Positions 1 to 64,000 of a stretch of 64,000 nt of DNA are shown piece after piece. The notes under the pieces are model-generated. The model was not told where the DNA came from, ran no database searches, and worked only from the letters and a program-made list of their open reading frames with translations. Numbering within the stretch: the stretch's first letter is position 1; the number at the start of each line of letters is the position of its first letter. This DNA comes from Enterococcus lacertideformus (GTDB taxonomy: Bacteria > Bacillota > Bacilli > Lactobacillales > Enterococcaceae), in assembly GCA_015680865.1 (NCBI GenBank), contig JADAKE010000016.1:310001-374000 (forward strand), read 5' to 3'. The position numbers and the translations under genes are program-made.

Positions 1-443
1 GCTTCTTGCTCACGTTTAATGCGTTCTTCAACATCTGCTTCTGTTACTTCGCGGTCTTGTTTTTCAACAACTAGGTCTTTGTATTGCCCTAATTTTACTT
101 CTGGTTTCACAGTTACTTCAGCAGTGATTACCCAATCTTGTCCTTTTTCCATGCTTTCTACATCGATTTTAGGTTGTGAGACTGGTTCGATCCCCGCTTC
201 TTTAACTGCTGCTTCATAGTTTTCTGGTAACACAGCATTCAATGCGTCTTCATAAAGTGCTTCTTCTCCATACATACGGTTAAATACTTGACGAGAAACT
301 TTCCATTTACGGAAACCTGGTACATTCAAATTTCCTTTTACTTTATTAAAAGCAGTCGTTAGTCCTTTTTGGATTTCATCTTGCGCAATCGTAAATTTTA
401 AAACACCATCATTTGTGCCTTTTTTTTCAAATGTTGCAGTCAT
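1..443 (-). CDS. tig: trigger factor, N-terminal part (runs off the window)
   Basis: This is the first ~147 residues of trigger factor, the ribosome-bound peptidyl-prolyl isomerase that meets nascent chains at the exit tunnel. The reading begins [17 protein letters not shown] and continues through the ribosome-binding signature region GFRKWKVSR (family form GFRKGKVPR, residues ~43-51), so the ribosome-docking domain is present and the PPIase and C-terminal domains lie outside the window. The ATG at 441-443 is preceded on the minus strand by GGAGGGAATTAG. It is transcribed away from the unknown gene at 589-1537. The family match is clear; only the 5' third can be judged here. Confidence 0.93.
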
Positions 444-588
444 CTAATTCCCTCCGAATTTTGAAATTCATTTTATACATCAAAAACGTTTCATGCATAC
501 CTTTAAATAGTACACTAACCATTTCAAATTGTAAACATATTGAACGATCAGAATCCACGTTTTTCATGACTTTTTTATCTAAAATGGA

Positions 589-1537
589 TTAGATCCTCTC
601 TTGAAAGAGTCTCATTATACTTAAAATATTCTTTCTTTTTTCCGTATATTTTCTTTCATCTTCATCCGTTTGCCCATTGTCATCTTTTTGACCATAGGCA
701 TAAAGCGTACTTTCAAACCATTTTTGAGGATCCTCGACATATGTATCATAAATCGGGTAAAGAAGCGCACTTTGCATCAAAAACTCTTCTTTTTACAACT
801 GAGCTAAGATAGGCATCGTGATTTTCATATTTTTCGGCCAATATTGATAACTTTTGGTAAGCGAATTGCTTTTCCGGTTTTGGTAAAGTAGCAGGAATCA
901 CTTCTATTACTTGTTTATCAATAGTTAAATATGAAATTAATTGATTATTTTTAACTTCCACAAGTAACTCTAACATCTTCGCTCGCACCAACAAATGGAT
1001 TTCTGGCATAATAATCAACTTATTGATTGTTTGAACTAATTCATGATACGGTAACTCTTCAATTTTCGACACAAATAATAATTGTTTTGTTTGGGACATG
1101 GATGATACTTTATCTATCCAGTGATAGATGTCACGAATTTTTTTTCGTTCATTTCGACTCATAAAATTCTCTGATTGTTGGATCTTATCCAACACGTCTT
1201 GTTCAAATGCTTCAGAAAAATCATAACTGGCAATTAACTTACGAGCATATAGATAATCTCTTGTTTGTATCAGTAAATCAAAATAAAACGTTGCCGTCTC
1301 TTCTTTGTTTAGATATTCCTTTTCATGGGGAAGTGCTTGGTTCAATGCTTCTTTTTTTTCATTAATTTCAAATAAGCAAAATACAAGTAAACGATTTGCC
1401 TCAAATGTCGCCTTTAATTCGTAGTCACGTTGAAATAATTCCTTTGCTTGAAAATACTGATGGTCTGTCAACATTTGTTGCGCTAGTCGCATAAGATTTT
1501 CATATTTGTCAGGAAAATCAATTCGATCCACACACAT
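589..1537 (-). pseudogene. hypothetical helical (TPR-like) protein, frameshifted
   Basis: A ~310-residue gene of unknown function appears split by one base. The upstream frame runs from an ATG at 1537 (or the in-frame GTG at 1531, better spaced from AAGGGAG) to residues VVKRRVF and then a short out-of-frame tail. The adjacent frame resumes at once with MQSALLYPIYDTYVEDPQKW and continues to 589. Removing one T from the five-T run on the minus strand (A run at 779-783) gives one continuous protein. The sequence is helical and rich in Leu/Glu/Lys with paired-helix spacing (LMRLAQQML, YFQAKELFQRDYEL), suggestive of TPR-like packing but not a confident family match. It sits upstream of tig and downstream of the RDD gene. 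A genuine mutation and an assembly indel cannot be told apart here. Confidence 0.6.
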
Positions 1538-1656
1538 TTCTCCCTTCAATTCTTCTTTAAACATTTTATTCACAATGAACAAATAACAATTCCAATAGTA
1601 GCAAATAAAAAAAATCATGACAATCATTTTTGGATCGTCATGATTAAAAAATTTAA

Positions 1657-2316
1657 CTAAGCGTTCACTTCTTGATTAAAAGCCTTGATCAAATTAAGTG
1701 TCACAACACTTGTATTTGAAAAATAATCACCTATGTGTTGCTTTTTTTGAGTAAAAATCGTCAGTAAATAACCAATAAATAGCAAAGGAAATTTTAGAAT
1801 AAAGCGACAAGCTCCTTCTCTCACTAACACTGTTGCCCAACTTAATTCTGCTTCATCCAAACAAATTACCCGAATACCAAAAATCATTTTTCCGATCGTT
1901 TGTCCATGATTTAATTTTGTTAACAGAATAAAATATCCCAGATAAATAAGTAAAGCTGTAAAACCATAAAAACTCAAATAAGATGTTGTAGCCGCTAACC
2001 ATTCTAAATTTGTAGTAATCCCTAGGGTTAAGCGTGTGATCGAACCAATACAAACTAAATCAATTAAAAAAGCACCTAGCCTTATCCAAAAACCTGCATA
2101 AAAATAATTAGGAAAATCATTTACGTTTGTACTTGCTGGTATGTCTTTTGTATACTTCTCCCACTGTTGCTGTTTGACTTTTATTTCATCTTCAGATAAA
2201 GGATTTTCCCTAAATGATTGGAGAACCTTTTGAGAAAAACTAGAATAAGGGCCGACCCTCAGTTGATCATTGATTTTTGGTGTAGATTTTTCTTCAAGAT
2301 CTTTTGTCATCCTCAT
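1657..2316 (-). CDS. RDD-family membrane protein
   Basis: This 219-residue protein has a ~75-residue hydrophilic N-terminus followed by an RDD domain. The first helix carries GFWIRLGAFLIDLVCIG (residues ~75-91), with the Arg and Asp that give the family its name, and GQTIGKMIFGIRVI (~138-151) is the usual second RDD signature. About four membrane helices are visible. RDD proteins are often transporters or accessory membrane proteins, with no fixed substrate. The start codon overlaps the last four bases of sppA (2313-2316), so the two are co-translated, which hints at a shared membrane-maintenance role (inference). Confidence 0.8.
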   Translation of the reverse strand: MRMTKDLEEKSTPKINDQLRVGPYSSFSQKVLQSFRENPLSEDEIKVKQQQWEKYTKDIPASTNVNDFPNYFYAGFWIRLGAFLIDLVCIGSITRLTLGITTNLEWLAATTSYLSFYGFTALLIYLGYFILLTKLNHGQTIGKMIFGIRVICLDEAELSWATVLVREGACRFILKFPLLFIGYLLTIFTQKKQHIGDYFSNTSVVTLNLIKAFNQEVNA

Positions 2317-3251
2317 TCACCTCCATAATAATACATTGCTTTTGGTGATTCCGCTGTTCCTTGATTTTCTAAGAAAGTCAAGATCTGGCTAGTTTCAGAA
2401 GCCTTTAATCCTTGCTCTTTTCTCATTGCCTGTAAAGCATCTTTCGGGTAACCTATTTCATCCACAAGCCCTACTTTCTTTGCTTGTTCCCCGTCATAGA
2501 TACGACCATCAGCTATTTTCTTCACGTCTTCTTCTGACTTATGCCTTCCTTGGCTGACTACCTTTACAAATCGATTATAAGCATTATCAATGTATGCTTG
2601 TAAAACAACTTGCTCTTCTTGTGTTTGTGGTCTCGTACTAGAACCAATATCTTTTAGCGCCCCACTTTTAACCGTTGTGTCTTCTATCCCTAATTTTTCT
2701 AATAAGCCCGAGTAATTCAATCCTGACATGATCACACCAATAGAACCTGTAACTGTTTCTTCTGTTGCATAAATTTTATCTGCTTGTGCCGAAATATAGT
2801 AACCACCACTAGCGGCAGTATTTTTCATACTAACATACATGGGAATCTTACGATCATTTCTAATTTCACTTAATTCCTTAGCTATCTCTGCACTTTCATA
2901 GACACCACCACCAGGAGAATTTACTTCTAAGAATATCCCCTTGATACTGTCATCTTCCTTTATGGCATCCAATTGTTCCAGAAATTTTTTATGATTATAA
3001 CCTTCAGTTGAAAAAAGACCAGCTGAACCGTCATTTGTAATTGTACCCTCAACTGTTAACTTGACGATTTTTTCTTCACTATTTCCTTCTTCCAGCACTG
3101 TCGAAGATAATTCATCATTTCCATATAATAAACGATTTAAACCACTAACTTGTTTCTCCCCTTGTAAATTCGATGTTAATCCATCAGAGACTAAGGAGAC
3201 AATCAACAATCCTATTGCAAGAAACACCGCCAACCAACGTTTCTTATTCAT
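2313..3251 (-). CDS. sppA: signal peptide peptidase SppA
   Basis: A 312-residue membrane serine protease of the S49 family that degrades leftover signal peptides. An N-terminal anchor (WLAVFLAIGLLIVSLV, residues 5-20) leads to an extracytoplasmic domain. The catalytic Ser lies in TAASGGYYISA (~145-155) and the general-base Lys in TVKSGALKDIG (~193-203), the Ser-Lys dyad of bacterial SppA. GVMSG-like strands and EVNSPGGGV (oxyanion region) are also present. Length is typical of the short Gram-positive form. AGAGAGGGATTGT precedes the ATG. It lies 12 bases downstream of a small hypothetical gene and overlaps the RDD gene, forming a three-gene unit. Confidence 0.93.
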   Translation of the reverse strand: MNKKRWLAVFLAIGLLIVSLVSDGLTSNLQGEKQVSGLNRLLYGNDELSSTVLEEGNSEEKIVKLTVEGTITNDGSAGLFSTEGYNHKKFLEQLDAIKEDDSIKGIFLEVNSPGGGVYESAEIAKELSEIRNDRKIPMYVSMKNTAASGGYYISAQADKIYATEETVTGSIGVIMSGLNYSGLLEKLGIEDTTVKSGALKDIGSSTRPQTQEEQVVLQAYIDNAYNRFVKVVSQGRHKSEEDVKKIADGRIYDGEQAKKVGLVDEIGYPKDALQAMRKEQGLKASETSQILTFLENQGTAESPKAMYYYGGE

Positions 3252-3263
3252 ACAATCCCTCTC

Positions 3264-3554
3264 TTAATATAAATTTTTTATCACGATTACTTTTTCTTTT
3301 GATCCTTTAGTATTCATTTTTTCAGCTTTTTCTTCTAACACAAAACCACTAAATTTTTCTTTTGTCCACTCGTCCTCTACAACAAACTGCTGGGCTTCAC
3401 AGACTGTTAAAGCATCTGGTGCAATTTCTTGAATACTATCCCATCCAGTATCTAAAAATATTTTTGTATCATCACTGATACAATCTAAATTTTCAAGCTC
3501 TATAAGTTGTTTTTTTAACATACCTAGCGTTAAAATATCTATTTTTTTCTCCAT
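3264..3554 (-). CDS. small hypothetical protein (first gene of the sppA unit)
   Basis: A 96-residue acidic, soluble protein that I do not recognise. It opens MEKKIDILTLGMLKKQLIEL and contains one Trp-rich turn (DTGWDSIQEIAPDAL) and two Cys residues. No signal peptide, membrane segment or known motif is visible. A very strong Shine-Dalgarno (GGAGGAGAGGGA) precedes the ATG, and the gene is only 12 bases upstream of sppA, so it is almost certainly expressed. Its 5' side faces the divergent glmS regulatory region. Confidence 0.7.
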   Translation of the reverse strand: MEKKIDILTLGMLKKQLIELENLDCISDDTKIFLDTGWDSIQEIAPDALTVCEAQQFVVEDEWTKEKFSGFVLEEKAEKMNTKGSKEKVIVIKNLY

Positions 3555-3678
3555 TCCCTCTCCTCCTTTTACATTTACTTTTCTATTGTACCGAAGTCTT
3601 TCAAAAGATGATAGTCCAAAATTATTTTATATACAGCCCTAATATAATATAGACCAATTTACTTTTCATTCTTTTTTA

Positions 3679-3708
3679 TTGACAAATAACACAAAATAAC
3701 GTTATTAT
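3679..3708 (+). promoter_or_regulatory. predicted sigma-A promoter of glmS
   Basis: TTGACA at 3679-3684 is a perfect -35 box; 18 bases later TATTAT at 3703-3708 is a good -10. It lies ~50 bases upstream of the ribozyme cleavage point, so the transcript would begin near 3715 and carry the whole glmS ribozyme. Prediction from pattern only. Confidence 0.5.
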
Positions 3709-3754
3709 TTAAGAAGTTTCCAGAAAAAAAACAAAAAAATTTTATATATACCAT

Positions 3755-3935
3755 TAAAAATAAATAGCGCCTGATCTGTAAAAACAGATGACGAGGAAAG
3801 GGTTTATCGAAAAATTCGGCGGATGGCCCTAGGCACTGCAGTCTAAAGAAGATGAAAAAAACGATTTGCAAAGATCGAACAAAAATATATTCATGCAGCT
3901 GGAAACTTTCATAACATTTTTTATAGAAAGTGGGA
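3755..3935 (+). ncRNA. glmS ribozyme/riboswitch (glucosamine-6-phosphate)
   Basis: The leader of glmS contains the core of the self-cleaving glmS ribozyme. The cleavage-site segment AATAGCGCC is at ~3763-3771 (cleavage expected between A3766 and G3767), followed by a short P2-like hairpin (ATCTG/CAGAT). The nearly invariant core comes next: GACGAGGAAAGGGTTTATCG (from ~3790) and TTCGGCGGATG (from ~3817). A GlcN6P-bound ribozyme cleaves its own mRNA and so lowers GlmS when amino sugar is plentiful. The P3/P4 region after the GGATG is less conserved in my reading, so the 3' limit is approximate. Confidence 0.9.
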
Positions 3936-3942
3936 TATTTTT

Positions 3943-5751
3943 ATGTGCGGAATTGTTGGAATGATTGGTTTAGAAAATGTAACACCTGGATTGATAAACG
4001 GTTTAGAAAAATTAGAATATAGAGGGTATGATTCAGCTGGAATTTTTGTCGCAAATCACGAAAATGATCATTTGATTAAAGCACAAGGAAGAATAGCAAA
4101 CTTAAAAGAAAAGCTAACAAATGAAATAATCTGTACAATTGGTATTGGTCATACACGCTGGGCTACCCACGGTGAACCTTCAGAAAAAAATGCGCACCCT
4201 CATACTTCTCAGAGTGGTCGCTTTGTACTCGTTCATAACGGTGTAATCGAGAATTTCGCAGAGCTAAAAAATGATTATTTAGAAAATGATCAATTTTTAG
4301 GAGAAACGGACACAGAGATCATTGTTCATCTCATTGAATTTTTCGCAATGAGTGGGCTTGATACCAAATCTGCTTTTTTAAAGACTTTACACTTAATCAA
4401 AGGTTCCTACGCATTTGCTTTGATTGATCGCAAAATACCAGATAAAATTTTTGTTGCAAAAAATAAAAGTCCGTTGTTAGTAGGTCTAGGTAATAGTTTC
4501 AACGTCATCGCAAGTGATGCAATGGCTATGCTTTCATACACGAAAGAATTCGTCGAGATTGAAGACGGCGAACTGGTCATCGTGACACAAGAAGAAATAT
4601 CTATTGAAACAATTACTGGTGATTCCGTTCAACGAGCATCGTTTGAAGCACAAATTGATGCAGCCGATATCGAAAAAGGGACTTATCCCTATTACATGCT
4701 AAAAGAAATAGATGAACAACCGATCGTTATGAGAAAAATCGTTCAATCTTTTATCAACTCTAATAATCAAGTAATTCTGGATAAACAATTATTAGAAACT
4801 GCCCAAAAAAGTGATCGCATTTATATCGTAGCTTGCGGTACAAGCTATCATGCAGGTTTAGCAGGAAAACCAATTTTAGAACAACTTACCCAGACCCCTG
4901 TAGAAGTACATCTCGCTAGCGAATTTGGTTACAATATGCCTTTGCTTTCAAAGCAACCTTTCTTTATTTTCCTAAGCCAAAGTGGCGAAACCGCAGACAG
5001 CCGGCAAGTGTTAGTAAAAGTCAATGAATTAGATTATCCCTCCTTGACTATCACTAATGTTCCTGGGTCAACTTTATCAAGAGAAGCCTCTTTCACGCTA
5101 CTTTTACACGCTGGACCTGAAATTGCAGTTGCTTCTACAAAGGCTTATACCGCACAAATTGCTGTTTTAGCTGTATTTGCTAAAGTAATTGGCGATAAAA
5201 AAGAAGTCCCTTATGCGCTATCCTTTGATCTTAATCATGAATTAAGTCTTGTTGCAAATGGGATGGAAGAAATGATCTCACAAAAAGATTACTTACAAGA
5301 ACTTGCAGATACGTATTTAACTAACACACGCAATGCCTTTTATATTGGGCGTGCTGCAGATTATACTGTTGCATTGGAAGCTGCTTTAAAGTTGAAAGAA
5401 ATCAGTTATATCCAAGCAGAAGGATTTGCCGCAGGCGAATTGAAACATGGGCCAATTGCATTGATCGAAACTGACACACCTGTCATTGGTATCATCAGCG
5501 AAGAAATAACAGGAACGCATACTCGAGGAAATCTCAAAGAAGTGGAGAGTCGTGGCGCAAGAACACTGATCCTAGCCACAAAAGGTTTAGAAAAGGAAGA
5601 AGACCAACTTATCCTACCTGTTGTCCATCCTTTATTAACACCGTTAGTAACAGTCATTCCTACTCAATTGATCGCTTACTACGCTACCTTATTAAGAGGA
5701 CTAGATGTTGATAAACCTAGAAATTTAGCAAAATCGGTCACCGTCGAATAA
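3943..5751 (+). CDS. glmS: glutamine-fructose-6-phosphate aminotransferase (isomerizing)
   Basis: GlmS makes glucosamine-6-phosphate from fructose-6-phosphate and glutamine, the first committed step to UDP-GlcNAc. The nucleophilic Cys follows the initiator (MCGIVGMIG), with the class II glutamine amidotransferase motifs GHTRWATHG (~72-80) and HNGVIEN. Two SIS domains follow, with CGTSYHAGL (~299) and SQSGETADS (~346) for sugar phosphate binding, and the C-terminus [11 protein letters not shown] is the family's. At 602 residues it is full length. It is controlled by the ribozyme immediately upstream and stands alone on the plus strand. glmM, the next enzyme in the pathway, lies 3 kb away on the other strand. 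Confidence 0.97.
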
Positions 5752-5789
5752 GATAAATCAGCTAATCAATACAAACCTGTATTAAAAAA

Positions 5790-6150
5790 AGAGGCTGGGA
5801 CAAACTAGATCATTTTACTTCTTTGCTCCTGCGATTACTCGTCGCATAAAAAGATCTGTACCAATCATTAGGTCTTAGCACAAGGCGCACTAGCTATTTC
5901 TCAAGGAAAACCGAATCGAGTCCAATCCTTTTTCTTTCGTGTGAGAAAAAATGCTGGACAGAAAAAAGCGGTGGTTGCGACTGTTCATTTATTTTTACGT
6001 ATTATTTATCGGATGTTTTCCGATCAGTCCCGTTATTATGAACTTGGAGAAGCTTATTTCCGAAGGAGTTGCTTCTGCTCCCGCCGTTTATCCGAGAGTG
6101 TGAAACAAAAGGAATCTTTACTTTTGTCCCATACTCTTTTATTTTTAGTA
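5790..6150. repeat. intergenic repeat with GAGGCTGGGACAAA-type ends
   Basis: The gap between the convergent glmS and surface-protein genes (5752-6176) is filled by a repeat-like element. It opens with AAAAGAGGCTGGGACAAAC (~5787) and closes with TTTTGTCCCATACTCTTTT (~6121-6139), which pair with each other. The segment with CATTTTACTTCTTTGCTCC...GATTACTCGTCGCATAAAA recurs in degenerate form at ~13846-13906. An open frame across it (5941-6180) looks like random translation. Such short intergenic repeats are common in enterococci; function is unknown. Confidence 0.55.
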
Positions 6151-6176
6151 TGGTTAGTAATTTTCACTAAAAACAG

Positions 6177-8394
6177 CTAATTCTTTTTACGTTGTCTAAA
6201 AAACCACATAGCCACGCCTGCTACTAAGATTCCTCCTAGCGCTTGAATGATTGGATATACTTGACTACCAGTTTGCGGTAATTTTTCAGTTAGCATCTTA
6301 TCTGTAGAAATTTTTGCAACTACTTTCGTTGGCTTATTTTTTTGCTGTTCATTCACTGTCACATTATTTGTCATATTCGTAGAACTACCGGGTGTTACTT
6401 GTTGCTCCGGCGATGATGGATTTACTTTTTTACTAGTCAAAACAACAATCGAATTACTAGCTTCCGAAAGATTTCCTAAAGTATCTTTTGTTTTTACTGT
6501 ATACTTATATTGCGTATTTTCTGTTAATCCTGTATCTGTATAGTTTAAAGTTTCTCCCGATACTTCTCCTACAAGAAGTCCATTTCGATAAATTTGATAA
6601 GCGCTTATACTCATATTCATACTCTTTTTCATATTCATAGCACTAGCAGGCGCTTCCCACATTAAAACAACTTTATCTTCCATAATGCTTTCTGCTCTTA
6701 ATGCCGCTGGCGGTAAAGGTAATTCATTCCCCTCTGTCATACTTGTTTTAGTAGTTACCTCATTACTAGGTTCTGACACATTACCTGCTTTGTCTTTTGC
6801 ATAAACTTTATACGTGTACGCTGTATCCTCTGTCAAGCCTGTGTTTATGTAAGCCAATGTTTCTCCTGTTACTTCATCAATCTGCTGTCCATCTCGATAA
6901 ATCAAGTAGCTTGTTACGCCTACATTATCCGTTGCCGCTTCCCACGACAAGCTGACGCTGGAAGTTGTTACACCGTCTACTTTTAACTGGAGCGGTGCAC
7001 TTGGTGCTTCATTGTCTTCTGCTACACTCGTTGTAACCGTTACCTCATTACTTGGCTCTGACACGTTACCTGCTTTGTCTTTTGCATAAACTTTATACGT
7101 GTACGCTGTATCCTCAGCCAAGTCTGTATTTGTATAAGCCAATATTTCTCCTGTTACTTCATCAATCTGCTGTCCATCTCGATAAATCAAGTAGCTTGTC
7201 ACGCCTATATTATCTGTTGCTGGTTCCCACGACAAGCTGACGCTGGAAGTTGTTACACCGTCTACTTTTAACTGGAGCGGCGCACTTGGTGCTTCATTGT
7301 CTTCTGCTACACTCGTTGTAGCCGTTACCTCATTACTTGGCTCTGACACGTTACCTGCTTTGTCTTTTGCATAAACTTTATACGTGTACGCTGTATCCTC
7401 TGTCAAGTCTGTATTTGTATAAGCCAATGTTTCTCCTGTTACTTCATCAATCTGCTGTCCATCTCGATAAATCAGGTAACTTGTTACACCTACATTATCC
7501 GTTGCTGGTCCCCACGACAAGCTGACGCTGGAAGTTGTTACACCGTCTACTTTTAACTGGAGCGGCGCACTTGGTGCTTCATTGTCTTCTGCTGCAGTGC
7601 TAGTAGTTATCGAATTACTAGGTGCCGACCTATTGCCTGCTTTGTCTACTGCATAAATTGTATATGTGTATGCTGTATTCTCTGTCAAACCTGTATTGGT
7701 GTAAGCCAGTGTTTCTCCAGATACCTCATCAATTTGTTCGCCATCTCGATAAATCAGGTAACTTGTTACACCTACATTATCCGTTGCTGGTCCCCACGAC
7801 AAGCTGACACTGGAAGTTGTTACTCCGTCTACCTTTAACTGGAGCGGCGCACTTGGCGCTTCTAAATCTAACGATGTTGCTTGAATATTATCAAAATAGG
7901 CCGTTCCATTACCAGTTGAAGCAAATCGTATAATATAGGTATTTTCTTCTTCAGGGGTAGTAAATGTAAATTCATGCTGTTTCCATGCTTCTTCATAATG
8001 TTGTTCTTCTGCTAGTGGTTTAAATCCTTCATCATGGTTTAATGTTCCAAACTCCACAATTGCTGGAAATGCAGAAGAACCACCATATACATAATAAGTA
8101 AACTTATAATGCGTACTAGGCTTTAATTGAACATATTGCATGATACTTTCTCCGTAGGTTGCCTGCACATAATTATTTCCACTTGCATCCGTTACAAGAC
8201 TTGGGTTGTTTCCCTCTGGATTTGAAACGACCCAATCATTCAAACCATCATTAAATTCACCGTTTTTAATGATGACGTTCTCTGCTTGTTCATATATCGA
8301 AGGAAAAGATTGATCAACCGCTACGGCTATCACCGGATTTACAAAAAAGCAACTGGTGATTGTTAGCTTAACGAAGTTTATTACATATCTTCAT
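6177..8394 (-). pseudogene. LPXTG surface protein with carbohydrate-binding-like domain and five FN3 domains; signal peptide out of frame
   Basis: The main frame encodes 718 residues. Residues ~18-150 form a jelly-roll module resembling carbohydrate-binding families (NGEFNDGLNDWVVS...YFDNIQATSLD). Four nearly identical ~95-residue fibronectin III domains follow (APSAPLQLKVDGVTTSS...), then a fifth divergent one with an Ala/Met insert. The C-terminus has a sortase signal: KLPQTG, a hydrophobic segment and RQRKKN. The frame has no good start, since its first usable codon is a GTG at 8333 without a Shine-Dalgarno. Upstream in the same frame lies a signal-peptide core (FVKLTITSCFFVNPVIAVAV), and an ATG with AAGGAGTGCAATT sits at 8394 one frame away, opening MKICNKLR then stop. 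A one-base change near 8378-8388 would join them. As read, the protein could not be exported. A reversible switch, true decay or an assembly error are all possible. Confidence 0.8.
6724..7866 (-). repeat. four tandem 285-bp FN3-coding repeats
   Basis: Within the surface protein gene, units of 285 bp (95 codons) repeat with very high identity. The CTTTTAACTGGAGCGG segment recurs at ~6981, ~7266, ~7551 and ~7836. Identity at synonymous positions suggests recent duplication or gene conversion. Such arrays change copy number readily and are prone to collapse in short-read assemblies. Confidence 0.85.
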
Positions 8395-8595
8395 AATTGC
8401 ACTCCTTTCAAATTAACTGTTAATAACAGTTTCGAAGATATTTTAATATACCCTATGAACAGTATGGAACTTTTTTTCTTATAACTAGAAAATAAAGTTT
8501 TAACATAACGTTTATTTACTTGTACATAACAGAAACCAATTATGAGATGAATAAAGCTGATAGCTATCTTATTAGAAAATAATTTACTTATAAAT

Positions 8596-8640
8596 AAAAA
8601 AACCGTTGTTTGCAAAAAATTACAAATAACGGTTTTTTTA
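8596..8640. terminator. bidirectional terminator between glmM and surface-protein gene
   Basis: AAAACCGTTGTTTG and CAAATAACGGTTTT form a stem around an A-rich loop, with T runs on the + side and A runs on the other. It can end the minus-strand glmM transcript (stop at 8691). Confidence 0.7.
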
Positions 8641-8690
8641 TTTTTAAAATTAAATCGATTTAACTCATGAAAACTTAATAGAAGCTTTTT

Positions 8691-10046
8691 TTATTCAAGT
8701 CCGATTTCTTCTCTGACAACTGCTGCGATTTTATCTACATAGTAAACCACTTTTTCATCTGTTGGCGCTTCTGCCATAACACGTAATAGTGGTTCAGTGC
8801 CAGAAGGTCGAACTAAAATTCTACCTTCACCGGCCATTTCTGCTTCAGCTTCTTCAATCACTTTTTTGATCGCAGGAACCTCCATCGCACCATTTTTATT
8901 GCTTACACGAATATTTACTAATTTTTGAGGATAAATGGTTACTTCTGCAGCTAATTCAGATAATTTTTTTCCTGTTTGTTTCATGATATTCAACAGTTGG
9001 ATACCTGATAACATGCCATCACCAGTAGTGTTGAAGTCAAGAAAAATCATATGCCCAGATTTTTCTCCACCAAAGTTGTAATCATTTTTACGCATCTCTT
9101 CTACTACATAACGATCCCCAACTTGAGTGACCACATCCTTTAGCCCGATTTCCGCTACTGCTTTATGAAAACCTAAATTACTCATTACTGTCGTCACAAT
9201 AGTATCTTTTTTCAAGCGATTCTTCTCAGAAAGATATTTTGCGCAAATGAACATGATCTTATCACCATCAACAATATTACCAAGCTCATCTACTGCAATT
9301 ACCCGATCACCGTCTCCGTCAAAAGCTAAACCAACATCTGCTCCTTTTTCAACAACCATTTCAGCTAATTTTTCAGGATGTGTTGAGCCAACACCATCAT
9401 TGATGTTTAATCCATTTGGATTTGTACCCATTGTATAGAAGTCAGTTTCTAAATCTGCAAATAAGCGATTAACAGAAGTAGCAGTAGCACCATTGGCTGC
9501 ATCGACACAAACAGTCAGTCCTGAAAGATCTCCATTAATTGTTTGCACTAAGAATTGAGAATATTTCAACAAACCTTCTGGAAATTCTTCTACCATTCCT
9601 AGTCCTTCAGCGGAAGGTCGAGGTAGTTCATCCACTTGCGCATCAAGCAAAGCCTCGATCTCCAATTCTTGTTCATCCACTAACTTAAAACCGTCTGCTC
9701 CAAAGAATTTAATTCCATTATCTTGTGCTGGATTGTGAGAAGCAGAAATCATCACCCCTGCACTTGCTTTTTGTAATCTTGTTAAATAAGCAACTCCTGG
9801 AGTGGAAATGACACCTAGTTGAAAAACTTCAATACCAACTGATAACAATCCAGAAATTAAAGCCTCTTCCAACATTTGTCCTGAAATCCTTGTGTCACGA
9901 CCAACTAAAACACGTGGTCGTTTGCCTTGCGTTTCGTGTTGGCTCAAGACATAACCGCCACATCTCCCTAGTTTAAATGCTAATTCTGGTGTTAATTCTT
10001 TATTAGCTTCGCCACGGACACCATCCGTTCCAAAATATTTACCCAT
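8691..10046 (-). CDS. glmM: phosphoglucosamine mutase
   Basis: GlmM converts glucosamine-6-phosphate to glucosamine-1-phosphate for UDP-GlcNAc synthesis. The phosphoserine loop is MISASHNP (Ser ~102), the metal loop is AFDGDGDR (~240-247), the sugar-binding GGEKSGH (~328) and the C-terminal phosphate loop [11 protein letters not shown] (~411-421) are all intact. Length is 451 residues, as in Firmicutes. The start [13 protein letters not shown] is the family's, with AAAGGAGCAAATT before it. It is the last gene of the conserved cdaA-cdaR-glmM unit. In related bacteria GlmM binds and inhibits CdaA (known for the family), linking wall precursor flux to c-di-AMP. Confidence 0.97.
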
Positions 10047-10069
10047 AATTGTAAATTTGCTCCTTTAAC

Positions 10070-10914
10070 TTAATTTTCCGAGGAATTCATTTGACTTTCT
10101 TGATTTCCTTGCGTTGTGGATACATTTGAATCTACACCGCCAGAAACACTATTAGACGATTGCTTTTGTTCTGTCTGTGTAGTTGAAAGTGAAGTTGTCG
10201 AACTTGATGACGTAAAATTTGTCTTTGATTCCGTACTATTTTTTGAATCTTCACTTGAACTGGATCAGAAACGATGCTTAATGCCTCACCTGCTTGATTT
10301 AATGCTTGAACAGAGACATTACTATCAATTACATCATCCGTCAACATCGAAGGCATGAGCTTTGCAACTACTTGATGGATTTCTTTCAGCGTTTTATCCC
10401 CTGTGGTAATTGTCACCTTGTTTGGATTTACCGTTGCCTCCGACAAACTGTATCCCTACGGTGTTGATTCAGATGGTAAAACAGCCTTTACATCAAAATC
10501 TTTAGACACTTTCTTTTCAATTGTAACCGTGATCGTTTCAGGTTGCAACTTAGCAGTTACTGCACTACTTAGGTTCTTTATTTTCAATGGTACCTCATGT
10601 GTTCCTTCACCCAAATCAGCTAAATTGGCTATTACCTTAAAAGTACGCGTGTCCTCGTTTGCTTCAGCGATCAATTGCACACGATTTGCACTAGATAATT
10701 TTACTGCCGTAGTGTTTTCATAACCATGTATATAATATTTGTCTGTATTATATACAAGTTGGATCGAAACGTCAGAAACGGTCTGAGTATAGGACTCATT
10801 TCCAGATAATGTACTTTGCATCGTCTGACCATTAGCATTAAAATAAAGAATAATACTAAATAGTAACGCAACAAATCCGTACAAAATACTCGTACGTTTT
10901 TCTTTTGAGATCAT
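10070..10914 (-). pseudogene. cdaR: CdaR/YbbR-domain regulator of diadenylate cyclase, broken by a stop and a frameshift
   Basis: The gene starts MISKEKRTSILYGFVALLFS, an N-terminal membrane anchor, then YbbR-type beta domains (VQLIAEANEDTRTFKVIANL; LSSAVTAKLQPETITVTIE). At 10456-10458 an in-frame TAG interrupts AVLPSESTP/GYSLSEATVNPNKVTIT, and the same frame continues through another YbbR domain (VVAKLMPSMLTDDVIDSNVSVQALNQAGEAL). Near 10252 the frame then shifts: the neighbouring frame gives a Ser/Thr-rich tail (STESKTNFTSSSSTTSL...NSSEN) ending at 10070, typical of these proteins, while the unshifted frame gives a basic low-quality tail. Two independent lesions make sequencing error a poor explanation for both. 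cdaA upstream (overlap at 10911-10914) and glmM downstream are intact. Loss of CdaR would remove a modulator of c-di-AMP synthesis. Confidence 0.8.
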
Positions 10915-11798
10915 TTCCGATCCCCTCCCTTAGTCATTGCGTCCAAGAAAGATTGAAGTCCATTCTTTTTGTTTTTAGTTTTTTCTTCTGCAATCAGCTG
11001 TTTCCGCAGAATTGAGAGATATTCTTCTTGTGTTAATCCTGGTATCAACTGATTGTATAAAGTGATACTTACATCTCCTGTTTCTTCTGAGACGACGATC
11101 GTGATGGCATCGCTAACCTCACTAATACCGACAGCTGCTCGGTGACGAGTTCCAAATTCTTTTGGAATTAACATACTTTCCGACAAAGGTAGATAAGCAC
11201 TTGCTACTGCAATTTTTCCACCTTTGACAATTACCGCTCCATCGTGGAGTGGCGTATTGGGAATAAAGATATTGATAAGCAGCTCACCAGTTATATCTGC
11301 ATCAAGTGCGATCCCTGTTTCAATATATTCATCTAGACCAGTGTGGCGCTCAACCGTAATCAATGCACCTATTTTACGTTTAGACATATATTGAATGGCT
11401 TTATCAAAGGACAGAATCATCTTCTCATCTTCTTGCTGTTCACTTTTCGTTTGTTTAAAAAGCGAACTTCTCCCTAGATGTTCAAGACCACGTCGAATCT
11501 CCGGTTGAAAAATGACAATCGCCGCAATCACTCCATAAGTGATGACTTGATTCATCAACCAAGATAAAGTATGCAGTCCAATCAACTCGGCTACAATACG
11601 AATGACGATAAAGATGGCAACCCCTTTAAGTAATTGGATTGCTTTCGTCCCTCTTAGTAGCTGGATCAGTTTGTAAACCAAATACCATACTACTAAAATA
11701 TCCAATATGTTTACCAAAAAATTTAGAGAAAATAAGTCACCGGAAAACATTTTTTGCCAATATTCTAAATTAAAAAGTTCCCCGATTTGAAATGACAT
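10911..11798 (-). CDS. cdaA: diadenylate cyclase CdaA
   Basis: CdaA makes c-di-AMP at the membrane. From the ATG at 11798 (AGAGAGGCTTTTT before it) the protein has 295 residues; the open frame runs 55 codons further upstream but those residues look non-coding. Three membrane helices (~20-95) are followed by the DAC domain with the DGA motif TPLHDGAVIVKGG (~187-199) and the RHR motif GTRHRAAVGISE (~219-230). Both catalytic motifs are intact. It is first in cdaA-cdaR-glmM, overlapping the broken cdaR by four bases. c-di-AMP controls potassium and osmolyte transport and wall stress resistance in Firmicutes. Confidence 0.95.
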   Translation of the reverse strand: MSFQIGELFNLEYWQKMFSGDLFSLNFLVNILDILVVWYLVYKLIQLLRGTKAIQLLKGVAIFIVIRIVAELIGLHTLSWLMNQVITYGVIAAIVIFQPEIRRGLEHLGRSSLFKQTKSEQQEDEKMILSFDKAIQYMSKRKIGALITVERHTGLDEYIETGIALDADITGELLINIFIPNTPLHDGAVIVKGGKIAVASAYLPLSESMLIPKEFGTRHRAAVGISEVSDAITIVVSEETGDVSITLYNQLIPGLTQEEYLSILRKQLIAEEKTKNKKNGLQSFLDAMTKGGDRK

Positions 11799-11959
11799 AA
11801 AAAGCCTCTCTTCTCTTTTGAGATTTCCTTTTAAGTATACCATATGTTTGGAAACCTGAGACAGTTCTGCCTGTCTTTTTTTCCTATAAACAATCAAATT
11901 TTTCAAGAAAATTACACTATTGATATAAATAAAATATTTTGATTGTTTTTTTCTAGTAT

Positions 11960-12995
<1,036 letters not shown>

Positions 12996-13073
12996 TCCTC
13001 TCAAACATCCTTTTCATTATAACGTAAAAAAAAAATAGAAAACTCACTTATCTTACAAATCACATCACATCAC

Positions 13074-13103
13074 TTGCACAAACGAATATTTATTGTCTAT
13101 AAC
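13074..13103 (+). promoter_or_regulatory. predicted promoter of the thioredoxin-fold gene
   Basis: TTGCAC (13074-13079), an 18-base spacer and TATAAC (13098-13103) lie 60 bases upstream of the AGAGGTG ribosome site of the gene at 13166. Pattern only. Confidence 0.45.
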
Positions 13104-13165
13104 AAACAAAAAATTAGGTTTTTTCCCAAAAAATGATTACAATAAAAGAAAGAGGTGTATAAAAA

Positions 13166-13684
13166 ATGGATATAACAATGATCAAAGCAGAACAAACAAA
13201 CACAGTCACTGGTATACTTTACGGAAAAGCAGATGTTCCTAAAAAAATGATTGAATTCGTCAACCTAGCTTGTCATTACTGTCGTCAATGGTTCAATGAG
13301 TCCTACAAATTATTAGAAGATGCAGTCAAAAAAGGACAAGTACAACGAGTAATCAAGCTTTTTGATAAAGAAAAAGAAAGTTTGCAACGAGGAAATGTGA
13401 TGCATCATCATATTACCACCTCAAATCCTGAACTAGCCATAGCGGAAATCAAAAAAGTTTTTGATTCGCAAGATGACTGGAAAAATCTGTCCTTAACAGA
13501 AGTAGCTGATTATGCGAAAAATCAATTAGGATTGACCTTTCAAAAAGATGCACAAGCTTCACAAGCGATTATCAATGAAGCCAACCAAGCAAATATTCGT
13601 TTTGTACCCACCATTATTTTAGGTGACAAAATCTTTGATGAGTCTATCGCAGAAAATGAATTAGCTGGCTATATCAGCGAATAA
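13166..13684 (+). CDS. thioredoxin-fold (DsbA-like) protein
   Basis: A 172-residue protein with a thioredoxin-fold layout. The strand MIEFVNLACHYCRQWF (~28-43) carries a CxxC active site (CHYC, residues 36-39), and RFVPTIILGDKIF (~149-161) supplies the cis-Pro loop that faces it. The helical insertion between them is like that of DsbA/DsbG-type proteins of lactic acid bacteria. There is no signal peptide or lipobox, so it is probably cytoplasmic, and the redox partner is unknown. AGAGGTGTATAAAAA precedes the ATG. Single gene with its own promoter and terminator. Confidence 0.75.
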   Translation: MDITMIKAEQTNTVTGILYGKADVPKKMIEFVNLACHYCRQWFNESYKLLEDAVKKGQVQRVIKLFDKEKESLQRGNVMHHHITTSNPELAIAEIKKVFDSQDDWKNLSLTEVADYAKNQLGLTFQKDAQASQAIINEANQANIRFVPTIILGDKIFDESIAENELAGYISE

Positions 13685-13752
13685 TATTAAAACAGGAACA
13701 TGATTCCTTCGCGAAAGGCACGCCTTACCAAACAGAATGAAAACAAAAAAGA

Positions 13753-13813
13753 ATCAACCTACAAGCCGCTTCTTGTCATACTAGAGATGACAAGGGGTCT
13801 TGTAGGTTGATCA
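13753..13813 (+). terminator. terminator of the thioredoxin-fold gene
   Basis: A long stem ATCAACCTACAAG...CTTGTAGGTTGAT with an inner stem CTTGTCAT/ATGACAAG lies 69 bases after the stop. A T-containing tract follows. Confidence 0.6.
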
Positions 13814-13845
13814 CTTTATTGAGGTTCCTTTCCAAGTTACCTTGA

Positions 13846-14008
13846 GGGGACAAACTAAATCATTTTACTTATTTGCTTCTGCAATTACTCGTCGCATAAA
13901 AAAACTGTAATAATTATTAGGTTTTAGAACCTGCGTATAAAAATAATATGTTTCTATACTCTATACACAAATAAACGATAGGAGTGAAACACTTCCAGCC
14001 TCCTTCTT
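13846..14008. repeat. degenerate copy of the 5.8-kb intergenic repeat; rest of the gap to 14339 shows nothing
   Basis: GGGGACAAACTAAATCATTTTACTT and TGCAATTACTCGTCGCATAAAA match the element at ~5795-5850 with few changes. CAGCCTCCTTCTTTT near 13996 resembles the opposite end. The remainder of 14009-14339 is AT-rich with no credible gene. Confidence 0.5.
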
Positions 14009-14339
14009 TTTTCTTGGCAACTGTTAAAAACTGCTTCACACAATAGGTATAGGCAAACAGACTTAAGCTTTTATCTTACGATTATTTTTAGTTCTAAATA
14101 ATGTTAATATATTATTACGCAAAAAAATCAATAGTTTAAGTTCAACAATGATCCCCTTTTATCATAGCCTCGCTTCTTTACCTATGTACTTTTAAAAGTG
14201 GGGGTTCATTTATAAATAAACCTCGTTATTCATTTTTCAAGTAATGATGTATGATGGATACAGCCTTTTGTCGTATGCTGATTTTCTTTTAAAACATCAA
14301 TAAAAGCTTGCTCAGTTTTTCTTTGCGCTTTTTTAGTAA

Positions 14340-15341
14340 TTATTTCAAATCTACCTTTTTTGATAAAACTTGCATGTCCGTTTCAGCTGTACGCTTATAT
14401 GGATTATTCATATACTTTGAAGTATTAGCAAACACTACAGCTAATTCTTCTTTACTAGAAGATTCTACCCTAGTCTTGACTGTTTCATCGTAAACAAATT
14501 TTCCTCGCTCATTCACTGTAAAACCAAATTCTTGGGCAATTGTTATCAGCGATTTGCCGTTTTGCTGTTCCTTCTCTATATACTTAGATAATATCTCCTT
14601 CATTCCTTCTATTGATATACCAAATTTTTTTATAAGTATCTCTTCTTTTGGATTATTTGGTGATAACTCATTGGGTACACTTTTTTCTAAAGAAAAATTA
14701 GTGAAAATTTGATTTTTTTTCAGTTCGTAGACGACGCAGGCATCTCGAACTTCCGGAAAATCTTTTAAATTTATTTTCATCTCTGCTATAAATGAGGCAA
14801 GCGGAAATCCTAACTCTATTTTTTTTATCACGTAATTTTTTCTAATATTATTGATTTTATCTTTCTCAAGATTAAGTATCTTCGATAGTTCATCAAGACC
14901 TTTATTTTTCTTTAATGAGCCAATAATATAACGTTCAAAAATAAATTCTCTTGAAACATCCATAAGATCAGATAACCTATAAAAAGTGTCAGTAGAAATT
15001 TTCCTTTCGTGAATCTCCCTCTTAATATAAGAATAACATGCATCTTCAACTCGATCTATATCCATTTTTAGTTGTCTGGCAATCTCCTTTTTAGAAATTC
15101 CATTAAACAATTGTCGTGTTATATATATGTTTCTTTCACGCAAAATTGCGTGATAATTACGTTTATTATTTAGTGCAATGAGCTTCATTGGTACTCCATC
15201 TTTTATTTGTTTAACAAAATACTCATTTCTAATTTTATTAACTTTATATATATCCAAATTAAACAAACTTCTCACAATCTTCCAGCTTTTGTGCCTATTA
15301 TAAAAAGCTATTAATTTATCATACGTCACATCTTTTACCAT
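14340..15341 (-). CDS. unrecognised helical protein with duplicated HTH-like modules
   Basis: A 333-residue, Lys/Ile-rich, entirely soluble protein that I do not recognise. AGGAGAAGTAAG precedes the ATG. It carries an internal duplication: residues ~27-52 (FNLDIYKVNKIRNEYFVKQI..GVP) match ~156-180 (LNLEKDKINNIRKNYVIKKI..GFP), and EDACYSYIKR (~99-108) matches RDACVVYELKK (~199-209). Between them ITRQLFNGISKKEIARQLKMD (~73-93) reads as a helix-turn-helix, as does GKSLITIAQEFGFT near residue 268. A nucleic-acid-binding repeat protein is a reasonable guess, not shown. It stands alone between AT-rich gaps beside whiA, with low GC like accessory genes. Confidence 0.65.
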   Translation of the reverse strand: MVKDVTYDKLIAFYNRHKSWKIVRSLFNLDIYKVNKIRNEYFVKQIKDGVPMKLIALNNKRNYHAILRERNIYITRQLFNGISKKEIARQLKMDIDRVEDACYSYIKREIHERKISTDTFYRLSDLMDVSREFIFERYIIGSLKKNKGLDELSKILNLEKDKINNIRKNYVIKKIELGFPLASFIAEMKINLKDFPEVRDACVVYELKKNQIFTNFSLEKSVPNELSPNNPKEEILIKKFGISIEGMKEILSKYIEKEQQNGKSLITIAQEFGFTVNERGKFVYDETVKTRVESSSKEELAVVFANTSKYMNNPYKRTAETDMQVLSKKVDLK

Positions 15342-15647
15342 CTTACTTCTCCTTTCTATTAAAAAGTTAAACTTCTATATAAGCTAATTTTTATCACATG
15401 TTCTATTTTTTAGAAAACTTTTTTTAGGAAAAAAGAAAAAAAGCGTTCATTTATATCATCCTTTCAATAAAAAGTGTGAAAAAAATTATTGAATATACAC
15501 CTTTAAACTCGAAATGAAGTATCACACTTTTACTAAAAACAAAAAAATTTTATAGCGCTCGTAAACAATGCCTAGCAAAAGCTGTATTTATCCTTAACTT
15601 TGTTCTTTAACCAAACAATTAGTTTTTCAAAAGGAACTTCTGCAGAA

Positions 15648-15703
15648 AATAAGGCGAATAATCTGAAAATAGTTACTTCTATTTTCAGATTATTCGCCTT
15701 ATT
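15648..15703. repeat. perfect intergenic palindrome (palindrome family, copy 1)
   Basis: Two perfect 25-base arms beginning AATAAGGCGAATAATCTG flank a 6-base loop. The rest of the 15342-15926 gap has no gene. The 3' flank (to ~15830) also resembles the flanks of copies at 28.6 and 30.8 kb. It lies downstream of whiA (stop at 15927) and could terminate it. Confidence 0.75.
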
Positions 15704-15926
15704 TCATTTGTAACTGCTTACTACATTCGACCATTTGATTTGTATGTTAAAACACGAAAGACCAAGGAGATCCAATGTTATTCTCACTTCGTTTTAGCAG
15801 GATACTTCTGACACTTTCTCTTTTACACGAAGACTTTTATTTTTGAACACGTCAACAAATTCCTAACAGATAAGCTAAATCATTTGCGACTACAAACGAT
15901 ATCATAAACGATTATAACAAACTTAA

Positions 15927-16862
15927 TTAAACAGCTTCTTTACGAAACTTTTCGGCAAACTCATTGATTTTTCTAATTCGATGATTGATACCCGATTTTG
16001 AGATAGCCCCTGATGGAATCATTTCACCGAGTTCTTTTAAACTTACTTCAGGATGTTGCAATCTCAATTCTGCGATTTCTTTTAGCTTTTCCGGTAAGGC
16101 ATTTAGACCCACACGACGTTCAATCAATTCAATATTATCGATTTGTTTTGATGCAGCATCACTAGTCTTATTAAGATTAGCAGTTTCACAATTAACTAAG
16201 CGATTGACTGAGTTGCGCATATCACGTACGATCCGCACATCTTCAAAGCGAAGCATCGAATTCGTTGCCCCAATCAACGTTAAAAAGTCAGCGATTTTTT
16301 CAGCCCCTTTTAAATAAGAGATATAACCATTTCGGCGTTCCAAAGTTCGAGCATGTAAACCATAATAGTTTAGCATATCGCAAATATCCTGGTTATGTTG
16401 CTCATAAATCGAAAATATTTCTAAATGGTAACGACTCGTTTCGGGATTATTCACCGATCCAGAAGCCATAAATGCCCCTCGTAAATAAGAACGCATTTTT
16501 TGAGAATTCCCCATAATTTCATCAGAAACATGCCCGTTGAACATCAGGCCATCCATAATATCTAAGTCCATAAGTACACTTTTCGTTCCTTGTTTTAAAC
16601 GAACAATATAGACATTATTCTTTTTTAATTTCATTTTTTTTCGAACGAGTAACTCGCTACGAACATTATAATGATCTTTTAAAAGAGAATAGATACGTCT
16701 AGCGATAGCTGCATTTTCTGTTTGTACATTCAGGATAAACTGTTGATTAACGATACCTAAAGAACCATTCATCCGCAAAAGTGCTGCTAGTTCTGCTTTA
16801 GCATGTTCACGGTGGACTTCAAGTCCTGTTAGTTCTTTTTTGACATCTGCCGCAAATGACAC
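15927..16862 (-). CDS. whiA: DNA-binding protein WhiA
   Basis: WhiA combines a LAGLIDADG homing-endonuclease-like scaffold with a C-terminal helix-turn-helix; in Firmicutes it affects cell division and chromosome segregation. The GTG at 16862 is chosen as start: it gives the family N-terminus [15 protein letters not shown] and is 8 bases from AAAGGAGG. Conserved blocks include [16 protein letters not shown] (~122-137), HLEIFS and the C-terminal HTH region [12 protein letters not shown]...[12 protein letters not shown] (~265-298). 311 residues is usual. It is the last gene of rapZ-yvcK-whiA, 33 bases after yvcK. Confidence 0.95.
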
Positions 16863-16895
16863 TCTATTCTCCTCCTTTCTATTCAACTCTTCAAT

Positions 16896-17894
16896 TTAAT
16901 GTTTGGATCCAAAAACGAGACGAAATAACTCTTCCACTACTTTTTCTCCATCATGGAATACGCCACCATTTTTTAACTCAAGGAAATCAGTTGAAACAAC
17001 CCGACAACCTTCATTCCGTAAGCCGTTGAAGTCATGTGTCACTTGTACAAGATATTCATCATAAACTTTTGGATCCATATAACCTTCTGGTACTTTTTCT
17101 GTATTTACTAGTACCGTATTGATAAATGGTTGTTTCAAATGTTCATGGAGTACACGAATGTGATCAGCATCCGTAAAATGCTCTGTCTCCCCTTTTTGGG
17201 TCATGATATTACAGATATAAACCACTTCAGCTTCTGTTTTTGCTACTGCATCACCGATTTCTTGAATGACTAAGTTAGGCAGAATACTCGTAAATAAGCT
17301 GCCTGGTCCCAAAACAACCATATCTGCTTCTAAAATCGCAGAAACCACTTTACGTGCTGGCTTTGCTTTGCTGTCATCAGATGTATTTCGTACATAGACA
17401 TGATCAATTGTTTTACGATCTACAGCTATTTTTGACTCACCAATAGCTGTAGTACCATCTTTAAAAACAGCATGTAAGGTTAATGGCGTTTCAGAAGATG
17501 GATACACATGACCATCTACATGCATCATTTTAGATAGGAGCTGTATCGCATCATAGGTACTTCCTCTCATTTCTGCAACTGCAGCAATGATCAAATTTCC
17601 AATCGTATGATTTGCTAAAAATTGATCTTCTTTTTTAAAACGATACTGAAAAATATCTTCATAAAATTGTGGCATGTCAGACAAAGACACTAAAACATTT
17701 CTTAAATCTCCAGGAGGTGCCATTGCAATTGATTCTCTGATTTCACCGCTACTACCACCATCATCTGCTACAGTAACAATTGCGGTAATATCTGCTCCTT
17801 GATTTCGCAAACTTTTTAAAATGACCGGCAGACCTGTTCCACCACCAACGACAACGATTTTAGGCTTTCTGATGCGATATGTCTTCATTCTCAC
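16896..17894 (-). CDS. yvcK: YvcK/CofD-like gluconeogenesis factor
   Basis: A 332-residue CofD-fold protein needed in Bacillus for growth on gluconeogenic carbon and for wall shape; it binds UDP-GlcNAc in that family (known). Conserved motifs are [14 protein letters not shown] (~14-27), [14 protein letters not shown] (~41-54), [13 protein letters not shown] and [15 protein letters not shown] (~193-207). The ATG overlaps the end of rapZ by four bases, so translation is coupled. Confidence 0.95.
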
Positions 17895-18775
17895 GAACGA
17901 TTCACCGTCTCTTTCCGCTTATCCTTATCACGGTGAGTCACATTGATTTTATATTTTTTGCTTAAAGCTTTAGACAAACGTTGCGTTAGAGCCACTGAAC
18001 GATGTTGCCCACCTGTACAGCCAATTGCAACAGTTAAACTGCTTTTTCCTTCTTTGATATAGCCTGGTAATACTGTTTGTAATAGATCTAAAAATTTATT
18101 ATAGAATAATTCAGTTTCGTCAAATGACATCACGTAGTCATAGACCAGTTGATCTTTACCTGTCAACGGTCTTAATTCAGGAATGTAGTGAGGATTTGGT
18201 AAGAAACGCACATCCATCACGATATCTGAATCAATCGGCAACCCATATTTAAACCCAAACGACACAAATTCGATACGAAAACCTTGGTCAGATTTTGTTT
18301 TAAACGTTTGATTGATTTTTTCTCTTAATTGACGAGGTGTTAAAATAGTGGTATCGATGATGACAGATGCTTGTGTTTTCAAATCATTCAATATCGCACG
18401 TTCCTTGCGGATCCCTTCCGTAACTAAGCCATCCATTGCCATTGGATGAGTCCGTCTCGTTTCTTTATATCGCGCCACTAGCTCTTCATCAGACGCATCT
18501 AAGAATAAAATAGAAGTATCAATAAAATTAGTGTTTTCAATTTCCACTAACATATTTTGAATTTCTTCAAAAAAAGAACGAGAACGCAAATCAACCACTA
18601 ATGCCATTTTCGTCACTTTCCCAGACTCTTTAATCAACTCCCAAAATTTTGGGATAAGATTTGGTGGCATATTGTCAATACAAAAATACCCCATATCTTC
18701 AAAACTTTGGATAGCTACAGTTTTTCCAGCGCCACTCATTCCTGTGATGATCACTAACTGTAAATTATCAGCCAT
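17891..18775 (-). CDS. rapZ: RNase adapter RapZ / P-loop nucleotide-binding protein
   Basis: From the ATG at 18775 the protein is 294 residues; GAGAGGGGG lies upstream. A Walker A motif GMSGAGKT is at ~11-18, followed by DNMPPNLIP and the C-terminal ligand-binding part with SFGFKYG (~200), [10 protein letters not shown] and [11 protein letters not shown] (~252-262). In Gram-negatives RapZ binds GlcN6P and controls glmS mRNA; in Firmicutes the gene (yvcJ) is kept with yvcK and whiA and its role is less clear. First gene of the three-gene operon. Confidence 0.95.
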
Positions 18776-18860
18776 AATCGAACGGCCCCCTCTCATACAT
18801 CTTTTTTAATTATATCATTCCGGGCGTATCATTTCTAGTTAAATTATTCTAAAAATACCC

Positions 18861-18909
18861 TCTGATAAAAAAGAGGGACAAATATCTTTAGCGGATACCC
18901 GTCCCTAAT
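18861..18909 (-). terminator. terminator after the aspartate racemase gene
   Basis: On the minus strand an AGGGAC...GTCCCT stem is followed by CTTTTTT. It separates racemase (stop at 18937) from rapZ. Confidence 0.6.
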
Positions 18910-18936
18910 AAACCTTTTAAACGAAAAACATTTCAA

Positions 18937-19656
18937 TTAATCATGCACAATACTTTCGCGATTTTGTAGTGCAAATTCGATTGTCCGATCAGCCAAAATC
19001 GATTGCGCATCAATTACAGGACACTCATTACCTGCAGTATATTCTTCCATTAAAGATAATTCCGTGCAACCTAATATAATTTTTTGGCAATCCAACCGAG
19101 CGATCGCTTCTTCTAAAATCTCGTAGTATAATTCTTTATTCAAATAATCTGATTCCTTGATATCATGATAAATCAAATGATTAATTTTTCCTTGTAGTCG
19201 CGGATCAGGAATCACTACATCAAAACCTAATTGACGAACTTCTTTTTCATAGATCGCGGCTTTCATACTACCTTCTGTACCCAAAATGGCGACTCTTCCA
19301 GTAGCATTTTGGCGTACAAGTTCATGTGCCGCTTCTCGTGGCATATGAAGGATCGGAATATCTGTCGCTGCTTGTAATTCCTCGAAGAAAAAATGTGCTG
19401 TGTTACAGGTTAAAACGATGAAATTTGGTTTTAGTAAATTTTGTTTCTTGATATCATCTAACAAATAAGAGGTTGGATTTTCTTTTGTATTATTCAAAAT
19501 ATAAGCTGTCCGATCAGGCACTGTTGCATGATTAAATAAAACATAGTTTAAATATTCCTGATCTTTCGTTGCTTTTATTCGATGATTAATTAAGCGGATG
19601 AAACTCTCCGTAGCTATCGTACCCATTCCGCCCAAAATACTAAAAAAGTTTTCCAT
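18937..19656 (-). CDS. racD: aspartate racemase
   Basis: A 239-residue Asp/Glu racemase-family protein that would supply D-aspartate for the wall crossbridge. The two catalytic Cys are in [10 protein letters not shown] (~81-90) and [10 protein letters not shown] (~194-203), with the N-terminal GGMGTIATE phosphate/carboxylate-binding loop. It starts three bases after the D-Asp ligase stop on the same strand, and this pairing fixes the substrate as aspartate (inference from context plus the known E. faecium pathway). Confidence 0.88.
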
Positions 19657-19659
19657 GAA

Positions 19660-20922
19660 TCAGCCTTCTTTCACATGAAAGTATTTTTTAAATCGTGGAA
19701 TGTAGTTTCTAAACATGTACTTCATTAATAACCAACGTATGAGTGACTTATCTTTTTCATAGAAAACAGTAGTTCCATAACGATTTTCTTTAATCATTTT
19801 TTCTGCAAACTTTTTATCATCATTTTCTTTCGCATAGGTCAAAAAAACTTTTTTAGGTACACCCATCCATAATTTTGCTGTATCAGATTGACTTGTTCCG
19901 TAAGTTGTTCCAGTAAATGGTTTTTCAAATACACGATCTTCTGTCACAAATTTCGCTAAATTCAATCCATTAAGCGTGACAAAGAAACTACTTCTACCTT
20001 GCCGAAGATTGATTTCAAATAATTTGTATTCACCATCTCTAGGATCATATTTCATATCAAAATTTGCAAAACCAGTATACTCAACATCTTCTAAAAATCG
20101 TTTGATGGTTTGATAAATTTTTTCATTGTAATCTGGCATGATAACTACATAGTTACCAATGGAAGCTGGTGTTGGGTCTTCCAATAAGGGATGTCCTAAA
20201 CACATCATTCTTACTTGATGATTTTCATCCACATAAGCATTTAACACACGCATATTGCTGTCGTCACCAGGAATAAATTCTTGTACGATCATTTCACCAG
20301 TGTATCCAGCTTCATAAATCCGACCTAAAATTAAATCGAATTCTTCTCGATTATCAATGATAAAGGCTTTTTTTCTACCTTCAAACTGAATCGATAAATA
20401 TTCCACACTATTGGCAGGTTTCAATGCCACTGGAAAATCAAAAGGTAATTCTTGTTCTAGAGTACCTCGGTTTAACATTTCTTTGCGAACGATCAATGTT
20501 TTTGGATAAGGTAATTTGTATTCCTCACATACTTCATAAAAACTTACTTTGTTGATCAAACGTTCAAATAACGAATAATCGATGTAAGGACAAACGTAAT
20601 ACGCCGAAAGTTCCTCTTTATGTTGAGAAATCAATTCTGCATACCCATCACCACATGCAATCAATAGGTATTTCTTCGTTTTATCTGAATATTTTTCTTT
20701 TGCTAAATATAGCATAGACTCAATGAATATAGGATCTTTGTCAAACCCAGGGATTACTTCTACATTGACGATGTTACTATAACGAGTAGGTGCCAATTGA
20801 TTGGAAGCATAAGCTTGACAATTTTTACCATACGCTTCGTGAAATGAACGTGCCATACCATACACATTCATATCACTGCCTAATAAAATAGGAATAAATT
20901 CTTCATTTACAATACTGTTCAT
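19660..20922 (-). CDS. aslfm: D-aspartate ligase (ATP-grasp, peptidoglycan crossbridge)
   Basis: This 420-residue ATP-grasp enzyme strongly resembles the E. faecium D-aspartate ligase, which joins D-Asp to the L-Lys side chain of UDP-MurNAc-pentapeptide. The N-terminus EEFIPILLGSDMNVYGMARS is recognisable. ATP-grasp elements are FPVALKPANSVEYLS (~153-167), MIVQEFIPGDDSN (~209-221) and the metal-binding YKLFEINLRQGRSSFF (~299-314). It forms an operon with the racemase and explains the D-Asx crossbridge typical of the E. faecium group, a strong taxonomic marker. Confidence 0.92.
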   Translation of the reverse strand: MNSIVNEEFIPILLGSDMNVYGMARSFHEAYGKNCQAYASNQLAPTRYSNIVNVEVIPGFDKDPIFIESMLYLAKEKYSDKTKKYLLIACGDGYAELISQHKEELSAYYVCPYIDYSLFERLINKVSFYEVCEEYKLPYPKTLIVRKEMLNRGTLEQELPFDFPVALKPANSVEYLSIQFEGRKKAFIIDNREEFDLILGRIYEAGYTGEMIVQEFIPGDDSNMRVLNAYVDENHQVRMMCLGHPLLEDPTPASIGNYVVIMPDYNEKIYQTIKRFLEDVEYTGFANFDMKYDPRDGEYKLFEINLRQGRSSFFVTLNGLNLAKFVTEDRVFEKPFTGTTYGTSQSDTAKLWMGVPKKVFLTYAKENDDKKFAEKMIKENRYGTTVFYEKDKSLIRWLLMKYMFRNYIPRFKKYFHVKEG

Positions 20923-20994
20923 TATTATCTCTCACTTACCCATAATCTCTAGTTTTTCTTTTTCAACTACACAACGAATATCATACCATAAAGA

Positions 20995-21033
20995 AAAAAG
21001 CAATCAAAGGAAACTCCTCCGATTGCTCAATTC
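20995..21033 (-). terminator. terminator after uvrA
   Basis: On the minus strand GCAATCGGAGG, a short loop and CCTTTGATTGC are followed by TTTTTT. It lies ~120 bases past the uvrA stop. Confidence 0.7.
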
Positions 21034-21152
21034 TTTTTTGAACGGATTGAACTTATAGGAAGTTTTTATCTATACTAATTAGTGTAGAAAGAACAACCAT
21101 AGTACATATTCTAGTAGATACCACCGAATAAAACAAGCCATGGTAACAGTTT

Positions 21153-23999
21153 TTAATTTTTTTTAACGATCTTACTAGATGTTCTTTCCATTATTCCTTT
21201 TAAGTACTTTCCTGTGTAACTTTTTTTTACTTTAATGAGTTCTTCTGGTGTCCCAGTAGCTAAAATCGTACCGCCACCTTCACCACCTTCTGGACCAAGG
21301 TCAATAATATGATCTGCTGTTTTAATCACATCAAGATTGTGTTCAATAACTAACACCGTATTCCCAGCATCAACAAGGCGTTGCAATACATCAAGCAAAC
21401 GCGCGATATCATCCTTATGAAGACCAGTGGTTGGCTCATCTAAAATATAAAAGTTTTTGCCGTTAGATATTTTGTGTAATTCACTAGCTAGCTTCATGCG
21501 TTGTGCTTCACCACCCGATAGTGTCGTCGCTGGTTGTCCCATTGTGACATATCCTAAACCTACATCAACAATTGTTTGTAATTTCCGATGAATCTTAGGA
21601 ATCGTCTGAAAAAATTTTACTGCATCTTCTACCGTAATCTCTAAAACATCTGCAATATTTTTTCCTTTGTAATGTACCTCTAACGTTTCTGAATTATATC
21701 GTTTTCCATGACAGACTTCGCACGGTACATATACATCTGGCAAAAAGTGCATTTCAATTTTAATGATTCCATCTCCGCGACATGCTTCACATCGTCCTCC
21801 TTTTACGTTAAAACTGAAGCGTCCTTTTTTATAACCACGCATTTTCGCTTCATTTGTTTGAGCAAACAAATCTCTGATATCATCAAACACACTTGTATAA
21901 GTAGCCGGATTGCTGCGAGGCGTTCTTCCGATCGGGCTTTGATCAATATCAATGATTTTTTCGATGCTTTCATAGCCAGTAATTGATTTGAACTTGCCTG
22001 GTTTAGCAGAATTATGATTGATTTTTTGAGCAAGAGCACGTTTAAGGATACTATTTACTAAAGTACTCTTACCTGAACCAGACACTCCAGTTACAGCAAC
22101 AAATTCACCTAAAGGAAATTCAACTGACACATTTTTTAGATTGTTTTCCATTGCCCCACTAATTTTTATTGCTTGACCATTTCCCTTTCGACGAACAGTG
22201 GGCACAGGAATACTTTTTTTACCTGATAGATACTGACCAGTTAGGGAATTCTGATCAACAGCCACTTCCTCCGGTGTTCCAGCAGAAACGATCTCTCCGC
22301 CTTGATGCCCAGCTCCAGGTCCGACATCGATCAAATAATCTGCCGCACGCATAGTGTCTTTATCATGTTCCACTACCACCAAAGTATTGCCTAAATCTCG
22401 CATTTTTTTCAAAGAACCAATCAAACGGTCGTTATCTCTTTGATGAAGCCCAATTGAAGGCTCATCTAAAATATAGAGAACGCCTGATAAATTAGAACCA
22501 ATTTGAGTAGCCAAGCGGATACGTTGTGCTTCACCACCAGATAAAGTACCAGATGCCCGGCTCAATGTTAAGTAGTCTAACCCAACATTTTCTAAAAATG
22601 AAAGACGATCATTTACCTCTTTTAAAATAGGTCGCGCAATCACTTTTTCTTGCTCAGAAAGCGCCAAACTAGAAAAGAATGCCACCGCTTTTTGAATCGA
22701 CAATTCATTGGTTTGTCCAATGTTTGTTCCATTTATTTGAACAGACAATGCTTGTGGATTCAAACGATAACCGTGACAAGTTTGACAGGTGAGCTCGGTC
22801 ATGTATTGACGCATCTGCTCTCTCGTAAAGTCACTATTCGTGTCATGATAGCGTCGTTTGATATTCTTTAATACCCCTTCAAAGGTTGTTTCAACGTCAC
22901 GTACACCACCAAAATCATTTTCATAATGAAAATGGAACAATTCGTCCGTTCCATTTAATACGATTTCTTGATGCTGCGCCGGTAACTCTTCAAAAGGTGT
23001 ATCCATATCGATTCCATAGCTTTCACAGGCTTGCGCTAACATTTGTGGATAATATTGAGAACTAATAGGATTCCATGGAACGATTACTCCTTGGCTTAAC
23101 GTTTTTGTACGGTCAGGGATGACCAAATCTTGATCTACTTCTAACTTAACACCTAGTCCATCACAATCAGGGCAGGCCCCAAATGGTGCATTAAACGAAA
23201 ACAACCGCGGTTCTAATTCACCTACAGTGAAGCCACAATACGGACAAGCATAATGTTCACTAAATAACATCTCTTCTTCACCAATTACATCAATCAAAAC
23301 ATAACATTCCGCTAAACGTAAAGCCGATTCGATCGAATCAAACAATCGTGATCGAATTCCTTCTTTTATGATAACACGATCAACCACGATAGCAATATCA
23401 TGTTTTTTATTTTTTTCCAGTTCTGGCACTTCGCTTAAGTCGTAAATATCGCCATCCACTCGAACACGTACATAACCTTCTTTTTGAATACGCTTGAATA
23501 CTTTTTTATGTTGACCTTTTTTCTTCACAATAATCGGCGCAAGAATTTGGATTTTCGTTCGCTCCGGCAATGCCAGTACTTTATCCGCCATTTGGTCAAC
23601 GGATTGACTCGTAATCTCAATATTGTCGTTAGGACAGATCGGATGCCCAACACGTGCAAATAATAGTCGGAGATAATCGTTGATTTCTGTCACAGTCCCC
23701 ACAGTTGAACGTGGATTTTTACTTGTAGTTTTTTGATCAATTGAAATTGCAGGGCTTAATCCATCAATGCTATCGACATCTGGTTTATCCATCTGCCCTA
23801 AAAACTGACGTGCGTATGCAGAAAGACTCTCTACATACCTTCTTTGCCCTTCCGCATATAATGTATCAAAAGCTAATGAGCTTTTTCCCGAGCCTGATAA
23901 ACCTGTCACCACGACAAATTTGTCTCTAGGAATTGTTACATTTATGTTCTTTAGATTATGCGCTCTTGCACCATGAATAATAATTTTATCGTTCGCCAT
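21153..23999 (-). CDS. uvrA: excinuclease ABC subunit A
   Basis: UvrA, the damage-recognition ATPase of nucleotide excision repair. Two ABC modules are intact: Walker [10 protein letters not shown] (~33-41) and GVSGSGKST (~639-647), with ABC signatures LSGGEAQR twice and the Walker [14 protein letters not shown] / [10 protein letters not shown]. Zinc motifs CPYC..CPDC (~251-280) and CEAC..CEVC (~736-763) are present. 948 residues is normal. It starts 9 bases after uvrB, so uvrBA is an operon. Confidence 0.97.
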
Positions 24000-24008
24000 G
24001 TAATCCTC

Positions 24009-26003
24009 CTACTCCGAAGCCTTTAATTCAAGAATCATATCCCGGACATTTGCGGCCGTCTCAAAATCTAATGCTTTAGCAGCATACTTCATTTCTTTTT
24101 CTAATTTCATTAACAAGGTTGTTTTTTCTTCTCTAGTCATTTCTTCATAGGATACTTGAACCGTTTCTTTAGCATCGTCTTCTGATTCTTTCGTAATTGA
24201 GATTAAATCACGAATTTCTTTGATGATCGTTTTTGGTACGATTCCACGTTCTTGATTGTATTGTTCTTGGATACTACGACGCCTTGCTGTTTCATCGATC
24301 GCTCTTTGCATCGAATCTGTCACTTTATCTGCATACATAATCACTTTTCCTTCAGCGTTTCTGGCAGCACGTCCAATTGTTTGTACTAACGAACGCTCGC
24401 TACGTAAGAATCCTTCTTTGTCTGCATCCAAAATAGCCACTAGCGAAACTTCCGGTACATCAAGGCCTTCACGTAACAAGTTGATCCCTACGAGCACATC
24501 AAATTCTCCTAAACGAAGATCACGAATGATTTCAGTACGTTCTAATGTTTTGATATCGCTATGAAGATATTTGACTTTAATTCCTAGCTCTTTGAAATAA
24601 TCCGTCAAATCTTCAGACATTTTTTTCGTTAAGGTAGTAACTAACACCCTTTGATCTTTTTCGACTCGTTCATTGATTTCCCCCACAAGATCATCAATTT
24701 GTCCCATGATTGGCCGTACTTCAATTATAGGATCAAGTAATCCAGTAGGACGAATGATCTGTTGAATAACAGTATCAGTTTGTTCATATTCATAAGGTCC
24801 TGGTGTCGCAGACACGTAAACGATTTGATTGACATGCTTTTCAAATTCTTCTAATCTCAGCGGGCGGTTATCTAAAGCAGATGGTAGACGAAAACCATAA
24901 TCCACCAACATTTGCTTTCTGGCACGATCCCCATTGTACATGCCACGGATCTGAGGCATCGTTACATGTGATTCATCAATAATAATTAAAGAATCCTCTG
25001 GAAAGAAGTCAAGCAAGGTATAAGGTGGTTCACATTCTTTACGTCCATCCATATGTCGTGAATAGTTTTCAATCCCAGAAGTATAACCCATCTCTAACAT
25101 CATTTCAATGTCATAATTGGTTCGTTGCTCCAGTCGTTGTGCTTCAAGTAGTTTATTTTCATTTCGTAAAACTGTCAGGCGCTGCTCAAGTTCTGCTTTA
25201 ATGTTAGCGACAGCTTGTTCCATGTGTTCATCATTGGTGACAAAATGAGTTGCTGGAAAAATCGCAACATGCTCTGTTTTACCTAGAACTTCTCCTGTCA
25301 AGGCATTCACTTCACGAATCCTTTCTACTTCATCACCAAAAAATTCGACACGAAGTGCACGTTCATCACGAGAAGCTGGAAAAATTTCCACAACATCACC
25401 ACGCACTCGAAAACGACCGCGCTGAAAATCGATATCATTTCGTTCAAATTGGATACTAACTAACTCACGAATCAGCTGATTCCGATCAAGCTCTGTTCCC
25501 TTTCGAATAGAAACGACTTGTTTTTGATATTCAAAAGGTGACCCTAGACCGAAAATACAAGAAACAGAAGCAATAACAATGACATCATTTCGCTCCAATA
25601 GCGAACTAGTTGCTGAATGTCGTAGTTTATCAATTTCATCATTAACACTTGAATCTTTTTCAATATAAGTATCACTTGAAGGGACATACGCTTCAGGTTG
25701 ATAATAATCATAATAAGACACAAAGTATTCAACAGCATTTTCAGGAAAAAATTCTTTGAATTCCCCATATAATTGTCCAGCTAATGTTTTATTATGTGCA
25801 ATAATCAGGGTTGGCTTATTTACTTTTTCAATAAGATTTGAAACAGTATAAGTTTTCCCTGTACCAGTTGCTCCTAAAAGTATCTGAGCTTTCTTTCCCC
25901 CGATTACTCCATCCACTAATTGGTTAATCGCCTCTGGCTGATCACCTGCTGGTTGATATTTTGACACCAACTCAAAGTGTCGGGAGGTATCTCTTTCTAT
26001 CAT
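24009..26003 (-). CDS. uvrB: excinuclease ABC subunit B
   Basis: UvrB, the helicase-like damage verifier handed DNA by UvrA. Walker [11 protein letters not shown] (~44-53), the beta-hairpin segment [14 protein letters not shown] (~93-106), DESHVT (~341) and the SF2 motifs [10 protein letters not shown] and QTIGRAARN are intact. The C-terminal UVR domain ([22 protein letters not shown]) binds UvrC. 664 residues. Promoter and LexA-like box lie at 26087-26112. Confidence 0.97.
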
Positions 26004-26086
26004 TTTTCATCCTCCTTTTCGTTCTCTCCTCTTCATTTTACGACCACAAAAAAGAAAAGGAAAGCAAAGGCATTCCTTAATTTAAC

Positions 26087-26112
26087 ATTATACCACACCG
26101 AACATACTTTCG
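26087..26112 (-). promoter_or_regulatory. uvrB promoter with overlapping LexA-like box
   Basis: On the minus strand TGGTATAAT (extended -10, TATAAT at 26087-26092) is followed upstream by a LexA/DinR-like palindrome, read on + as CGAACATACTTTCG (26099-26112), one base from CGAAC-N4-GTTCG. The box sits inside the promoter spacer, where a repressor would block polymerase. SOS control of uvrBA is usual in Firmicutes. Confidence 0.65.
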
Positions 26113-26293
26113 CTACTTCTGCGTTTGTATTAGAATGTAAAATAAAGAGACCTTATATGTTATGTTTTATAACACGAGTTGTAAATAATCAAGGATTTTT
26201 TTCTTTTTTCAGCATTCTCAACTTGTAACTATTATTAGTTTTCACTTATAATAAAAAAATATGGAAAGTTATTTATATTTTAGGAGGTTGATT

Positions 26294-27790
26294 ATGAAAA
26301 AAAAGTATTTGCTTCATAGCATTATTTTCATAATGATAGGACTTGTTACATTTGTACTTAGCAACCCTGTACAAGCAGATAATAAAGGGGCAGTCACGTC
26401 AAACACAAACGAAACAATGCAAAAAATAAAACCCAAAAAAGCGACCTATGTGATTGCAAGTGATTCTGCTTTTGCACCTTTTGAGTTTCAAAACGTTGAA
26501 GGCAAATACGAGGGCATTGATGTTAACTTAATGAATGAAATCTCAAAATTACAAGGATTCAACTTACGTATGGATTACCGTGGTTTCTCCGCGGCCTTAC
26601 AAGCACTAGATTCTGGTCAAGCTGACGGAGTGATCTCAGGTATGACGGTAACTGACGAACGTAAAAAAAACTATGATTTCTCAGATCCTTATTTTGATAG
26701 TGGTATCCAAATCGCTGTAAAAAAAGGGAACAAATCAATCAAATCTTACGAAGATCTAAAAGGTAAAAAAGTCGGCGCCAAAGTCGGTACCGAAAGTGCT
26801 GATTTTTTAAGTGCCCATGAAAGTCAATACGGTTATACGATAAAATATTTCGATGCTGCTGATCAACTTTATGATGGGATAAAAGTCGGGGCAATCGATG
26901 CGATGATGGATGATTATCCTGTCATTGGATACGCAATCAAAAATGGCCAAGAATTAGAAACTCCCATCACCAAAGAGTCTGGTGGCCAATATGCTTTTGC
27001 TGTAAAAAAAGGACAACATCCTGAACTTTTACAAATGTTCAATGAAGGATTAAAAGAATTAAAACGAACAGGAAAATACGATAAAATTTTAAACAAGTAT
27101 ATCTCAACAGGTAGTAGCACTAATACAGAAAACACAGATGAATCAACATTGATCGGCGTATTGCAAAACAATTATAAATCTTTACTTAAAGGATTATGGA
27201 AAACCATTTTACTGACGCTGATTTCATTTGCTTTAGCATTGATCATTGGTGTTATTTTCGGTTTATTTAGCGTAGCGCCAATCCGAGCATTGAGGACAAT
27301 CGCTAGTATCTACGTCGATATCATCCGAGGCATCCCAATGATGGTCCTTGCATTCTTTATCTTTTTTGGATTACCAGGAATTGTCGGTTTCACTATCCCA
27401 GACTTTATCGCCGGAATCATCACTCTAACATTAAATGCAAGTGCTTATATAGCGGAAATCGTTCGAGGTGGGATCAAAGCTGTTCCAGTGGGACAAATGG
27501 AAGCTTCTAGAAGTTTAGGGCTCTCATATCATCGCACCATGCAAAAAATCATCTTACCTCAAGCAATAAAAATCATGTTACCATCTTTTGTGAATCAGTT
27601 TGTTATTTCTTTAAAAGATACGACAATCATTTCAGCGATCGGCGTAGTAGAATTATTACAAACCGGGAAAATAATCGTGGCACGTACAACACAAAGCACA
27701 TATGTTTACCTCATCATCGCTATCATGTATCTGATTTTAATTACTATTCTGACGAAATTAGCGAAAGTCTTAGAAAAGAAGGTGAAATAA
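26294..27790 (+). CDS. glutamine-type ABC transporter, fused substrate-binding and permease protein
   Basis: The ATG at 26294 follows AGGAGGTTGATT and gives 498 residues. A signal sequence (residues ~5-28, ending PVQA) precedes a periplasmic-binding-protein-type domain ([16 protein letters not shown]...[12 protein letters not shown], ~44-275). A His/Glu/Gln-type permease follows with four to five helices and the EAA loop [23 protein letters not shown] (split here as [12 protein letters not shown] and [10 protein letters not shown]). Such fusions are standard for polar amino acid uptake in lactic acid bacteria. The ATPase gene follows after one base. Glutamine is the likely, not proven, substrate; note its value for GlmS. 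Confidence 0.9.
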
Positions 27791-27791
27791 G

Positions 27792-28529
27792 ATGGCAGAA
27801 AAAATTTTAGTTGAACATCTTGTAAAAAAATACGGTGAAAATACCGTTTTAAATGACATCAATGTTTCCATCAACGAAGGCGACGTTGTTTGTATCATCG
27901 GTCCTTCTGGTTCAGGAAAAAGTACATTTTTAAGATGTTTAAACCGCTTAGAAGAACCAACGGGTGGCGATATCATCATTGATGGCGCACACTTAATGGA
28001 CAAGAACACAGATATCAATCTGGTAAGACAGCATATTGGAATGGTCTTCCAACACTTCAATCTCTTTCCCCACTTATCTGTGCTAGAAAACATCACTTTA
28101 GCACCGATGGATTTAAAGAAAGAATCAAAAGAAGCAGCAGAAAAAAAAGCCATCAAATTGCTTCAGACAGTCGGCCTTGAAGATAAAAAAGATATGTATC
28201 CAGAAATGCTTTCCGGAGGACAAAAACAGCGCGTTGCCATTGCTCGTGCCTTAGCTATGAATCCCGATATCATGCTTTTTGACGAACCAACTTCCGCACT
28301 TGATCCAGAAATGGTCGGTGATGTATTGAACGTCATGAAAAAACTAGCAAAGCAAGGTATGACAATGGTGATCGTTACCCACGAAATGGGATTTGCCAAA
28401 GAAGTTGCGAATCGTGTCATGTTCATTGACGGTGGCAACTTCCTTGAAGATGGGACACCCCAACAAATTTTTGAAAATCCACAAAATGAACGAACAAAAG
28501 ACTTTTTAGATAAAGTATTAGATATTTAG
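27792..28529 (+). CDS. glnQ: polar amino acid (glutamine) ABC transporter ATPase
   Basis: A 245-residue ABC ATPase: Walker [11 protein letters not shown] (~34-43), Q-loop [13 protein letters not shown], signature [15 protein letters not shown] (~138-152), Walker [15 protein letters not shown] and H-loop [12 protein letters not shown]. This subgroup energises His/Gln/Glu importers. It directly follows the fused receptor-permease and completes the transporter. Confidence 0.93.
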
Positions 28530-28571
28530 TGAAAAAATACGTTTCCTAGATAGCAACAAGAAACAAACGCC

Positions 28572-28700
28572 TAAGCTGAAGAAGTCAGAAAGTAGGAAAA
28601 CTATCTTCTGGTTTCTTCAGCTTATTACGTCTGTGATTATTCGTTGTCTCCTTACCTGTTGGTTTGAGCTTCAAAATACGAAAGGACGAAAAGATTCAAT
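28572..28700. repeat. intergenic palindrome plus tail (palindrome family, copy 2)
   Basis: TAAGCTGAAGAA...TTCTTCAGCTTA form an imperfect stem around CAGAAAGTAGGAAAACTATCTTCTG. The following ~75 bases (ATTATTCG..GGTTTGAGCTTCAAAATACG) resemble the tail of copy 4 at 30.9 kb. It lies just after glnQ and may terminate it. Nothing else is seen in 28701-29050. Confidence 0.6.
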
Positions 28701-29054
28701 GTCTTAAAGGATCGATTTTGATGTTAGAGATGTGTACTCCTTGTCGAAACTATTCTCACTTCTTATAAAAGATCATCATTTGCGCCTTGTAGTAAAAACA
28801 AAGTGTATTATATAGTCCATTCTTAACAAGATACCTACCAATTGCCCAACTAGGCTTCTCAAATCATACAAAAAGAAAGGATGAAAAAGCAAGACATTCC
28901 ACCTCTTTAATCCAGACATATCCATCATTAACCGCCGCCTTCTTATAAGAAACATCAAAAGCGATTATTGTACTATTGACTGAAACATAAGGCAAAAAAC
29001 ATAGTTAAAACGAAACCCAATAAATCCTTCACCAGCAATCATAAAAAACGGAAA

Positions 29055-29103
29055 AAGCCAAAGAAGGCAAAAACTGAGAAGTAGTTTTCCTATTCTTTGG
29101 CTT
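29055..29103. terminator. palindrome after dnaJ, probable bidirectional terminator (palindrome family, copy 3)
   Basis: AAGCCAAAGAA...TTCTTTGGCTT with an inner AAAACTACTTCTCAGTTTT-type stem, T/A runs on both sides, 40 bases beyond the dnaJ stop at 29143. Confidence 0.65.
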
Positions 29104-29142
29104 ATTTTTTTGAGTCAGACATCTTATTGCGACCACTTTTTC

Positions 29143-30309
29143 TTATTTTCTTTTTTTACCACCAAAAGCATCTTTTACTTTGTCAAAGAACCCATCTTCT
29201 TGTTGCTCTTCAACTTTCATGCCACCAGCAGCCGCAAACGCACGTAACGCTTCACGTTGTTCTTCGTTCAAATTCTTTGGTGTAATCAGTTTTACTTTTA
29301 CATGTTGGTCACCATTCGCTCCACCACGAAGCTTAGGCGCTCCTTTGCCACGCAAGCGGAAGTTCGTACCGGTTTGCGTACCTGCAGGAATTTTTAACTT
29401 CACATTTCCGTGAACAGTTGGAACTTGTACTTCATCACCTAACGCTGCTTGAACAAAACTTAGTGGCAATTCATAATAAATCTCTGAACCATCACGATCA
29501 AAAATATCACTTTCTTCTACACGGAATACAACATAAAGATCCCCAAATGGACCCCCATTTTCTCCCGCTTCCCCTTGACCAGCCAAACGCATTTGTTGTC
29601 CTTCTTCAACACCAGCTGGTACGTTTACTTTTACAGAGTGTGCTTTCTTCTCATGTCCAGAACCATGACAAGTCGGACAGGGATCTTTGATTTCTTTCCC
29701 AGTACCATGACAAACATCACAAGTCTGGCGACTCATTACACGCCCAAGTGGTGTTTGACGTTCAACATTGATCGCCCCTGATCCGTGACAATTATGACAA
29801 GTCGTCGGTTGCTTTCCTGGTTTTGCACCATTCCCATGACAAGTGTGACAAATTTCTTCACGATTATATTTGATTTCTTTTTCTACGCCAAAAATAGCTT
29901 CTTCAAAAGATAAATCTACTGTATATTGCAAATCCGCCCCCTGTCGAGGGGCATTAGGATCTACTGTACGACCACCGCCAAAGAATGAGTCAAAGATAGC
30001 TTCAAACCCACCAAAACCACCACTTGAGAATCCGCCAAAGCCGCCACCAAAACCGCCGCCGGCTCCACCAGCGCCATAATTTGGATCTGTTCCTGCATGA
30101 CCATATTGATCATAAGCCGCACGTTTTTGTGGGTCGCTTAAAATTTCATAAGCTTCCGATACTTCCTTAAATTTCTCTTCCGCATCAGTCTCTTTATTAA
30201 TATCTGGATGATATTTTTTTGAGAGTTTGCGATAAGCTTTTTTAATTTCATCTTCAGAAGCTCCTTTTGAGAGCCCTAAAACTTCGTAATAATCACGTTT
30301 TGTTGCCAT
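29143..30309 (-). CDS. dnaJ: chaperone DnaJ
   Basis: A 388-residue DnaJ (Hsp40), the co-chaperone that stimulates DnaK ATPase. The J domain includes YHPDINKET (HPD at ~33-35). A Gly/Phe-rich linker (~75-105) leads to four zinc-binding CxxCxGxG units ([32 protein letters not shown], ~150-218) and the C-terminal peptide-binding domains. A 0.8-kb gap separates it from dnaK, unusual because the two are normally adjacent; no CIRCE is visible in that gap. Confidence 0.97.
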
Positions 30310-30533
30310 AGGCTTTCCTCCTATTGGTTCTCTTCATTTCCACGTCGCTTGTTATCATATCATATTTTCACTAAAACAAAAACTGCTACTTTAAAGTATT
30401 TTTTAAGAAAAAGAGAGTGGTACATAAAATACATGATATTCAAAGAGTCGTCCTTCAGTATTAAGTTAAAATCGCTCAAAACATGAGACGCTGTTTCGCG
30501 TGCTTCTCCCTTAATACTCAGAGCAAGACGCTC

Positions 30534-30665
30534 TTTACCTCTTTTTTAAACGGTATCCAAGCATCAGCTCCTTGAAATAAGCCTAAATTTTTTGAAATAT
30601 GAAAGCTTTTTAAAAATTTTTTCTTATTGTCATCGAAGCTACACAATGCTCTCACAACCTCTACT
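30534..30665. repeat. dispersed intergenic repeat, paired with the copy at 36229-36362
   Basis: The segment TTAAACGGTATCCAAGCATC...AGCTCCTTGAAATAAGCC, then an imperfect palindrome (30576-30627), then TTATTGTCATCGAAGCTAC and CTCTCACAACCTCT is repeated near 36229-36362 with few changes. A second, partial unit starts at ~30666. Confidence 0.65.
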
Positions 30666-30807
30666 CTTAAACGGTGTTCAAGCATCAGCTCTTCAACCAC
30701 AAGCTCTGATTTGTTCAGAACTAAGCGCTTCTTTCACAACTTCTAATTCAGGTTGCTCCAAAGTCAATTCTATAGTAAGGAAACATAGAACTAATCTCTG
30801 CGAAAAA

Positions 30808-30960
30808 AAGCCGAAGAACCCAGAAAATATAAAAAGCTATTTTCGGCTTCTTCGACTTATTGCATCCGCGATTACTCAACGCATTTTACCACTTGGTTCG
30901 AACTTTAAAACATTAAAAAACGAAGTGGTTCGATGTTGCAAAGTATCTACTTAGGGTTAA
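30808..30960. repeat. intergenic palindrome plus tail (palindrome family, copy 4)
   Basis: AAGCCGAAGAA...TTCTTCGACTT encloses the family core GAAAATATAAAAAGCTATTTTC (26 bases shortened here to its ends GAAAATAT and CTATTTTC). The tail contains GATTACTC, TTGGTTCGAAC and ACGAAGTGGTTCGATGTT. It fills part of the unusual dnaK-dnaJ gap (30310-31131), in which I see no gene. Confidence 0.65.
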
Positions 30961-31131
30961 GAGCTGTATACTTCTGTCACAATTTCTTCATCGCGACCTC
31001 TTTTTGACACAATGTTCAAATACCTTCCTCTTGTCGAGGCAATTTCAAATAGAAAGGAAAAGATCCTTTCTATCCAAAACTTATCGCTTACGCAAAATAG
31101 CCTATTTATCACTATTATTTAAATGAATCAA

Positions 31132-32991
<1,860 letters not shown>

Positions 32992-33024
32992 TTATTGTTC
33001 TATCTATATTTCTATATCATGACT

Positions 33025-33588
33025 TTATTGTGCAACAATAACCATCGTCGGTCTTAATACACGGTCATGTAGTTTGTATCCTTCTTGTAACACTTCAACA
33101 ATCGTATCAGCTGTGAGCTCATCTGACGCTGGCACGGTTTTAACAGCCTGATGAAGATTTGGATCAAAAGCTTCCCCTTTTGCGGGAATTTTTTCAATTC
33201 CTTCTTCTTTAAGAGCTTGTTTAAGACTTTCTAAAACCATCTCCACACCTTTTTTCAAGCTTGCTCCTTGATCGTCAGATACATCGGTTGCCAAAGCTCG
33301 CTCTAAATTATCAATTGAAGGCAATAACTTTTTCGCTAGATCTTGCGAACGATATTTTTGTAATTGCTCACGCTCATTTTTCCCACGATTTGCCATGTTG
33401 GCAATTTCTGCACGAGCGCGCAAATACTTATCTTCTATTTCTTCAAGTTCTGCTTTTAAATTTGAAAGCTCGAACGTTTCAGCCTCTACATCAGAGACAC
33501 CTGAGTCTTCTGCTGCTTCTGCATCGAATTCCATCTCTGGTTGTACATCTCTTACTTCTTTATCTAACTCTTCTTGATTTTCTTTCAC
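33025..33588 (-). CDS. grpE: nucleotide exchange factor GrpE
   Basis: A 187-residue GrpE that releases ADP from DnaK. An acidic N-terminus precedes the long coiled coil ([28 protein letters not shown], shown in part: [14 protein letters not shown] at ~54-67) and the C-terminal beta domain with FDPNLHQAV and [16 protein letters not shown]. It lies between hrcA (45 bases) and dnaK (60 bases) in the heat-shock operon. Confidence 0.96.
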
Positions 33589-33633
33589 GATACACTCTCC
33601 CTTTCGTTATTCAGTCAGCTATTTATTTTTGAA

Positions 33634-34677
33634 CTATGAACCAGATAAATCAAGTGATCGATAATATTCCGCAAGCTTAGCTGATAATTCTTGGCGATAA
33701 ACATCAACCAATCCCAACATTTTTGAATAAGGCATACTTGTTGGTCCTAACAAAGCTATTATACCTCGTCCATGTCCAGTAATCTCATAACTTGCTTGAA
33801 TCATACTCATGTTTTGCAAAAGATCATTTCCTAATTCGGATCCAATCTTGATATGGATGTTACTATCTGTAGGAACGATCATCTGAGTGAGTTCATAGGT
33901 GTCCGTCATAAATGAAAACATTGATTTGAATTGATCAAGATCTTGATGGGATTTATAATCTAATAGATTCATTTGCCCACTTACATAAATTTTGTCTTCA
34001 AAGGCATGCCCGAGTACCGTTTCAAAAAGATTAGATATTCCTTCAGTAGTCTGAAAGTACTTATGCAAGATCATTGGAATTTCGGTTCGCAACTTATGGT
34101 AGACAGTCATTAATGGATCTCCCACTAAACGATCATTAACGATTCGAACAATTTTTTCTAAATCCTGACTTCCTAGATTTTCAGGAAGTGTAAATACTTG
34201 GCTTTCTACATTCCCTTTATCCGTCACCACGATTGCGATTACTTGACGGTTATTTAATGGAACAATTCGAAAGCCAGTTAAACGACGGTCTTTAATTTCT
34301 GGCCCTAACGAGAAGGTTGTGTAACTAGTCAGCTCGGATAAAATCTCAGCAGATCGTTTGATAATCTCGTTAATTTCATGGAATTCTTTACTTAAAGACT
34401 GCCGAATCTGCTGCAAATCATCGTTTGTTACACGAGCAGGTCGTAGCAAATGATCAACGTAATGACTATAACCTAGTGCAGAAGGAACTCTCCCTGAAGA
34501 TGAGTGAGTTTTAAGTAATAATCCTTCATCTTCTAATGCCTTCATATCATTTCGAATCGTTGCTGAACTTGCTTCGACTCCTTCTTCCATTAATGTTTTG
34601 GAACCAACGGGCACGCCACTACTCGTATAGCTTTGGATGATTAGACGTAAAATCTCACTTTGTCTTTGTGTTAACAT
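33634..34677 (-). CDS. hrcA: heat-inducible transcription repressor HrcA
   Basis: HrcA binds CIRCE and represses the dnaK operon until titrated by misfolded protein through GroEL (known). The ATG at 34677 gives 347 residues beginning MLTQRQSEILRLIIQSY, a winged-helix domain with SSATIRNDMKALEDEGLL (~39-56). The C-terminal effector domain has the family block GPTSMPYSKMLGLVD. Two CIRCE boxes lie immediately upstream. Confidence 0.96.
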   Translation of the reverse strand: MLTQRQSEILRLIIQSYTSSGVPVGSKTLMEEGVEASSATIRNDMKALEDEGLLLKTHSSSGRVPSALGYSHYVDHLLRPARVTNDDLQQIRQSLSKEFHEINEIIKRSAEILSELTSYTTFSLGPEIKDRRLTGFRIVPLNNRQVIAIVVTDKGNVESQVFTLPENLGSQDLEKIVRIVNDRLVGDPLMTVYHKLRTEIPMILHKYFQTTEGISNLFETVLGHAFEDKIYVSGQMNLLDYKSHQDLDQFKSMFSFMTDTYELTQMIVPTDSNIHIKIGSELGNDLLQNMSMIQASYEITGHGRGIIALLGPTSMPYSKMLGLVDVYRQELSAKLAEYYRSLDLSGS

Positions 34678-34692
34678 CTTCCTCACCTCTCA

Positions 34693-34719
34693 TTAGCACT
34701 CATATATTCTAAGTGCTAA
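34693..34719 (-). promoter_or_regulatory. CIRCE operator 1
   Basis: TTAGCACTC-N9-AAGTGCTAA, one base from the consensus inverted repeat. It sits between the -10 box and the hrcA start, so HrcA here would block initiation or early elongation. Confidence 0.93.
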
Positions 34720-34729
34720 CCCAATTACT

Positions 34730-34758
34730 AATATAGCGAGAAGCAAATAGTGTGTCAA
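34730..34758 (-). promoter_or_regulatory. hrcA-grpE-dnaK promoter
   Basis: On the minus strand TTGACA (34753-34758), a 17-base spacer and TATATT (34730-34735). It lies between the two CIRCE boxes. Confidence 0.75.
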
Positions 34759-34764
34759 GAAAAA

Positions 34765-34813
34765 CAACTCAAATTTTAGCACTCATGTAACTAGAGTGCT
34801 AAAATTTGAGTTG
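34765..34813 (-). promoter_or_regulatory. CIRCE operator 2 inside a 20-bp-armed perfect palindrome
   Basis: A perfect TTAGCACTC-N9-GAGTGCTAA (34776-34802) is extended on both sides to 20-base arms, the outer parts being CAACTCAAATT and its complement. It is upstream of the -35 box and downstream of hemW, so the same DNA may be operator and hemW transcription terminator. Confidence 0.9.
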
Positions 34814-34900
34814 CTACTTAATAAACCTTTGAAAAATCAATCTGTAGTAATGCTACTTTTTTACTAAACAAAAATTTTTAACAATTTATTTTTTAGAGCT

Positions 34901-36068
34901 TTACTCTTCTAGTAAAAAACGTTCAAATACATTATTTCCCAAAAAGGTGCCTTTAGGCGTTAAATAGACCCGTTCCGATTCATTCATAAGCAATCCTTCA
35001 CGTTCTAAGTCAATAAGAACTTTCTTGTAAAGCGACTCAATTGTTTGATGGTACCGATGATAAAAATGTTGCTTGGAAAGTCCTTCTTTTTTTCTTAATC
35101 CAAGGAACATTTCTTCTTCGATTTGATTTGTTCTAGAAAGTGTTTCACTTTCTAGAACAGGCAACTCACCTTCTCGTAAAGGACGTAAATAATGTTGGAT
35201 AGGCCCTTTATTTCGATATCGTTTATCCTCAAGATAGCCACTCGCTCCTGCACCAAACCCAAAATAGCGATCATTATTCCAATACATTAAATTGTGTTGC
35301 GACTCATATCCTTCCAAACCAAAATTACTGATTTCGTATTGACGACGACCATGCTTCTCCATTGCTTCTATTGTTTCTTCAAACATTCTCATTTCAGTTT
35401 CTTGATCAGGTAATTGTAATCTTCCTTGCCGCACCCAATTCATGAACATTGTTTTATTTTCCAAAATCAAAGAATACAATGAGTAATGTGGTAAATCCAA
35501 AGCCAAAGCTTTGTTCAGTGTTTCTCTATACCCTTCTAAAGTTTGCCCTGGCAAAGCATAAATTAAATCAATGCTCACATTTTTAAAATTTTCTACTTCT
35601 AAAAAATGCATAGTTTGGTATACATCTTCTGCCGTGTGTTTACGTCCAATTTTTTTCAACAATCGATTATCAAATGTTTGAACTCCCATCGATAAACGAT
35701 TCACACCATAATTTTTCATCACTCGAAGCTTTTCTTGTGTTAAATCTCCCGGATTGGCTTCGACAGTAAATTCTTTTCCTTCTTTAAAAAGGCAAAATAT
35801 TTCTTGTACCCTCTAATAAGTGATCTAATTGTTCTGTAGACAAAGATGTTGGTGTCCCACCACCAATATATAGTGTCTCTAATTCCTTTATTGGATGTTG
35901 CTCAATCATGAGCTGCATTTCTTTCAAAAGCATCTCGACATATTCATCCACTGGTTGTCCTTCTATAAACACTTTATTAAAGTCACAGTAATAACAGATA
36001 TGTTCGCAAAATGGGATATGGATGTACGCAGAAACCTTGTTTTCTACGGAATTATTTGTTTCTTTCAT
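34901..36068 (-). pseudogene. hemW: HemW-like radical SAM protein, frameshifted
   Basis: The 5' part (MKETNNSVENKVSAYIHIPF) has the radical SAM cluster motif CEHICYYCDF (CxxxCxxC form: Cys-x3-Cys-x2-Cys) and GGGTPTSLS, then stops at 35784 after RNILPF. One extra T in a five-T run (A run 35786-35790 on +) throws the frame. Skipping it gives FKEGKEFTVEANPGDLTQEKL and continues into VNRLSMGVQTFDNRLLKKIGR...SLYSLILE to the end at 34901, including the HemW tail. HemW is a heme chaperone related to oxygen-independent coproporphyrinogen oxidase; since enterococci do not make heme, loss could be tolerated. Assembly error is the main alternative. Confidence 0.85.
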
Positions 36069-36151
36069 TAAAATTCTTTCTCCTTACGTCGAAAAATCGT
36101 ACCTGTTTTCGACCTTCTTTAAACGGTGTTCTAGCGATTGCTCCTGCGGAA

Positions 36152-36362
36152 TTAAGCTCAAAAAATACAAAAATATGAAAAGCTATTTTCGATTTTTTGC
36201 TCTTAATTCTTGGAGCAGTTCATCGCTTTCACTACCTCTTGATAAACAGTGTTCCAGTGCTAGCTCCTTGAAATAAGCCATAAATTTCTAAAACATGAAA
36301 AGCTATTTGAGAAATTTCTTTCTTATTGTCATCAGAGCTACCCAGAACTCTCACAACCTCTC
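36152..36362. repeat. two palindrome-family units (copies 5 and 6) in the hemW-integrase gap
   Basis: First unit 36152-36207: TTAAGCTCAAAAAAT...ATTTTTTGCTCTTAA with the core AATATGAAAAGCTATTTTC. Second unit 36271-36326: AAATAAGCCATAAATTTC...GAAATTTCTTTCTTATT with ACATGAAAAGCTATTT; this is part of the 36229-36362 segment shared with 30534-30665. No gene is seen in 36069-36399. Confidence 0.65.
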
Positions 36363-36399
36363 ATATACGCATACTAAACGTATTTGGTAAACAAATCCA

Positions 36400-37780
36400 C
36401 TAAAAAATCCAAGAATCAACTTCTTGGATCACTTTTTCTTTAGCAACTGTTGTTGCTTGGTTATAAATTTCTAAGGTTGTTTTCATATCTGAATGGCCGA
36501 CACGATCCATAATGGCTTTGATGGGAACGCCTGCTTCAGCTAAGAGAGAAATATGTGTGTAGCGAAAAGTATAAGTAGTAACAGGCTTATTAAACTCAGG
36601 ATATTTTTCTCTTAAGATCTCTTTCACACATTTCACTGGCTTTTTATTGTTACCACGTCCATTCATGAACTCATTAAACGAATGATAAACGACTGGCGTA
36701 CCATTTTGGGTCTGGAAAATCGTAGTGGAGAAAAGAAAGTTTTTGGAAGCCCTCACTTTTTTATGATAAGAAGTCTGACTTTTTCGTTGATACGTCTTTA
36801 TAAAAGTTCCTTTTTCTCGTTGCCTCATTTCCTTTTGCCTCACTTCATTTATTTGAATCCTATTTCGAATAATCGCAAGCGAATGAGCATACAAATCGAT
36901 TTCTCGAATGGAGGAAATGGTCTTTGGTGGATTGCGTATGTATTTTGCTCAATCGTTCTACCAGCTGCCACTACGCCTTCATCGATCACCAACTTCTTCG
37001 ACTGAAAATCCACTTTCTCAATCGTCAACGCACTTAACTCACCAATCCTTAAGCCGTTCCGAATCAGAAATTCTGCCATGTCCAAGTACAGTTTTCCCAT
37101 CTGATTGATTTCATGATTACTTTCATATTTCTCATCGATTGCTTGTAAAAGTATACGGATTTCCTCTTTTTCTAGAAACTTCTTTTTCCTACGCTGAATC
37201 GCTGGAATTTTTCGATCATTTGGAATCTTTAAAACAATCTTATTCAAGTCAAACAAGACCAAATCATGCCGATAGCCATAAACTAAAATTTGTTTAAGAA
37301 GAGAACGAATCTTTTCCAATGTAGCCTTTTCTAGAAGGGTATTAGTTTGTTTGGAACAAATCACCAGGATATCCGCCCAAATCCTTTCTACCAATAAAGG
37401 AGTCAGCTGTTGTAGTCGCAGATCATCCGTAAAATACGGTTTGAGGTATCGACGAAGAATCTCTTTTTGGTAATGAACCGTCGTTTGACGAACGGTTGGC
37501 GACCAAGCTTTTAACCAAAGAGTGGTCAATTCACCAAATGTCTCACATTGATTTACATCAGAAAATCTTGTGTATTTTTTGAACTCTTTTTCAATCTTTC
37601 TTTCAGATAACGTAACGCCTGTTTTTCACTCTTAAACCCTTTAGTTTTCCAATTAACACTTTTCTTTCTTATTTTTTCTACAAAAAGATCATAGAAAACT
37701 TGAAAAGTACGTAAGTAACTTTTCTTATCAATCGTTGTATAAGAACTTCTTAAATAATACGTATAATCAAATGACTTCAC
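36400..37780 (-). pseudogene. tyrosine-recombinase integrase, broken in two places
   Basis: Three consecutive frames rebuild one phage/ICE-type integrase. The 5' frame (GTG at 37780 after GGAGGG; KSFDYTYYLRSSYTT...) is an arm-binding domain with WKTKGFKSEKQALRYL. A one-base shift near 37548 (DFL/VNQCETFGELTTLW) moves to the core-binding and catalytic start (LIRNGLRIGELSALTIEKVD, with the first catalytic Arg). A second shift near 36930 (NTYA/NPPKTISSIREIDLY) moves to the C-terminal part with the remaining residues: YTFRYTHISLLAEAG (HxxR degenerate), GHSDMKTTLEIYNQAT with His and the Tyr nucleophile. Inactive as read. It marks one end of the accessory island next to hemW. Confidence 0.85.
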
Positions 37781-37819
37781 TTTCCCTCCTGTAAATAAAA
37801 AACACACACGAACAAGGTG

Positions 37820-38090
37820 TTAAAATCCTCGTTCGTATGCTTTCCATTTTAAAAATTTGATAAATCCTTCTAAATTGATCCAAACTAAACGCTGGGACAG
37901 ATTAAGTATATACTCATGGAATTCTGGACTATCTCGCATCTCCATCAGCCAGACATTCAAGGTACCCTTCTTTAACCCTTATCCTCTACGTCAGGAATAG
38001 GACTCTTAGCTAATCGCTCGATTACGTGCCAGAAACCAACTTTTTTTACCAATTTTTCGTTCCTTCACTACTGCAGCAATAGTCTCATTT
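37820..38090 (-). pseudogene. excisionase-like remnant upstream of the integrase
   Basis: In one minus frame LKKGTLNVWLMEMRDSPEFH...EYILNLSQRLVWINLEGF ends with FLKWKAYERGF and a stop at 37820. Shifted frames further upstream give KNETIAAVVKERKIGKKSWF. Size, basic character and place just 5' of the integrase suit an excisionase of an integrative element, but the family is inferred from context. At least one frameshift and a stop are present. The rest of the gap to 38585 is AT-rich with no gene. Confidence 0.4.
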
Positions 38091-38585
38091 TTTTCATTGT
38101 TTTACATTTATTTTTTGTGTCTCCAATTTAACTGAAAATGCCAAGTAATATAACACATCAATTGTTTTACCACACACCAAACAATAGTTTTTTTAATTCC
38201 GAATCAATCGCATTTCTACTACTTGAATTCTTTTATTTTATTTATTATATCTAATGCTTGGTTTCTTATACTTTATGTAGTTACTTCAATACTATAAATT
38301 TTTGTCGTTTCCTGATTTTATTTATACGTAAAGTATTATTATTTAATAACCCATAATGAGCCGTTCCATTTGTTACTTCTTCAATAATTATTCCTTTTTA
38401 TTTAATCCAATCTCTTAGTATTAAAAAATTCATGCTTATAAAGATTCTCTCTGATTTAAACTCTGCCCTTTTTTATTATTAGTGAAATTTTTTAAATAAA
38501 TTTCGTAATTTTATCGTTTCATTTACTTTATCCAAGCTTCAATTCTTGCTATACTAAAAGCGATTGAAATTTAGAGGTGATATTT

Positions 38586-39337
38586 ATGAAAGTATACTAT
38601 ATTGAAGATAACATTTTTCATCAGGAAGAATTCCGCAAAGAATATTGCAAGAGTACCAATTTGACAGCGGTTTCACTTACTATCCAATTGCCTTATCAAT
38701 TAGAAAAATTTTATGATTAACTTGATTTTATGCCGATTCAGGATTCAGATATTTTTATTATTGATATTGAATTAAATCAGTATCACTCTGGAATTGACTT
38801 TAGTAAAAAGATCCGCCAAAGAAATAACTGTTGTTATATATTTTTTTTATCAAATGATACTACCAAAGGAATAGAGATCATTAATCATAACATCCGAGCC
38901 AACAAATATTATAGCAAAAAAGACCTCACAGAAGCCGTGAACGGATTAGAAGAGTTGTTGTTTAAACTACCCCATGAACTACAAACACAAAGCAAACTGA
39001 TAAAAATTGAATCCCTTTCCAAAATTTATTTGATTGATCCTAAAGAAGTAAACTACTTAAGTAAGGTAATTAGTGCTCGTTCGACTATTGAATTTTTTTG
39101 TCAATCAGAGTTTTTTTGATTCATGGGAAAATTGAAGAGCTCAAACAGACCTTTCAAAAATTTCATTATTTCAATGATCTGAAAAGCTATTCAATCAACC
39201 CAGCGAATATCAAGTTAGTTGATAAAAAGAATAACGAAATTATTTTTAAAAACGATGACACTTTACTACTTAGCCGTAGAAGTATAAAAAAATTAGTTGA
39301 TTATATGGAACAACTTGAAAAAGAAAAGTTATTATAA
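38586..39337 (+). pseudogene. LytTR-type response regulator, broken
   Basis: The ATG at 38586 follows AGAGGTGATATTT and opens MKVYYIEDNIFHQEEFRKEY, a receiver-domain start with the acidic ED pair. An in-frame TAA at 38718-38720 interrupts it. The same frame resumes with DSDIFIIDIELNQYHSGIDF (phospho-acceptor Asp region), KYYSKKDL (Lys of the receiver) and a LytTR-like DNA-binding start. A frameshift in the seven-T run at 39111-39117 then moves to GKIEELKQTFQKFHYF...LLLSRRSIKKLVDYM. This is an AgrA/ComE-like regulator, the kind that controls peptide or bacteriocin genes. Its kinase-like partner is convergent. Confidence 0.8.
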
Positions 39338-39346
39338 TAGAGGATT

Positions 39347-39400
39347 GACGATAAGATAATAAGAAAGCTTGGATAAAAAATAGGTTCCTTTTGTCCAAGC
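39347..39400. terminator. terminator between convergent regulator and kinase remnants
   Basis: AAGCTTGGATAAAA...TTTTGTCCAAGC forms a stem in the 160-base gap between the two stops. Confidence 0.5.
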
Positions 39401-39500
39401 CTTTAAATCCAGATAAATGAAAAGCGCTAATCTATTTTCACCTTCTTCTTTTTTAGTTCACTCAATTTATTTCTTCCATTCTTATGCTTTCATACAATAG

Positions 39501-40770
39501 TCAAGTTGTTCTCTCTTTTTTCAAACTCACTATACAGTAAAATCGTTGTTCTTGTTTATCATACTTTAAATTGAGTCCCAGCTACTCATTTACTTCAACG
39601 ATTTTTTTGATATTATATAATCCAATTCCCTGACTATCTTTTTGTCTAGTCGTACCTTTTTTAAGTAATTCTGCTAAATTATGCCCAGTATTTTTACTTG
39701 GATTACTAAACTCAAAATAAAAACAATCCCTTAAATTTTCTACTTTGATCAAAATTTCTTTTTTACCTTTGGCTCCATGATCATTATAGTGTATCAACGC
39801 ATTTTCAGTAATATTCGTGAACAAGCGGATCATATCATACGAATTTATTGATAACTTGGGAATGATATTGTTTACTTGAATACTATACGGAATTTCACGT
39901 TCTTCCATCTGCTTGATGAATTTTACAAAAATCCCTTGTAAGAGAGGATCGTAGATTTTTTGTAGCTTCATATGTAGCGCATCATTCAGCTGTGTCTCAA
40001 AAAATTCTTTTTCGTAGCCTACCACTGTTTCCAACTCTTGGTTTGTTTGATTTTTTTTCAAAAGATCTTCCAAAACACCAATATAGTTTTTATAATCATG
40101 TCGGAATTCTTCTAACTTTTGGTAATATTCCTCATTTTTTTTTCATACTTTCCATATAAATCACGTAATGTTCTTCTTTTTTTTCATTTAACAAAATCAA
40201 TACCATCAATAAACCATAAAAAAAGTTGGTTGTAATTAAAATAAAAGAAGTTAAGATATAATCGAGTGAATGAAGTGGAAAAAGCATATGATACCCAAAA
40301 AATGAAACAAAGAGAAAAATAATTAATAAGGTAGAAAAAATCCGTTTTTTTCTATAGGCATAAAGATAAGTAGTGATCCGATAGGTTTGATCTAATTTTC
40401 TTATTCCTACTAATATCACCAATAAACAGAGGATTTCCGGTATCAAATTAGTCACCAGATGAAAATCTTCTAAAAATCTCGGAATCTCTATTGTAAAAAA
40501 AACAGAAATCCCAATAAAATTCACACAAAATGTATTTAACAAAAACACAATAAATGTATTTTTGGTTTCATAGAAAATATATGCTGCATTATAAAAATAG
40601 AGTAACAGACAGAAAAAAGGTGTCCATTCACTCAACCACAAATTAAGCATGATTAAGCATAATCGTACCAAAAAATTACTTGCAACTATCTTCTTTGTAA
40701 ACAAAATAAACCCTGTTAGTGCAAAATTCAGATGAAGCAATAGGATATAAATAACCAATGCCATCAACAA
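39501..40770 (-). pseudogene. AgrC/ComD-type (HPK10) sensor kinase, broken
   Basis: The first 212 residues are six or so membrane helices (ALVIYILLLHLNFALTGFIL...). The frame ends in MKKK at a nine-T run (40135-40143). With one base fewer it continues KNEEYYQKLEEFRHDYKNYI, the HPK10 phospho-acceptor box, and on into the ATPase domain (LFTNITENALIHYND N-box; QGIGLYNIKKIVE G-box). An in-frame TAG (~39583) then cuts GLNLKYDKQEQRFYCIV, with the natural end at 39501. Two lesions, so inactive. It would sense a peptide pheromone; it faces the response regulator remnant, an unusual arrangement. Confidence 0.8.
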
Positions 40771-41569
40771 ATCCCCCTAAACAATCTACTCTTAGTCTCC
40801 AGTAAAACTTCTTTTTATTTTATGATCCCTCACATAAAATGATTCAACGAGAGACTTCTCATATAAGATAACATGAATGAAAAAAATGGGATATAAAATT
40901 ATAAATTAAATCTAATATATGGGAAAAATTTAATTATTGTTTATTAAAAAAAAGTAAAAACGTATCCATCCTCATAAATGATTTTGGTCCGTTTTTTTGA
41001 GAATAAATAATGATTGACAATGAATCATTCTCTAATAATGTTTACTGCTAAAAAGCTTTATACTAATTTTTGCACTCTAATTATCTTTTTTGTTACATGT
41101 TGTTGTCCCTTAAAAGAATTCCTTCAAAGACTTCTTTCGGCATCTTAAAATGGAAGAGGACATTTTTTGCTTGCTTCTTAACTACCCTATTGAATCAGTG
41201 GCTAAAACATCACTGAACATGTATTTAGTAAATGAATTCTTTTTGAAAGTTTATTGGTTATAAGCGATCACATCATTTGTGTTGATCCTGTATTATTTCT
41301 CGCTATGGCGAAAACGCTATCTTTTTCTCCGACATTTGATAAATGAATCAATAAAACTCGTGTTTTATCCAGTTTACCATCAAATCAAAAATAAGAAACA
41401 TCTTTATCTGTTTATCTTTTAGGCATACTCGCACTCAGAGACGGATTCAGATAAATCTGCCTAGATGTTCCCTGTATTTACATAGGATCCCCCAAAATCC
41501 TAACGTACCTATGCCTAGAATGGTAACTATGCTTTTTTTATCCTCATCATTACTCATCAGTTTGAATTG
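40771..41569. other. AT-rich gap without a recognisable gene
   Basis: All frames on both strands are broken within ~40 codons. No membrane, transporter or protease signature could be put together. It is probably decayed accessory DNA. Confidence 0.5.
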
Positions 41570-42028
41570 CTATAAAAGGTCATGTAATCGTTGTTCTATA
41601 TATTCTTTTGCTTGCGCAAGGTTTGTGTTTCTCCCTTAATTACCTCTAGCCATGTTTCTTGACCCTGTAGATGTTTAATAGTCATGAATGATGAAGCTTC
41701 ATTTTTGTCCAAAGCAAATCCATAAGAAGATGTTTTAACACTTACATTAACAGCACTCTTTCCTATATCTACCCTTCTTTTAGTTCACTACTCCCGACTA
41801 TACGCTACTTTCATATTTAACTGTAACTTGAACGTATGATTTGTTATTCATATCTATATAGATTTTTTGGAGATAGTTCTTGTGACCCATGACAAGTTTT
41901 GAGTTATAGGTAATGTGTAATACATCAGTGTTTTCTATTGGATTATTAAAATTTTCAAACCTCACTTGATCAATTAGCTTAGCTGACCTATCCGTTTCAT
42001 CTTGTTTTCTCAAATTAATTTTGGCCAT
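41570..42028 (-). pseudogene. unrecognised decayed gene
   Basis: An intact frame (MAKINLRKQDETDRSAKLID..., 76 residues) ends at 41798, but the neighbouring frame downstream reads VDIGKSAVNVSVKTSSYGFA...LDKNEASSFMTIKHLQGQETW, then after another shift AQAKEYIEQRLHDLL with a stop at 41570. Together they suggest a ~150-residue soluble protein with at least two frameshifts. I do not recognise it. No convincing Shine-Dalgarno precedes the first ATG. Confidence 0.4.
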
Positions 42029-42519
42029 ATTTACTTCATGTATATTAACAATTTTTTCTACATGAACTACCTCTTCTTTTACATTAATTAATAAATCATT
42101 AAAAAAGTAAGAACATTAAAGCAGCTTTTTTCTTTACTCCTATTATAACAAATCCCCCCTTTTTATTTTCCTCTTTATTGGATAATTCTATTTTACTTAT
42201 ATTCAATCTAAAATAATTAATTTGAAACCGCTTAACTTTACAATTTTTACCTTTATGAATAGAATAGCTAAATAAAGGTAGCAATTTTCTCTTTATCGGA
42301 TTATTTACTTTTTGAGTTTTTTTACTTAGATTATTACTCGTCAATTCGTGAATCGAACTTATTGAAACTTCTCCTTTACTCCTGATAGTATTTTTATACT
42401 ACCATCATTCGTTGATTTTAGGATTTCATTCTCTGCCTTCTTTTCAAACAAAGAAAAATTGATCTTTTTGCTCTTCTTTCTAATATAAAAAAAGAGACGT
42501 TTCCATTTATTCTTTGAAC

Positions 42520-42562
42520 CGACCCCAAAAAGTTAGACCAAAAATCTAATTTTTTGGGGTCG
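42520..42562. repeat. hairpin with CGACCCCAAAAAGTTAGA ends
   Basis: CGACCCCAAAAAGTTAGA and TCTAATTTTTTGGGGTCG form an 18-base stem with one mismatch around a 7-base loop. It lies 38 bases past the PqqD-like stop, so it may be that gene's terminator. The GACCCCAAAAAGTTAGA wording resembles ends of IS3-type elements, but no transposase is near. The rest of 42029-42519 shows no credible gene. Confidence 0.6.
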
Positions 42563-42599
42563 CTACACTTTGATAACAGAAATAACTCTTTTTTACTTT

Positions 42600-42881
42600 T
42601 CAATATTTGTTCGTTTCATCCTCTAGCAAAAAAATTTTATTGTTTATTAGATCAGCAATAAATTCTTCAATGAAAATCTTCTTTTCTTCATTTGTATACT
42701 CTTCTGTATTAGCAAAAGCACTGATTACTCTTTCTTTGATGTTATTTATTTCTATTCGCTTTTTTAATAATTCAAAAATATAGATGGATACTTCGTTGTC
42801 TAATATATAAACTTCGTTATTTAATGACAAATAAATTTTCTTTCCCAATCTCTCATAAGCCAATTCTCCGTTTAATCTCAT
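42600..42881 (-). CDS. PqqD-like RiPP recognition protein
   Basis: A 93-residue protein whose pattern fits the PqqD/RRE fold. An N-terminal beta hairpin (LAYERLGKKIYLSLNNEVYI) is followed by the LDNEVSIYIFELLK helix, a winged-helix-like middle and a C-terminal helix plus strand (IEEFIADLINNKIFLLED). PqqD-like proteins bind the leader of a ribosomal peptide and present it to the modifying enzyme. AAAGGAGCCTTAAAGG precedes the ATG. A short CxC peptide gene lies 560 bases upstream on the same strand. No modifying enzyme (radical SAM, cyclase) is visible in the window, so the system may be incomplete or act with an enzyme elsewhere. Assignment is by pattern. Confidence 0.6.
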   Translation of the reverse strand: MRLNGELAYERLGKKIYLSLNNEVYILDNEVSIYIFELLKKRIEINNIKERVISAFANTEEYTNEEKKIFIEEFIADLINNKIFLLEDETNKY

Positions 42882-43355
42882 CCTTTAAGGCTCCTTTATC
42901 TTGCTTCTATTTTCCTTCTACAATAAGACACATGTTATATTTTATCTTTTTAACTATGGTCATTTTGATTGAACAACTTTTGGACTATAGATCTGTATCA
43001 TCTTTAATCATTGGTCTTAGTAGTTTTTACGTAATAATAAACTCTTGTCAGATGATATTAATGTGTAAAAATGAAAAAAATGATCCAAGATGCATTTACT
43101 TTTGACTGTTTGCTATTTAGGGATTTATCTAGAAACAGTTGCAAAACTTTATTACTTATTTCTTCCAGTAATTAAGCGTATTTTTTAACTAGATTCGCTC
43201 CGATTCTTTTTCGAAATCACTATCCAGCTCTTACAAAATATTATGTATTGTATATTTGTCAAGGTGAAATTAGGCCTACAGATTTTCCTTGATTTTTCAT
43301 TTTCTCATCCCCTCTTTTTACTGAAAAAATAAAGGCGTATTTTTTATTATTCTTT
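42882..43355 (-). other. gap between peptide and PqqD-like gene with a broken small frame
   Basis: A ribosome site AGAGGGGATGAGAAA and ATG at ~43300 open MKNQGKSVGLISP and then a stop; the following bases continue in broken frames (QIYNTYYFVRAG-like). This may be the ruined start of the missing maturation gene, but nothing conserved remains to name it. A plus-strand open frame here (42824-43105) looks incidental. Confidence 0.35.
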
Positions 43356-43420
43356 ATTAGGAAAACAAAGCTGTCATTGACTAAGCAGGGGAGTTTTGAT
43401 TGACAACTTTGTTTCCTAAT
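43356..43420 (-). terminator. long hairpin just after the peptide gene (attenuator-like)
   Basis: ATTAGGAAAACAAAGCTGTCA pairs imperfectly with TGACAACTTTGTTTCCTAAT (arms of ~20 bases) 18 bases downstream of the peptide stop. A stem in this place often lets much precursor and little downstream mRNA be made in peptide operons. Confidence 0.6.
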
Positions 43421-43438
43421 TATTACTGGAAGACTCTA

Positions 43439-43525
43439 TTAAGAACCGTTACCAATAAGTAATCCACAAGAACATGGGGATGTGTTACTTCCAGAAACTT
43501 TTTTTAGTACGGGTTTTTTAAACAG
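43439..43525 (-). CDS. putative 28-residue CxC precursor peptide (RiPP-like)
   Basis: Downstream of GGGAGGAG on the minus strand a 28-codon frame reads LFKKPVLKK, VSGSNTSP, CSCGLLIGNGS and stop. The only in-frame codon at good spacing from the ribosome site is CTG (43523-43525), or the ATT just before it, so the start is non-standard or mutated from ATG. The basic F-x-x-P-x-L leader-like beginning, a Ser/Thr hinge and a Cys-x-Cys-Gly core suit a modified peptide. It has a near-perfect promoter upstream, a hairpin just downstream and a PqqD-like gene on the same strand. No leader cleavage or ring chemistry can be deduced. It could also be a chance frame. Confidence 0.4.
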   Translation of the reverse strand: MFKKPVLKKVSGSNTSPCSCGLLIGNGS

Positions 43526-43590
43526 AATAGTCTCCTCCCATCAATTTTTAGGAAAACGTTTCAAAATATTCATTTTTCCTATAATTCAGT

Positions 43591-43621
43591 ATAAACTTTT
43601 AGAAAAATTATTGTCAACGAG
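43591..43621 (-). promoter_or_regulatory. strong predicted promoter of the peptide gene
   Basis: On the minus strand TTGACA, an 18-base spacer and TATACT lie ~65 bases upstream of the peptide frame. The leader also holds a small stem (TAGGAAAA...TTTTCCTA, ~43549-43582) just before the ribosome site. No terminal enzyme gene was found in the 1-kb gap 43622-44588, which is otherwise broken in all frames. Confidence 0.6.
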
Positions 43622-44402
43622 GTTTATCATTAAAAATTGTTGAAACATGAATAATAAAAATAAAAATTTAAAAATAATGAGAATTTATCTATGAAGGATT
43701 TTTATTAACTGAAAAATTATTTAACAACCAAAAAAATTTATAGATAACTATACCTATTGAATGAAGCTATTTTTTCATCCATAATTTAATATACTTATAC
43801 TTTATAAAATAGGCTTAATTCTTTACCAATATGAAGCTTACTGTTTCACAGCACAAGATATTTTTTAATTTCAAGCCATTTATTATAATTGTTTCTATCA
43901 CTTAGAAGTGATATGTTGAAAGGCTACTTGTTTAATGCAAGTATTAGCTACTCAGCTTGACATTACGGCTCTAGTAATTAGAAATCATCTCCATGAAAGG
44001 AAATTAAAATAGATAAAGGTCGGTTGGAGGAAAATGGGAATTCTCAGAACAAATCTGATTTGATTTTCTGTACGGAGACACCAAGTCAAGTAGAGTAAAA
44101 AATAAAATTTAATGCACCCATCACATTAATATTTTCATTCAATTCTCCCAACAAAATAAGTGAACTAAAGGAAAAAATTCTTAATTATAATTTAGAAGTA
44201 TATGCAAATAAAAAGATAAATTGAGCCATACACGCATTTCAAAGACAATAAATGCGAAATTCTAATGGGTGGAAATTTTGACTACGTGCTAAGTTTTGGG
44301 AATTGGATCAATGACTTGCAACAGTAACCCACGATCTTATTCAAATCAATTTAATTTGCTTTGGTTACATCTGTTGCAAATATCGTAAAATAGACAAAAA
44401 AC

Positions 44403-44446
44403 GTGAATCATTCGAAAATAGGAGAAACTACTTTCGAGTAATTCAC
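44403..44446 (-). terminator. palindrome after gdh, probable terminator (palindrome-like)
   Basis: GTGAATCATTCGAAAATAG and CTACTTTCGAGTAATTCAC form the stem; on the minus strand GTTTTTTG follows. It is 140 bases past the gdh stop. Confidence 0.6.
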
Positions 44447-44588
44447 TTAATGTTCGCGCGCTTTCCTTGTACTTTAATTTCGTATGAAGTTTTTCGATAT
44501 TGCAAGTATTTGCTGAGATTTCTCGACTGATTGTTGCTTTCATGACCTCTTATTTTAAAACTAGATAAAGGTCTTTCATTTGGCTATC

Positions 44589-45374
44589 TTAGCCTTTTCC
44601 ACCTTGAAAAGAAGGATAAAGCTTCATTCCACCATCAACAAATAATGTGATACCTGTAACATAGCTTGATTCATCAGAAGCTAACCAAGCAGCAGCCGCT
44701 GCTACCTCTTCAGTTTTTCCTACACGAGTCATAGGAATCATTTTTTCAATGATTTCTTTTTCTTTTGGATCATCAAATTTTTTAGCATTGATCGGGGTTT
44801 TGATGGCTCCAGGTCCAATACTGTTGATTAGAATATTTTCTGGTGCATATTCCATAGCTACCGTCTCAGTAAATAGTTTAACTCCACCTTTAGAAGCAGC
44901 ATAATGGGCAAACGTAGGCCAAGGGATTTGTTCATGAACAGAAGATATATTGATAATATTCCCCTTTGAATGATTTTCTTTAAAATAATTTAATGCTTTT
45001 TTCGTTCCTAAAAATACTCCAGTTAGATTTACATTTAATACTTTTTCCCAATCTTCTAACGTTAATTCGTGTGTTGGATGCTGCGTTTCCATTCCCGCGT
45101 TATTGACCCACACATCTAGTTTCCCAAATGATTCGATCGCTGCTTTTAATAAAGCAGCCATTCCTTTTTCGGTACTCACATCTGCCTTGATTGCTATTGC
45201 ATTGCCACCTGCTTTTTTGATACTTGTCACAGCTTCTTTTGCACCTTCTTCATCTGAATGATAATTAACGACAATATTCATTTTTTCTTCGCCAAAACGT
45301 TGACAGATTGCTTTTCCTATTCCTTTTGATCCACCTGTTACTATTGCTACTTTATTTTTTAGTTCTTTGTACAT
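44589..45374 (-). CDS. gdh: SDR-family glucose 1-dehydrogenase-like oxidoreductase
   Basis: A 261-residue short-chain dehydrogenase. NAD(P) motif TGGSKGIG (~14-21), NNAG (~91-94), catalytic Ser in NISSVHEQ (~144) and YAASKGG (Tyr ~158, Lys ~162). Close overall to bacterial glucose 1-dehydrogenases (FVDGGMKLYPSFQGGKG C-terminus), which make gluconolactone from glucose; the substrate is inferred. AAGAAAGGTGGAAGTCGA precedes the ATG. It stands alone with its own terminator at the right edge of the accessory island. Confidence 0.85.
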   Translation of the reverse strand: MYKELKNKVAIVTGGSKGIGKAICQRFGEEKMNIVVNYHSDEEGAKEAVTSIKKAGGNAIAIKADVSTEKGMAALLKAAIESFGKLDVWVNNAGMETQHPTHELTLEDWEKVLNVNLTGVFLGTKKALNYFKENHSKGNIINISSVHEQIPWPTFAHYAASKGGVKLFTETVAMEYAPENILINSIGPGAIKTPINAKKFDDPKEKEIIEKMIPMTRVGKTEEVAAAAAWLASDESSYVTGITLFVDGGMKLYPSFQGGKG

Positions 45375-45583
45375 TCGACTTCCACCTTTCTTGAGTTTTA
45401 ATCAAGTGTACAATAGATCCCAGTAATTTAGGCAAATGATACGCTCTCTTTTTTATAGTAATTGTAGACTTTCATTAAAAAATTTTCCTGAATTGATAAA
45501 AGTAAAGACTTCTACCTATATCTTCTATCAAATAATAGGTAAAGAGCATTACTTCTACCTTACTAAAAAAGGTATTTTAAACA

Positions 45584-46522
45584 TCAATATCTAAAATAAT
45601 CAGCTGTTGCTTTTTCATCTGCTTTTAACTGTTCAATTAGTGTTTCTACATTAGGAAACTTCACTTGTTCTCTCAAAAAATGATGCCAACGAATTTTTAC
45701 GTGTTCACCATAGATATCTTGGGCAAAATTTAAAATATATAACTCAACTGTTAGTTCGCGATCATCTCCAAAGGTGTCATTATGACCAATTGACCCCATT
45801 GCTTTGTACCAAGTTTCTCCCACTTTGATTTCAGCTACATATACTCCTTCTTTAGGAAGATGAACTGTACTTTTAACCTTAATATTTGCTGTAGGAAAGC
45901 CTAAAAGACGCCCACGGGCATCACCATGCACAACTACACCCTCAATTTCATAAGTTGCACCTAATAATCGTGTCGCTTCAGCCACATCTCCTTTATCTAA
46001 CAATTGACGAATACGAGTGGAACTGATTTTTTCTCCGCTATCTTCTTCCTTTTGCACGGTAATGACTTCAAATCTACCATTAGCGTATCTTGGTAAATGC
46101 TTGACATCGGCAATTTCTTTGGGACCATATGTATAGTCAAATCCAGATACTGCATATTTCGCATGAAACCCTACAATATATTGATCTACAAATTCTTGTG
46201 GTGCTAAATGAGAAAAAGAAGAAGTAACGTCAATCTCATATAGATAATCAACACCTAACGAAGCCATTTTCTTTTCTTTTTGCTCTAAAGTCGTCAAATA
46301 TTTTACTTGACTAGGATTAATTTTTTTAAATACGATCGAGGGATGTTGATTGAAAGTCATTAAGGCTAGTTTTAAACCTTCTTTTTCTGATATTTTTTTC
46401 CCCACATTGATTACTCGCTGATGACCTAAATGTACACCATCAAAAAATCCTAAAACTAGTACTACATCATCTTGTGGGATTTGAGTTTTCTGATAGGGAT
46501 GTCTAATTTTGATAATTTTCAT
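45584..46522 (-). CDS. ribF: bifunctional riboflavin kinase/FAD synthetase
   Basis: A 312-residue RibF that makes FMN and FAD. The adenylyltransferase half has GFFDGVHLGHQRVI (~26-39) and ISSTRIRQLL (~157-166). The kinase half has GDARGRLLGFPTANI (~186-200, with the PTAN motif) and a Glu-bearing strand in ELTVELYILNF. It follows truB by two bases. Confidence 0.96.
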   Translation of the reverse strand: MKIIKIRHPYQKTQIPQDDVVLVLGFFDGVHLGHQRVINVGKKISEKEGLKLALMTFNQHPSIVFKKINPSQVKYLTTLEQKEKKMASLGVDYLYEIDVTSSFSHLAPQEFVDQYIVGFHAKYAVSGFDYTYGPKEIADVKHLPRYANGRFEVITVQKEEDSGEKISSTRIRQLLDKGDVAEATRLLGATYEIEGVVVHGDARGRLLGFPTANIKVKSTVHLPKEGVYVAEIKVGETWYKAMGSIGHNDTFGDDRELTVELYILNFAQDIYGEHVKIRWHHFLREQVKFPNVETLIEQLKADEKATADYFRY

Positions 46523-46524
46523 TT

Positions 46525-47448
46525 TTATACCTCGTTTCTTAACACTTTACTTGGCTTTAATTTATTTTTTTCTTTAGGATTTGGTTGATAGATACTAACA
46601 ACTCTTCCCTGATAAAAGAGTGCAATCTCTTCATCAGGCATTTCTTCTAAGTTGAATACCTGATAATCTAATCGCATGCCATTTTTTACTTTTTCCCATA
46701 CTTGACTACTAATATCTACTCTTTTAAAGCATGTTACTCCAAATTCTAAAGGTAATAAACATTTTTCAAAATCTCCTGCAGCAACAGCCTCTGCCACTTG
46801 CTGCAAAGTAAGTGCTTGATCTTTTTGCATACCAGCGCTTACTGTTCGGGTCAAGTCAGACATATGTGCAGGGTATCCTAATTTTTTGCCAGTATCAACA
46901 GCAAGAGTTCTGACATAAGTTCCTTTTCCACAAGCGACTTCAAAACGCCATGATAGTAGACCTTGATTTTCATCCCAAAGAATCTCACTCGTTCTTTCAA
47001 AACGGTAGATTTCTGCTTTACGAATAGGCCGTGTGACTGTTTCATTATTTCTAGCATATTCATAGAGACGTTTCCCCTTTACTTTGACCGCAGAATACAT
47101 AGGTGGTATTTGGGTGATTTCACCTACAAAACTACGCATAGCCTCATCAATTTCTTCTTCGCTTAAGAATTTCTCAACTTTTTTACTTTCCACAAGCTCA
47201 CCCGATTTGTCTTCTGTCGTCGTACTAAAGCCTAAAGTAATCTCACCTTCATATACTTTTCCTGAATCCGTTAAGTATTCGATGACTTTTGTTGCTTTTC
47301 CAATACAAATTGGTAAAATTCCATCAACGTCTGGATCTAACGTACCTCCATGTCCGATTTTTTTCATATGTAATATTTTTCTTAATTTAAATACACAGTC
47401 ATGACTCGTCATCCCGCGTTCTTTCCACAAAGGTAATAATCCGTCCAT
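46525..47448 (-). CDS. truB: tRNA pseudouridine(55) synthase
   Basis: TruB makes pseudouridine 55 in the T arm of tRNA. The ATG at 47448 (after TTGGAGAAAGAGA) gives 307 residues starting MDGLLPLWKERGMTSHDCVF; the open frame upstream is non-coding. The catalytic Asp is in GHGGTLDPDVDGILPICIGKAT (Asp ~38), and GTYVRTLAVDTGKKLG (~176-191) is the second motif. Forms an operon with ribF. Normally rbfA is directly upstream; here 1.5 kb of extra DNA separates them. Confidence 0.96.
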   Translation of the reverse strand: MDGLLPLWKERGMTSHDCVFKLRKILHMKKIGHGGTLDPDVDGILPICIGKATKVIEYLTDSGKVYEGEITLGFSTTTEDKSGELVESKKVEKFLSEEEIDEAMRSFVGEITQIPPMYSAVKVKGKRLYEYARNNETVTRPIRKAEIYRFERTSEILWDENQGLLSWRFEVACGKGTYVRTLAVDTGKKLGYPAHMSDLTRTVSAGMQKDQALTLQQVAEAVAAGDFEKCLLPLEFGVTCFKRVDISSQVWEKVKNGMRLDYQVFNLEEMPDEEIALFYQGRVVSIYQPNPKEKNKLKPSKVLRNEV

Positions 47449-47627
47449 TCTCTTTCTCCAATCATATAAATTCTCAACTGTGTAATTATAACACAACGAA
47501 TGAAAATACTGACGACTTTGATCTTTTTCTCTACGGTTTTTATCATTCAGCAATAAATTTGTAATAAAACTTCACAACTATGTAAATAGATCGTGTGTTA
47601 TCCTCTTATGCAAAGGAGGGAATGACT

Positions 47628-47687
47628 ATGGAAAATCTTTTCTTTGCACCCTTTTATTGGTTATATAAGCTCTTGTCTGGTAAATAG
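47628..47687 (+). CDS. 19-residue hydrophobic peptide with a strong ribosome site
   Basis: CAAAGGAGGGAATGACT, an ideal Shine-Dalgarno, precedes ATG, and the frame reads MENLFFAPFYWLYKLLSGK before TAG. The peptide is amphipathic or membrane-seeking (Phe/Trp/Tyr/Leu core, Lys end). It lies alone on the plus strand, divergent from truB, and is followed ~55 bases later by a perfect hairpin. It may be a membrane peptide, signalling peptide or type I toxin-like product. I do not recognise it. Confidence 0.5.
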   Translation: MENLFFAPFYWLYKLLSGK

Positions 47688-47740
47688 ACAACAGCCTTCT
47701 TCCCCAAAACGAGGTCAGAATAACATGGCAAACCTCAAGA

Positions 47741-47795
47741 AATAAGCCAGTATTCACAAAAAGTTGAAAAAAATTTTTGTGAATGCTGGCTTATT
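47741..47795. terminator. palindrome after the small peptide (palindrome family, copy 7)
   Basis: AATAAGCCAGTATTCACAAA...TTTGTGAATGCTGGCTTATT forms a 22-base stem around GTTGAAAAAAA. It can end the transcript of the small peptide. Nothing else is visible from 47796 to 47982. Confidence 0.7.
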
Positions 47796-47982
47796 TTCCG
47801 AAGAGATTACTCCTGTTTCTATCGTTTATTCAATTTTAGAGGAAAAATATCTGCTTTTATTTCAAGTTTGTTTATTAAAAAAATGGTTATCCTTCTAATC
47901 AGTATTCAAAGTTCGATTAACTAGTAAAAAAACTATTTCACATTTAAATATAGTTAGGATGAGCCACACCTCAAACAAAAAA

Positions 47983-48539
47983 TTAGCGATTGTGTCCTTG
48001 ATTTACTTGAACTTTTCTTTCTTGAGATGACTTTCCACTATTTGTTACACTATGCTCTTTTACTGTAGCGAATGTTTTTTCTTGAACCTTCTTTATTCGT
48101 TTGTTCATTTGTTTTTTATCACTATACAATAACTGAATGCTCTTTAATTTATTTTTAACATTTTTACAAGAAGCTTTTTCTTCCATATAATTTTCTAACT
48201 CATCTACTTTGTTTATTAAATAGTCAATTTATGCTTTTCTCTTTTTAATCTCAAGTTTTAGCTCTTCATGATTTAATTGAGAGGGAAGCTGATCCTGCAT
48301 TAGAATTTCCATATATTTTACTACTGCTTTTCCTGATTCATTGCTTAATTCATTTATTTTTTCCGTATTGTTAAGAGATTCTTTTGAAAACTTCTTATCT
48401 GCTATCCCACTACGTATTAATAATTTTAAAAAAATTCCATCTGAAACCCTTTGATTTCTTCGTCGTTCCGAAATTTCTTATAATCCCTAGCTATTAGAAT
48501 TTCTAAATACTTCTAAGACTGCTCATCAAGTCTGTCCAT
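47983..48539 (-). pseudogene. decayed coiled-coil protein gene
   Basis: A ribosome site AAAGGAGAAGTAAAA and ATG at 48539 open MDRLDEQS and then a stop; shifted frames continue (KKFSKESLNNTEKINELSNE, KYMEILMQDQLPSQLNHEEL) until an in-frame stop and IDYLINKVDELENY. The frame 47983-48186 then reads MEEKASCKNVKNKLKSIQLL...NQGHNR. Together: a ~185-residue Lys/Glu-rich coiled coil with several lesions. Not recognised; possibly of plasmid or phage origin. It separates rbfA from truB. Confidence 0.55.
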
Positions 48540-48896
48540 TTTTACTTCTCCTTTATAATATACTAACTTTAGTTCTTGCTAAACTTTAAAAATTACTATT
48601 TTCTTTTTCTGTTTAAAAATTGGGGTATTACGAAAATAACGTTGTACCAGAAATAATAATTAAATATTTTTAATTTTATATTTCGTTTTAGTCAATTTTC
48701 TTCTTTTTTATGTTAAGTTTTGCCTTTTGAATATGTAAAAATTATATTTTGTTTCACTTTTTATATTGGAAATCATTTCAAGATTCAAGCTAGTTGATTA
48801 ACTTTTATTATTTGAAATTCCTTACTCGTTACTTCTAATTGAAAGCATCCGTTCAATAAATAAGAAATTGCTGTTGACCTATCAATGACTAATAAA

Positions 48897-48947
48897 AAAC
48901 AATCGACTATACTCCTTGCATACACAAAGATTATAGTTGATCGTCTT
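48897..48947 (-). terminator. terminator after rbfA
   Basis: On the minus strand CGATCAACTATAAT...AGTATAGTCGATTG then TTTTTT, ending at the rbfA stop region. The gap 48540-48896 is AT-rich with nothing visible. Confidence 0.55.
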
Positions 48948-49294
48948 TATTCTTTATTCAAATTACGTAACAATTCATCAATATGGTTCCCATAACCAAC
49001 AGATTCATCTAACTCAAAAGTCAATTCAGGCGTTTTATAGATGCTTAAGTTGTGTCCTAACTCTCGGCGAATCAATCCACTTGCTTTTGCCAAACCTTCT
49101 TTTGCTTTTTTCTTATCAGATGCTAAATCAGAAAGGATACTATAATAAATGGTAGCTTGTTGTAGATCGCCAGTGACGTGTACATCTGTGATCGTTACAT
49201 TTTCGACACGTGGGTCACGGAATTTTTTACGTAAGATATCGTTGACTTCTTTTAGAATTTCTTGACCGACTCGGCGGTCTCGATAGTTTGCCAT
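48947..49294 (-). CDS. rbfA: 30S ribosome-binding factor A
   Basis: The ATG at 49294, after AAGGAGGCCGCTCAAT, gives 115 residues of a KH-type small-subunit assembly factor: [21 protein letters not shown], then [21 protein letters not shown] and [17 protein letters not shown]. It follows infB by 20 bases and ends the nusA operon here. Confidence 0.95.
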
Positions 49295-49314
49295 ATTGAG
49301 CGGCCTCCTTAACA

Positions 49315-51660
49315 TTAATTGTTTTTGACTTCTTCCATGATAAAGCCTTCAATTACATCATCAACCTTGACGTCATTGAATTTATCAATCATTGCCCCAC
49401 ATTCATAACCCATTTTAACTTCTTTCACATCATCCTTGAATCGTTTCAAGCTAGCAAGTTGTCCTTCATAAATGACAATACCATCACATATGACACGAAC
49501 ACCACTATCTCGACGAATGAAGCCTTCAGTTACATAAGCTCCTGCAATCGTTCCAACTTTCGATACTTTAAAGGTTTCACGAACAATCATTTGACCAGTA
49601 ATTTTTTCCTCAAATTCTGGATCAAGCATTCCTTTCATCGCTGTTTCGATTTCTTCGATTGCTTTATAAATGATACGGTGTAAACGAATATCTACTTCCT
49701 CATGATCTGCTTGAATTTTGGCTTGTGGTGTTGGACGAACGTTAAACCCAATGATAATCGCATTACTTGCAGCTGCTAATGTAACATCACTTTCATTGAT
49801 TGCACCGACTGCTGAATGGACGATTTTCACTCTCACACCTTCCACATCGATTTTCTTCAATGAAGCAGCTAATGCTTCAGCAGAACCTTGCACATCTGCT
49901 TTAATAATCACGTTAACTTCTTTCAATTCGCCTTCTTTTAAACTTTCAAATAAATTATCTAATGTCACGCGGCTATTTATCGCACGATGTTCTAATAATG
50001 CACGTTTTGCACGTTCTTCACCAGCTGCACGAGCAGTTTTTTCATCTTCAAAGACAACAAAGCGATCACCTGCTTGGGGAACATCATTTAATCCAGTAAT
50101 TTCAACTGGAGTAGCTGGCCCTGCAACTTTCTCACGACGACCTATATCATTGACCATCACACGAACACGTCCGTAGGTATTTCCTACCACAATAGGGTCT
50201 CCTACATTTAAACTGCCCTGTTGAACAAGTAAAGTCGTCACAGGTCCCTTCCCTTTGTCTAAACGAGCTTCAATCACCGTACCAATAGCACGTTGTTTAG
50301 GATCTGCTTTTAAATCTTCCACTTCTGCCACTAATAAAATCATTTCTAGTAATTCATCAATGTTTTGTCCGAATTTAGCAGAAATTTCAACGAAGATTGT
50401 TTCACCACCCCATGATTCTGGAATTAATTCATACTCACTTAATTCTTGCATGACATGTTGTGGATTAGCGCCAGGTTTATCGATTTTATTGACGGCAACA
50501 ATGATCGGTACACCCGCAGCTTTTGCATGATCGATTGCTTCAACCGTTTGTGGCATTACACCATCGTCAGCAGCAACTACCAAAATAGTGATATCGGTGA
50601 TACTTGCTCCACGTGCACGCATACTTGTAAATGCAGCATGCCCTGGGGTATCCAAGAAAGTTATCGGTTTGCCATCAATATCGATTTGATAAGCCCCGAT
50701 ATGCTGAGTGATCCCACCTGCTTCTCCACTTGTAACACGTGAATGGCGTAATGTATCAAGTAACGTTGTTTTACCGTGACCCACATGTCCCATAATTGTT
50801 ACTACCGGTGGACGTGAAACTAAGTTATCTGGATTTAATTCTTCTGGTTCAAAGAACTTATCAATGTCTGCTATATCTACTTGTATTTTTTCTTGAGGTT
50901 CCATGCCATAGTCAGCGGCTAATAATTCGATTGTGTCTTTATCCAACGCTTGGTTTTGATTAACCATCACGCCTAGCATAAATAATTTTTTAATGATTTC
51001 AGCTGGTTCACGATGGATTTTTTTCGCAATATCTGCTACGTTCATACCTTCAGTATATTCTAATACTTCAGGCAACTCACGGAATTTACGTGGCGGAACT
51101 GCAGGTTTATTTGATGTTTGTTGTTTGCCTTTTTTATTAAAACGATTACGGTTATTATTGTTAAATTTTCCGCGATTGTTATTGTTATTACGATTTTGGT
51201 TATTGCCTTGTGTTGAACCTGAACGATTTTGATTTCCGCCTTGTGCTTTTACTTGACGGGTCTGATTTCCACCTTGTGTTGTTGCTGGTCGATTTTGATT
51301 ATTACTGCTTCCGTTATTACTTTGGTTTTGATTCGTTGATTGTTTTTTTTCTTGATTCACTTGACCGCTCCCTTGACCGCGATCTTGATAGTTGCGGTTA
51401 TTTTTTTGTTGTTTTGATTTTGTTTCTTGTTTTTTTTGTTCGTTTGGCTGTTTGCTGGCTGGTTTTTGGCTTGCTTGCTGTGCTGAGTTTTTGTTCGACT
51501 GTGTATGTTTAAAAGCTTGCTGCAATTTTTTTTCGTCACCATCTGTGATAGCCCCCATATGGTTCTTCACATTAATACCAAGTTGCTGTGCTTTTTCCAC
51601 AATGTCTTTACTAGGCTTATTTAATTCTTTTGCTAGTTCATAAATTCGTTTATTGCTCAT
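49315..51660 (-). CDS. infB: translation initiation factor IF-2
   Basis: A 781-residue IF-2. The short N-terminal IF2N domain ([20 protein letters not shown]) is followed by a ~150-residue Asn/Gln/Lys-rich low-complexity linker (~50-195), a second IF2N unit ([21 protein letters not shown]) and the GTPase G domain with [12 protein letters not shown] (~292-303), [18 protein letters not shown]-terminal domains complete it. Unusually Asn-rich linker, probably disordered. In the rimP-nusA-ylxRQ-infB-rbfA operon. Confidence 0.97.
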
Positions 51661-51672
51661 GCAATCACCTTC

Positions 51673-51984
51673 CTAACCTTCAATTAGCTCCTTGGTTTTC
51701 TTCGCAAAGCCGTTATCCACGATTCCCAATACTTTGCGAGGTCTTCCAATCATCTGCGCGATTTCCGCTTCAGAAAATAGCTCAAAGCAAGGAACTTCAT
51801 AATATGAACTCTTATCTTTTATCTTTTTCTTCGTATTCTCGCTTGCATCGCTTGCTACAAATACGATTTTCGCTTTATTTTTACGAATATCTGCAATGGT
51901 CAACTCCTCGCCGGTAATCAATTTACCTGCACGCATCGCTAATCCAATGAGATTCATGGCTTTTTGCCGATTGACATTATTCAT
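51673..51984 (-). CDS. ylxQ: L7Ae-family ribosomal/RNA-binding protein YlxQ
   Basis: A 103-residue L7Ae-fold protein that binds kink-turn RNA in this family. Motifs: MNLIGLAMRAGKLITGEELT and IVFVASDASENTKKKI. ATG overlaps the ylxR end by four bases; infB follows after 12 bases. Confidence 0.9.
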   Translation of the reverse strand: MNNVNRQKAMNLIGLAMRAGKLITGEELTIADIRKNKAKIVFVASDASENTKKKIKDKSSYYEVPCFELFSEAEIAQMIGRPRKVLGIVDNGFAKKTKELIEG

Positions 51985-52274
51985 TTACCAAATAACTCTT
52001 TTCGTGCTTTCTGATGGGTAACATAGTCTAATAATTCTTGATAAAATTCATCTGTCAAAGTTGTTTCCAATACCCGATCTAGAATTTTCTTATCCCAAGC
52101 TTGTTGTACTTCATCTGGCTCAAGTGAGACATACGCGCCACGGCCTGGCATCTTCCCAGTAGGATCAATCGATATTTCCCCTTCTTTAGAACGAGTAATT
52201 CGAATCATCTCTTTTTTGGGTTTCATTTCACCTGAAACCACAGATTTGCGTAAAGGGATCTTCCTTTGTTTCAT
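51981..52274 (-). CDS. ylxR: YlxR family nucleic-acid-binding protein (RNase P modulator RnpM)
   Basis: A 97-residue DUF448 protein: RKIPLRKSVVSGEMKPKKEM (usually R-x-C-V-x-C here; the Cys pair is replaced by RKSVVSG) and GRGAYVSLEPDEVQQAW. In Firmicutes it has been described as an RNase P-binding protein. Between nusA and ylxQ as usual. Confidence 0.9.
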   Translation of the reverse strand: MKQRKIPLRKSVVSGEMKPKKEMIRITRSKEGEISIDPTGKMPGRGAYVSLEPDEVQQAWDKKILDRVLETTLTDEFYQELLDYVTHQKARKELFGK

Positions 52275-52297
52275 CTTTTTGCCTCCTAAGCTTTTAG

Positions 52298-53485
52298 TTA
52301 AGCTTCTTGATCTGTATCTTCAAACTTCTCATCATTGAACGCAATTGTTTCATATTCATCATCTGTTAAATCTGATTGCACGATTACTTCATCATGTGCA
52401 ACTGCTGTTAATTCTTCTGATTGCTTTTGCGCTTGTTTTTCATAATAATCAGCCATATCTGATTCAGACTTGATATCAATTTTGTGGTTTGTCAATTTTG
52501 CAGCTAAGCGAGCATTTTGGCCACGTTTACCAATTGCTAATGATAACTGATAGTCAGGCACCACTACCGTACAAGCTTTTGAGTTTTCTCCATCAAAAAT
52601 AACATCAATGACTTGTGCTGGATTCAACGCATTTGTAATAAAGACCGCTGGATCTTCATCCCACTCAACGATGTCCATGTTTTCGCCTTTTAATTCATTA
52701 ACGATTGCTTGAACACGTTGTCCTTTAGGTCCTACACAAGTTCCAACAGCATCTATATTTTCATCATTTGAGCGAACTGCCACTTTCGAACGGTCACCGG
52801 CTTCTCTGGCTACACTTACGATTTCGATAATTCCATCATATACTTCTGGTACTTCTTGTTCAAATAAGCGACGTAAAAGATCTGGATGACTACGACTAAC
52901 AAAGACTTGTGGTCCTTTTGAAGTATTTTCTACACGAGAGACATACACTTTGATACGATCGTGCGGTTGGTAAAATTCATTTGGCATTTGGTCTTGTTTT
53001 GACAAAACAGCCTCGATTTTCCCGAGATTCACGTAGATGTAACGTTTGTCTTGACGCTCAACTATTCCTTGCATGATATCTTTTTCGTATGCACTAAATT
53101 CATTGTAAATAATTGTTCTTTCAGCTTCTCTTACACGTTGTAAAATCACTTGTTTTGCTGTTTGTGCAGCGATTCGTCCAAAATCTTTTGGGGTCACTTC
53201 AAAACGGATGGTATCTCCGATCTCATAAGCTGGATTAATTAAAAGAGCATCTTTTAACGAAACTTCTAATTGTGAATCCATGACCTCTTCCGTTACTTCT
53301 TTTACTGCATAAACGTGAATTTTTCCTTTTTTTTGGTCAAATTCTACTTCTACGTTTTGTGCTTGTCCATAATGACGTTTATATGCAGAAACTAAAGCTG
53401 CTTCTAAGGCATCAATTACGATTTCTTTTGAAATTCCCTTTTCAGCTTCTAAGGCATCTAATGCGTTAAGCATTTCTTTACTCAT
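52298..53485 (-). CDS. nusA: transcription termination/antitermination factor NusA
   Basis: A 395-residue NusA: N-terminal RNA polymerase-binding domain (MSKEMLNALDALEAEKGIS), S1 domain (IMQGIVERQDKRYIYVNLG, ~135-153) and two KH domains (EAGDRSKVAVRS; GKRGQNARLAAKLT, ~325-338). The C-terminal ~50 residues are acidic, without AR repeats, as in Gram-positives. 23 bases after rimP. Confidence 0.97.
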   Translation of the reverse strand: MSKEMLNALDALEAEKGISKEIVIDALEAALVSAYKRHYGQAQNVEVEFDQKKGKIHVYAVKEVTEEVMDSQLEVSLKDALLINPAYEIGDTIRFEVTPKDFGRIAAQTAKQVILQRVREAERTIIYNEFSAYEKDIMQGIVERQDKRYIYVNLGKIEAVLSKQDQMPNEFYQPHDRIKVYVSRVENTSKGPQVFVSRSHPDLLRRLFEQEVPEVYDGIIEIVSVAREAGDRSKVAVRSNDENIDAVGTCVGPKGQRVQAIVNELKGENMDIVEWDEDPAVFITNALNPAQVIDVIFDGENSKACTVVVPDYQLSLAIGKRGQNARLAAKLTNHKIDIKSESDMADYYEKQAQKQSEELTAVAHDEVIVQSDLTDDEYETIAFNDEKFEDTDQEA

Positions 53486-53507
53486 TATTCTGTTTTCCTC
53501 TCCGTGA

Positions 53508-53981
53508 TTAAAATTGGATTGCTAAGCGAGCTTTAGCAATGTTTTTTCGTTTAAGAACCAACTCTTTTTCCCGTGTTTTGATGCGTATTTTCAATATAAG
53601 CTGTTCAGCATCAAACGATTGAAGAAATCCTTCATATTGTTTTTCTCCATCAACTGGTTGATAAAGAGATACATGGATGTACTCTCCTAGTGCTTTTTCA
53701 TAATCTTTTTCTTTCTTTATTGGTCGTTCTGCTCCAGGAGACGACACCTCTAGAAAATAAGCTTGTGGAATAGGATCTGGATCAGCAAGATCAAGTTTTT
53801 CACTAAGTTTTTCACTCACCCACGCGCATTCCTCAATATCAATACCGCCATCCTTGTCAATGAATACTCTTAAGAACCAACTTTTGCCTTCTTTCACAAA
53901 TTCTACTTCTACAAGTTCAAAATTTTGTTCATCTAAAATCGGAGTCACCATTTCTGTGACTGTTTCAACGACGCTACTCAA
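53508..53981 (-). CDS. rimP: ribosome maturation factor RimP
   Basis: A 157-residue RimP for 30S assembly: [21 protein letters not shown] (begins ~22), [20 protein letters not shown] and [14 protein letters not shown] (~82-95). First gene of the nusA operon; GGAGGCGAAATTTTTG leads to the ATG. Confidence 0.95.
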
Positions 53982-54022
53982 AAATTTCGCCTCCTTAAAA
54001 TTGGATACGTAATTCCATTAAA

Positions 54023-54056
54023 AAGAGTGAGCGAAAATTCCGCTCACTCACAGTTA
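54023..54056 (-). terminator. terminator after polC
   Basis: On the minus strand GAGTGAGCGGAA/TTTTCGCTCACTC then TTTTT, between polC (stop 54125) and rimP. Confidence 0.75.
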
Positions 54057-54124
54057 GTATCATTACCTATAAGTAACTATATCATATCACGCTTAAAATG
54101 ACAAGCATTCACGCCAATTATCGG

Positions 54125-57100
54125 TTAGAACATGTCAAACAGCGAGAGCTGATTCTCATCGGGCAAATCTTTTAATACACCATTGTCATTCATATATTCA
54201 ATCAATGTCTTAGAAACCTTTCCTCGTGTTGCTAAATCTTCTTTCGATAAGAATTGTCCCTCTTTTCTTGCCTCTACGATTTGCTTCGCCACGTTTGTTC
54301 CTAAACTAGGAACCGCACGAAATGGTGCGATCAATGTGTTGCCCTCAATAACAAAATTCACAGCATCTGATTTATATAAATCGATCATACCAAAATGAAA
54401 ACCTCTTTCTAACATTTCGTTGGCTAATTCTAGGACGGTCAATTGGTTTTTTTCTTTTACTGAAGCATCCATCCCTTTATCCGTGATTTCTTTCATTGCT
54501 TGTTTCACGGCTTCTTTTCCTTTACACATTGCAACAAGATCAAAGTCGTCTGCACGTACAGAGAAATAAGCACAATAGTATAGAATTGGGAAATATACTT
54601 TAAAATATGCAACGCGCAAAGCCATCAATACATAGGCAGCTGCATGGGCTTTAGGAAACATATACTTAATCTTAGAACAAGAATCGATATACCAATCCGG
54701 TACATTATTTTCTTTCATCGCTGCTAAATAGCTTTCTCGCAATTCTTCAGGTATTTTATTCCAAAGTCCCTTACGCACCGTTTCCATGATCTTGAAAGCC
54801 ATCCCACTATCTAGGCCTGCATGAATCAAATAAACCATAATGTCATCCCGACAGCCAATTACTTCTGCTAGAGTAGCATCTCCACGTTTAATCAGCTCTT
54901 CAGCGTTTCCTAACCATACATCCGTCCCATGTGATAATCCAGAAATCTGTAATAATTCAGCAAAAGTGGTCGGATGCGTTTCTTCTAGCATACCTCGTAC
55001 AAAACGTGTTCCAAATTCAGGAATGCCTAGGGTCCCTGTTTTAGAATAGATTTGTTCACTTGTAACATTTAATACTTCTGGTCCTGCAAAGATCCTCATT
55101 ACTTCAGGATCATCCGTTGGAATAGTTTGCGGATCAATCCCAGATAAGTCTTGTAGCATACGGATAACAGTCGGATCATCATGACCAAGTATATCAAGTT
55201 TTAATACGTTATCATGAATCGAATGGAAATCAAAGTGGGTCGTTTTCCATTCTGAATTTTGGTCATCTGCGGGGTATTGGATTGGAGTAAAATCATATAC
55301 ATCCATATAATCTGGAATAACAATAATCCCGCCAGGATGCTGTCCAGTCGTTCTTTTTACTCCAGTTGCACCTTTGGCTAACCGATCCACTTCTGCACTC
55401 CGAAATTGCAGATTATGGTCTCGTTCATAGCCTTTTACAAATCCATAAGCTGTTTTATCTGCAACCGTACCAATTGTTCCTGCTCGATAAACATATTCTT
55501 CCCCAAACAAAACTTTTGTATAGTTGTGAGCTTCCGCTTGATAATCCCCCGAAAAGTTCAAATCAATATCCGGTACTTTATCCCCATGGAATCCTAAAAA
55601 GGTTTCAAATGGAATATCATGCCCATCTTTATTCAGACGAGCCCCACATTTAGGACATTTTTTTTCAGGCATATCAAATCCTGAACCATACGTACCATCT
55701 TCAAAGAATTCTGAATACTGGCAATCTGGACAATAATAGTGAGGAGCTAGAGGATTTACTTCCGTAATTCCTGTCATTGTTGCAACAAAACTAGAACCTA
55801 CCGACCCACGAGAACCGACCAAATAGCCATCTTCATTACTTTTGTGTACTAGTTTTTGGGCAATCAGATAAATAACAGAGAACCCATTACCATTGATTGA
55901 ATTCAATTCTTTTTCCAATCGTTTTTGGATAATTTCTGGTAATGGATCACCATATAATTGTTTCGCTTTGCTATAACTTAATTCAGAAATTTCATCCTCA
56001 GATCCTGGGATTTTAGGTGTATATAAATCATCTTTTACAGGAATGACTTCTTCACAAAGATCTGCAATCTTGTTTGTATTTTCTACCACAATCTCATTTG
56101 CAAGTACCTCTCCTAAAAAATTAAATGCTATTAACATTTCATCTGTTGTTCTAAAGTGAACATCTGGCAAGCTGTGGCGATTCAATGGATTAGCTCCCCC
56201 CATTGAATTGATCAAAATCTTACGATAAATCGCATCTTCTTCATTTAGATAATGAACATTACCAGTCGCTACAACTATTTTATTCAAAGAATGACCTATT
56301 TCTACTAAATTTCTGATAATTTCTTCTAGGTCATGCTCATTTTTAACTAATTCCTGTTCAAGTAATGGCGCATAAACAGCCTTTGGCATGACTTCGATAT
56401 AATCATAAAACTTTGCTCGATTTCTTGCCTCTTCTATTCCTTTTTGCATCATAGCTTCAAAAATTTCGCCTTTATCACAAGCCGAACCAATGAGAAGGTG
56501 CTCTCGCAATTTCTTTAGTTGAGATCTTGGAATACGTGGCACACGTTCAAAATATTCAACATTTGACATTGAAATCAACTTAAATAAATCTTTTAATCCG
56601 GCTTGGTTCTTCGCTAAAATTGTTACATGAAAAGGTCGTGCACGCTTATAAGAATCGCCTTCACCAACATGTGCATTCAACTGATCATGATAAAACATTT
56701 CATGATTGTCCATTGCCTCCTTGATAAAGATCCACGCTAAATGACCAGTTGCTTCAGCATCATAAATTGCTCGGTGATGTTGTTCGAGGCTCACACCAAA
56801 TTTTTTAGATAAAACCCCAAGTCCAAAACGTTTAAATTGAGGATAAAGATATCTTGCAAGTTCAAGTGTATCAATAACGGGGTTTTCTGCGTCTGAAATC
56901 CCATATTTTGCATAGCTTGTGTTTAAAAAGCCCATATCAAAAGCTGCATTATGGGCAACAAGTATCGAATCTTTGGAGAATTCTAGAAACAATCGCAAAA
57001 CTTCTTCTTCTGACTTAGATCCCTGTACCATTTCATCTGTGATTCCTGTCAAATCAACTGTTGTTCGAGATAATGGATGACCAGGATCAATGAATTCATC

Positions 57101-58477
57101 AAAGCTTTCGATCACATTTCCTTTGTACATCTTAACAGCAGCCAATTCGATGATCGTGTCATAAACAGCAGATAACCCAGTGGTCTCCACGTCAAAAACA
57201 ACATAAGTGCCTTCATTTAATGAAACGTGTGCATCATTGTAAGCAATAGGCACGCCATCATCCACCACATTTGCTTCCACACCATAAAGGATTTTAACAC
57301 CCGCTTTTTTCCCAGCACTATGTGCTTCTGGAAATGCCTGTGCTCCCCCGTGGTCAGTAATAGCTATGGCTTTATGTCCCCATTTACCAGCTTGGGTTAC
57401 AATATCAGAAATACTATTTGTTGCATCCATCGTACTCATATTGCTGTGGACGTGTAATTCTACACGTTTTTCATTTTCAGAGGCATAATCCTTGCGAGGA
57501 GAATGTTTCACCTCCATAATATCTTGCGCATTCATTACTAGATCACGTACAAAAGTATCTTCTTGAATACTTCCTCTAACCTTCAACCAGCTCCCTACAC
57601 TGATGGCTTCAAAAATCTGTTCATCTTTTTCATTATTTGAAAATTTTTTAACAATAAATGAAGAAGTATAATCAGTGATCTTCAAAGTTAAAATTTTACG
57701 TTTCGAACGAAGCTCTCGTACTTCTTTATCAAAGGCATACCCTTCAAGAGTAATTCGACGTTCTTCTTCCATGATCGTGATCATCGGTACCGTTGGCTCA
57801 TCTGCAGGAATATTTCTTCCCAGTTGAATAGGCCCATCCAAAACAGAAACTTGTTCTTTTTTCTCTTTTTTCTTTTGTTCATGCACGATTAAACTCTCTG
57901 CCGCTTGTTTCATGAATGCTTCCGCTTGTTCTTGTTTCCTTTCTTCAAAAAGTTTCAGCACACGTTCAGCTTGTTCTTCATCAATTTCTGGTTCAATACG
58001 CAATTTAGGGAAACCGTAGCTTACAAATAAGGTTTCAACTAAAGGCAGATATTGTTGTTTTAAATAGCCAATTGCGCCGTTGCTGTCTACCGGCAGAATA
58101 ATTTTCTGATCTTTCAATACAGGGACTTGGGTTTTTAATACTTGCTGAGCTAAAGGTGTGTCGCATTGTTGGCTTTCCAATGCTTGTGCCCAATAATCTT
58201 GTAAAAGTTTCTCATCGAATTGTTGACTGTCAGCCTTTATATTTAATTTGATTTGTGCGATATAGTTAAATGCTATTGTCAAATGTTGTAGCAATGATCG
58301 GTAGAGCATGATCGGCAAAATCTGAGAAAAGTGTAGAGTAAATTCCCATAATCTTGATTTTCGGTGGACCACTACACGCTCCATTTCGCCAGTAGAGATT
58401 AGCGGATGAGTTTTTTCCACTTCTTCTAGTTGGATTTGCTCCAACAATTTTTCAAATAACTCTCGTTTTTCTGACAA
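54125..58477 (-). CDS. polC: DNA polymerase III PolC-type alpha subunit
   Basis: A 1450-residue replicative polymerase with built-in proofreading, standard for Firmicutes. In order: N-terminal domain, OB fold (~230-330), PHP part 1 ([14 protein letters not shown], ~339), DEDD exonuclease ([13 protein letters not shown] ~423; [25 protein letters not shown]), PHP part 2, zinc motif CPDC...CPKCG (~915-945), and the polymerase active site [11 protein letters not shown] (~972) and [21 protein letters not shown] (shown in part: [10 protein letters not shown]). No lesions. A terminator-like stem lies upstream, between proS and polC. Confidence 0.98.
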
Positions 58478-58572
58478 AACAATACGCCCTTTCTGACGAG
58501 GTATAAATAAGATTTATTTTTTACCTCTGCTTTTTTCAGTACTATCTAGTATACCTGTTTTTTCTTTATTTT

Positions 58573-58608
58573 ACATTAAAAAACGAGAAAGAAAATTCTT
58601 TCTCGCCA
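58573..58608 (-). terminator. terminator after proS
   Basis: On the minus strand GCGAGAAAGAA/TTTTCTTTCTCG then TTTTTT, 65 bases past the proS stop. Confidence 0.75.
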
Positions 58609-58671
58609 GACTATAAACAAGATATTGTGACAAACACTCTTTCATTTTGAGCCAAAATTATATGGGAATTT

Positions 58672-60396
<1,725 letters not shown>

Positions 60397-60443
60397 CTAT
60401 AATAATCTATTGTTTGCAATTATCCCCTATTCATGAACTTTTT

Positions 60444-61712
60444 CTAGAAAAAGAATCGCTGAATATCATTCCATGTAACTAATACCATTAGAAGCATCAA
60501 TAATCCAAAGCCTGCTAAAGTAATAAATCCTTCTTTTTCTTGACTTAAAGGTTTTCCACGGATACCTTCCACTATATTCAATACGAGCTTTCCACCGTCA
60601 AGAGCTGGGATAGGCAGTAAATTGACGATTCCTAAATTCATCGAAAGCACGGCCATCAAACTAATAATTGTCACTATTCCTTGATTTGCAGCTTCTGATG
60701 ACAATTGGAACATCATCACTGGTCCACCAAGTTTATCTAGACTACAACTTGTGAATAACGAGCCTAGTGCTTTAAAGATTTCTATGGAACTACTAAAGGC
60801 TCTTTGCGTTCCTCCTACAACTTTATCTACAAAACTAGTTTTCAAAGGCGCTTGTATCCCTAATTGCCCAAATTTTTTTCCATTTGATTCAACGACACTT
60901 GGTGTGACATTGATCGTCTGTTGTTTTCCGTCGCGTTTTACTTCAAAACTTAATTTTTTACCAGGATTTTCAGTGATCATTGCTGTTAAGTCGTTCCAAG
61001 AATGGATCATTTTCCCATCAACGTTCAAGATCTCATCATTTTCTTTTAGCCCCGCAGCTTGTGCTGCACCATTTGGTAAAACCTTGCCAATTTGGTTGGT
61101 ATCAGTCACTTGGACGCCACCTTGCATAAAGGCAAGTACAATGAATAAAAAAATAGCCAAAAGAAAATTATTCATTGGACCAGCAAAATTTGTCAACATT
61201 CTTTGCCATAGTTTCGCTGATTGAAACTGCATATCTTTTGGTGCAATTCTTAATTCAGTTCCATCTGCTTCAATTATTGAAGCATCATGGGAAACTGAGT
61301 ACGTTATTTCTTGTTCTTCATCACCATTTACATACCCAGTAATAGTTAATTCTTCTTCAAGATCACAACGAATCAATTCCATTGGAATACCATTTGTTAA
61401 TTGTACTTTTTTACTTAAATTGATTTTCTCTACGATACCATCAGAATCTAATAAAAGAGATAACAGCATTCCAGGAGCCATTTCTGTTTCATCATCACCG
61501 TTTCCTGCCATCCTCACATAACCTCCGATTGGCAATAAACGTAGTGTATAAGTAGTTCCGTCCTTTGCTTGATGCCCATAGATTTTCGGCCCCATTCCAA
61601 TAGCAAATTCACGAACAAGAATTCCTGATCGTTTCGCAAAGAAGAAATGTCCAAATTCATGAACAATGACTAAAATACCAAAAACAATAATAAACGTGAT
61701 AATTGTTTTCAT
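60444..61712 (-). CDS. rseP: site-2 protease RseP
   Basis: A 422-residue intramembrane zinc metalloprotease. HExxH zinc site VHEFGHFFFAKRSG (~17-30), a PDZ domain (~195-290, VLPNGAAQAAGLKENDEILN) and the third ligand in NLLPIPALDGGKL (Asp ~367). In Firmicutes it cleaves anti-sigma factors and peptide pheromone signal sequences (Eep in E. faecalis is this family). Lies in the uppS-cdsA-rseP-proS-polC order. Confidence 0.95.
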   Translation of the reverse strand: MKTIITFIIVFGILVIVHEFGHFFFAKRSGILVREFAIGMGPKIYGHQAKDGTTYTLRLLPIGGYVRMAGNGDDETEMAPGMLLSLLLDSDGIVEKINLSKKVQLTNGIPMELIRCDLEEELTITGYVNGDEEQEITYSVSHDASIIEADGTELRIAPKDMQFQSAKLWQRMLTNFAGPMNNFLLAIFLFIVLAFMQGGVQVTDTNQIGKVLPNGAAQAAGLKENDEILNVDGKMIHSWNDLTAMITENPGKKLSFEVKRDGKQQTINVTPSVVESNGKKFGQLGIQAPLKTSFVDKVVGGTQRAFSSSIEIFKALGSLFTSCSLDKLGGPVMMFQLSSEAANQGIVTIISLMAVLSMNLGIVNLLPIPALDGGKLVLNIVEGIRGKPLSQEKEGFITLAGFGLLMLLMVLVTWNDIQRFFF

Positions 61713-61848
61713 ATTACATTCTCCTTTACTATTTTTATCTTTGTTATAAAATAAAACACTTTAATTTTACCATATTATCTACTATTCACCAATAGCATTA
61801 ATAGTTTAAACTAAAGAGCTTGGAACATAAATTTAACTCAAACCTTCA

Positions 61849-61899
61849 AAGCCGAATAATCCTGAAAATATGAGAAGTTATTTTCTGCTTATCCGGCTT
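61849..61899. repeat. intergenic palindrome (palindrome family, copy 8)
   Basis: AAGCCGAATAAT...TTATCCGGCTT around GAAAATATGAGAAGTTATTTTC (ends GAAAATAT/TTATTTTC). It splits the usually tight cdsA-rseP junction (gap 61713-62077, no gene seen). Confidence 0.65.
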
Positions 61900-62077
61900 A
61901 TTACTTGAGGCTGAATGCTTTTATTATAGCTTCCATGTAAAACAGTCTTTATTTTGATTTCATCCACTGTTTAAAGCAACTGTTCCACTTAAATAGCCAC
62001 CATAGGTTTGTATTTCGTACTTAGACAAAGTTAACTTGTATAACAAGTCATTAGGTTTAACTACTTCTAGATTTGCC

Positions 62078-62878
62078 TTAAATAAGTCCAAATAAATGCA
62101 TGATTGGAAAAACAAAGAGCAAACTATCAAAGCGATCAAGGATTCCTCCATGACCAGGTAAAATATTTCCAGAATCTTTGACATCATAATGTCGTTTTAT
62201 CGATGATTCGACTAAATCACCAAACTGTCCAACTACCGATAAAAGAATCGTCAAAATAAGCATAACAAATATCCCATGTCCAAATAGTTCTTTTGATGGA
62301 TAGAATAAAAAATATAAAATAGCGACAACTAAAGCACTAGCAATCCCCCCTAATGCCCCTTCAATCGTTTTATTTGGTGAAATGTCAGGGCACAACTTAT
62401 GTTCCCCGTATTTTCTTCCTACCATATAGGCACCAATATCAGTTGCCCAAACGATAAATAATCCGAAGGTTAAAACGGCCAAACCTTCTGTCCTCGCATT
62501 AACAAAATTTTGAAACCCAATCCCTACATAAAGACTAGTAATGACTGGAAAACCTGCTTCATCAATTGTATAGGTATTTTTTGAAATAACAGATGTCCCT
62601 AGTAATAGCATAACGACAAAATAAAACAGCATAAAAGTAGTTGTATTTTCTGGTAAAAACAAAAACCAACGTTCTTTCGGAAGCACTAAAATGACGGCCC
62701 CAATAGCTGATAAGATTCCTTCAAAACTTAGTAGTGTCAAACCTTTCATTCTAAAAAGTTCATATACCCCCACTACTGCTAACAAAGCTGCTACAAACTC
62801 AATCGCCATGCCTCCAATCCAAATGATAGGTATGAATAACGCTAATGCCACGACAGCTGTGATCACCCGTTGTCTCAT
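62078..62878 (-). CDS. cdsA: phosphatidate cytidylyltransferase
   Basis: A 266-residue integral membrane enzyme making CDP-diacylglycerol. Seven or eight helices; the CTP transferase signature is SSIKRHYDVKDSGNILPGHGG then ILDRFDSL (~215-246). It overlaps uppS by four bases. Confidence 0.96.
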   Translation of the reverse strand: MRQRVITAVVALALFIPIIWIGGMAIEFVAALLAVVGVYELFRMKGLTLLSFEGILSAIGAVILVLPKERWFLFLPENTTTFMLFYFVVMLLLGTSVISKNTYTIDEAGFPVITSLYVGIGFQNFVNARTEGLAVLTFGLFIVWATDIGAYMVGRKYGEHKLCPDISPNKTIEGALGGIASALVVAILYFLFYPSKELFGHGIFVMLILTILLSVVGQFGDLVESSIKRHYDVKDSGNILPGHGGILDRFDSLLFVFPIMHLFGLI

Positions 62879-63684
62879 GACTGATCCCCTTCTTTCTCAC
62901 TTTTCTTCACGCCACCAAAGCGACGATCTCTGTTTTGGAATGAAGCCATTGCTTCTTCTAAGTGCTCACCATCAAAATCAGGCCACAAAGCTTTTGTAAA
63001 ATACAACTCGCTGTAAGCTAGTTGCCAAAGTAAAAAGTTACTGATTCTTTCTTCCCCACTGGTTCTAATAACAAGTTCTGGATCCCGTAAATCAGTGGGC
63101 AAAAAGCCAGTCATCAAATTATCATCAATCAATGTATCATTAATCGCATCCACTGTTGTTTTTTCTTCTTTTATTTCTTCAGCAATTGCTTTAACAGCTG
63201 TTACTATCTCTGCCCTACTCCCGTAATTCAAAGCAAAGTTAAGAATCATTCCCGTGTTATTTTTTGTTTGTTCGATTGCTCGTCTGACTGCATCTTGTGT
63301 ATGTTCAGGTAATAATTCTTCATACCCCATCACGTGGACTTTCACATTCTCTCTAATGAGTTCTGGAACAAAGGTATCAAAAAAATCAACTGGGAGCTGC
63401 ATCAAAAAACGTACCTCATCTTTTTGTCTCTTCCAATTTTCGGTTGAAAATGCGTAAAGTGTCAACACTTTAACGCCTAAACTGGACGCTTTTTTTGTTA
63501 CTTTCTTAACAGTATCCATGCCTTCTTTATGACCTGCGACACGGGGTAAACGTCGGTTTTGTGCCCATCGACCATTTCCATCCATAATGATTGCTACATG
63601 TTGAGGAATAGGCCCGTCTATATCAAAATGAAAATCAGTTTTTTCTTGAATATATTTGTTTTTTTGCGGAAAAAAACGTAACAT
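62875..63684 (-). CDS. uppS: undecaprenyl diphosphate synthase
   Basis: A 269-residue cis-prenyltransferase making the C55 lipid carrier. Catalytic IMDGNGRWAQNRRLPRVAGH (~33-52, Asp ~35), STENWKR (~83) and RTSGEERISNFLLWQLAYSE (~208-227). Start MLRFFPQKNKYIQ with AGGAGGAAAAAGA before the ATG. First gene of the envelope/replication run. Confidence 0.96.
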   Translation of the reverse strand: MLRFFPQKNKYIQEKTDFHFDIDGPIPQHVAIIMDGNGRWAQNRRLPRVAGHKEGMDTVKKVTKKASSLGVKVLTLYAFSTENWKRQKDEVRFLMQLPVDFFDTFVPELIRENVKVHVMGYEELLPEHTQDAVRRAIEQTKNNTGMILNFALNYGSRAEIVTAVKAIAEEIKEEKTTVDAINDTLIDDNLMTGFLPTDLRDPELVIRTSGEERISNFLLWQLAYSELYFTKALWPDFDGEHLEEAMASFQNRDRRFGGVKKSEKEGDQS

Positions 63685-63763
63685 TCTTTTTCCTCCTATA
63701 CTAGAAAATTACCACTATTTTTATTATTATAGCAATTTATGTAATGATTTCCTATGATCTATT

Positions 63764-63835
63764 GATTTTTTTAGTTATTTTCCAGATTTTTTTAGTTATT
63801 TTCCAGATTTTTTTAGTTATTTTCCAGATTTTTTT
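63764..63835. repeat. 21-bp tandem repeat upstream of uppS
   Basis: GATTTTTTTAGTTATTTTCCA is repeated exactly three times (63764-63784, 63785-63805, 63806-63826) with a partial fourth. It lies 80-150 bases upstream of the uppS start in promoter position. Confidence 0.9.
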
Positions 63836-63927
63836 TTAATTTTTCTCTTAAAAATAGGGTATTTTAACGTAATTCTCTCCTTTTTCTAAAAAATACACGT
63901 TTTTTTCCTTATATCATCTTGAAAGGA

Positions 63928-63980
63928 TGCTTTCATAAAAAGAAAAAAGAACATGGGACAAACACCATGCTCTTTTTTGG
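63928..63980. terminator. terminator-like hairpin at the window end
   Basis: AAAAGAACATGG...CCATGCTCTTTTTT forms a stem with a T run on the plus strand and an A run opposite. It probably ends a gene beyond the window on the minus strand. No other feature is seen from 63836. Confidence 0.55.
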
Positions 63981-64000
63981 TTCAGCTCTACGTTGTGAAT

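Follow-up and report, generated by a model that had tools for sequence, protein, structure and literature searches.

Among the systems closest to the locus described here, the discrete sactipeptide RRE StsC binds its precursor through a KPxWxxP motif, and the leaders of lasso peptides carry YxxP (available part of PMC12710340). RRE-like genes without a nearby maturase are usually dismissed as false positives; discrete lasso-type cases of this sort are discussed in the portion of PMC7470986 that was accessible. In the literature covered, largely without subscription papers and with sources available in part (PMC8172795, PMC13361665, PMC7470986, PMC12710340), we found neither an enterococcal cassette of such a kind nor a RiPP recognition gene that had survived the loss of its maturase.

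The locus lies in the window, i.e. the whole stretch of 64,000 nucleotides of Enterococcus lacertideformus DNA that was analysed. An initial annotation, made from the sequence alone, had described there a TTGACA-N18-TATACT promoter, a leader stem, a ribosome site, a 28-codon frame, a hairpin and a 93-aa ORF, and had proposed a RiPP cassette with a missing or decayed enzyme. Each of these features was located where it had been placed, and the proposal is borne out by a radical SAM relic present in the window. We give a probability of about 0.8 to the reading that the locus is what erosion has left of a radical SAM RiPP cassette of the Sts kind, in which the PqqD gene seems to have been kept by selection after the loss of the enzyme. 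The producer locus is dead and its RRE probably retained. As a biosynthetic locus it is ordinary; what is new is the cassette variant, which combines a precursor, an Sts-like maturase and a lasso-like RRE in enterococci. The interest of the locus itself is that the RRE seems to have outlasted its maturase.

The cassette of related enterococci

A scan of genome contigs gave 47 pattern-matching stretches, three of which belong to relatives: E. ratti (L001), E. villorum (L002) and Enterococcus sp. 10A9_DIV0425 (L003). In these three the gene order is 28-aa precursor, radical SAM, PqqD, and the precursors are 28-aa ORFs starting with ATG (MFVKPVLKKVSGSILSPCSCGLLIGNGS, MFVKPVLKKVSGRRLSLCSCGSLIGNGS and MFKKPELKKIVGAYLAPCSCGLFTGQGS, respectively). 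A 28-aa precursor with a leader F-x-K-P-x-L-K-K and a tail C-x-C-G...G-x-G-S is found in these three and in four other Enterococcaceae genomes. The alignment of the precursors (7 rows) has 13 invariant positions; KPxL is found in 7/7 rows, the W and the second P of KPxWxxP being absent. The likeness of F-x-x-P-x-L to the leaders of RRE-dependent peptides, pointed out in the initial annotation, fits: the fold nearest to the 93-aa protein is that of a leader-bound lasso RRE, and a related sactipeptide RRE recognizes a KPxWxxP leader (PMC12710340, in part). The frame is conserved at the codon level beside radical SAM/SPASM and PqqD genes (E. ratti, E. villorum, Enterococcus sp. 10A9), which is where the annotation had proposed to look for it. 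The frame, the promoter hexamers and the 5' stem stand in the same place in relatives, and the MFE of the hairpin is below that of shuffles, which is more than chance. A chance short frame next to an unrelated winged-helix gene would agree with the absence of a usual start in the window and with the weak scores of the family models. But the same frame stands with an ATG beside radical SAM and PqqD genes in seven enterococcal genomes, and this explanation, already refuted by these conserved relatives, has practically no chance of being right.

The maturase was searched for in 105 Enterococcaceae genomes (E <= 1e-45), with 7 matches, and all seven genomes carry the precursor (identical in G031 and G032). 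The maturase has no internal stops in G002 (E. villorum), G003, G031, G032 and G033, has two stops in G001 (E. ratti) and is partial in G029. The breaks in E. ratti and G029 go with a constrained codon pattern and look recent, and other clusters contain intact versions. No further maturase at E <= 1e-60 came from a draw of 395 genomes of the order. Among 398 genomes of the class, seven besides G001 have a maturase at 36-37% identity. Five of these seven Bacilli loci were examined: a small C-x-C ORF stands just ahead of the maturase in 5/5, and a weak PqqD-like ORF behind it in 5/5 (hmmsearch E 0.0009-0.11). Their maturases resemble a Brevibacillus laterosporus protein.

Radical_SAM and SPASM domains are above the Pfam cut-offs in the 3/3 enterococcal copies scanned (L002, L003, L021). 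The best NCBIfam model for the maturases is StsB (NF045574), with 205.6, 201.8 and 163.8 bits (the last for a truncated frame), below its cut-off of 625. Structurally, the AF2 model of P0015, which represents the E. villorum cluster, comes closest to CteB (pLDDT 76; E 1.4e-17), followed by SuiB and SkfB. A radical SAM enzyme, a cyclodehydratase or a lasso enzyme had been named as possible partners; the first holds, and the other two are dropped on the listed ORFs of the relatives, in which no lasso enzyme (B2 protease, cyclase) was noticed. Some disparities appear between maturase sequences: in the alignment, P0015 carries Tyr in place of a SPASM cysteine that is present in the L002 copy; the E. 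ratti maturase (L001, 8767-9999) has its two stops in DSM 15687 while the cluster P0017, labelled E. ratti, has 400 aa, i.e. a within-species variation; the 358-aa E. durans protein P0027 shares 37% identity with the maturase and has no listed SPASM domain.

A discrete RRE is encoded together with precursor and maturase in L001-L003 and L019-L022. For ribF (102 matching of the 105 Enterococcaceae genomes) the nearest genomes to the window are E. villorum (G002, 82%), E. ratti (G001, 81%) and G029 (80%), and the window's species is therefore probably different from all three. In the window, L001, L021 and L022 the cassette is flanked by ribF/SDR, and the opposite flank holds hemW in the window, L001 and L021; the contig of E. 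villorum starts with the SDR gene. The intact cassettes of G003, G031 and G032 occupy other places in their genomes. In G031, G032 and G033 an ABC transporter of ~525-530 aa and an HTH_17 protein of ~150 aa are encoded divergently from precursor, maturase and PqqD. The HTH gene, intact homologues of which match PF12728, is kept in E. ratti, E. villorum and G029; the transporter has no match in the slices of these three genomes.

While the homology, the gene order, the fold and the relic state are shown by the analysis, for the chemistry, the export and the role of the hairpin we infer the following. In intact relatives a single promoter would serve the precursor, an intercistronic hairpin, the radical SAM/SPASM maturase and the discrete PqqD-type RRE, the HTH_17 gene and, in G031-G033, the ABC transporter being read divergently. 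The hairpin may set the precursor:enzyme ratio. The RRE would grip the leader F-x-K-P-x-L-K-K and present the tail C-x-C-G...G-x-G-S to the maturase. This enzyme probably joins both cysteines to backbone carbons as sactionine-like thioethers; after this cross-linking the leader would be removed and the peptide exported. With a precursor of 28 aa, a maturase of 405 aa and an RRE of 93 aa, this very small enterococcal radical SAM cassette is a ready experimental system: E. villorum and others carry intact copies, and it lies close to the curated Sts models without falling inside them.

The eroded locus of the window

Table 1. Features of the cassette remainder and their positions in the window.
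Feature	Position	Strand	Evidence
Promoter-like TTGACA-N18-TATACT	43588..43617	-	Sequence; hexamers kept in upstream regions of relatives
Stem TAGGAAAA...TTTTCCTA, presumed 5' end of the transcript	43549..43581	-	Sequence; similar inverted repeat upstream in relatives
Ribosome-site-like GGGAGGAG	43532..43539	-	Sequence
28-codon RiPP precursor frame (leader FKKPVLKK, tail CSCGLLIGNGS)	43439..43525	-	Precursor alignment; relatives start with ATG
Conserved hairpin, loop AACTCCCCT	43356..43420	-	MFE folds, shuffles, relatives
Radical SAM/SPASM maturase relic, residues 2-103 in three frames	43007..43302	-	tblastn, alignment, flat codon-position pattern
Discrete PqqD/RRE protein, 93 aa, open frame	42600..42881	-	ORF, homologues, AF2 model, codon pattern
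Relic of the divergent HTH_17 (MerR-like) cassette gene	43926..44330	+	tblastn 37.6% over 141 aa; six gap runs; flat codon pattern

The promoter-like sequence (TTGACA at 43617-43612, a spacer of 18 nt, TATACT at 43593-43588) has 11/12 matches and ranks first among 10 promoter-like sites in 1.2 kb, where shuffles give 6.7 sites on average. TATACT is found in 8/8 upstream regions and TTGACA in 7/8. The upstream region of the window is not specially conserved: its private changes are 15/71, versus 12/83 for E. ratti, 15/86 for G029 and 22/93 for E. villorum. In the precursor frame a CTG takes the start position ahead of the 27 codons that begin at 43522; it is itself preceded by an ATT, with no ATG, GTG or TTG; the absence of a Met start had been correctly noted. 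Its dN/dS, 0.51 versus E. ratti and 0.78 versus E. villorum, is not low and comes from few changes.

The maturase relic (~296 nt) is N-terminal, the remainder of the gene being deleted ahead of PqqD. It corresponds to what had been annotated as a broken frame at ~42.9-43.3 kb, where tblastn recovers a radical SAM N-terminus across three frames. At the radical SAM motif the three CxxxCxxC cysteines of the relatives are replaced, and the relic does not form an open frame. This loss, a large deletion with many substitutions, is not explicable as a single-base assembly error. The transporter has no tblastn match in the window between 35000 and 46600. No product is therefore expected in cis: the maturase is deleted and dead, only a relic of the HTH gene is left, no exporter was found and the precursor has no usual start.

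The PqqD gene has its own AAAGGAG ribosome site (42897-42891). Its protein has no match to PF05402 or to another relevant family in Pfam, and the G033 homologue scores 17.5 bits with PF05402, below the gathering score of 23.4. NCBIfam gives two weak RRE matches, ScmD (E 0.003) and lasso PqqD (E 0.004). A protein search returned 14 sequences including the window's own, the others being 57-80% identical over the aligned parts; two of the 14, from E. ratti and Enterococcus villorum, are labelled PqqD family. By sequence, the PDB holds no relative at E <= 1. The AF2 model, built from 11 sequences (pLDDT 83), is a bbb-aaa winged helix (E8-12 E15-20 E23-27 H30-40 H45-55 H64-80). With Foldseek, ranks 1-6 are lasso B1-type RREs with leader (5v1u, 5v1v, 6jx3; best E 3.5e-4), TbiB1 with its leader (5v1u/5v1v) being the closest structure, and Xanthomonas PqqD (3g2b) appears only at rank 44 (E 1.1). 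Since the six best PDB matches are lasso RREs and Xanthomonas PqqD ranks so low, the protein as modelled is RRE-like and nearer to discrete lasso-type RREs. The RRE fold given by AF2 and Foldseek for 42600-42881 upholds the PqqD-like assignment proposed initially.

The WxL/DUF916, kinase and regulator frames downstream are broken as well. WxL/DUF916 remnants occupy 41038-42130 (-); in E. villorum and G029 such genes stand between PqqD and the AgrC-like kinase. The AgrC-like kinase and the LytTR regulator were considered as partners of the peptide and rejected: no such pair is in the ORF lists of the 18-kb slices that hold the fuller G031-G033 cassettes, so that a link of the two to the WxL genes is more likely. 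Seven conserved genes were compared: infB, rbfA, truB, ribF, hrcA and the SDR gene are whole, and hemW (34889-36068, -) has one frameshift near 35.79 kb. Some single-base breaks of the region could thus be assembly errors. A tyrosine-integrase-like gene in two overlapping frames (36400-37529, -) adjoins hemW and is perhaps the trace of a mobile element. A plasmid origin was rejected, since 36300-44580 has no close match among plasmids and tblastn of PqqD gave none there either, and so was a phage origin, with no match among viral contigs. Far from the locus, a glmS ribozyme (Rfam RF00234, 83 bits) lies at 3755-3902 (+), upstream of a 602-aa ORF at 3943.

Selection on the PqqD gene, its orphan copies and the hairpin

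We counted the changes private to the window where E. villorum, E. ratti and G029 agree, at codon positions 1, 2 and 3. They are 23/64, 21/79 and 13/41 in the maturase relic and 20/102, 23/117 and 14/59 in the HTH relic; these relic counts are small and derive from one lineage and a non-codon alignment. Change is roughly equal at all codon positions, i.e. the two relics show no sign of coding constraint on the window branch. In PqqD the changes are mostly at third positions (5/50, 3/70 and 9/34). For positions 1+2 together, PqqD (8/120) differs from the maturase relic (44/143, p = 7e-7) and from the HTH relic (43/219, p = 0.0013). The precursor has 1/24, 1/24 and 0/15, one of its two changes being the start codon, and it differs from the maturase relic too (2/48 vs 44/143, p = 7e-5). 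The kinase (32/309, 17/353, 58/225) and the regulator (16/198, 11/222, 44/152) have a constrained pattern, thus their breaks are recent or spurious. The dN/dS of PqqD is 0.21 for window-villorum, 0.22 for window-ratti and 0.28 for ratti-villorum. Together, the codon-position counts and dN/dS suggest that PqqD, unlike the maturase, was kept for most of the branch. Purifying selection on it after the loss of the maturase is supported by these counts, i.e. by sequence comparison rather than by experiment.

The ribF-hemW slices of 11 further Enterococcaceae genomes, two of them shortened by contig ends, were analyzed. PqqD homology is present in 4/11 (G003, G031, G032, G035) and the HTH gene in 6/11 (the same four plus G026 and G028); the maturase is in 0/11, and tblastn gave no convincing precursor. 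PqqD is an open frame of 85 aa in G031 and G032, where the maturase and a readable precursor are gone. A leader-like stretch and a frame-shifted cysteine stretch, seen by eye at the orphan site, suggest a former precursor. The orphan dN/dS is 0.26 for G031-G032 (dS 0.38), 0.21 for G031-G035 and 0.42 for G032-G035. The gene is broken in G035 (stop at codon 3) and in G003 (in pieces), so PqqD is not always kept. In G035 (L059) the promoter-leader and a hairpin arm are missing relative to G031/G032, apparently between short direct repeats.

These broken copies are what would be expected if nothing in the locus were functional any more, PqqD being still open as a small target whose decay lags behind. 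The loss of the precursor start and the broken HTH, WxL/DUF916, kinase, regulator and integrase frames around it agree with such a plain relic. Against it, on the same branch PqqD has far fewer changes at positions 1+2 than either relic (above), and the dN of the window PqqD is no larger than that between species with other maturase states. We regard the plain relic as a serious possibility, somewhat short of an even chance. Alternatively the RRE, and perhaps the peptide too, could still be working with a maturase from another part of the genome. Use in trans is conceivable in G031 and G032, because both hold a full cassette elsewhere in addition to their orphan PqqD. But the window peptide has no usual start, and in E. 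ratti (G001) the search at E <= 1e-10 gave a single further match, to 69 residues of a different protein; we consider use in trans quite improbable.

The hairpin starts 18 nt past the stop codon of the precursor, and its MFE is 4.9 sd under that of 200 mononucleotide shuffles. A long stem with the AACTCCCCT loop occurs once per slice in six loci: the window, E. ratti, E. villorum, G029 and the orphan sites of G031 and G032. Seven stem columns have changed on both sides with pairing kept, the pairs being read from separate MFE folds without slid or shuffled controls and G031/G032 being close kin. The DNA of G031 and G032 agrees at 220/255 positions in PqqD, at 131/139 in the hairpin region and at 78/85 in the promoter-leader, versus 254/343 in the spacer, although the precursor is unreadable there. 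A CTCCCCC loop is present in the intact G033 cassette too. These data are consistent with a regulatory RNA comprising the promoter, the 5' stem and the hairpin (whose loop is C-rich), in which the peptide would be incidental. However, the loop is not found in the intact G031, G032 and G003 cassettes, and no Rfam family reaches its gathering score in the region (four weak matches lie far below). That the RNA is what was kept is therefore unlikely in our estimation, if less so than use in trans. No intrinsic terminator was found in 42500-43700. A dispersed repeat was rejected, with no second near-identical copy in five genomes; this search is weak since it did not recover E. ratti's own hairpin. 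Pairing of the loop with the maturase ribosome site, examined by eye, is inconsistent among species and was discarded. At the orphan site (L058, L061) the conserved hairpin is followed by another strong one, GTGAGGCAAAT...ATTTGCCTCAC.

Returning to an RRE kept by selection, its present role might be non-biosynthetic, e.g. binding of another peptide or regulation, with the precursor transcript kept as well in another lineage; we propose this only tentatively and hold it to be a minority possibility. If true, the locus would be an example of a RiPP cassette converted to something else. With a probable RRE here and its enzyme still visible as a fossil, an own function of orphan RREs becomes testable.

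Comparison with described systems

At the level of the class, the cassette, as a putative sactipeptide locus, resembles the enteropeptins of Enterococcus cecorum, which are enterococcal radical SAM sactipeptides; they belong to the KGR subfamily and carry a thiomorpholine ring, and no sign of a relation beyond the class was seen (PMC13361665, in its available part). CteB, the SCIFF thioether maturase (5wgg/5why), is the best structural match of the P0015 model, with 21% identity, but acts on another precursor class. Streptosactin (GggA/GggB) of Streptococcus is comparable as a small sactipeptide of Lactobacillales made by a SPASM radical SAM enzyme, with short rings between Cys and nearby residues. 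It differs by a described protease and Rgg/SHP regulation, and a separate RRE is not named in the accessible parts of the sources (PMC8172795, PMC13361665), the comparison being with this description.

The StsA/StsB/StsC systems of Actinomycetota (NF045558, NF045574) share with the enterococcal cassette a short precursor, a radical SAM/SPASM enzyme for which StsB is the best model, and a separate RRE. Here the host belongs to Bacillota, the fuller clusters have an ABC transporter and an HTH gene, and the scores are far under the cut-offs: with the StsA model (NF045558) the precursors of G033 and L024 obtain 16.0 and 16.2 of 42 bits, and that of E. villorum gives none. The leaders differ as well, the KPxWxxP of Sts (as given in the available part of its source) being replaced by K-P-x-L-K-K, with an invariant K-P-x-L, that lacks the W and the second P. 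The likeness to Sts is thus real in architecture, while the StsA and StsB scores, below their cut-offs, leave the cassette outside the curated family.

For the RRE itself the nearest solved fold is that of the lasso B1 proteins (TbiB1, 5v1u/5v1v; 6jx3), with TM 0.73-0.83 and 12-18% identity over the matches. Among the ORFs listed beside the relatives a radical SAM enzyme is present and no lasso enzyme was noticed, and where lasso leaders have YxxP the enterococcal leader has FxKP.
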